This document shows, one piece after another, positions 1 through 36,717 of a stretch of 36,717 nucleotides of DNA (positions are counted from its first letter, which is position 1; every line of letters starts with the position of its first letter). Both the position numbers and the translations under genes were made by a program. Source of the DNA: an uncultured Armatimonadota bacterium (GTDB taxonomy: Bacteria > Armatimonadota > Fimbriimonadia > Fimbriimonadales > GBS-DC); contig CAKZQI010000278.1 in the NCBI GenBank assembly GCA_937139515.1, positions 1 through 36,717 on the forward strand. The letters run 5' to 3'. The notes under the pieces were generated by a model, which saw only the letters and a list, made by a program, of their open reading frames with translations, made no database searches and was not told the origin of the DNA.

Positions 1-20
1 ACACGACGCTCTTCCGATCT
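1..20 (+). other. Residual Illumina TruSeq adapter (ACACGACGCTCTTCCGATCT) at contig start
   Basis: Exact match, from memory, to the last 20 nt of the TruSeq universal adapter (...CCCTACACGACGCTCTTCCGATCT). Confidence 0.97.
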
Positions 21-1937
21 GCTTCGTGGATGGGTGGGGCGCTGTGGATGTTCAGCACTTTTTTCGTGGCGTGGCTTCAACTGCCCTCGGTGCCCAGCAC
101 GCTGAGCTGGTTCGGGTGGGTGTTGCTCGGACTGAATTCGCTGGCAGAGGGGGGCAGGCGTCGGCTTGCTTTGTTTGCGCTCCCTGTGGCGATGATGGTG
201 CTGGCAGGGCATCTGCAGTTTGCATTTTACGGCTTTTTGCTCACGGCGCTCTATGCGCTTCGGCTTGCCGCGCCCCAGTTGCGGACCGATTGGCGAACAG
301 GGGTGCAGTTTCTGGGGCTGGTGCTGGGGGGTTTGGTCTTGGGGTTGATGATAGCTTCGCCCCAGCTGTTGCCCGTGCTGGAGTACTCTGGCTGGAGCCA
401 CCGCGCCAGCGTTGCCAGCGAAGAGGGCTATCAAGCCTATGTGCGCAACGCCTTACCGTTGTTCCATCTGGTGGCGCTCTGGTTTCCCGATGCCTACGGT
501 CATCCGCGCAACGGCTCGTACTGGGGAGCGGTCCATTACGCCGAATTAGCGCTGAGCTTAGGCATCCTGGGGCTACTTTGGGCGTTGAGTAGCCTTGGAC
601 GGGCGCGTGGGAGCGTTTTCTGGTGGTCGGTTGTGGGGCTGTCGTTGTTGCTGGCGTTGGGCACACCCCTGCTGAGGCTGTTTTACTTTTATTTGCCCGG
701 TTTTAGCGCCACGGGTTCGCCGGCGCGCGTGTTGTGCTTGTTCGCTTTCGGGTTGTCGGTGTTGGCTGGCTACGGTTTCAATCGCTTTCTAGAGGTGCAC
801 AAGGTCTTCTGGCGCGGTTTGGGGGCTTATATAGGTTTCGGGCTTTTGGCGGTGCTGATTGCGTACACGCTTTTGCCTGGGGGAGTGCCTCGTGAACCGC
901 TCATTCAGGCGATCGGGGCGATGTTCCCGCGTGTGGGGGCGCTATTGGCGGTTTCGGCGTTGCTTGGGGTGGCTCTCCAGCGCAAACTGCTCTCGGCTCC
1001 TGGAGCGCTCGTGTTGTTGGGGCTGATGACCGTGCTGGAACCGTTCGCTCAGGGTTATCGCTATCCGCTATATGCTGGGCGTGAGGTGGTGGGGCACCTC
1101 AGCGCGTTCACAGAGAGGGGGTTAGGGGGTGAGGTCAAACTCGGCGAGCGCATCGCTATTCTCAATACGCGCTGGAGCCTCTATGAACCGCCTCCCGCCG
1201 TGATGCCGTCGAACACCAGCGTACTCAACCGATACTACGAGGTCGGGGGCTACGACTCGCTCTTGCCCCGCCCGATGAAGCAGGTGCTAGACTGGGTCAA
1301 CGGCACTGACAGCGCGCCCCCCGAAAATGGCAATATGCAGTTCGTCAAGCAGCTCAACGAGCGTCTGCGTTGGTTGCGGGTGGAGCGCGCCCTCACCTCC
1401 GACGGTTTGCAAAAGATTGAGGGCGACCAGCGGGGGATTTATCTGGGGCGTGCCGAACTCGCCGAGGCAATCACCCCCGAACAGCTTGACGAAGCTTGGG
1501 CACAAGGTGTTGTGTTGCTGGATGCCGAGCAAGGAGCCGACGCCCTGCAAAAATATGGCGCAGGTACATTCGTGTCAAACGCCCAGATAGAATGGCAGGA
1601 GTACCGCGCCAACTCGCTTCGCCTGCGCGTGCTAAACTCCAGTCAACAGGTGAGTTGGCTCCTGCTTAGTGATACCTACTATCCGGGATGGCGTGCTTGG
1701 GTCGATGCGCAACCAGTTCCGTTAGTCCGGGCAAACCACGCCTTCCGCGCCGTGCCCATCCCGCCCGGTACCCACGAGGTACAGATGAGTTACATGCCCA
1801 CCCATTTTCTGCTGGGCGTGCTTGCTTCAGGAACAGCAATAGGGGTGTTGGCGCTGGTTTCTGTAAGGAAGCGCCGCACTGAGAAGCATGCCCAAGAGGT
1901 GGTACAGAGCGCTCGATATTATCCTCCCCTACTTTGA
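21..1937 (+). CDS. YfhO-like multi-TM membrane protein, 5'-truncated
   Basis: Frame is open from the adapter boundary (ASWMGGALWMF...). Many TM segments and a C-terminal SDTYYPGWRAWVDAQPVPLVRANHAFRAVPIPPGTHEV motif typical of YfhO. Confidence 0.8.
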   Translation, partial: ASWMGGALWMFSTFFVAWLQLPSVPSTLSWFGWVLLGLNSLAEGGRRRLALFALPVAMMVLAGHLQFAFYGFLLTALYALRLAAPQLRTDWRTGVQFLGLVLGGLVLGLMIASPQLLPVLEYSGWSHRASVASEEGYQAYVRNALPLFHLVALWFPDAYGHPRNGSYWGAVHYAELALSLGILGLLWALSSLGRARGSVFWWSVVGLSLLLALGTPLLRLFYFYLPGFSATGSPARVLCLFAFGLSVLAGYGFNRFLEVHKVFWRGLGAYIGFGLLAVLIAYTLLPGGVPREPLIQAIGAMFPRVGALLAVSALLGVALQRKLLSAPGALVLLGLMTVLEPFAQGYRYPLYAGREVVGHLSAFTERGLGGEVKLGERIAILNTRWSLYEPPPAVMPSNTSVLNRYYEVGGYDSLLPRPMKQVLDWVNGTDSAPPENGNMQFVKQLNERLRWLRVERALTSDGLQKIEGDQRGIYLGRAELAEAITPEQLDEAWAQGVVLLDAEQGADALQKYGAGTFVSNAQIEWQEYRANSLRLRVLNSSQQVSWLLLSDTYYPGWRAWVDAQPVPLVRANHAFRAVPIPPGTHEVQMSYMPTHFLLGVLASGTAIGVLALVSVRKRRTEKHAQEVVQSARYYPPLL

Positions 1938-1985
1938 GACGCAGGCGATCGCACCGAATGGCGAGTCTTGGTTCAACTTATACCC

Positions 1986-2063
1986 CACCCTGTCACCCTG
2001 AGCGCCAGCGAAGGGTCTGGGCTTGGGGTTTTGTTGAGATTCTTCGCTTCGCTCAGAATGACA
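1986..2063. repeat. GTCACCCTGAGCGCCAGCGAAGGGTCT...GATTCTTCGCTTCGCTCAGAATGACA imperfect inverted-repeat element, copy 1
   Basis: Arms are near reverse complements; similar copies at 30010-30087 and 30116-30192. Confidence 0.85.
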
Positions 2064-2166
2064 GTGAGGGGGCGCCAACAAAAGGTCGTAAGAGTGTGGG
2101 CGGGTGGGCGTAATTTTGAGCTCAGGGAAAGTGTTCCCATCGGCTCTCTGAGAGGGGGTCTACATC

Positions 2167-3276
2167 CTAAGCCAAAAGGTCTGGGAACGGCTCGATATGG
2201 CACCACGATTCCAGCACCTTCTGTTCGCCCTCTTGTGCCACCCACTGTGCCAACTGCACCGATTCGGGGTCGTTTGGGTCATAGTAATGGAGGGCAGACC
2301 TGATGGCACGCTTGAACGGCTCGGCGTCCTCGTTCTGTTCCACCAACAGGCGATAAGCACCCACTAAGCGGTCTTCGTGGCGCAGTTTGCGCAAAGGCTC
2401 CCTGGCTACCCGCACAATCGGGTCGTTCAGATGGGGGTCTTCAATCCGCTGGAGGATGTCGCGCACCGTCTCGTGGTGCTCGGTGGGGTCGAACGGATAG
2501 GCTTTGAGCAAGGCACGCTCCAACGCCTGCGCCCCTTGCTCGTACAGCGCGCGGATTTCGAGGTCGTTCAACGCTTGCTGAATCGTCTGGTAGCCTCGTT
2601 GCGCCCCCAAGTAGGCAAGTAGGGCGTGCAGACCGTTATGCACATAGAGCTTGCGCTGGACATACGCCTCAAAAGGGCGCACGGCGTACACCCCCTCTAT
2701 CAGGGGGATGGGATATTTGAGCGCGTCAGCGTCGATCGGGAGTTTGCTGTAGCGGTCGGCGCGCACGCCAGGCGGGTCGCCGGGCAGTTCCGCCACCACT
2801 TGGCGCCCAATCACCGTGCGCACCAAGTTGAGGTGGTTGAGCAGATGAGCCTCCTCTGATGAGACCGTCTTGGCGAGCGCTTCGGCTAAGATGCGGTCGG
2901 CGTTCACATCGTTCTCGCCCAGCAACAACACCAAGGGGGGTAGACCTGCTGGCACGCGCGCTCGCAATCCCTCCACAATCGGCTCTGCTAAGCGGGGGAG
3001 CAAGTTGACCCCCACGGCGGTTGAAGCCACCTGTGCGCGCTGAAACGCCTTTTGCAGGGCGGGCAGGTCATCGGGAGCGATTGCCGAGAGGGGAGCGAGG
3101 GTCTCACGCATGCCGTCCGTCCATTCAATCCAGCATAGTTTGTGGTGGTTGAGGCTTGCTACGAGGTCGGTGCGCGCCTCCACAAACAACACCTCCAGCC
3201 CAGAGCGGGTGTAGAGTTGGGCGAAGAAGCCTCGCCCTATCTTGCCCGCCCCGAACTGGAGTGCTAACGGTCGCAT
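2167..3276 (-). CDS. mtlD: Mannitol-1-phosphate 5-dehydrogenase-like / mannitol dehydrogenase family
   Basis: N-term MRPLALQFGAGKIGRGFFAQLYTRSGLEVLFVE and internal YVQRKLYVHNGLHALLAYLG, as in MtlD-type polyol dehydrogenases. Confidence 0.75.
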   Translation of the reverse strand: MRPLALQFGAGKIGRGFFAQLYTRSGLEVLFVEARTDLVASLNHHKLCWIEWTDGMRETLAPLSAIAPDDLPALQKAFQRAQVASTAVGVNLLPRLAEPIVEGLRARVPAGLPPLVLLLGENDVNADRILAEALAKTVSSEEAHLLNHLNLVRTVIGRQVVAELPGDPPGVRADRYSKLPIDADALKYPIPLIEGVYAVRPFEAYVQRKLYVHNGLHALLAYLGAQRGYQTIQQALNDLEIRALYEQGAQALERALLKAYPFDPTEHHETVRDILQRIEDPHLNDPIVRVAREPLRKLRHEDRLVGAYRLLVEQNEDAEPFKRAIRSALHYYDPNDPESVQLAQWVAQEGEQKVLESWCHIEPFPDLLA

Positions 3277-4607
3277 TAATCGCCGAAAGCCCCGAAGTTG
3301 AACAGCACCACCAACAGGTCGGCGTCGTCCACAACCCCGTCGCCGTTGAGGTCGACATTCGGGTTGTTGGAGCCGAAGTTGAACAGCACCACCAACAGGT
3401 CGGCGTCGTCAATCACATTGTCGCCATTCAGGTCGCCGTTGATGAGGCTGAACACCAAGCCCGATACATCGGTATTGAGCGACACATTTCGGACTTTGCG
3501 CACGAGGCTGGTGGGCGCCTTCACCGCGATGTCCACCGTGCCTGACATAATGGAGGTGTAGGTGTTGAAGTTGCCCGCCGAGTTGGTGCTGAAATTGCGC
3601 TGTTGACGCAGAGTATTTGTGCCGGGCTGAAGAATCTTCATTTCGAACGGCACGGTTTGGATGGCGTTGTGATTGAGCTCCACGCGCCCTGTGAGGTTGC
3701 GTCGCACGGGGGTGTAGTCGGTAATCAGCACATCGTACCAGCCCCCTGCAGGACCGCCTGCGTAGCCGAAGCCCTCCACCCGAATGAAGTAGATGCCCGC
3801 TGGCAGATTAGTCAGGGAGACGCGCGAGGTGAACGGATTGAACGGGTCGTGGGGGTCATCGTCGTTGGTTGCGAGGGGCGAGAAGGCAGAGTTGTAGACG
3901 GTGAGAATCGTGTCGGTGGCGCCTATTGTGCGCACGGTCAGGTTACCGTTGCCAATCTCGATTCGGTAGTGGTCTAAGTCGGCTTGGCGGTAGGTCAGGA
4001 AGGCGTTTTCGATCAGGGTGAAATCGTCGGCGAGGTTGGCGATGTTGGTCGCCGTCGAAAAGGTGTTGTTCGTGCCCGACGCCTCGTAGGGGTCGCTATC
4101 GCGGAAGGACGAGCCGTCGAAGATACGCAAAGTGTAACGAAAGCGCGCTAAATCGCCTGCAGGTACGATGGAACGCACTTGTATCAGATAAGTACCTGCG
4201 TTGAGCGTGCGTGTGATCCCCGAATCGGCGTTGGTGAACGAGGTGTCGCGATTGCCCAGATTGTTATTGCTCGGCACATCGTCGTCGTTTTCCTCAATCA
4301 CCGTGCCTGAGGCGTTGTGGATGCTCACTACCGAGTCGAAGGTAGTATCCACGCGCACGGTGTAGGTTCCGTTGGAGGGGACTTGGACGCGGAACCAGTC
4401 CACATCGCCATCAGGGTTGATTAGTCCACGCACGATTTTCACAATTCGCTGGCTTCCTGAAACGCCTACAACCCCGATATCGGTAGCCAGACCCGTGCTG
4501 TCGTTGATTTCTTGCTCGTTAACGAACTGTATCAAGGTTGTTTGTGCCGACGCGCTCAGCACCAGCATCAACCAAGCCGTTGCCAACACTCCGAGACGCT
4601 TTATCAT
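3276..4607 (-). CDS. Secreted protein with two PPC-like domains and a C-terminal dockerin type I-like repeat pair
   Basis: Signal peptide; DVDWFRVQVPSNGTYTVRV...LNAGTYLIQV and LDHYRIEIGNG...LPAGIYFIRVEG (PPC); GDLNGDNVIDDADLLVVLFNFGSNNPNVDLNGDGVVDDADLLVVLFNFG (Ca-loop repeats). Confidence 0.8.
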   Translation of the reverse strand: MIKRLGVLATAWLMLVLSASAQTTLIQFVNEQEINDSTGLATDIGVVGVSGSQRIVKIVRGLINPDGDVDWFRVQVPSNGTYTVRVDTTFDSVVSIHNASGTVIEENDDDVPSNNNLGNRDTSFTNADSGITRTLNAGTYLIQVRSIVPAGDLARFRYTLRIFDGSSFRDSDPYEASGTNNTFSTATNIANLADDFTLIENAFLTYRQADLDHYRIEIGNGNLTVRTIGATDTILTVYNSAFSPLATNDDDPHDPFNPFTSRVSLTNLPAGIYFIRVEGFGYAGGPAGGWYDVLITDYTPVRRNLTGRVELNHNAIQTVPFEMKILQPGTNTLRQQRNFSTNSAGNFNTYTSIMSGTVDIAVKAPTSLVRKVRNVSLNTDVSGLVFSLINGDLNGDNVIDDADLLVVLFNFGSNNPNVDLNGDGVVDDADLLVVLFNFGAFGD

Positions 4608-4629
4608 CGTTAGGCTCCTTTCCAGCCCT

Positions 4630-4648
4630 ATTATAGCACAAAATGTGC
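4630..4648 (-). promoter_or_regulatory. Putative extended -10 promoter (TGTGCTATAAT) with overlapping palindrome GCACATTTTGTGC
   Basis: Minus-strand reading GGCACATTTTGTGCTATAATAGGG about 25 nt upstream of the PPC/dockerin start; AAGGAG SD in between. Confidence 0.45.
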
Positions 4649-4649
4649 C

Positions 4650-5336
4650 TTAGAGGTGCCCCAAGGAGCGCAAACTGGTATAGTTGCCGTCTCCAATGAT
4701 GAGATGGTCTAACAGTTCAATCCCCAGCAGTTGCCCGGCGTCTTTGAGTCGCCGAGTGATGGCGATGTCTTCGGGGCTGGGCGTAGGGTCGCCACTGGGG
4801 TGATTATGCACTGCAATCCAGCTGGCAGCAGCCTCGCGCACCACGATACGATACACCTCGCGCGGGTGTACCAGACTGCTATCCAGCGTGCCGATGGAGA
4901 TGGTCTCCATTCTCAGCACGCGGTTCTTGGTATCGAGCAACACCGCCACGAAGTGTTCACGCCGTTCTTCCATAAACTTCATTTGTAGCAGGTGGAACAC
5001 ATCGTCGGGCGAGCGGATTTGCGGGCGTTCGTGGAAGGTACTGATTGCCACGCGCCTGCCGAGCTCCATCGCGGCGGCGATTTGGGTTGCTTTGGCAAGC
5101 CCCACGCCCTTCACTTGCGCCAGCTCGTGGACGCTGGCGTTCATCACCCCGCGCAAACCGTTGAACTGCCGAAGCAACTGCTGTGCCATCTGCAAGGCAG
5201 ACATCTTGTGGGTGCCAGTGCGCAGGAGGATAGCCAGCAGTTCGTACTCGGTCAAGCGTTCGGCGCCCCACGCCACCAGCTTTTCACGGGGGCGCTCTTC
5301 GGCAGGCAGTTCACGGATGGTGAGATAGGTCTCCAT
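4650..5336 (-). CDS. radC: RadC family JAB-domain protein
   Basis: IRELPAEERPREKLVAWGAERLTEYELLAILLRTGT...; HNHPSGDPTPSPEDIAITRRL JAMM motif. Confidence 0.93.
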   Translation of the reverse strand: METYLTIRELPAEERPREKLVAWGAERLTEYELLAILLRTGTHKMSALQMAQQLLRQFNGLRGVMNASVHELAQVKGVGLAKATQIAAAMELGRRVAISTFHERPQIRSPDDVFHLLQMKFMEERREHFVAVLLDTKNRVLRMETISIGTLDSSLVHPREVYRIVVREAAASWIAVHNHPSGDPTPSPEDIAITRRLKDAGQLLGIELLDHLIIGDGNYTSLRSLGHL

Positions 5337-5345
5337 CGCTCTCCC

Positions 5346-5855
5346 TCAAAAGAGCCGTTTGAAGCGGGTGCTGAGCCAGTCCAGCAGGGAGTGCGCCGTA
5401 CCCCCTGCCACCAACCCAAAGACGATTGCCCACACCTCCGCGCGGTAAGTGAGCGTCCAGTCGGTGAAACGCATCAGCCAGCTGTGGGGGTCTGCGTGAA
5501 TGGCGATACCGACTTGGCGCAACCCCCAACTCAGTGCCAACCACAGAAGCATCATCATCCCCAAAAGATAGGCGACTCGCAGAAGCGGACCGACTGCCCA
5601 GCCGTGCGAAATCCAGCTCCGATGGGGCACGAGCTTTTGGTAGGGGAGCCACAGGTAGCGCAAGGGTCCCCAACGGCGATAGGCGCTGGAGCGCACATCC
5701 AAATCGCTGGAGAGCCAGATGCCCGAGAAGGTGTAGCTCGCTATCGCCAGCCACGCCAGCGGGCGCGTCTCGGGTGGCAGATACATCCCACTCAGCGGAA
5801 TCGCCATGAACGCCGTGCCCAGCGTGACCCAGTCGTGAACCTTACCTGAGGGCAT
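5346..5855 (-). CDS. DUF2227 putative metal-binding membrane protein
   Basis: MPSGKVHDW... SSDLDVRSSAYRRWGPLRYLWLPYQKLVPHRSWISHG, characteristic of this family. Confidence 0.75.
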   Translation of the reverse strand: MPSGKVHDWVTLGTAFMAIPLSGMYLPPETRPLAWLAIASYTFSGIWLSSDLDVRSSAYRRWGPLRYLWLPYQKLVPHRSWISHGWAVGPLLRVAYLLGMMMLLWLALSWGLRQVGIAIHADPHSWLMRFTDWTLTYRAEVWAIVFGLVAGGTAHSLLDWLSTRFKRLF

Positions 5856-5857
5856 CG

Positions 5858-6892
5858 CTACTGTTTGACCGCCTCGCGCAGTTTGCGTATCGCCCGTGCC
5901 TCCAGTTGGCGCACCCGCTCCTTGCTGATGCCGAGCAGTTTGCCCACCGCATCGAGTGTCATCGCGCTATGCCCTTCCAGCCCGTAGCGCAGGCGGATGA
6001 CCTCGCGCTCTTTCTCGGTGAGGCACTCCAGCAGTTTCTCAAGGTCGATGAGGCTCTCCCAGTCGGCTTCTTCCTCTTGGGCAATCAGGTCGCCTAATAC
6101 CGAGCCTTCGCTACTGCTAATGGGCATTTCCAGCGAGATGGGGTTGGCGACGGCGTGGATGAGGTCGCGCACCTGTTCGGGAGCGAGTCCCGTGCGGTGT
6201 GCCACTTCGTGTATCGTCGGCTCGCGTCCCAGTTCCTGATGGAGCAGGGCGCTGGTGGCGCGTACCTGCTGAAGCACCTTAATCATGTGCTGGGGCACCG
6301 AAATCAGCGTCGCCTGCTGGCTAAGTGCCCGACTGATAGACTGGCGTATCCACCACGAGGCATAGGTGCTGAATCGGCTTCCGCGTTCGGGGTCGAACTG
6401 CTCTGCGGCGCGTATCAAGCCGAGATTGCCCTCCTGAATCAGGTCGGACATGGGCAGACCGCGCCCCGTGTAGTGTTTGGCGATGGAGATGACCAAGCGC
6501 AGGTTCGACTGAATGAGTTTCTCCAACGCTTGTTCGTCGCCGTTGTGTGCTTTGCGGGCGAGTTCGTTTTCCTGTTCGGGGGTGAGCAGGGGCATACGCG
6601 CCGCTTGGGTGACCCACCAATGCACGGTGTCTTCCACCATCTCCTGCTCCACTTCCTCTATGGCGCGGTCTGCCATTTGAGTCAGCGCTTTGAGCTCCCG
6701 CTCGCGTACCTCATCCTCCTCAAGCACTTGGATGCCCAGCGTTTCCAACTGAGCCAGCACTTCCTCGATAGTCTCTGGGTCTGACCACTCTGTAGGCAGT
6801 TGAACTAAAAGCGCTTCTACCGTGATGTAGCCCGACTGGCGGGCGTCTTCTATAAGTCGTTTCAGACCTTCCGACTCGAATAGAGTATCCAT
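5858..6892 (-). CDS. sigA: RNA polymerase primary sigma factor (RpoD/SigA)
   Basis: Likely start at ATG 6892 ([14 protein letters not shown]) with GAGGGAG SD; region 2 [37 protein letters not shown]; region 4 helix-turn-helix; immediately downstream of dnaG. Confidence 0.9.
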
Positions 6893-6924
6893 AATCAGAG
6901 CTCCCTCTTGCCGATTTCTACCCC

Positions 6925-8739
6925 TTAAGATTCGACGCGCAGGCGCCAATATTCCTGCCATTTTTCGGGGCTTTCGCCATTTTGCGAGCGTAGGAGCTCT
7001 TGGGCGAGCCGAATGCGCTGGGCGCGCTTGTGGTGGCGTTTCAGGTAGGTGATACAGTCGCTCACGCTCTGGGGGGTGACGGGCAGGTTCTCGGTGAGGA
7101 TGAGGTCGGTCAGCACACGCGAGAGCGCTTCATCGGGGAGCATCGCAAGCAGTTCGCGTTGGGGATACAGGTTGGGAGGCTGAGGCAAGGTTTGCAACCA
7201 CTGCGCTAACTGGGCGTGTTCGGGGATTGCCCACGAAAGTTCTGAGAGATGAGGCAGTGCCAGCGCGACGGTGTCCGCCTGAAGGCAGGCGCGCAGGAGC
7301 GTGCGTTCGGCATCGCGCATCGCTTTGGGCACGCGCGCTTCGGCACGGCTTGGATGCCCCTCAGACGGCGGTTCGGCAGGATGCTCATCGGGCGCAGATA
7401 CCCTCTGGGCACGCCTTGAGGGCACCTGCCTGCGCAGGCGGTTCAACTCCTGCTGAAGGGTCTGGCGTGCGCCCTGCGGGTTCGTCAGGTAGCGTGGGGA
7501 GAGGGGCGCCAACAGGTCTAAGCACAGCGCGCGCTCGGTCTCGCTCGCTATCGTGGCGACCCAGCGCAGTGCCTCTTGAACCAAACGCGTGCGCCCCGAC
7601 ACGCTCAGCTCGTAAGGGGTTCGCACTCCTTCCTCGTGCCGATGGCGTTCCATAATCTGCTCCAAGCCGAACTGGGACACGGGCGTCGCCTGTTGCAGGG
7701 CGCGTTCCAACGGCTCCGTACCCTGCGAGCGCAGAAGGCTGTCGGGGTCTTCCCCTTCAGGCAGGCGCACCACATAGGTCGGTACTTCGGCGCTCATCAG
7801 CACCTCGCCTGCACGCAGGGTCGCCCGAATGCCCGCCGTGTCGGAGTCGAACACCAGATAAGCGCGGTCTATTAGGCGTTTGAGCTTTTGGGCGTGCTCG
7901 TCGGTGAAGGCGGTTCCCAGCGTAGCCACACTATGCTCAAAGCCGTATTGATGGAGCATAATCAGGTCTAAGTAGCCTTCCACAATCAGCACGGCGCGCT
8001 GGCGCAGGATGGCGCCTCGTGCTTTGTGGAAACCGTAGAGCGTCTGACGTTTCACAAACAGAGGCGATTCGGGGCTGTTGAGGTATTTCGGCTCGTCGTC
8101 CCCCAGCGTGCGCGCCCCAAACGCTATCACGCGTCCCGCCGAATCGTGGATAGGGAACACGATGCGGTTTCGGAAGCGGTCATAGTAGCCGTTGCGCCCC
8201 TCGTCGATCAGCCCTAGCTGCTGGGCTTCGCGCAGGTCGATCTGGTGGCGTTGGAGGAAGCGCACCAGATGCTCCCAACCATCGGGCGCATAGCCTAAAG
8301 CGAACCCCTCAATGGTCGCAGGGGTCAGTCCCCGCTGAGCGAGATAGTTTTGCGCGTCGGGCGTGCGCTGGAGGCACTGACGATAGAAAAAGTGCGCCGA
8401 AAACATAATCTTGTGCAGGCGTTCCAGCGTGTCGGTCGCCTCGCTGGGTTCCTCCTGCAGATGGAGCGGGATGCCCGCTTTTTCGGCGAGCCGTCGGAGC
8501 GCCTCACGAAAGCTGAGACCCTCAATCCGCATCAGAAACTCAAACACATCGCCCGAGGCGCCACAGCCGAAGCAGTGGAATCGGTTCAGTTCGGGGCTGA
8601 CATGGAACGAGGGGGTCTTTTCGGTATGAAACGGGCAGAGCGCTTTGTAGTTGCGCCCTGCCCGCTCTAACTTCACATAGTTTGAGACGAGTTCGACGAT
8701 ATCAATACGCTCACGGATTTGTTCGCGCAGGTTGCGCAT
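6925..8739 (-). CDS. dnaG: DNA primase DnaG
   Basis: CHC2 zinc ribbon [60 protein letters not shown]. Confidence 0.96.
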
Positions 8740-8754
8740 GCACGGTGCGCCTCC

Positions 8755-9576
8755 TCAGATTTGAGGAGCGGCAGCGGCACCGCCACCTCCACGCCCCCCG
8801 CGTCCGCCGGGCATCCCGCCTGGCGCTGGGGGACCGCCGAAACCACCTGGTGCCGACGGACCGCCGAACCCACCGGGCTGTTGTTGTCCGCCCAGCCCTG
8901 TGAAGCCTGCGCCTATCGTGGGAATACCTGCCGCAACGAAGATGCCTGTCACGCGGTTGGTTCGGGTCTCAAGCTGGAAGGCGACCCCCAGTCGGTTGTA
9001 GCGCACGACATACACATCGCCTTGCATCACATGCTCGGTGGGGTAGCCATAGGCGCGAATGACTTGAGCATAGGTGGCGTTGAAGCCGATTCCGCGATTG
9101 GTGCGCACTTTGGGGTCGGGGCGTCGCCCGTAGGCACTAATCTGCACCACGCGCCCGTCTTTGTTGAACTGGAAGGTGTAGACCGAGCCGCCCTTAGCGC
9201 GGAACACATACACCATTTCGTTCTCTACGCGAGACTGCCCTGTGTTGCCTGTGCCCCCGAAATCTCCGCTGAAGCCGGGCGGTCCGCCCCCCGGCGCCAT
9301 CGGTCCTGCCTCACCGCGCCCATCACCGAAGCCTGTCGGCGCTCCCTGTTGCCCCTGACCTTGCCCTGTGAGCTCTTGCACCGTCACTTGGGTGTTGCTG
9401 ACCATACTGGGATTGCCGAACAACCGCACCACTTCCGAAGCGGTGGTGGTCATCACGCGCACGCCCAACAGACGCACTTCGGCGCGCCCCGCGGCTTGAC
9501 GCGCTTGTGCCGACAGCCCTACGACCGCCACCGTCGCACCGACGACTGCCAATCCGATTTTGGTTATCGCTCGCAT
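8755..9576 (-). CDS. Secreted hypothetical protein with Gly/Pro-rich C-terminal tail and two similar internal units
   Basis: Start at 9576 (MRAITKIGLAVVGATVAVVGLSAQA signal peptide, GAGGAGG SD upstream); tail GGFGGPSAPGGFGGPPAPGGMPGGRGGRGGGG. Confidence 0.6.
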   Translation of the reverse strand: MRAITKIGLAVVGATVAVVGLSAQARQAAGRAEVRLLGVRVMTTTASEVVRLFGNPSMVSNTQVTVQELTGQGQGQQGAPTGFGDGRGEAGPMAPGGGPPGFSGDFGGTGNTGQSRVENEMVYVFRAKGGSVYTFQFNKDGRVVQISAYGRRPDPKVRTNRGIGFNATYAQVIRAYGYPTEHVMQGDVYVVRYNRLGVAFQLETRTNRVTGIFVAAGIPTIGAGFTGLGGQQQPGGFGGPSAPGGFGGPPAPGGMPGGRGGRGGGGAAAAPQI

Positions 9577-9714
9577 CCGTTTTCTTGCCTCCTCGAAATT
9601 CGGTATACTTCTTCTTCGGCATGGGCGCGCCCTCTCCTGCAAAAAGAGTGGCGAATTAGTGCCAATTCGCTCCCGCCGAGGGGCGAGCAGATGCCCTATC
9701 TAATATTATAGACG

Positions 9715-9855
9715 ATGAGCCATCCAAAAAGTGTGTGGGCAAGGCGGTTGCGCATTCTTATCCTGCTGATTGTGTTGGGGCTAATTGGGTACTGGTTCTG
9801 GTACCAGCCCGCCCAACAACCGCCGAAACCGTTGGAGATACAGTTCCTGCCATGA
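9715..9855 (+). CDS. 46-aa single-TM small protein (MSHPKSVWARRLRILILLIVLGLIGYWFWYQPAQQPPKPLEIQFLP)
   Basis: Below the ORF track cutoff; basic N-term then hydrophobic helix; stop overlaps the next start (ATGA 9852-9855). Confidence 0.55.
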   Translation: MSHPKSVWARRLRILILLIVLGLIGYWFWYQPAQQPPKPLEIQFLP

Positions 9856-10910
9856 AAATCGCACTCATCGCAATACCACTGAGCGGATGTACCACGCTGT
9901 TTGAGGCGCTTTCGGGCGGGCACGGGCGCGACGGGATAGCCAGCGTGCCCCTGCCCGACCCGCGCTTTCATCAGTTAGCCCAGCAGGCGGGCGCCAAGAA
10001 AATCGTGCCCGTCTCGCTGGAATGGCACGACGACTTGCCCTTCTGGCAACCCGACAAGCCCGAAACCGTGCGCCAGCCTTTGAGCGTTGCACGCCAATCG
10101 GACGCCCTCGTGTTGGTCGTTCGCCTGTTTGATAGCCCCTACGCGCCTTACCATACCTCCATCGACCCTGTGCGCGACCTGCGCTTCTGGCTGGATGAGT
10201 TCCTGCTGTCCGACATGCAGGTAATCGAGAACCGCTTGGAACGTCTGCAGAAGCTGTTCCAGTCGCACAAGGAGAGCGCGGGCGACCGCGCCGAATACGC
10301 CCTGCTGGAGCGAATGCGCCAAGCGATTGATAAAGGCAAGTCGCTCAAAGAGATAGAAATTCCCCGCGACTTGGAACCGCGATTGCGTGGGTTCGGCTTC
10401 CTGACACGCAAGCCGATCGTGGTGGTCGCCAATGTGGGCGAGAGCCTGCTTGGTAACGAACCGAAAGAGCCACGCTACCAAGCGCTGAGCGCGTTCTGTG
10501 AGAGCCAACACATCTCGCTGATGACCCTGTGTGCGACCTTTGAGCGCGACCTGCAGGCAGTATCAGAGGAGGAGCGCGCCGAGTTTCTAGCGATGGTGGG
10601 ACTTAGCGAGAGCCGACTGCCCGAGCTGGTGCGCGCGGTGTATCGTCAACTGCGCGTGCAGGTGTTCTACACGATTGGCAACGACTCACGGGCGTGGCTG
10701 TTGCCGATTGGGGGCACGGCGCTAGATGCGGCGGGCACTATCCATTCGGACTTGGCGCGCGGGTTTATTCGCGCCGAGGTCTGCTCGGCGGAGGATGTGC
10801 TCGCCCACGGGGGCTGGCAGGGTGCCCAGAAAGCCAATAAGGTGCGCTTGGAAGGGCGCGACTATGTGATGCGCGACGGCGATGTCGTCTACATTCGGTT
10901 CAATGTGTAG
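9852..10910 (+). CDS. YchF/DUF933-like protein with C-terminal TGS-like domain and degenerate P-loop
   Basis: C-term AGTIHSDLARGFIRAEVCSAEDVLAHGGWQGAQKANKVRLEGRDYVMRDGDVVYIRFNV matches the YchF tail; N-term MKIALIAIPLSGCTTLFEALSG replaces GxxxxGKS/T. Confidence 0.75.
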   Translation: MKIALIAIPLSGCTTLFEALSGGHGRDGIASVPLPDPRFHQLAQQAGAKKIVPVSLEWHDDLPFWQPDKPETVRQPLSVARQSDALVLVVRLFDSPYAPYHTSIDPVRDLRFWLDEFLLSDMQVIENRLERLQKLFQSHKESAGDRAEYALLERMRQAIDKGKSLKEIEIPRDLEPRLRGFGFLTRKPIVVVANVGESLLGNEPKEPRYQALSAFCESQHISLMTLCATFERDLQAVSEEERAEFLAMVGLSESRLPELVRAVYRQLRVQVFYTIGNDSRAWLLPIGGTALDAAGTIHSDLARGFIRAEVCSAEDVLAHGGWQGAQKANKVRLEGRDYVMRDGDVVYIRFNV

Positions 10911-10921
10911 GAGCAAGGGCA

Positions 10922-12661
10922 ATGCGAATTTGGCGACGAAAACGGCGCATCTGGGACACCAGCGACCCTGCCCAACTGTTGAGGGAACTGCAAGTGCGCG
11001 AGCGCGCTCTCCAAGAGGCGCAACAGACCATCCAGCAGCTGGAACATCGCCTTGCCGACCGCGAAGCGGAAATTGAAGCCCTCCGCAAAATCAGCGAAGC
11101 GACTGGAAGTGCCTTCGCCTCCGAACAAATCCTGCCCTCCATCGCCGAGATTGCTATGCGCATCACCGACACCGAAGTCTGCTATATCTTCCTGTTCGAT
11201 GAGACACGCGAGCAGTTGGTGCTCCGCGCCGCGACGGGCGAAGACCAGCGGTTCGTGAACGAAATCCGATTGGCGCCCGGCGAGGGCATCGTGGGCTGGG
11301 TGGCTCGTGAGCGCAAGCCTGTTGCGATTGCCCGCCAAGCCTACAAAGACCCCCGCTTCAAGAACTATCCCGCCCTACGCGAGGAGCAGTACGAGAGTAT
11401 GCTGGCAGTGCCGTTGGTGGTCGCAGGCGAGGTGATTGGGGTGATTAGCGTGCGCACGCGTCAGCCGAAAGAGTACCAACAGGAGGAGATTCGCCTGCTG
11501 TCAGGCATCGCTAGCCACCTCGCCGGCGCGCTCAATCAGCTTAGCCGTATCCAACAGCTGGAGCGTACAGCAACCCAAGTGGTGACGCTGTCCGAAATCA
11601 GCCGAACGCTCACAGGCAACCTTTACTTGGAAGAGGTACTCCAACTGCTGGTGCATATGACCGCCCAGACGCTGGGCTACAAGATTGTGACGGTGATGCT
11701 GATTGACGAAGAGCGGGGCGAGCTGGTGCTGAAGGCGACCCAAGCCGAGAGCGATGAGTATCGCCAAAAGCCCCCCTTGCGCCTTGGGGAGAGCATCGCA
11801 GGGCGTGCAGCAGCCGAAGGGCGTATCATTGTGGTGAACGATGTGCAGAAAAGTCCCGACTATCGGTTCCCCGACATAGCCGAGCGGGAAGGGCTTCACT
11901 CGATGGTCTGTGTGCCGATGCGCGTGCGCGAGCAGGTCATCGGCGTACTCAACTGCTACACCGACCGTCCCCACTTGTTCACCGACGAGGAACTGCGCAC
12001 CTTAGAAGCGGTCGCCAGCCAAGCGGCGCTGGCGATTGACCACGCCAAACTGATGGTGCGCAGTGCCATCCTGCAAGAGATGCACCATCGCATCAAGAAC
12101 AACCTGCAACAGATTGCCAGCCTGATGCGCCTGCAGAAGCACTACTCGCGCTACAAAACGGTGGACGAGGTCATCCACGACAGCTTGAGCCGAATTTTGG
12201 CGATTGCGCAGGTGCACGAACTGCTCTCACGCGAAGATTTGGATATGGTGAGCCTGCGCAAGATAGCCTCCAGCATCCTGCACAACACCAAGCAGGCGTT
12301 GATGGCGCCGGGCAAGCAGATTATCTCGTCGGTGGAGGGCGACGATGTGCTCCTTCCGCTCCAGCAGGCGACGGCGGTTGCGCTGATTCTAAACGAGTTC
12401 ATCCAAAACGCCATCGAGCATGGCTTCAAAGAGCGCCCCGAAGGGCAGATTGCGGTACGCGTGCTCAAAGAGGGCGACCAGGTCACGCTCACCGTCGCCA
12501 ACGACGGCGAGCCACTCCCACCTGACTTTGATGCGGTGCGAAGCAACACGCTGGGAATCAAGATTATAGACAACCTCGTGCGAGGCACCCTGCGCGGGCG
12601 GTTTGATATGTACTCCCGCGACGATCAGACGGTGGCGCAGGTGATGTTCCCAGCGGTATAA
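10922..12661 (+). CDS. Sensor histidine kinase: two GAF domains, HisKA_2-type dimerisation domain, HATPase
   Basis: Two GAF modules (ending VPLVVAGEVIGVISVRTR and VPMRVREQVIGVLNCYTD); MHHRIKNNLQQIASLMRLQ; LNEFIQNAIEHGF; VANDGEPLPPDF. Confidence 0.88.
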   Translation: MRIWRRKRRIWDTSDPAQLLRELQVRERALQEAQQTIQQLEHRLADREAEIEALRKISEATGSAFASEQILPSIAEIAMRITDTEVCYIFLFDETREQLVLRAATGEDQRFVNEIRLAPGEGIVGWVARERKPVAIARQAYKDPRFKNYPALREEQYESMLAVPLVVAGEVIGVISVRTRQPKEYQQEEIRLLSGIASHLAGALNQLSRIQQLERTATQVVTLSEISRTLTGNLYLEEVLQLLVHMTAQTLGYKIVTVMLIDEERGELVLKATQAESDEYRQKPPLRLGESIAGRAAAEGRIIVVNDVQKSPDYRFPDIAEREGLHSMVCVPMRVREQVIGVLNCYTDRPHLFTDEELRTLEAVASQAALAIDHAKLMVRSAILQEMHHRIKNNLQQIASLMRLQKHYSRYKTVDEVIHDSLSRILAIAQVHELLSREDLDMVSLRKIASSILHNTKQALMAPGKQIISSVEGDDVLLPLQQATAVALILNEFIQNAIEHGFKERPEGQIAVRVLKEGDQVTLTVANDGEPLPPDFDAVRSNTLGIKIIDNLVRGTLRGRFDMYSRDDQTVAQVMFPAV

Positions 12662-12672
12662 TTTGGGTTACG

Positions 12673-13791
12673 ATGGAACTCCAGGTGTTGCTGGTCGCTG
12701 TCCTGTCTGCGTTCTGGGTGGGCGCGCTTCCGTTCGGATACTGGCTCGCTCGTTTGAGGGGGGTGGACATTCGGAAGGTCGGGAGTGGCAACATTGGCGC
12801 CACGAATGTGTTTCGCATTTTAGGTGCCAAGGTTGGTGTTCCCGTGCTTCTGCTGGATACCCTCAAGGGCTGGCTTCCCACTTTTGTAGTGATGCGCATC
12901 GGGGCGGACGATGTGTCGGCGGTTCTGGTAGGGGTCTCGGCGATTCTAGGGCACACCTTTTCGCCTTTCATCGGCTTCAAGGGGGGCAAGGGCATCGCCA
13001 CAGGCTTGGGAGTGCTGTTGGCACTCTCGCCGATGACGCTCGCGGTGGCGCTTCCTGTGTTTTTGGTGGTGTTCCTCATCACGCGCTGGGTCTCGTTGAG
13101 TTCGGTGTTGGCGGCGCTCACCGTGCCCATCACCGCCTATTTAGTGGGGCACTCGCCAACGGTGGTGGCGATTCTCTCGGCGGTGGTGGCGGTCATCGTG
13201 TGGAAACATCGCTCCAACATCCAACGCATTTTGCGGGGCGAGGAGCCGAAACTGCAACTGCGGGCGCACAAGCCGAACTTGGAGCAGGACTGCCTCAGCT
13301 TAGCCCGGCGTGCGGTGGAGCGGTTCGTGCAAGAGGGGGCGCGCATCGAGCCTGACCTGAAGGCACTTCATCCCCTGCTTCGGGAGTCGGGCAGTGTGTA
13401 TGTGGCTATCTATCAAGACGAGCAACTGCGGGGATTGATGGGGAACCTCACACCCGAACAGCCCACCCGCGCCCACGAGATTATCTATCATGCCACGCGC
13501 GCAGCGCTGTTGGACCCGCGCTGTCCCCCCGTTGAGAGCCACGAACTGCCCACCCTGCGCTATGTGGTCTATCTGGTGGAGTCGTATGAGCCGTTGCGCG
13601 ACCTAAGTCAGGTGAACCCCCACCGCGACGGCGTATTGATCGAGTGGCAGGGTCAGGCGAGTGCGCTGGTGCCGCCCCTGCCGAATGTGGAAAGCCCCCA
13701 ACAGCAGATTGAGTTAGCCTATGCGCGTTGTGGGATTCCGCGCTCCGCTTCGGCACGGGTCTACCGTGTGCGCTTGAACCGTATCGGCTGA
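12673..13791 (+). CDS. plsY: Glycerol-3-phosphate acyltransferase PlsY fused to a C-terminal AMMECR1-like domain
   Basis: PlsY: GSGNIGATNVFRILG, FKGGKGIATGLGVLL, KHRSNIQRILRGEEPK; then SLARRAVERFVQEG...LRESGSVYVAIYQDEQLRGLMGNLTP...AALLDPRCPPVESHELPTLRYVVYLVESYEPL, AMMECR1-like. Confidence 0.82.
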   Translation: MELQVLLVAVLSAFWVGALPFGYWLARLRGVDIRKVGSGNIGATNVFRILGAKVGVPVLLLDTLKGWLPTFVVMRIGADDVSAVLVGVSAILGHTFSPFIGFKGGKGIATGLGVLLALSPMTLAVALPVFLVVFLITRWVSLSSVLAALTVPITAYLVGHSPTVVAILSAVVAVIVWKHRSNIQRILRGEEPKLQLRAHKPNLEQDCLSLARRAVERFVQEGARIEPDLKALHPLLRESGSVYVAIYQDEQLRGLMGNLTPEQPTRAHEIIYHATRAALLDPRCPPVESHELPTLRYVVYLVESYEPLRDLSQVNPHRDGVLIEWQGQASALVPPLPNVESPQQQIELAYARCGIPRSASARVYRVRLNRIG

Positions 13792-13792
13792 G

Positions 13793-14620
13793 ATGTGGGT
13801 CAAAATCTGCGGTCTCACCCGTTTCCAAGACGCTCAGGTCGCGATTGATGCGGGTGCCGATGCGCTCGGCTTCGTGTTCGAGCCGCGCAGTAAGCGCCAT
13901 TTGCCCCCTCACGAAGGTTGGCAGTCGTGGGTTCGCACGCTGGATACTTTACGCGTGCTGGTGTTGGCAGACCCAAGCCAGGTGCCTGCCGATTGGAATT
14001 TGTTTCACGCTATTCAGTTAACTTTGCCCGAAGGTTTCACGCCGGGGGATGCGAAACGGCTGTTGCCTCCGTTGCCGTTGTGGTTGGCGTTGCGGGTTGC
14101 GCCGTTGGAGAACCTCACCTCCCCAGACCCCCTCTCCGCAAGCAGAGAGGGGGGAGCAGACCTCACCCCCCCAGCCCCCCTCTCCGCAAGCAGAGAGGGG
14201 GGAGAGCTAGCCGGTTCCCCCTCTCCGTTTACGGAGAGGGGGTTAGGGGGTGAGGTCAACACCTCCCTTCCGACGGAGAGGGTACAAGGGAACGAAACCA
14301 TCCCCGACCCCCTCCTACCAACCCTTGAACAGTGGGCGCCCTATGTGGAGCGGTTCATCTTAGATAGCTATCATCCCAGCTTGCCCGGCGGTACGGGCGA
14401 ACCCCACGATTGGGAACGGGCGTGCCGAATCTGCCAGCATGCACCTCGCCCGATTGTGCTGGCGGGTGGGCTTACCCCCGAAACGGTAGCGCAGGCGATT
14501 CGCATCGTGCGCCCCGATGGGGTGGATGTGAGTTCGGGAGTGGAACAGGCGCCGGGCATCAAAGACCCAGTGCGCATTCGGCTCTTCATCCAGCAGGCGA
14601 AGGGAGGGCTGAATGGCTAA
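13793..14620 (+). CDS. trpF: Phosphoribosylanthranilate isomerase TrpF with in-frame repeat-derived insertion
   Basis: MWVKICGLTRFQDAQVAIDAGADALGFVFEPRSKR; FILDSYHP; PIVLAGGLTPETVAQAIRIVRPDGVDVSSGVEQAPGIKDP. Confidence 0.88.
   Translation: MWVKICGLTRFQDAQVAIDAGADALGFVFEPRSKRHLPPHEGWQSWVRTLDTLRVLVLADPSQVPADWNLFHAIQLTLPEGFTPGDAKRLLPPLPLWLALRVAPLENLTSPDPLSASREGGADLTPPAPLSASREGGELAGSPSPFTERGLGGEVNTSLPTERVQGNETIPDPLLPTLEQWAPYVERFILDSYHPSLPGGTGEPHDWERACRICQHAPRPIVLAGGLTPETVAQAIRIVRPDGVDVSSGVEQAPGIKDPVRIRLFIQQAKGGLNG
14109..14260. repeat. CT-rich palindromic repeat array inside trpF: two CCCCCTCTCCGCAAGCAGAGAGGGGGG units plus CCCCCTCTCCGTTTACGGAGAGGGGG
   Basis: Hairpin units; related units at 33793-33899; 26-bp identity to 1113-1138. 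Confidence 0.9.
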
Positions 14621-15572
14621 GGTGCCCGAAGTGCGCGAGCAGTATGGCTCGGCGGGCACAGGCGCGGTCGCCACACTGGTTCTGCTGAATGTGCTGTGGG
14701 CGGGGGCGAACCCCGCAGCGCTGGTGATGATGCAGAACCACCGCCCTGAATGGGTCGCAGGCTTCCGCTTCATCGGCACCGCTCTGCTGTTAGGACTTCT
14801 GCTGCTCATCCCTGCGTTTCGGCGCGCGGTGGCAAGTCGGTTCCCAAGGCATCTGCCCCACCTGATGGTGCCCATTACCTTGGGCACGGTCGGCATCACC
14901 ACCACTTACATCTGCTATTTCTGGGGCACACGGCTCAGCACGGCGACCGAGGCGACGCTGTTGGTCTCCAGCACGCCCATCTTCATCGCCCTGATTGCCC
15001 GCTTGGTGTTGCGCGAGGCGTTCCCTGCCCAGAAGGTGCTGGGGATTGTGTTTGGACTGCTCGGTGTGTGGGTGATTGTGAACAAGGGGCTTTGGCTCAG
15101 CGCGTTCACAGGTGCCACTGGGGGCGGTCTGCTGGTGCTGGCAGGCGTACTGACCGAAAGCATCATGGCAGTCGTGGCGAAGACGATGGCGATGCGCTAT
15201 TCGGGGGTCGCCCTGCTGTGGATTGAGGCGGTCTCGGCGGCGGTGGCGCTTACGCTGGTCTCGTGGCTGGTGGCGGGCGCCCCGAACTCGAATTGGACGC
15301 CTTCCGATTGGGGGGCGTGGCTCTACCTCACGGTGGTCTGCACGGTGTTCGCCTTCTCGGCCTGGTTCTACATCTTGGAGCGTGCGCCCGTAGGTGGGAT
15401 GGGCATCACGATTTTCGCTCAGACGCCTGCGGCGGCGTTCATCGGCTACTTCCTGCTCAAAGAGCAACTGCACCCAACGATTTGGCTGGGTGCAGGTCTC
15501 ATCATCATCGGCATCGTGCTGACCCTGCTGAACCGTCGTCGGCAAGAGGTGGTGGAAGTAATCAACCGTTGA
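14613..15572 (+). CDS. EamA/DMT-family transporter
   Basis: About 10 hydrophobic segments in two similar halves; LNVLWAGANPAAL...; start overlaps the trpF stop. Confidence 0.85.
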   Translation: MAKVPEVREQYGSAGTGAVATLVLLNVLWAGANPAALVMMQNHRPEWVAGFRFIGTALLLGLLLLIPAFRRAVASRFPRHLPHLMVPITLGTVGITTTYICYFWGTRLSTATEATLLVSSTPIFIALIARLVLREAFPAQKVLGIVFGLLGVWVIVNKGLWLSAFTGATGGGLLVLAGVLTESIMAVVAKTMAMRYSGVALLWIEAVSAAVALTLVSWLVAGAPNSNWTPSDWGAWLYLTVVCTVFAFSAWFYILERAPVGGMGITIFAQTPAAAFIGYFLLKEQLHPTIWLGAGLIIIGIVLTLLNRRRQEVVEVINR

Positions 15573-15575
15573 GGC

Positions 15576-16757
15576 TCAGGTTCGTTCGAAAAGCCCCGCA
15601 GCGCCCATTCCGAGCGCAGCGCACATCGTGACCAAGCCATAGTGCCTGCCCGTGCGCTGAAGCGCACACACCAGCGTGGCGACTTGACGCGCGCCCGTGC
15701 ATCCCAGCGGATGTCCCAACGCAATCGCCCCACCCAGAGGGTTCACCCGCTCCATCGGCAGTTCGAACAGCTTCTGGGACGCCAGCACCTGCGCGGCGAA
15801 CGCCTCGTTGAATTCGATATGGTCTAAGTCGCCAGCCGACAGGTTGTGCCGTCGGAGCAGTTTGGGAATCGCATAAGCGGGCGCGACCCCGAAATCTTCG
15901 GGCGGGAGCGCAGCGACCGTATAGCCCACGAAGCGCGCCAAGGGCTTGATGCCCAACTGCTGTGCCTTGCGCTCGCTCATCAGCAGAACCGCTGCGGCGC
16001 CGTCGCTCCGCTGGGAGGCGTTGCCCGCCGTAATCTGACCGTCTGCACGAAACGCAGGGCGCAACTTTGCCAGACCCTCCATGCTCGTGTCGCGTCGGGG
16101 ACCTTCGTCCTGCTCCACCGTGATGGGGATGCGCACAGGGCGCCCCTGCTTGTCCAACTCTTGCAGTTCGGTCTGCACCGACACAATCTCTTCGCGGAAC
16201 AGCCCTTCATCTTGGGCGCGTATCGCCTTTTGATGGCTTTGGAGCGCGAAGGCGTCGCTCTGCTCGCGTGTGATGCCGTGCTTGCGTGCCAACAGTTCCA
16301 CTGACAGCCCCATACTAAGATAGGTGTTCGGGGCGTTCTGGAAGAGGGTGGGGTTTGGATGGGTGTGGATGTCCAAGAATGGCACACGCGTCATACTCTC
16401 CACGCCCCCTGCGATGATAACCTCCGCATCGCCTGTGCGGATGCGTTCGCTGGCAATCGCCACCGCTTCCAAGCCTGAGGCGCAGAAACGGTTGACCGTT
16501 GTACCCGGCGTGCTAATCGGCAAACCCGCCCGCAAAGAGGCTACCCGTGCCACATTCATGCCCGACTCGCCCTCGGGGGTGGAACAGCCCAGTATCACAT
16601 CGTCTATCTCGTTGGGGTCTAGGGCGGGACAGCGCTCCAAAACGGCGCGGATGGCAAAACTGGCTAAGTCATCAGGTCGTGTGTGCCGAAAACTACCTCG
16701 GGGCGCTTTCCCAATCGGGGTACGCGCCACAGCGACAATCAGAGCCTCGGTGCCCAT
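15576..16757 (-). CDS. Acetyl-CoA C-acyltransferase (thiolase)
   Basis: VNRFCASGLEAVAIA (active Cys), EFNEAFAAQVLA, GGAIALGHPLGCTGARQVATL, CAALGMGAAGLFE. Confidence 0.93.
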   Translation of the reverse strand: MGTEALIVAVARTPIGKAPRGSFRHTRPDDLASFAIRAVLERCPALDPNEIDDVILGCSTPEGESGMNVARVASLRAGLPISTPGTTVNRFCASGLEAVAIASERIRTGDAEVIIAGGVESMTRVPFLDIHTHPNPTLFQNAPNTYLSMGLSVELLARKHGITREQSDAFALQSHQKAIRAQDEGLFREEIVSVQTELQELDKQGRPVRIPITVEQDEGPRRDTSMEGLAKLRPAFRADGQITAGNASQRSDGAAAVLLMSERKAQQLGIKPLARFVGYTVAALPPEDFGVAPAYAIPKLLRRHNLSAGDLDHIEFNEAFAAQVLASQKLFELPMERVNPLGGAIALGHPLGCTGARQVATLVCALQRTGRHYGLVTMCAALGMGAAGLFERT

Positions 16758-16785
16758 GCTTTTAGAATACCCCAAAGCGGGCGTG

Positions 16786-17124
16786 CTATGGTCGGAGATC
16801 CTCGCTCACACACTCGCCACACTCCAGCCAGACCTCTTTGGGAATCTCTTGGAGAGCGTTTTGTGCGCGCCCACGCGTGAACACGGGGCGGTACAGAGTT
16901 GTACCGGGTGGATAGGTATGGTGGCAGGAATGGCACTCTGCCTCCGACTCCGCCACTACGGGAGTGAAACCGGCGATAATCCAGCCGTTGTGCCCCAGGT
17001 GGGTCGCCAGCGACTCCAGCGCAGCACGCACCGTGAGCGATTTGTTAGAATGGTAGTACCGCTCCGCAATCTCATCCAACAAAGCAATCGTCGCCTCATC
17101 TAAAGTAAAGTTCACCCGCTTCAT
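16786..17124 (-). CDS. Small RHH-like protein with C-terminal Cys/His putative metal-binding motifs
   Basis: MKRVNFTLDEATIALLDEIAERYYHSNKSLTVRAALESLATHL (RHH-like) then ECHSCHHTYPPG...WLECGECVSED (two CxxC). Confidence 0.6.
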   Translation of the reverse strand: MKRVNFTLDEATIALLDEIAERYYHSNKSLTVRAALESLATHLGHNGWIIAGFTPVVAESEAECHSCHHTYPPGTTLYRPVFTRGRAQNALQEIPKEVWLECGECVSEDLRP

Positions 17125-17203
17125 TCGTTAGCAGTCCCCTTCTATGGTTGGTGAATCGCTTCTGAAGTGTACCCGATGGCTTCAAGCCTTGTCAGGAAGC
17201 AGG

Positions 17204-17391
17204 GAGGGTGTTCGAAAAATCACTGGGATCGCGGGCGTCCCGCCCGCATCCGTGGCACGGGCATCCCTCACCAAGCGGTTCTCAACGACAATGCAGGCGA
17301 GACGCCTGCGCTCTCAGCGGACCCATTCTGCCCTGACCTACCCGATTTTTCACGGGCAGGATGCCCGTGCTACGATTTTTCGAACACCCTC
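17204..17391. mobile_element. 188-bp MITE-like element with perfect 18-bp TIRs (GAGGGTGTTCGAAAAATC) and direct flanking repeat GGAAGCAGG(G)
   Basis: TIRs 17204-17221 / 17374-17391; flanks GGAAGCAGG at 17195-17203 and 17392-17400. Confidence 0.85.
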
Positions 17392-17424
17392 GGAAGCAGG
17401 GTTTAAGCTCTTTCCCCTGCCTGT

Positions 17425-18150
17425 TCAAAAGGGCGAAGCAGGGGTTTCCTGTATCCGCTGGATGGCGGTGGTGAAATAATGGTCATCAATCTCAATCCCG
17501 ATGAAGTGTCGCTCCAATCTCTTAGCAACGACACCTGTTGTGCCTGACCCCATGAACGGGTCAAGGACCCAGTCACCTTCTCGGGAGGCAATCAATAGGA
17601 TTCGTGTAAGCAGGCTCTCTGGCTTCTCGGCAGGGTGGTCTGTCTGATGTTTCTCTGCTGGAATTGTCCAGAGATTGCGCATCTGTTTGCCTCCGTTCAA
17701 CTGCTTTGCCAACTCATAGTTGAAGTAGTATTTTTTCGATTTGCTCGCAATCCAAATGAGCTCGGTCGAGGGCGCCAACCGATTGCGCTGGAGAAGTGGG
17801 GTAGCGTTGGGTTTGTACCAGATTAGGTCGTTGATAATCCACAGTCCAAGTTCTTTGAGTACCATCCCAATAGAAGGATGATTGTGAAGCGTCCCCGAAA
17901 TCCACAGCGTGCCATCCTCTGCCAGCACTCGCACACACTCGGCAACCCATCGGCGATTAAACTCGTGGAGATTGTCTACCTGATCCCACTGACCCTTGTT
18001 GCATTCTACTGGTCTGCCACCTTTGCAAGTTAGAAATCCACTGCCTGAGAGGTTGTACGGTGGGTCTGCAAAGATGAGTTGGATGCTGTTGGGTTCCAAC
18101 TTGGGCATCCATTCGAGAGCATCACCGTGAATCAAACGCGTTTCAGCCAT
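17425..18150 (-). CDS. Site-specific DNA methyltransferase (DPPY, beta-type order), second MTase of the type IIS operon
   Basis: LIFADPPYNLSG near the N-term; DPFMGSGTTGVVAKRLERHFIGIEID near the C-term. Confidence 0.9.
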   Translation of the reverse strand: MAETRLIHGDALEWMPKLEPNSIQLIFADPPYNLSGSGFLTCKGGRPVECNKGQWDQVDNLHEFNRRWVAECVRVLAEDGTLWISGTLHNHPSIGMVLKELGLWIINDLIWYKPNATPLLQRNRLAPSTELIWIASKSKKYYFNYELAKQLNGGKQMRNLWTIPAEKHQTDHPAEKPESLLTRILLIASREGDWVLDPFMGSGTTGVVAKRLERHFIGIEIDDHYFTTAIQRIQETPASPF

Positions 18151-18952
18151 CCGTTAGCACCCCTTGTGTTTGTACCCGAGCAATCCTTTTTTGTGCGATT
18201 TCATAATACATAGGGTCTTTCTCAATACCAATCCATCGACGCCCCAGTTGGTGCGCTACAGCCACAGTAGTGCCTGTGCCGAGAAAAGGGTCTAAAACGA
18301 TGTCGTCTGGGTCAGAAGATGCAGTGATAATGATTCTTAACAATCTTTCAGGTTTTTGGGTTGGGTGAAGTGCTCGTCCATCTGCTCTGCGTATTCGCTC
18401 TGCCCCCTGAACAGATGGTAAATCGACGAAGTCTAAGAAATCGCTCATCTGTTTTGTGATGCCTCCAGCAGATTTATGAGGGTTAAGTGCCTTCACTGCC
18501 TCGTAGTTGAATTTCCAGCCTGAGCCTTTGGCAAACCAAACCACATACTCTGTGGCGTGGGTGAAAGTACGCCTCGTGAGGTTAGGCATCGGGTTCGTTT
18601 TGCGCCACGTGATGATATTATTGATTCGCAGTCCTACCTTTTTGCCTGCCATCACTACTTCACCGATGTTGTGGTAGGTACACGAGACATACAAGCTACC
18701 ACCTGGCATGAGAATGTCATTCGTCAAACTAACCCACTCTTGAGTGAACTGCCAATACTCTTGCTCGTCCCAGGTATCCCAGCCTTCATTCATTTTGTAA
18801 AACGGCCCGCCCGTTTGGTTGTTGACCAATGTAAGGGATTTGCCCGAGAGATTGTAAGGTGGGTCGGCATACACAAGAGCGACGCTTTCCCTCTCCACAC
18901 AGCTGCGCATTACCTCGATACAGTCGCCCAGATAGATGATGTTAGTTTTCAT
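18143..18952 (-). CDS. Site-specific DNA methyltransferase (DPPY, beta-type order), first MTase of the type IIS operon
   Basis: MKTNIIYLGDCIEVMRSC...LVYADPPYNLSG; DPFLGTGTTVAVAHQLGRRWIGIEKD; start probably 18952. Confidence 0.9.
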   Translation of the reverse strand: MKTNIIYLGDCIEVMRSCVERESVALVYADPPYNLSGKSLTLVNNQTGGPFYKMNEGWDTWDEQEYWQFTQEWVSLTNDILMPGGSLYVSCTYHNIGEVVMAGKKVGLRINNIITWRKTNPMPNLTRRTFTHATEYVVWFAKGSGWKFNYEAVKALNPHKSAGGITKQMSDFLDFVDLPSVQGAERIRRADGRALHPTQKPERLLRIIITASSDPDDIVLDPFLGTGTTVAVAHQLGRRWIGIEKDPMYYEIAQKRIARVQTQGVLTDG

Positions 18953-20720
18953 GCTCGTGCCTCTCCGACCAGAGTTCGATGCGTTCTGCGATTTTCCTGC
19001 TCCATTTTTCATAGTTCTCTACATTCTCTACTGCCAAGAGTTCATCCAGTAGACTCCCAAACAAAGTGTGGTCGTAGCTTCTTATGTTGTCTGCAATCGG
19101 TTCTAAAATCTGCCTGAACTGTTGTACTGTCAGTGGCACGATGCGCCTTCGAACACCAGCATACTCATACTTTACAGCAAACCAAAACTGAGAATAGGTG
19201 TCTGTGTGGATGCGTGGGGCGAGGAACAGGCAATACACTTTTTTGTCAGGGTGTTGATCCTCGTACTCCTTTAGGTGTCGCATCACAGGCTGGGTTTCAC
19301 GAATCCATTGCGTTCGCGAACAGTCTAATGTTACTTCTATCAGGAGATGGAATTGCTGGTAAACAACTTCAATGTCCGCTCGGTTGCCAGGTGCATGCGT
19401 TAAGGGGTTTCCATACGTGTCAGAGGGGTAATTAGGCTTGACATAGATCTCATCGTCTAAGATTACGAACAAGTCATGTACAAATTTCTCGAAATCCTCT
19501 GGCTTTAACTTAATAGGCTTTTTCATATCAGATAGCCGGTTTATAATCTCCAGAAGAGCCTGCCAGTTATGGCGGAGTTCCGCTCTCAATACATCTTGTG
19601 TTGATTCGCGCAGAGCCTGGCGCAACTTTGCCTCTAGCATCATGAGAGATTGAGTATCTGTATCGGGTGCAGGCAACTCAAGAAGGGCGGGGTCGATCAA
19701 TCCTAAGACTCGCGGCTCCTGTTTGATCACCTGAACCAGTGCCTCTAAGACGCGGTATATCTCGTGTTGCTGTTCCCAAGGCAGAGTAGGCTTGTCAGGG
19801 TCACCTAAATATTCAACATACTCATCAAGCGAAGAGAATCGCTCGGCTTTGGCGTCAAAAGCCTCCAAAAGCTGATCTACTTGAGCAGTTCGTGTGGGGT
19901 CTATCTGGATGCTATACTCGCCTCCAAATGTGTCACTCTTGACAAGAAGGAAACCAGTAAGATGGAAAGCACGCAGAATGTTATCCCCGTAATCCAATGT
20001 GTTCTTAAAATATTTATTTTGTTCGTCAATAGATTTATCCTGATAGAATTCTATAACCCAGTCCAAAGCGGATAATTTCCTATCTCGATAGGCTTCTACT
20101 AACTTGACATGCTCCGAGATACGGTCAGCTTGCAAAAGGGTAGGCACGAACAAGCAAAACTCATCACGAGTAATACCTGTGCCTGTTTTTTCTTGAAGTT
20201 CTTTGATTAACTTCAGAGTGCCTATAAACGGCTTTATGTTAAATCCAATCTTCTCGGAAAAGTCCCGATTGAGAGGGTTAGGGAACTGTAACTTCAGCAT
20301 CGCTCGAAAGAAAACTTCTTGGAAAGTCTCGGGGTTTTCCAGAATGCGCTTGCCGCTCGCTGTTATCTGAATTATTTTATCCACGCCGATTACCTTCACA
20401 AAGCCCAACTTTTTCAGCGGATTGAGTGATTGTCTGCCTCGCATTGGAGGGTCATTGTAGTGCTGGGCTTCGAACACTGTCTCAGCAGTTTGCCAATCTA
20501 ACATTACATCATAGTCGTTAAATAAATCAGATATATGTTCAGGAATAATTTGAGGTCTATAGAGTCGTGCCTGTATCAAAGCAATCTGGTAGTCTTTCTG
20601 TATTTGCTCGTTAAAAGGTTTGCCCTCGAACTGACAAAGCGTTCTCAAGAAACCCGATAGCCGCTCAGGGTTCCGGACCGTCGTTGACAGCGACCAAGCC
20701 TTCCTTCCAGAAGTTAGCAT
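18942..20720 (-). CDS. AlwI/BspD6I-like type IIS restriction endonuclease (large subunit or complete enzyme)
   Basis: N-term KAWSLSTTVRNPERLSGFLRTLCQFEG; C-term PLTHAPGNRADIEVVYQQFHLLIEVTLDCSRTQWIRETQPVMRHL...KKVYCLFLAPRIHTDTYSQFWFAVKYEY...RIVPLTVQQF resembles N.BspD6I/N.BstNBI as recalled; start probably 20720. Confidence 0.82.
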   Translation of the reverse strand: MLTSGRKAWSLSTTVRNPERLSGFLRTLCQFEGKPFNEQIQKDYQIALIQARLYRPQIIPEHISDLFNDYDVMLDWQTAETVFEAQHYNDPPMRGRQSLNPLKKLGFVKVIGVDKIIQITASGKRILENPETFQEVFFRAMLKLQFPNPLNRDFSEKIGFNIKPFIGTLKLIKELQEKTGTGITRDEFCLFVPTLLQADRISEHVKLVEAYRDRKLSALDWVIEFYQDKSIDEQNKYFKNTLDYGDNILRAFHLTGFLLVKSDTFGGEYSIQIDPTRTAQVDQLLEAFDAKAERFSSLDEYVEYLGDPDKPTLPWEQQHEIYRVLEALVQVIKQEPRVLGLIDPALLELPAPDTDTQSLMMLEAKLRQALRESTQDVLRAELRHNWQALLEIINRLSDMKKPIKLKPEDFEKFVHDLFVILDDEIYVKPNYPSDTYGNPLTHAPGNRADIEVVYQQFHLLIEVTLDCSRTQWIRETQPVMRHLKEYEDQHPDKKVYCLFLAPRIHTDTYSQFWFAVKYEYAGVRRRIVPLTVQQFRQILEPIADNIRSYDHTLFGSLLDELLAVENVENYEKWSRKIAERIELWSERHEHEN

Positions 20721-20734
20721 AGACAGAAGTATAC

Positions 20735-21628
20735 CTATCGCACGCGCCCAAGCCACCTCACGAAGGCGTCCTTGTAGTTCTTCAACAGGAACAGCGACGC
20801 CCGAAGTGCCAACCCCACCGGCACGAACGGACGCAAAAAGAACGGTGTCTTGCGCGCATAGTGCTTCTTGTAGAAGCGGTACATGCTGATGTGGAACACG
20901 CGGATCATGCGGTTCGCCACGAGGTCGGTACTGCGCCCAATCGCATGCACGATTTTCGCTTCAGGGTAGTAGACTACGCGCCCGCCCAACTGCCACGCCC
21001 GATAGCAAAGGTCAGTGTCCTCGCAATACATGAAGAACTGCTCGTCCAGCCCACCTAACCGCTCATAGAGTTCTCGGCGGATGAACAGCGCTGCGCCCGA
21101 AACCCAGTCCACCTCGCGTTCGCTGTTGTGGTCCCAGTCGGTCATCAGGTAGTCGCGTGTGAAGCGGTTGTTGGGGAAGAGCTTGCCCAGCGGGGTGTTG
21201 CGGAAGAGCGCCGCCGTGGGGTTCGGGAACTGCCGACACGAGTACTGCAGGCTCCCGTCAGGATTGAGGATTTTCGGACCGATAATGCCCATCTCAGGAT
21301 GACGCTCGGCATACGCCACCAACAAGTCGAGCGCGCTGGGCATCACAATTGTATCGGGATTAAGCAGGAACAGGTAGTTGCCCTGCGCGCCTTTCGCTAT
21401 CAGATTGTGCCCGCGCGAGAAGCCCAGATTCTGCTCACTCACTAGCAGACGCACTTGGGGGAACTCCTTCTCAATCATCTGCACGCTTCCGTCATGCGAA
21501 GCATTATCCAGTACGATGATTTCGTAGGGCACCTTGGGCGGGGTGTCCAAAATGGAACGTAGGGATTGGCGCAGATGCTCCCGTGCGTTCCAGTTCACAA
21601 TCTGAACGGTGAGAATCGGTCGCTCCAT
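20735..21628 (-). CDS. Glycosyltransferase family 2
   Basis: LTVQIVNWNAREHLRQSLRSI...EIIVLDNASHDGSVQMI; LFLLNPDTIV; FFMYCEDTDLCYRAWQLG. Confidence 0.93.
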   Translation of the reverse strand: MERPILTVQIVNWNAREHLRQSLRSILDTPPKVPYEIIVLDNASHDGSVQMIEKEFPQVRLLVSEQNLGFSRGHNLIAKGAQGNYLFLLNPDTIVMPSALDLLVAYAERHPEMGIIGPKILNPDGSLQYSCRQFPNPTAALFRNTPLGKLFPNNRFTRDYLMTDWDHNSEREVDWVSGAALFIRRELYERLGGLDEQFFMYCEDTDLCYRAWQLGGRVVYYPEAKIVHAIGRSTDLVANRMIRVFHISMYRFYKKHYARKTPFFLRPFVPVGLALRASLFLLKNYKDAFVRWLGRVR

Positions 21629-21748
21629 TCACGATATAGGGTACCTGAGTGTCGGCGGATCTGAATCCTTTTCGCAACCGCCTGCCTCTAACCCTATGAC
21701 ACCCACAAAACGGGTCAATCAAAACGAACTATACAAGGAGGAACGATT

Positions 21749-22918
21749 ATGGCAACTTCAACCAAAACCGCTATTACGGTAGCAGAGCTGGATGAGATGA
21801 TTGAGCAAGGCAATCAGTTCTTGCTCTTGGATGTACGCAACGCCGACGAGTTCGAGCGCTGGAAGATAGAAGGGCGCCATCCGTTTGAGACCATCCATAT
21901 CCCCTACTTCGCCTTCCTTGAGAACGAGGAGGAGAACATCGCCCGCGTGCCCAAAGGACAGCTCGTGGTGGCAGTGTGCGCGAAGGGCGGTTCGTCGGAT
22001 TATGTGGCGAACCTCCTGCGTGAGCGCGGGTACGAGGCGGTGAACCTGGAAGGCGGAATGATTGCTTGGGGCAACTACTATCGCACGCGCCGTATCCCAG
22101 ACACGGGCACCGACCTGGCAATCTACCAGATTATTCGCGTGGCACGCGGTGACCTCGCTTATGCGGTGGTCAGCAATGGCGAAGCGGTGCTGATAGACCC
22201 GACCCGCCACGCAGAGGTCTACACGAGCCTTGCCGAGCGCGAGGGCTTCAAGATTGTGGCTATCTTTGACACCCACGCGCACGCCGACCACATCAGCAGC
22301 GGTCCGCGCCTTGCCAAAGAGCTCGGCGTACCGTACTTCCTGCACCCCTACGACGGCATCCACCCCATCGATATGCTCCCTGCCACCTTTGAGTATGAGC
22401 ATCTGAAAGACAACTTCACCTTCAAGTTCGGCAACGCCACCCTGAAGGGCATCCATATCCCTGGACACACGTTGGGCAACATGGCGTTCTTGGTGAACGA
22501 CCGCTACCTATTCACGGGCGACTCCATCTTCATCGTGTCGGTCGCACGCCCCGACCTTGGTGGACGCGGTCAGGAGTGGGCGCCTATCCACTACGAGTCC
22601 CTCTACAAGAAGCTGTTGGTGTTGCCCGATGAGACGGTGGTGCTTCCTGCGCACTTTGCGATGGCGAGCAAGGAGGGGCGTGCCGATGGCACCTTCTACG
22701 ACACGCTGGGCAACATCAAGCGCAACAACCCGAAGGAGTACCTCGCACCGAGCAAGGAGGCGTTTATTGAGTTCATGCTCAGCACCCTGCCCGTGTTCCC
22801 GCCCCAGTATGTGGACATCAAGCGCGTGAACGGTGGGCTACTGGTGCCCGACGAGGAGAAGGCGAGCGAGCTTGAGCTCGGCAAGAATGTGTGCGCCTTA
22901 GCTGACGCATACAACTAA
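21749..22918 (+). CDS. Rhodanese (N-term) - ETHE1-like persulfide dioxygenase/MBL-fold (C-term) fusion
   Basis: Rhodanese LLLDVRNADEFERW and VVAVCAKGGSSDYVANLL; MBL DTHAHADHISSG, GHTLGNMAF, LFTGDSIF; AAGGAGG SD. Confidence 0.88.
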   Translation: MATSTKTAITVAELDEMIEQGNQFLLLDVRNADEFERWKIEGRHPFETIHIPYFAFLENEEENIARVPKGQLVVAVCAKGGSSDYVANLLRERGYEAVNLEGGMIAWGNYYRTRRIPDTGTDLAIYQIIRVARGDLAYAVVSNGEAVLIDPTRHAEVYTSLAEREGFKIVAIFDTHAHADHISSGPRLAKELGVPYFLHPYDGIHPIDMLPATFEYEHLKDNFTFKFGNATLKGIHIPGHTLGNMAFLVNDRYLFTGDSIFIVSVARPDLGGRGQEWAPIHYESLYKKLLVLPDETVVLPAHFAMASKEGRADGTFYDTLGNIKRNNPKEYLAPSKEAFIEFMLSTLPVFPPQYVDIKRVNGGLLVPDEEKASELELGKNVCALADAYN

Positions 22919-22947
22919 CTGAATAGCCTCAGTGCAGAGCGCGTTTC

Positions 22948-22972
22948 GGGGGGCGGTTGAAGACCGCCCCCC
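22948..22972. promoter_or_regulatory. Perfect 10-bp stem / 5-nt loop hairpin (GGGGGGCGGT TGAAG ACCGCCCCCC) between the persulfide dioxygenase and yeiH
   Basis: Direct inverted repeat; no U-tract follows, so an RNA-stability/processing or attenuating element is as likely as a terminator. Confidence 0.6.
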
Positions 22973-23026
22973 TCCGCTAAAGGGACTCATCAACCTAAAG
23001 CAAATATCAACAGGAGGTTTACAACG

Positions 23027-24235
23027 ATGGCAACGAACTCAGTCAGCACACCCACAGAAGCCCAGAAAGAAAATTGGTTGCTCAAGGCGTTGCTGGGTGT
23101 GCCAAACTGGAAGGGAGTGGTTTCTATTTTACCGGGCTTTCTGCTGTCGGTTGCGATTATGCTGGTGGCAATCCCGCTGACCGACCTGATTGGCAAGTGG
23201 GTGCTGAGCCTGCAAGGGATTGACCCGACGGGCAAGTCCAGCCCCATCTCGGCGGTATTGACCGCCATCGTAATCGGGATTCTCTTGCGCAACTTACTAC
23301 CGTTGCCCAAGAGCATCGAGGCGGGGATTACCTTCAGCACCACCAAAATCTTGCGACTGGGCATTATTCTGGTGGGCATCAAGCTAAGTCTTATGGATGT
23401 GTTCAAGTTAGGGGTGTGGGGCATCCCGGTGGTCGTCACGGCGATATTCAGCGGGCTGTTCTTCATCAACTGGATTAACCGCAAGTTGAACTTGCCCGAA
23501 CGACTGGGGACGCTCATCGCAGCGGGCACGGGCATCTGTGGGGTCACGGCGATTGTTTCCACCGCGCCTGCAATTAAGGCAGACCAGAAAGAGGTCGCCT
23601 ATGCCGTGGCGAATGTGACGCTTTTCGGGCTGTTGGGGATGTTCCTGTATCCGTACTTAGCACCCCATATTCTGCACACCTCGGAGCAGATTGGGCTGTT
23701 CTTGGGCACGGCGGTTCACGAGACCTCGCAGGTGGTCGGCGCCGCGCTGACCTACAAGGAGGTGTTCAACGACGAGACCGTGCTCAAAGCGGCGACGGTG
23801 ACCAAGCTGACGCGCAATCTGTTCTTAGCGATTGTGGTGCCCCTCGTGTCGTACCTCTACCTGCGCCGTATGGCGGTGCAGGAGGGCGGGCAGGCGAGCA
23901 AGGTCAACATCGCGAAGCTCTTGCCGTCGTTCGTGTTGGGCTTCATCTTGATGGCGGTTCTGCGCTCCATTGGGGATGCCTACATCGCCAACGGCGGGGT
24001 CGCCTTCGGTATCTGGAACGAGGAGGCGTGGAAGCAGTTCACGAAGGCGATTGGCGAAACTTGGGGTTCCCGTGCGCTGGGCACGGCGATGGCAGCTGTT
24101 GGGCTGGCGACCTCGTTCAGCGTGTTCAAGGGCGTGGGCTTGAAGCCGTTCCTCGTGGGGCTGATCGGCGCTCTGCTGGTGGGGGTCATCGGCTGGGCGA
24201 TGGCGTTCCTGCTGGGTGGCTTTGTGAAACTCTAA
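23027..24235 (+). CDS. yeiH: YeiH-family putative sulfate exporter (Cons_hypoth698)
   Basis: AGTGICGVTAIVSTAPAIKADQKEVAYAVANVTLFGLLGMFLYP; GTAVHETSQVVGAALTY; multi-TM. Confidence 0.9.
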   Translation: MATNSVSTPTEAQKENWLLKALLGVPNWKGVVSILPGFLLSVAIMLVAIPLTDLIGKWVLSLQGIDPTGKSSPISAVLTAIVIGILLRNLLPLPKSIEAGITFSTTKILRLGIILVGIKLSLMDVFKLGVWGIPVVVTAIFSGLFFINWINRKLNLPERLGTLIAAGTGICGVTAIVSTAPAIKADQKEVAYAVANVTLFGLLGMFLYPYLAPHILHTSEQIGLFLGTAVHETSQVVGAALTYKEVFNDETVLKAATVTKLTRNLFLAIVVPLVSYLYLRRMAVQEGGQASKVNIAKLLPSFVLGFILMAVLRSIGDAYIANGGVAFGIWNEEAWKQFTKAIGETWGSRALGTAMAAVGLATSFSVFKGVGLKPFLVGLIGALLVGVIGWAMAFLLGGFVKL

Positions 24236-24244
24236 GCCAGTATC

Positions 24245-24277
24245 GGGCGTGGGCAGTATGGCTCACGCCCCTTTTTT
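24245..24277 (+). terminator. Rho-independent terminator after yeiH (GGGCGTGGGC AGTATG GCTCACGCCC CTTTTTTC)
   Basis: 10-bp stem with one mismatch followed by a T-run. Confidence 0.85.
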
Positions 24278-24298
24278 CAGGTATATTGGAGACTGATA

Positions 24299-24451
24299 AT
24301 GCTAAAGAAAGCAATCCTGTGGACTTTGTGGACGATTGCCCTGCTGAGTTTATGGGCAGCGTTTTCAGCACGCAAGAATAACGATGCCTGCGAGACGCCC
24401 AGCGCCTGCCAATCGCAGTACTACTGGCAATCGCCCCTGCTGAACCGTTAG
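24299..24451 (+). CDS. 50-aa small membrane/secreted peptide (MLKKAILWTLWTIALLSLWAAFSARKNNDACETPSACQSQYYWQSPLLNR)
   Basis: Below the ORF track cutoff; basic N-term, hydrophobic core, two Cys in the extracytoplasmic part; stop at 24449-24451 overlaps the convergent glmM end. Confidence 0.45.
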   Translation: MLKKAILWTLWTIALLSLWAAFSARKNNDACETPSACQSQYYWQSPLLNR

Positions 24452-25812
24452 CCCCCCAACTCTGCGCGCACGACCTGAACCATCTGTCGGAGGCACTCGG
24501 CGACGAGTTCAGGCGTTTCAGCTTCCACCATCACCCGCACGGCGCTTTCGGTGCCTGAGGCGCGGATGTTGAGCCGACCGCGCTCGCCCAGTTTCGCCTC
24601 CACGCGCGCCTTCTCTGCGATGATGGCTTCGTTGGTTTGCCACGCGTGCTTGTCGCGCACGGGAATTGTCTCCAGCTTCTGCGGGTAGGGCGTGAACGGA
24701 TGCGCTATCTCAGAGAAGGGGCGCTGAGCCTGACGCAAGAGCGCCAACACCTCCAAGGTGGTGATAAGCCCGTCGCCCGTGGTGGCGCGCTCCGAGAAGA
24801 TGATATGCCCCGACTGCTCGCCCCCGATAAGGGCGTTGTGTTGGCGCATCGCTTCCACCACATAACGGTCGCCCACGCGCGTGCGCAGGAGTTGGATGCC
24901 TTCGGTTTGCAAGCGCCGTTCCATCCCCAAGTTGCTCATCTCGGTCGCCACCACCATCGGGGGGTTGAGCGTGCCCTGCACCTTGCGGGTGAGCGCCCAC
25001 AAGGTCATCACGGCGTCGCCATCCACGATTTGCCCTTTCTCATCGCAGAACAGCGCACGGTCGGCATCCCCGTCGTAGGCTACGCCAAGTTGTGCGCCTG
25101 TCTCGCGCACGGCTTCTTGGAGGCTCTCCAAGTGAGTGGAACCGCACTCGGCGTTGATGTTGTCGCCGTCGGGTTCGGCATAGAACAGGCTCACGCGTGC
25201 GCCCAGCTCGTGGAGCATCACAGGAGCGAACTGGCTGGACGCCCCGTTCGCACCGTCCACCGCAATGTGGAGACCCCGAAGTGGCTCGCGCTCGCCTGTG
25301 AGCTCGCGCATCGTGTGGAGCAGGTAGTGGAGGTAATGCTCGCTCTCGCGTTCGTCGTAGTGCCAAAAGCCGATTCGGTGGGGTTCTGCGTTGGGGAATG
25401 AATTCTGTTCCAGCAGTTGCTCTATTTCGGCTTCGTACTCGTCGGGGAACTTGTAGCCGTCGCCCCCGATGAGCTTGATGCCGTTGTCTTGGGCGGGGTT
25501 GTGTGAGGCGGAGAGCACGATTCCAAGGTCATAGTGCCCCTCACGAGTCAGGTAGGCGACGCCCGGCGTGGGCAAGACGCCTGCCGAGGTCACATTCACC
25601 CCAACCGCACACAGCCCGCTCACGAGCGCGCATTCCAACATCGCTCCACTGCGTCGGGTGTCGCGCCCGATGAGTACGCTGGGCGTGTGGTTAGGCTCGC
25701 TGTGTCGGAGCAGTTGGTGAGCAATCGCGCGCCCCAAAGCGAGCGCGAAATCAGGCGTGAGCAACTCGTTCGCCACACCGCGAACGCCGTCGGTTCCGAA
25801 ATAGCGTCTCAT
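24448..25812 (-). CDS. glmM: Phosphoglucosamine mutase GlmM
   Basis: RRYFGTDGVRGVANELLTPDFALALGRA; VLSASHNPAQDNGIKLIG; VAYDGDADRALFCDE; GGEQSGHIIF. Confidence 0.95.
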   Translation of the reverse strand: MRRYFGTDGVRGVANELLTPDFALALGRAIAHQLLRHSEPNHTPSVLIGRDTRRSGAMLECALVSGLCAVGVNVTSAGVLPTPGVAYLTREGHYDLGIVLSASHNPAQDNGIKLIGGDGYKFPDEYEAEIEQLLEQNSFPNAEPHRIGFWHYDERESEHYLHYLLHTMRELTGEREPLRGLHIAVDGANGASSQFAPVMLHELGARVSLFYAEPDGDNINAECGSTHLESLQEAVRETGAQLGVAYDGDADRALFCDEKGQIVDGDAVMTLWALTRKVQGTLNPPMVVATEMSNLGMERRLQTEGIQLLRTRVGDRYVVEAMRQHNALIGGEQSGHIIFSERATTGDGLITTLEVLALLRQAQRPFSEIAHPFTPYPQKLETIPVRDKHAWQTNEAIIAEKARVEAKLGERGRLNIRASGTESAVRVMVEAETPELVAECLRQMVQVVRAELGG

Positions 25813-26390
25813 ATCTCGATGTCCAGTCCTTTGTGGTCTGCTTGCGGTGGTTCGGGGCGTTTTGCCACAATCACTCGGCTGGGGCGGATGACGCGCTCGC
25901 CGAGTCGATAGCCCCGCTCCACCTCGTCGATGACGATTCCGTCTTCGTATTCGTCGGTCTCCACCCGTTGGATGGCTTCGTGCAGGTTGGGGTCAAACGG
26001 TTGCCCGATGGCGTGAATGGGGTGAATCTCGTAGCGTTCGAGCAGTGCCTTGATTTGGCGTTCGGTGAGGCGCACGCCTTCTAATAAGGGTTCCAGTTCG
26101 CGGGTCATCTCCGCTGCTTGGAGGGCGCGCTCAAAGTTGTCCAGAATAGGCATCAGCGATTCCATCAGCGACTCCAGCAGGAGGGCGCGCTGGCGCTCCA
26201 TCTCGTCTTGCTGGCGTCGGCGGTAGTTTTGGAAATCGGCGAGGGTGCGCAGGTAGAGGTTCTTCTGTTCCTCCAACGCCTGCTCCATCTCTTGCAGGCG
26301 CGCAAAGGCGTGTTCCAAATCGTCGGCAACCGTCTGCGCCTGTTGTTGCGTGCTCACCTCGTTTTCGGGTTCGTGCATGGTTGGCTCCAT
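25809..26390 (-). CDS. grpE: Nucleotide exchange factor GrpE
   Basis: LADFQNYRRRQQDEMERQR; PFDPNLHEAIQRVETDEYEDGIVIDEVERGYRLGERVIRPSRVIVAK. Confidence 0.95.
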   Translation of the reverse strand: MEPTMHEPENEVSTQQQAQTVADDLEHAFARLQEMEQALEEQKNLYLRTLADFQNYRRRQQDEMERQRALLLESLMESLMPILDNFERALQAAEMTRELEPLLEGVRLTERQIKALLERYEIHPIHAIGQPFDPNLHEAIQRVETDEYEDGIVIDEVERGYRLGERVIRPSRVIVAKRPEPPQADHKGLDIEI

Positions 26391-26447
26391 CGTCGCGCAA
26401 TCACCTCCTCGCGATGGCGTTTTGGGTTCACCCCTATACTATACCCC

Positions 26448-27497
26448 TTAGGGCTGGGTGTACAGTTCCCACTTGATGCGCGCCATCAGATAGCTGATGA
26501 CCGATTCCGCCCCGCGATTGAGATTGACCCCGATGGGGGTTAGCCCATCGTAGACGACGCCCGTTTCAGGGTCGTAGAGCGCAATCTGGTGGATGTTGTC
26601 GCCGTGATACCACTCCAGGGCGCGTTCAGCAAAGCGCAGGAACGGTTTGTAGCCGTCGTAGGCTTGCCAAGCGTCCAGATAGGCTTCTACGGTTGCCCCT
26701 GCGCAGATGGGCTGTTGGTCAAACACCGCACGCGCCTTGCCCCGAAAGTACCATCCCTCACTGCCGACAGGTTGGAAATAGCCCGTCTCGGCGGAGGTGG
26801 TCTCCGCAAGGAACTCAAACGCCTCCTTTGCGATTTCCATCCAGCGGGGCATGCGAGTGAGCAGTCCTGAATGGAGCAGTGCCTGAGGCAGGCGCGGGTT
26901 GTCGTAAGTGAGAAACGGCTCAAACCAGCGCCAATCGGGTTCGCGGGTCATCTGATACCGCTCGGCTAACGCACGCCCCAGCGCCAACAGCCGATGGGTG
27001 TCCTCCTCTTCCATCAGCAGGAACGCTATGGTGCGTGAGGGTTCCATCTTGAGGATGTGGGGTGTCGCAGGCTCCAGAAGGGCTTGGGCGCGCTTCGCCC
27101 AGTCGGCGTTCGGGAGCAGTTTGAGGAGCGTGCGCAACGCCCACACCGTGCGACCGAACGAGTCGTCGCTCCCCACCTCGTCCAACCAGTTGCCCTCCGC
27201 ATCGCGAAAGTTGTGGAAGCGTCCGTTCGGCAGTTGCGCGCCCTCAATATAGCGCAGGGTGGTCTCAATCAGCCGTTCGGGGAAGGTAGGGTCGTGCAGA
27301 GCAAGCCAAGTGGGGTTCGTGGGCGCCAAACGATAGAGCCACGCACCCACAATCAGTCCACGCGCCTGGTCATCGATTGAGAAGCCGTGTTCGACCCACG
27401 GCTCGGCGTAGCGCGTGTGTTGCCAGATACCGAGCGGGGTCAATAGGTGGTCTAAATGAAGCAACCGAACGGGCGGTAGGCTCTTCGGTTTGCGCAT
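26448..27497 (-). CDS. (alpha/alpha)6-toroid-like protein related to glycosyltransferase-associated/GH-like families
   Basis: Start probably 27497 (MRKPKSLPPVRLLHLDHLLTPLGIWQHTRYAEPWVEHGFSIDDQARGLIVG), resembling the conserved N-terminus of these families. Confidence 0.55.
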   Translation of the reverse strand: MRKPKSLPPVRLLHLDHLLTPLGIWQHTRYAEPWVEHGFSIDDQARGLIVGAWLYRLAPTNPTWLALHDPTFPERLIETTLRYIEGAQLPNGRFHNFRDAEGNWLDEVGSDDSFGRTVWALRTLLKLLPNADWAKRAQALLEPATPHILKMEPSRTIAFLLMEEEDTHRLLALGRALAERYQMTREPDWRWFEPFLTYDNPRLPQALLHSGLLTRMPRWMEIAKEAFEFLAETTSAETGYFQPVGSEGWYFRGKARAVFDQQPICAGATVEAYLDAWQAYDGYKPFLRFAERALEWYHGDNIHQIALYDPETGVVYDGLTPIGVNLNRGAESVISYLMARIKWELYTQP

Positions 27498-27562
27498 ACG
27501 CCATATTTTACCCGATGGGAAAGCTAACATCGCGTTAACTTCGCTTGGGGTACACCTAAAAT

Positions 27563-28417
27563 ATGGCAAAACAGAAGCAGGTGATTGCGCATCGTGGGGC
27601 GAGCTCGTATCTACCCGAACATACCTTAGAAGCTTATGCGCTGGCATACGGGCAGGGCGCTGATATGATTGAACCCGACTTGGTACTGACGCGCGACGGT
27701 ATCCCGATTTGCCTGCACGACCTTTGGCTGGAGACCACGACCGATGTCGCCCAGAAGTTTCCAGGGCGAGCGCGCTCCGACGGACATTTCTACGCAATTG
27801 ACTTTTCGCTGGAGGAAATCAAGCGGTTGCGCGCTTGGGGACGCGCCAAGCCCGAACAGCAAGCCTCCATCCCGCCCTGTGAAGTGCCCACGCTGGAGGA
27901 GATGATACGGCTCATCCAGCACCTGAACCGTCAGCTGAACCGCTCGGTGGGGATTGTGCCCGAAATGAAAGCGCCTTCGTTTCATCGGCGCGCGGGCAAG
28001 CCGATGGAGGAGCCTATCCTGAAGGTGCTTGACGAGGCAGGCTATCGGGGGCGTGAAGCGATGGCACTGGTGCAGTGCTTTGAGGAGGACGCACTGGCGC
28101 GGTTGCGCGCGCTTGGGTGCGACTTGCCGTTGGTGTTCCTCTCGGCGAACCCCCTCACGCCGAGCGACTTAGACCGTATCGCCAAGACGGCGAACGGGGT
28201 CGGTTCAAACCGCCGACTGATTGAGGACGATACAGGGCGCGCCGTGAACAACGCCAGCTTAGTTCGGGAGTGTCATCGGCGGGGGCTGGCGGTCTACCCG
28301 TGGACCTTCAAGGCGGAGGAGGCAGTGATGCACCGATTCTTCCATCGCTACGGCGTGGACGGCTTGTTCACGGACAATCCCGATTTGGGCGTTCGCGCAC
28401 GCAACCGTCGGCGATAA
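27563..28417 (+). CDS. glpQ: Glycerophosphodiester phosphodiesterase
   Basis: VIAHRGASSYLPEHTLEAYALAYGQGADMIEPDLVLTRDGIPICLHD. Confidence 0.93.
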   Translation: MAKQKQVIAHRGASSYLPEHTLEAYALAYGQGADMIEPDLVLTRDGIPICLHDLWLETTTDVAQKFPGRARSDGHFYAIDFSLEEIKRLRAWGRAKPEQQASIPPCEVPTLEEMIRLIQHLNRQLNRSVGIVPEMKAPSFHRRAGKPMEEPILKVLDEAGYRGREAMALVQCFEEDALARLRALGCDLPLVFLSANPLTPSDLDRIAKTANGVGSNRRLIEDDTGRAVNNASLVRECHRRGLAVYPWTFKAEEAVMHRFFHRYGVDGLFTDNPDLGVRARNRRR

Positions 28418-28458
28418 AACCTGCCCCTTATACGGGTGGGCTGATGCCCAAAAAAGGC

Positions 28459-28464
28459 TATAAT
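28459..28464 (+). promoter_or_regulatory. Consensus -10 hexamer TATAAT upstream of cysM
   Basis: GGCTATAATTAGG about 64 nt upstream of ATG 28528; no clear -35. Confidence 0.35.
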
Positions 28465-28527
28465 TAGGTATCCTTAGTGTGGCTAACTATCGGTTGGCAC
28501 TATGATTAGGAGGTATCACAGCGGATT

Positions 28528-29511
28528 ATGAGTTATCCGTGCTATATGCGACTACCGCACCACCTCCAGCAGGTGACGGATGTGGTGGACCTGATTGGGT
28601 ACACCCCACTGATACGCCTGCGACGAGTCACGGCGCACCTGCCTGACACGGTGGAAGTCTATGGGAAGGCGGAGTGGTTCAACCCCGGCGGTTCGGTGAA
28701 AGACCGCCCTGCGTGGAATATCGTGCGCACCGCCATCGAGCGTGGCGACTTGACCCCTGACAAGCGTCTGCTGGATGCGACCTCGGGCAACACAGGAATT
28801 GCCTTCGCGATGATTGGCTCTGCGCTGGGGTTTGGCGTGACGCTCTGTATGCCTGCCAATGTGAGCGAGGAGCGGAAGCGCATCCTCAAAGCCTACGGCG
28901 CGGAGGTCATCCTGACCGACCCGCTGGAAAGTTCGGACGGCGCTATCCGAAAGGCACGCCAACTGTATGCCGAGTGCCCCGAACGGTACTTCTACGCGGA
29001 CCAGTATAACAACCCCGCCAACTGGCTCGCCCACTACGAGACGACTGGCGTAGAAATCTGGCACCAGACGGAGGGGCGCATCACCCACTTCGTAGCAGGG
29101 CTGGGCACCTCGGGCACCTTCACAGGCACCACGCGACGCCTGCGCGAGTACAACCCGAACATCCAGTGCATCTCGTTCCAGCCCGACTCGCCGTTCCACG
29201 GGCTCGAAGGTCTCAAGCATATGGAGACCGCGATTGTGCCTGGTATCTATGACCCGACCTTGGCCGACCAAGATTTGCGCATCTCTACTGAGTCAGCCTA
29301 TCGTATGGCCAAGCGTTTGGCGCGTGAGGAGGGCTTGCTGGTGGGCATCTCGGCGGGTGCGGCGGTCGCTATGAGTCTCCAAGTCGCAGAGCAGGTGGTC
29401 GCCCAAGCGCAAGCCGAAGGACGCACACCGCACGCGGTGATTGTGACCATCTTGTGCGACTCGGCAGATAAGTATCTGTCTGACCCTTTCTGGGATGATG
29501 AGCGATTTTAG
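28528..29511 (+). CDS. cysM: Cysteine synthase / O-acetyl(phospho)serine sulfhydrylase family
   Basis: IGYTPLIRLRRV; EWFNPGGSVKDRPAWNIV; DATSGNTGIAFAMIGSALG; GLGTSGTFTGTTRRL. Confidence 0.92.
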   Translation: MSYPCYMRLPHHLQQVTDVVDLIGYTPLIRLRRVTAHLPDTVEVYGKAEWFNPGGSVKDRPAWNIVRTAIERGDLTPDKRLLDATSGNTGIAFAMIGSALGFGVTLCMPANVSEERKRILKAYGAEVILTDPLESSDGAIRKARQLYAECPERYFYADQYNNPANWLAHYETTGVEIWHQTEGRITHFVAGLGTSGTFTGTTRRLREYNPNIQCISFQPDSPFHGLEGLKHMETAIVPGIYDPTLADQDLRISTESAYRMAKRLAREEGLLVGISAGAAVAMSLQVAEQVVAQAQAEGRTPHAVIVTILCDSADKYLSDPFWDDERF

Positions 29512-29926
29512 GTTGACTCTTGACGAGGGGGTGGCTCAGTCTATCCGTGAGCACGCCCAAGAAGACTATCCGCACGAGTGTTGTGGGGCGCTATTGGGCA
29601 CCGAGAAGGACAACGAGCGCCATGTGTCTGCGATTGTGCGCCTGAGCAACGAGCGCACCGACGAGCGTGAGCGACGCTTCTTCGTTAGCCCTCAGCAGGT
29701 GTTGATGGTGGAGCGCACCGCCTCGCGGGAAGGGTTGCTGTTGCTGGGGTTCTACCACTCGCATCCTGACCACCCGGCAATCCCTTCCGAGTACGACCGT
29801 CAGCACGCCTTGCCGTACTACTCTTATGTGATTGTTTCGGTTCAGCAGGGTACTCCGAAGGAACTGCGCTCTTGGCGCCTTCGCGACGACCGCACCGGCT
29901 TTCTGGAGGAGGTCTGCAGAGAGTAG
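29495..29926 (+). CDS. M67/JAMM metallopeptidase (Mec-like)
   Basis: ECCGALLG...GFYHSHPDHPAIPSEYD (HxHx7S...D JAMM motif); start overlaps the cysM end. Confidence 0.9.
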   Translation: MMSDFRLTLDEGVAQSIREHAQEDYPHECCGALLGTEKDNERHVSAIVRLSNERTDERERRFFVSPQQVLMVERTASREGLLLLGFYHSHPDHPAIPSEYDRQHALPYYSYVIVSVQQGTPKELRSWRLRDDRTGFLEEVCRE

Positions 29927-30009
29927 TTCTTTCTGAAAGGGGATATTTGCTTACTTTTAGATGTAGGCGGAAACACCGCATAGCGAGCTTTAGTGCCACC
30001 CGAACGCCC

Positions 30010-30087
30010 CACCCTGTCACCCTGAGCGCCAGCGAAGGGTCTCTGCTTTGAGTTTCACTGAGATTCTTCGCTGCGCTCAGAATGACA
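30010..30087. repeat. CACCCTGTCACCCTGAGC...GCTCAGAATGACA inverted-repeat element, copy 2
   Basis: Nearly identical to copy 3 immediately downstream. Confidence 0.9.
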
Positions 30088-30115
30088 AAAGAGGGGGTCA
30101 GAATGACAATCCCCC

Positions 30116-30192
30116 ATCCTGTCACCCTGAGCGTCAGCGAAGGGTCTCTGCTTTGAGTTTCACTGAGATTCTTCGCTGCGCTCAGAATGACA
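30116..30192. repeat. Same element, copy 3 (tandem)
   Basis: Differs from copy 2 mainly at GCGTCAGCG vs GCGCCAGCG. Confidence 0.9.
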
Positions 30193-30237
30193 GAAGGGGG
30201 TGTCAGAATGACAGCCCTCACCCTGCCCCCCTGAGTG

Positions 30238-30290
30238 GAGGGTGTTTGAAAAATCGTGGCACGGGCATCCTGCCCGTGAGCCAAAACAGG
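30238..30290. mobile_element. Solo end of the TIR element (GAGGGTGTTTGAAAAATCGTGGCACGGGCATCCTGCCCGTG...)
   Basis: Matches the reverse complement of 17351-17391 over about 40 bp; no partner TIR found nearby. Confidence 0.75.
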
Positions 30291-31103
30291 TCAGACAGTG
30301 TCTGGGTCGAAGCCCAGTTCGCGCAAGCGTTGAGCTAGTTTTTCAGCACGCGCTTGCTCCGCCTCGGCGCGCTGGCGTTCTGCCTCCGCACGCGCTCGCT
30401 CCGCCTCAAACGGCGTCGGCACCAACTCCCCATCCACCGTCCACCAACGAACCCACACACGACGACGGTTGCGATACACCCCCTCCCACAACCCGACCCA
30501 CACCTCCAACTGCTCGCTCCACAACCAACCCCGCTCATCAGGCACAATCGGCTCATAATCCTTCCGAGCCGTCAACCGATACCCCAGCAACTCGCCCCTA
30601 TACGGGTCATAAATGAAGTATTCTAGGGTCCCAAAAGTCCTGCTGTACAACACGAGGTTCTCTTCCTTGTCCTTCTTGACCGTAGACGGCGAACTCAACT
30701 CAAAAATCACATCGGGATAGCGCCCCTCCTCGTCCCAAGCGACCCAGCATTCGCGGGGTTTGGTGCCGTCCACCTCCTTGACGACGAAGAAGTCGGGACC
30801 TTTGTAGGCGGTGCGTTTTTGTTTGATGGCGTCGGCTTGGGTTTGGCTGTAGTAGACGAACATATTGGCGCCTGCGAAGAAGTCGGTTTTTGGGTTCCAG
30901 AGTTGGTGGATGAGGTCGGTGAAGAGGTGGATTTGTTGGATGTGCCAATCGCTTTCCAAGGGTTCATCATCCTCCACGACGAGGTCGGTGGGTGGGGTAG
31001 GCACGAGGCAGGGCATTTTCGGCTCCTGCGCCTTGCGTTTCAGGCGCCGGGCTGTGCGCTTAGATTGGGTGGCGCTAACTGTCTGTGCCATCGTCATACT
31101 CAC
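30291..31103 (-). CDS. Uma2-family putative restriction endonuclease (DUF820) with C-terminal coiled-coil tail
   Basis: YKGPDFFVVKEVDG...PDVIFELSSPSTVKKDKEENLVLYSRTFGTLEYFIYDPYRGELLGYRL; tail ERARAEAERQRAEAEQARAEKLAQRLRELG. Confidence 0.88.
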   Translation of the reverse strand: MSMTMAQTVSATQSKRTARRLKRKAQEPKMPCLVPTPPTDLVVEDDEPLESDWHIQQIHLFTDLIHQLWNPKTDFFAGANMFVYYSQTQADAIKQKRTAYKGPDFFVVKEVDGTKPRECWVAWDEEGRYPDVIFELSSPSTVKKDKEENLVLYSRTFGTLEYFIYDPYRGELLGYRLTARKDYEPIVPDERGWLWSEQLEVWVGLWEGVYRNRRRVWVRWWTVDGELVPTPFEAERARAEAERQRAEAEQARAEKLAQRLRELGFDPDTV

Positions 31104-31124
31104 CTAAGTGAGAGTATACCCCGC

Positions 31125-31748
31125 CTAAGACCTAACGATGGCTAAGAAGTTGCTCAAAATCTTCAAGCCAACTTGGCTACTCTTTTCAGGGTGGAACTGC
31201 ACCGCATGCAGGTTGCCCCGCGAGACGGCACTGACGAACTCTACGCCGTACTGGGTGGTGGCGCTGACAATCGTCGGCTCTGCAGGTTCTGCGTAGTAGG
31301 AGTGGACGAAGTAGACATAACTGCCCTCGGCAACCTCCCGAAACAGGGGGTTATCGGCTTGGCGCAGGTGGAGGGCATTCCAACCGATTTGGGGCACGGG
31401 CAGGGCGAAGTTCGGTTGGCTCTGGAAGCTCACCACGCGCCCAAGCAGGATGCCCAAGCCTCGCACGCCCGGACTCTCCTCGCTCGACTCGAACAGCAGT
31501 TGAAGTCCCAAGCAGATTCCCAGAAAGGGTTTGCCCTGCTCTATCACTTGGCGCAGAGCGTGTGTGAAGCCCCCTTCATTGAGCCTCTGCATCGCCGCAC
31601 CAAAAGCCCCTACCCCTGGCAGGATAACCCCCTCTGCACTAAAGAGCGTTTCGGGCGATGCGGTGATGACCGCCTCCGCGCCGAGGTACTCCAACGCCTT
31701 CTGTACACTGCGCAAGTTGCCCATCCCATAGTCCACAATCGCGATCAT
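31125..31748 (-). CDS. hisH: Imidazole glycerol phosphate synthase subunit HisH
   Basis: IAIVDYGMGNLRSVQKALEYLGAEAVIT; GICLGLQLLFESSEESPGVRGLGIL; VQFHPEKSSQVGLKIL. Confidence 0.96.
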   Translation of the reverse strand: MIAIVDYGMGNLRSVQKALEYLGAEAVITASPETLFSAEGVILPGVGAFGAAMQRLNEGGFTHALRQVIEQGKPFLGICLGLQLLFESSEESPGVRGLGILLGRVVSFQSQPNFALPVPQIGWNALHLRQADNPLFREVAEGSYVYFVHSYYAEPAEPTIVSATTQYGVEFVSAVSRGNLHAVQFHPEKSSQVGLKILSNFLAIVRS

Positions 31749-32377
31749 AGGCTCGTTTCGGGGTTCTCGCTGGCGCCTTCTAAGTAGCCTTTGGTGGAGG
31801 GCACTCCGCTCTGGCGCGGGTTGTAGCGGGTCGCCATCTCAAACGCTTTGGCGAACGCTTTGAAGATGGCTTCTATGGCGTGATGGTCATTTTGAGCGTG
31901 TATCAGTCGGATATGGAGTGTGACATGAGCGTGCAGGCTGAAAGAGCGAAAGAACTCGGCGACCAGCTCGCTGGGCAGGTCGCCCACGCGTTCGCGCCGG
32001 AACGACGCCTCAAAATGCAGGTAGGGTCGCCCGCTGATGTCTATCGCTACCATCGCCAACGCCTCGTCCATCGGCACAATCGCCCACCCGTAGCGGTAAA
32101 TCCCGCGCATATCGCCCAGCGCCTGCTGAACCGCCTTGCCCAAGCAGATGCCCACATCCTCCACCGTGTGGTGTTCGTCCACTTCCAAGTCGCCGGTGGC
32201 GTTGATGACTAAGTCTATCGCGCCGTGCCGAGCCACTTGGTGAAGCATATGGTCAAAGAAACCGACGCCCGTGCTGATTTGTGCCTTGCCCGTGCCATCC
32301 AAGTCCACCGAGGCATAGACGCGCGTCTCGCTCGTCTCACGCTCATACATTCCAAACCGAGAGCCTGCGCTTTTCAT
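31745..32377 (-). CDS. hisB: Imidazoleglycerol-phosphate dehydratase HisB
   Basis: ISTGVGFFDHMLHQVARHGAIDL; GDLEVDEHHTVEDVGICLGKAV; QNDHHAIEAIFKAFAKA. Confidence 0.96.
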   Translation of the reverse strand: MKSAGSRFGMYERETSETRVYASVDLDGTGKAQISTGVGFFDHMLHQVARHGAIDLVINATGDLEVDEHHTVEDVGICLGKAVQQALGDMRGIYRYGWAIVPMDEALAMVAIDISGRPYLHFEASFRRERVGDLPSELVAEFFRSFSLHAHVTLHIRLIHAQNDHHAIEAIFKAFAKAFEMATRYNPRQSGVPSTKGYLEGASENPETSL

Positions 32378-32395
32378 AGAGGTCTGTCCTTTAGT

Positions 32396-33688
32396 CTACT
32401 GTAAAGAGGGGTCTAATCGCACTTTGACGGCGTTTGCATGCGCTTCGAAGCCTTCTTCGCCCGCCAAAGTGAGGATGTCGGGCGCCACCTGCTGGAGGGC
32501 GTTGCGCGTGAGCATAATCACGCTACTGCGCTTGAGGAAGGTCTCCACCGACAGGGGCGATTCGAAGCGCGCGGAGCGTCCTGTTGGCAGGGTATGGCTG
32601 GGTCCTGCCACATAGTCACCCGCCGATTGGGGCGTGTCATTGCCCAGCAGGATGCACCCTGCGTTGCGCACGAAGCTGAGCCAACCCATCGGCTCGGCGA
32701 CCATCAGCGAGAGGTGTTCGGGCGCGCACAGGTTCGCCAGCTCAAACGCCTCTGGCAGGTTGCGCGTGATGGCCGCAACGCTCTGGCTCAGCGAGCGTTC
32801 CAAGATGTCGCGCCGAGCGCGCTGGGGGAGCATTTCGCCCATCATCTGCAGGGTGCGCTCCACAAGAGTGGCGGAGGGGCTGAACAGATACCCGACCGAT
32901 TCGGCGCCGTGTTCCAGCTGGGTGAGCAAATCGCTCGCCACATACAGGGGATTGGCGGTCTCGTCGGCAACGATAGCCACTTCGCTGGGACCTGCCCAGT
33001 GGTCAACCCCCACCAACCCCCACACCATACGCTTCGCCAAGTTCACATACAAATTGCCCGGACCGACGATTTTCTCCACCGCGGGGATGGTCTGTGTGCC
33101 GAACGCCATCGCAAACACCGCCTGCGCCCCTCCCACTTTGAACATGCGCTGGATGCCCACTTCTTGCGCGGCGACCAGCACCGAGTCGGGCAGGCTCCCA
33201 TCGGGCTGAGCGGGTGAGCAGAGAACGATTTCGTTCACGCCTGCCACCTTTGCGGGTACAGCGTTCATTATCACCGAGCTGGGATAGCGCGCGCGTCCGC
33301 CGGGCACATAGATGCCCACCCGCTCCAGCGGGCGCACCATCTGCCCCAGGAGCCCGCCTGAAGGTTCAGGGTTCCACCACGAGCTGGCGCGCATCGGGCG
33401 GTGATAGCGTCGCACGCGCGCAATCGCATGCTGGATTGCCTCCACCACCTCAGGGCGCACGCGCTGGTAGGCGCGGTCAAACTCTTCGGGGGTGACCTCG
33501 AGGTGTTCCAGCGTGGGGCAGTCCCACTGGCGCGAGAGCCTCAGGAGTGCCGTATCGCCCTCCGCCTGCACTTGCTGAGCAATAGCGCGCACTTGAGCCT
33601 CTATTTCGGGAGAGGGAAACGCAACGGCTTGGAGAAGCGCTTGGCGTACCTGCTCTTCGGAGTCCACCCGCAAATCGAATCGGCGCAT
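32396..33688 (-). CDS. hisD: Histidinol dehydrogenase HisD
   Basis: ERVGIYVPGGRARYPSSVIMNAVPAKVAGV; AVEKIVGPGNLYVNLAKR; DHWAGPSEVAIVADE; PTGRSARFESPLSVETFLKRS. Confidence 0.95.
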   Translation of the reverse strand: MRRFDLRVDSEEQVRQALLQAVAFPSPEIEAQVRAIAQQVQAEGDTALLRLSRQWDCPTLEHLEVTPEEFDRAYQRVRPEVVEAIQHAIARVRRYHRPMRASSWWNPEPSGGLLGQMVRPLERVGIYVPGGRARYPSSVIMNAVPAKVAGVNEIVLCSPAQPDGSLPDSVLVAAQEVGIQRMFKVGGAQAVFAMAFGTQTIPAVEKIVGPGNLYVNLAKRMVWGLVGVDHWAGPSEVAIVADETANPLYVASDLLTQLEHGAESVGYLFSPSATLVERTLQMMGEMLPQRARRDILERSLSQSVAAITRNLPEAFELANLCAPEHLSLMVAEPMGWLSFVRNAGCILLGNDTPQSAGDYVAGPSHTLPTGRSARFESPLSVETFLKRSSVIMLTRNALQQVAPDILTLAGEEGFEAHANAVKVRLDPSLQ

Positions 33689-33732
33689 CATCGGCGTAGG
33701 GATTATACCCATGCTCTAGATCAACAGGGCGA

Positions 33733-33921
33733 GAGAGTGTTTGAAAAATAGCTGAGTGTCCTTGCACCTTGTTCACTCCTCGTCTTTCCAGAGAACCTCA
33801 CCCCCCTTAGTCCCCCCTCTCCGCAAGCAGAGAGGGGGGAGCGCCTGCGTGCCTGCGCCCCCTCTCCGTAAGCGGAGAGGGGGTCGGGGGTGAGGTCAAT
33901 ATAGATTTTTCAAACACCCTC
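33733..33921. mobile_element. 189-bp TIR element (GAGAGTGTTTGAAAAATA ... GATTTTTCAAACACCCTC) containing the CT-rich palindromic repeat
   Basis: TIRs match those at 17204/17391; flanks ACAGGGCGA (33724-33732) vs ACAGGGCAG (33922-33930), 7/9 identical. Confidence 0.75.
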
Positions 33922-33950
33922 ACAGGGCAGAGTGGGTACAACATTAGGCG

Positions 33951-35138
33951 ATGAAAGCGGTCATGGTCGTACCCGATGGGATGGCGGACTGGTCAGTGCC
34001 CGAGCTTGGGGGTGATACGCCCCTGATGCGAGCACGCACCCCGACTCTCAAACAGCTCACTCCAAACGCCCTTGTGGGCAAGGTGCTTACCGTTCCACCA
34101 GGAATGTACCCCGGCAGTGATGTGGCGAATATGGCTCTGCTGGGCTACGACCCGCGCACCCACTACACTGGGCGCGGTCCGATTGAAGCCTCGGCGATGG
34201 GCGTGCCGTTAGAGCCGACCGATGTCGCCTACCGCTGTTCGCTCATCAGCACCGACGGCGAACGCTTGCTGGACTACAGTGGGGGCGGAGTGAGCCAAGA
34301 GGAAGCCCAAACGCTGATTGAAATCATCGACACCAAGTTGGGCACTCCGCGCATTCGGTTCTTCGTGGGGGTAGGGTATCGGCATGTGATGCGCTGGAGC
34401 AACGGACCCGTGGAAGTCGCTTGCATTCCGCCCCACGAAATGCAAGGTGAGCCACTACAAGACCACTATCCAAAGGGCGAAGGCGACATCACCCTGCGAC
34501 GACTGATGGAAGACTCGTACGAAATCTTGGATGTCCACCCGATTAACCGCCGTCGGCGCGAGGAAGGCAAACTTCCTGCAAACATGATATGGCTGTGGGG
34601 GCAGGGGCGCGCTCCCAAACTCCAGCTGTTCGCCTTGCGCTGGGGGCGCACTGGCGCGATGGTCGCCGAAGTGGATGTCGTGAAAGGGTTGGGCATACTG
34701 GCAGGGCTGGAAGTGCCCACCGTGCCCGGCGCTACAGGCTATGTGGATACCGACTACCGTGCCATCGGCGAGTATGCCCTCCGAATGATTGATAAGCACG
34801 ATTACGTCTATGTGCACATTGAGGCACCTGATGAGGCGGGACATCACGGCGACGCGGAGGCGAAGGTCTGGGCAATTGAGCAAATAGACCAGCACATTCT
34901 CGCGCCGATGGTGGCGCACCTGCATGCCGGGGCACACCCCTTCCGCCTGATGGTCGTGCCCGACCACTTCACGCCCATCACCAAACGCACGCACGCTGAA
35001 GGCGCCGTGCCCTTCCTGCTGTATGACTCGCAGAACCGCCGTGCCAATCGTCTTCCGTATGACGAGTCCATCTTAGACCAGTCGAGCGTGCCTTTGGTGG
35101 AGGAGGGTTGGCGACTGGTTGAGATGCTGTTGGAGTAG
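33951..35138 (+). CDS. apgM: 2,3-bisphosphoglycerate-independent phosphoglycerate mutase, archaeal ApgM type
   Basis: VVPDGMADWSVPELGGDTPLMRARTPTLKQLT; PGSDVANMALLGYDPRTHYTGRGPIEASAMGV; HIEAPDEAGHHGD. Confidence 0.93.
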   Translation: MKAVMVVPDGMADWSVPELGGDTPLMRARTPTLKQLTPNALVGKVLTVPPGMYPGSDVANMALLGYDPRTHYTGRGPIEASAMGVPLEPTDVAYRCSLISTDGERLLDYSGGGVSQEEAQTLIEIIDTKLGTPRIRFFVGVGYRHVMRWSNGPVEVACIPPHEMQGEPLQDHYPKGEGDITLRRLMEDSYEILDVHPINRRRREEGKLPANMIWLWGQGRAPKLQLFALRWGRTGAMVAEVDVVKGLGILAGLEVPTVPGATGYVDTDYRAIGEYALRMIDKHDYVYVHIEAPDEAGHHGDAEAKVWAIEQIDQHILAPMVAHLHAGAHPFRLMVVPDHFTPITKRTHAEGAVPFLLYDSQNRRANRLPYDESILDQSSVPLVEEGWRLVEMLLE

Positions 35139-35142
35139 GGCG

Positions 35143-35676
35143 ATGCGAACCCTTCAACGCTTTGAGTTCAATCAAATACGAATGGGGGTGGACACGCGGA
35201 TTGTGGTGTACGCGCCTGATGAGCCGTTGGCAGTGCGCACCTGCCGTGAAGCTTATCACCGCATCGCCCAGCTGGAAGCCCAGATGAGCGACTATCGCAC
35301 CGATAGCGAGCTGAATCTCCTGTGCGAGCGTGCGGTCGGGCGATGGGTCGAGGTCAGCCCAGAGCTTTTTTTCGTGTTGTGGCGCGCCCAACGCCTGACA
35401 CAACAGACCGACGGGGCGTTCGACATCACGCTGGGACCGCTGGTGGCGTTGTGGCGTGAGGCGCGCCGAACACTCCAGCTCCCCACACCTGCCGAACTGG
35501 AAGAGGCACGCAAACGCACGGGATGGCGCAAGGTGCAACTGAGCCCGAGCCGTCGAGCGGTTCGGCTGGAACGGCCGGGCATGCGCTTAGACCTCGGCGG
35601 TATCGCCAAGGGCTTTGCGTGCGACCAGGCGCTCAAAACGCTCCGACGCTACGGGCTGAGGCGGGCGCTGGTGCAG
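35143..35676 (+). CDS. apbE: FAD:protein FMN transferase ApbE, truncated at 3' end by a probable chimeric junction
   Basis: MGVDTRIVVYAPDE...QLEAQMSDYRTDSELNLL; DGAFDITLGPLVALWR; MRLDLGGIAKGFACDQALKTLRRYGLRRALV, then homology stops. Confidence 0.85.
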
Positions 35677-35817
35677 ATGGAGGGGCGCGAGGTGGTGTTC
35701 CTGCTGGCCAAGAACCCAGCGGGTTTCAACGAGGTGCTGCGCACCGTGCTGCAGGCGGAGCCTGACCCGGTGGTGCTGATAGCCATCAACGACCTGATCG
35801 CCGACGGGCGCGACATC
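35677..35817 (+). CDS. Fragment resembling the MurT/DUF1727 Mur ligase C-terminal domain (probable chimeric insert)
   Basis: MEGREVVFLLAKNPAGFNEVLRTVLQ...VVLIAINDLIADGRDISW; canonical continuation LWDVDFE absent. Confidence 0.7.
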
Positions 35818-36075
35818 TCCTGGGATTTCGAGGCGCAGGTGCGCACCTGCTACGCGCTGATCGACCGCACGCTCAAGCGCGCGGGCGGCAGCCTCGCCTC
35901 GCTCGTGTGGACGACGACCTACATCCTCGACCCGCGGCACGGCGACGGGCTCGTGAAGCTGCGGGCCGAGCATTTCCCGGACGGGAAATATCCCTGCAGC
36001 GCGCTGCTGACGGTGAGCGGCTTCGCCCGCCCGGGCATCCTTGTCGAAATCCAGGGGATCGCGGTGGTGCCATGA
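35815..36075 (+). CDS. C-terminal RidA/YjgF-family fragment, high-GC foreign source
   Basis: DFEAQVRTCYALIDRTLKRAGGSLASLVWTTTYILDPRHGDGLVKLRAEHFPDGKYPCSALLTVSGFARPGILVEIQGIAVVP. Confidence 0.75.
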   Translation: MSWDFEAQVRTCYALIDRTLKRAGGSLASLVWTTTYILDPRHGDGLVKLRAEHFPDGKYPCSALLTVSGFARPGILVEIQGIAVVP

Positions 36076-36297
36076 GCAGGAACCTCTCTCGCCGTTCGGC
36101 GCTCGCCCTGCCGCTCCTGCTGGCGCTGCCTGCCGGCGCTGCCGCGCAGGGCTTCCCCTCGCGGCCCGTCCGCATCCTGGTGACGATCGGCGCCGGCTCG
36201 GCCGCCGACATCCTGACGCGCGCTCTGGCCGAGGAGATGGGCCGCCGCCTCGGCCAGACGGTGGTGGCCGAGAACCGCCCAGGCGCGGGCGGCATCC
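36072..36297 (+). CDS. N-terminal fragment of a Bug-family tripartite tricarboxylate transporter substrate-binding protein
   Basis: MSRNLSRRSALALPLLLALPAGAAAQGFPSRPVRILVTIGAGSAADILTRALAEEMGRRLGQTVVAENRPGAGGIP, then homology lost. Confidence 0.85.
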
Positions 36298-36717
36298 CAC
36301 GCCGCCACGCCGTATAACCACAGCAGCGTCCCCGTCGCCTGACGTTCCCAGGTCCTTCCACCATCGGTGGAACGCAGCACCGTTCCGCCCTCTCCCACCG
36401 CCCAGAACACATCTCCCGCCGCGGCCGCCGCGCGCAGGTCGTGGGCGCGGACCACGAAAACGGCGGGAGACGAGACCCCGACGGGCGTGTGCACGGTGAC
36501 GGGGACGGAACCCGAGAGGCCGCGCGGTACTCTTACCACGATGCGCGTGTCCGACCAGTAATCGTAAACGACCGGCCTGGCATCGCCGAAACGGACATAG
36601 TTGTCGGGACCCTCGCGCGCGCCGAACCCGGTCCCGACGATCTCTACCTGCGCCTCCGGCGGGCCGCTCGACGGGCTCAAGCAGGTCACCGACGGCGGGG
36701 CCAGGGCGGTGAAGAGC
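36285..36717 (-). CDS. Fragment of an IPT/TIG-domain plus YCF48/BNR-like repeat protein from another source; runs off the window end
   Basis: CLSPSSGPPEAQVEIVGTGFGAREGPDNYVRFGDARPVVYDYWSDTRIVVRVP; FWAVGEGGTVLRSTDGGRTWERQATGTLLWLYGVAAWD. Confidence 0.7.

Follow-up and report, generated by a model that had tools for sequence, protein, structure and literature searches.

An open reading frame in the window analyzed here (the whole stretch of DNA, 36,717 nucleotides long) joins the membrane acyltransferase PlsY to an AMMECR1 domain, which raises the questions of whether the fusion is genuine, where its AMMECR1 part came from, and what such a domain may do on the essential enzyme with which phospholipid synthesis begins. 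AMMECR1 has conserved members in organisms ranging from bacteria to humans, its human gene carries mutations in a syndrome, and no molecular function is assigned to it (PMC5502304).

Domain composition of the fused gene

The original prediction of a complete PlsY and an AMMECR1 domain in one reading frame was borne out by the Pfam matches to the uninterrupted 372-aa frame (Table 1): PF02660 covers residues 13–186 (E-value 2.3e-52, above the curated cut-off) and PF01871 covers residues 209–359 (E-value 1.5e-24, 86.8 bits against a gathering cut-off of 25). The PlsY model TIGR00023 scores 189.5 bits (cut-off 137.2), and the AmmeMemoSam_A model TIGR04335 scores 77.5 bits with the whole ORF and 80.4 bits with the domain alone, below its cut-off of 99. 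In sequence matches to solved structures, the N-terminal half is related to PlsY from Aquifex (5xj5, 1.5e-42) and the C-terminal half to archaeal AMMECR1 proteins (1zq7, 1vaj). An AlphaFold2 model (mean pLDDT 72.9), for which 15 family sequences were used, superimposes on PlsY 5xj7 with a TM-score of 0.93 on the target, and its C-terminal part matches 1vaj (TM-score 0.61, E-value 3e-8) as well as 1zq7, so that the fold proposed earlier for the C-terminus is indeed AMMECR1-like. Because the model reaches only moderate confidence over its AMMECR1 part, we prefer the sequence statistics as the basis for the identity of that part; with a pTM of 0.47 the model gives no firm information on docking between the two domains.

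Table 1. Coordinates of the fused gene, its parts and its neighbours in the window
Feature	Position	Strand	Remarks
GAF-GAF-HisKA_2/HWE sensor histidine kinase	10922..12661	+	PF13185, PF07568; 11 bp upstream of the fusion
Fused PlsY-AMMECR1 gene	12673..13791	+	372 aa, ATG start, TGA stop, one open frame
PlsY part, seven-TM glycerol-3-phosphate acyltransferase, residues 1–195	12673..13257	+	Matches to PF02660, TIGR00023, 5xj5, 5xj7
PlsY motif GSGN, residues 37–40	12781..12792	+	S38 aligns with aaPlsY Ser35; invariant (n=16 family sequences)
PlsY motif GGKG, residues 104–107	12982..12993	+	K106 aligns with aaPlsY Lys104; invariant
PlsY motif HRSN, residues 179–182	13207..13218	+	H179/N182 align with aaPlsY His177/Asn180; H179, R180, N182 invariant
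Short linker, residues 196–204	13258..13284	+	Low model confidence; pLDDT <50 at residues 196–201
AMMECR1 domain of AmmeMemoSam_A (TIGR04335) descent, residues 205–372	13285..13788	+	PF01871, tree, fold matches 1vaj, 1zq7, 1wsc
LRGLMG, counterpart of the LRGCIG loop, residues 252–257 (Cys replaced by Leu255)	13426..13443	+	
trpF	13793..14620	+	PF00697; 1 base between the fusion stop and the trpF ATG

PlsY is a seven-helix membrane enzyme, in which the residues of importance in the Aquifex protein (aaPlsY) are Ser35, Arg45, His92, Lys104, His177 and Asn180, the last two binding substrate just ahead of the C-terminus (PMC5700162). Their counterparts in our alignment are S38, R48, H94, K106, H179 and N182, all invariant in 16 family sequences. 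The genome that carries the fusion has a single PlsY and a single AMMECR1, both of them in the fused protein, and encodes PlsX separately. Judging from the invariant catalytic residues, the PlsY part is very probably an active acyltransferase; being the only copy, it is probably essential. The fusion thus shares with PlsY proteins (TIGR00023/PF02660; 5XJ5–5XJ9) the full-length fold, the catalytic residues and a PlsX in the genome, but differs from the solved structures and from unfused PlsY of Armatimonadota, which end soon after motif 3, by an extra C-terminal domain of 168 residues.

Distribution and origin of the fusion

The host family consists mostly of uncultured bacteria, often from hot springs, and, judging by contig names, includes HRbin15, DC and KatS3mg018 (Fimbriimonadales, Armatimonadota). 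The fusion was found in 16 of its 18 genomes including its own, i.e. in 15 of the 17 others searched; the two genomes that lack it are 81 and 85% complete and have no match to any PlsY. In 14 relatives, among them the closed Fimbriimonadales genome KatS3mg018 (AP024673.1; G005), it is conserved at 54–72% identity over almost its full length. In the fifteenth (G015) the match fades at residue 272, and the C-terminal half (L017:1492-2559) stays in frame but has decayed beyond recognition by Pfam; the completeness recorded for this genome is 100%. We regard G015 as a late stage in the loss of the AMMECR1 domain, which implies that the domain is dispensable in at least some lineages. The concern, raised with the original prediction, that the fusion might be peculiar to this contig was dispelled by its recovery from 15 further genomes of the family, of which one is closed; together with the low dN/dS (see below) this rules out both an assembly artefact and a chance fusion of frames. 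No plasmid record covered 80% of the fusion. Both domains belong to known families; a literature search for PlsY with AMMECR1 found no paper that describes this architecture or the phylum-wide gene pair presented below, and domain-architecture databases may list the fusion.

The source of the AMMECR1 part was sought with a profile made from the fused C-termini and one unfused relative, which was run over all 292 genomes of the phylum, and further loci were then fetched. The top matches outside the family are AMMECR1 genes with plsY as the upstream neighbour: plsY lies immediately upstream on the same strand of all domains scoring above approximately 111 bits, except L126 and L136 (both from family f5), and of none scoring below. 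In total, AMMECR1 is directly downstream of plsY in 34 of the 36 Armatimonadota genomes that possess an AmmeMemoSam_A-type AMMECR1, and the pair spans nine families (f6, f7, f9, f15, f20, f37, f38, f39 and f45), often with der upstream of plsY. At many junctions the stop codon of plsY and the start codon of AMMECR1 overlap (ATGA, TGATG, TAATG or TAGTG), which is the usual sign of translational coupling. Four unfused pair-type AMMECR1 proteins were scanned with TIGR04335, and all of them score above its cut-off (120–142 bits). Of the two parts of the predicted role in glycerolipid or acyl-phosphate metabolism, the adjacency to plsY in 34 of 36 genomes supports the link to glycerolipids, and the role in acyl-phosphate metabolism as such gained no support.

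The nearest unfused relative of the fused domain comes from family f45 of the same taxonomic order (G291, locus L062), with a plsY stop codon TAG that overlaps the GTG start of the AMMECR1 gene, and an intact LRGCVG motif. In the AMMECR1 tree the fused domains form a single group (support 100/100) with G291 as a neighbour at moderate support (88/75), and both are placed inside the AmmeMemoSam_A clade (89/96). In the PlsY tree, the PlsY of this family groups with other Fimbriimonadales PlsY. The provenance of the fusion from a two-gene plsY-AMMECR1 unit is therefore well supported. The PlsY tree is consistent with, rather than proof of, vertical descent of the pair, its fusion in one family and the disappearance of AMMECR1 from the sister families, because the deep branches of this tree are open. 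Transfer from another phylum is not favoured, given the position of the family among other Fimbriimonadales PlsY, though the same deep branches bear on this point.

Two other groups of AMMECR1 proteins in the phylum deserve mention. The stand-alone AMMECR1 of sister family f2 (L063–L069), in which the N-termini resemble signal peptides and the motif reads GCRG, forms a distant, separate clade (100/99) and on these grounds was rejected as the source of the fused domain; searches for Memo in the genomes concerned gave no match, and this may possibly be an extracytoplasmic AMMECR1. Other Armatimonadota encode Memo-AMMECR1 fusions (ORFs of approximately 520–570 aa), which likewise carry AMMECR1 as the C-terminal domain in one frame, but they differ from PlsY-AMMECR1 in the N-terminal partner, in the retention of the Cys residue and in their placement in a separate clade.

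Divergence and possible role of the fused AMMECR1 domain

The motif LRGCIG has been described as identically conserved in the AMMECR1 family (PMC5502304). Among the 143 distinct AMMECR1 domains in the loci examined, its Cys is present in all 128 unfused ones and in none of the 15 fused ones, where it is replaced by Leu (14 sequences) or Met (one); the altered loop noted at the outset is thus a property of the whole fused group. Relative to 37 unfused operon-type sequences, whose numbering is used here, and at positions where these are conserved to 93% or more, the fused domains have changed not only Cys48 but also R76 (mostly to Tyr), F77, Y112, R122, G123, L126, K145, A146 and F159, and have retained A4, F36, V37, R46, G50, E62, D74, P79, E84, P127, Q138 and R158. 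Since R46, G50, E62, D74, E84, P127 and Q138 are among the latter, a binding site or an altered catalytic site may survive.

The fusion genomes have also lost the usual partners of this AMMECR1 subtype. According to our hand counts (with a threshold of E≤1e-60 for the radical-SAM protein), Memo_B (TIGR04336) is found in none of the 18 family genomes versus 35 of the 36 genomes that have the unfused subtype, and AmmeMemoSam_rS (TIGR04337) in none of 18 versus 30 of 36; PF01875 (Memo) is likewise absent from the family genomes. Thus, the fusion shares with AmmeMemoRadiSam protein A (TIGR04335; PF01871; 1VAJ, 1ZQ7, 1WSC) the fold, the subfamily clade and residues R46, E62, D74, E84 and Q138, but it differs in the Leu or Met at the LRGCIG Cys, in the membrane enzyme as partner and in the TIGR04335 score below cut-off, and its genomes lack both Memo_B and the radical-SAM partner of that system. 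With the Cys, other invariant residues and both partners lost, the fused domain probably no longer does what a stand-alone AMMECR1 does. As our literature search found no biochemical function for any AMMECR1 domain, the loss of the ancestral activity is judged here from residue loss, with a catalytic role of the Cys as an assumption.

The stem of the fused AMMECR1 clade is 1.28 changes per site long, against 0.33 for the main PlsY stem of the family, and the median dN/dS is 0.13 for the PlsY part and 0.15 for the AMMECR1 part (Nei-Gojobori, 63 pairs). Hence the AMMECR1 domain evolved fast at first, after which purifying selection has constrained it as strongly as PlsY.

In the reading that we favour, and to which we give roughly an even chance, the protein is an active PlsY with a cytosolic C-terminal AMMECR1 domain, a captured former AmmeMemoRadiSam subunit that has been catalytically altered and serves in cis as a regulatory or ligand-binding module. 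Early in Armatimonadota an AmmeMemoSam_A-type AMMECR1 gene lay directly downstream of plsY, in many cases with stop and start codons that overlap. In the Fimbriimonadales family the junction became one frame, Memo_B and the AmmeMemoSam radical-SAM enzyme were lost, and the AMMECR1 part shed the Cys of its signature motif along with further conserved residues and changed fast before settling under purifying selection. Tethered approximately 20 residues past the catalytic motif 3, the domain would lie close to the active site on the cytosolic side of the membrane, where it could sense a ligand or provide a docking site and so tune or feed the conversion of acyl-phosphate and glycerol-3-phosphate to lysophosphatidate, replacing the ancestral Cys-dependent function. 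The history of the fusion is well supported; the cytosolic placement, the action in cis and the loss of the ancestral chemistry, and with them the mechanism, are what we infer from it. If true, this would be a regulatory domain acting in cis on PlsY, of which we know of no example.

The other readings differ in what they ask of the domain. It could have kept enzymatic activity of an altered kind, directed at acyl-phosphate, glycerol-3-phosphate or lysophosphatidate, in a bifunctional protein, as the selection equal to that on PlsY, the retained ancestral residues R46, E62, D74, E84 and Q138 and the pairing with plsY throughout the phylum would allow; we consider this unlikely, given that Cys48, R76 (in most sequences), R122, G123, K145 and F159, all of them fully or almost fully conserved among the unfused relatives, are gone together with both system partners. 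A scaffold that brings a cytosolic protein such as PlsX, the supplier of acyl-phosphate, or PlsC to PlsY would agree with the inferred cytosolic side next to the substrate-binding motif and with a separate PlsX in the genome; the ancestral AMMECR1 was associated with Memo and radical-SAM proteins rather than with PlsX, and we hold such a role to be improbable. Much the same low probability attaches to the AMMECR1 part being a passenger, acquired when the stop codon between neighbouring genes was lost and kept only as its misfolding would harm PlsY: the fast change around the fusion, the missing Cys and the decayed C-terminus of G015 speak for it, whereas a dN/dS as low as that of PlsY and the retention of length and many conserved residues at 54–72% identity speak against it, and a new stop codon would have been a cheap way to remove the tail.

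The fusion and the phylum-wide gene pair tie AMMECR1 to membrane-lipid synthesis, i.e. to a testable context with an assayable essential enzyme and a solved structure. The series from a pair with the Cys and the partners, through a fusion without either, to a decayed domain amounts to a natural experiment that bears on which part of AMMECR1 makes the contact with lipid synthesis.

AMMECR1 outside the phylum and neighbours of the fusion

Of roughly 100 genomes sampled outside Armatimonadota, 15 carry an AMMECR1 of the AmmeMemoSam_A type. In none of these 15 strong relatives is plsY adjacent, so the linkage is not supported as a bacteria-wide feature. A polyprenyl diphosphate synthase is encoded directly upstream of AMMECR1 in four of the 15 loci (L200, L201, L210 and L211), and several have a radical-SAM gene downstream. 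Burroughs et al. (2019), in their work on the Memo superfamily, reportedly suggested an isoprenoid context for Memo; as a lead, the pair with plsY would extend this context to glycerolipids. Tentatively, and with a smaller chance of being right than our favoured reading of the fusion itself, the AmmeMemoRadiSam system as a whole might act on or regulate membrane lipid synthesis, at the formation of lysophosphatidate or at polyprenyl lipids. The plsY pair and the polyprenyl diphosphate synthase neighbours would then be direct traces of this role, and the fusion an endpoint that keeps only the contact controlling PlsY. One 1.4-Mb genome outside the phylum has a compact cluster (L207:1798-4084) of a gene with a LigB-type dioxygenase fold, AMMECR1 and AmmeMemoSam_rS, in which the first gene occupies the position expected for Memo_B.

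In those other family loci that were read, the sensor histidine kinase found upstream of the fusion in the window has no homolog in the vicinity of the fused gene, and its adjacency is therefore probably not functional. The order of the fusion and trpF is repeated in most of these loci, and the two genes are likely co-transcribed. The trpF gene of the window contains an in-frame insertion of approximately 50 aa (14112–14310) made of copies of a palindromic repeat (CCCCCTCTCCGCAAGCAGAGAGGGGG and variants). The 224-aa trpF product of KatS3mg018 is free of this insertion, and a similar palindrome occurs elsewhere in the window, at position 33863.
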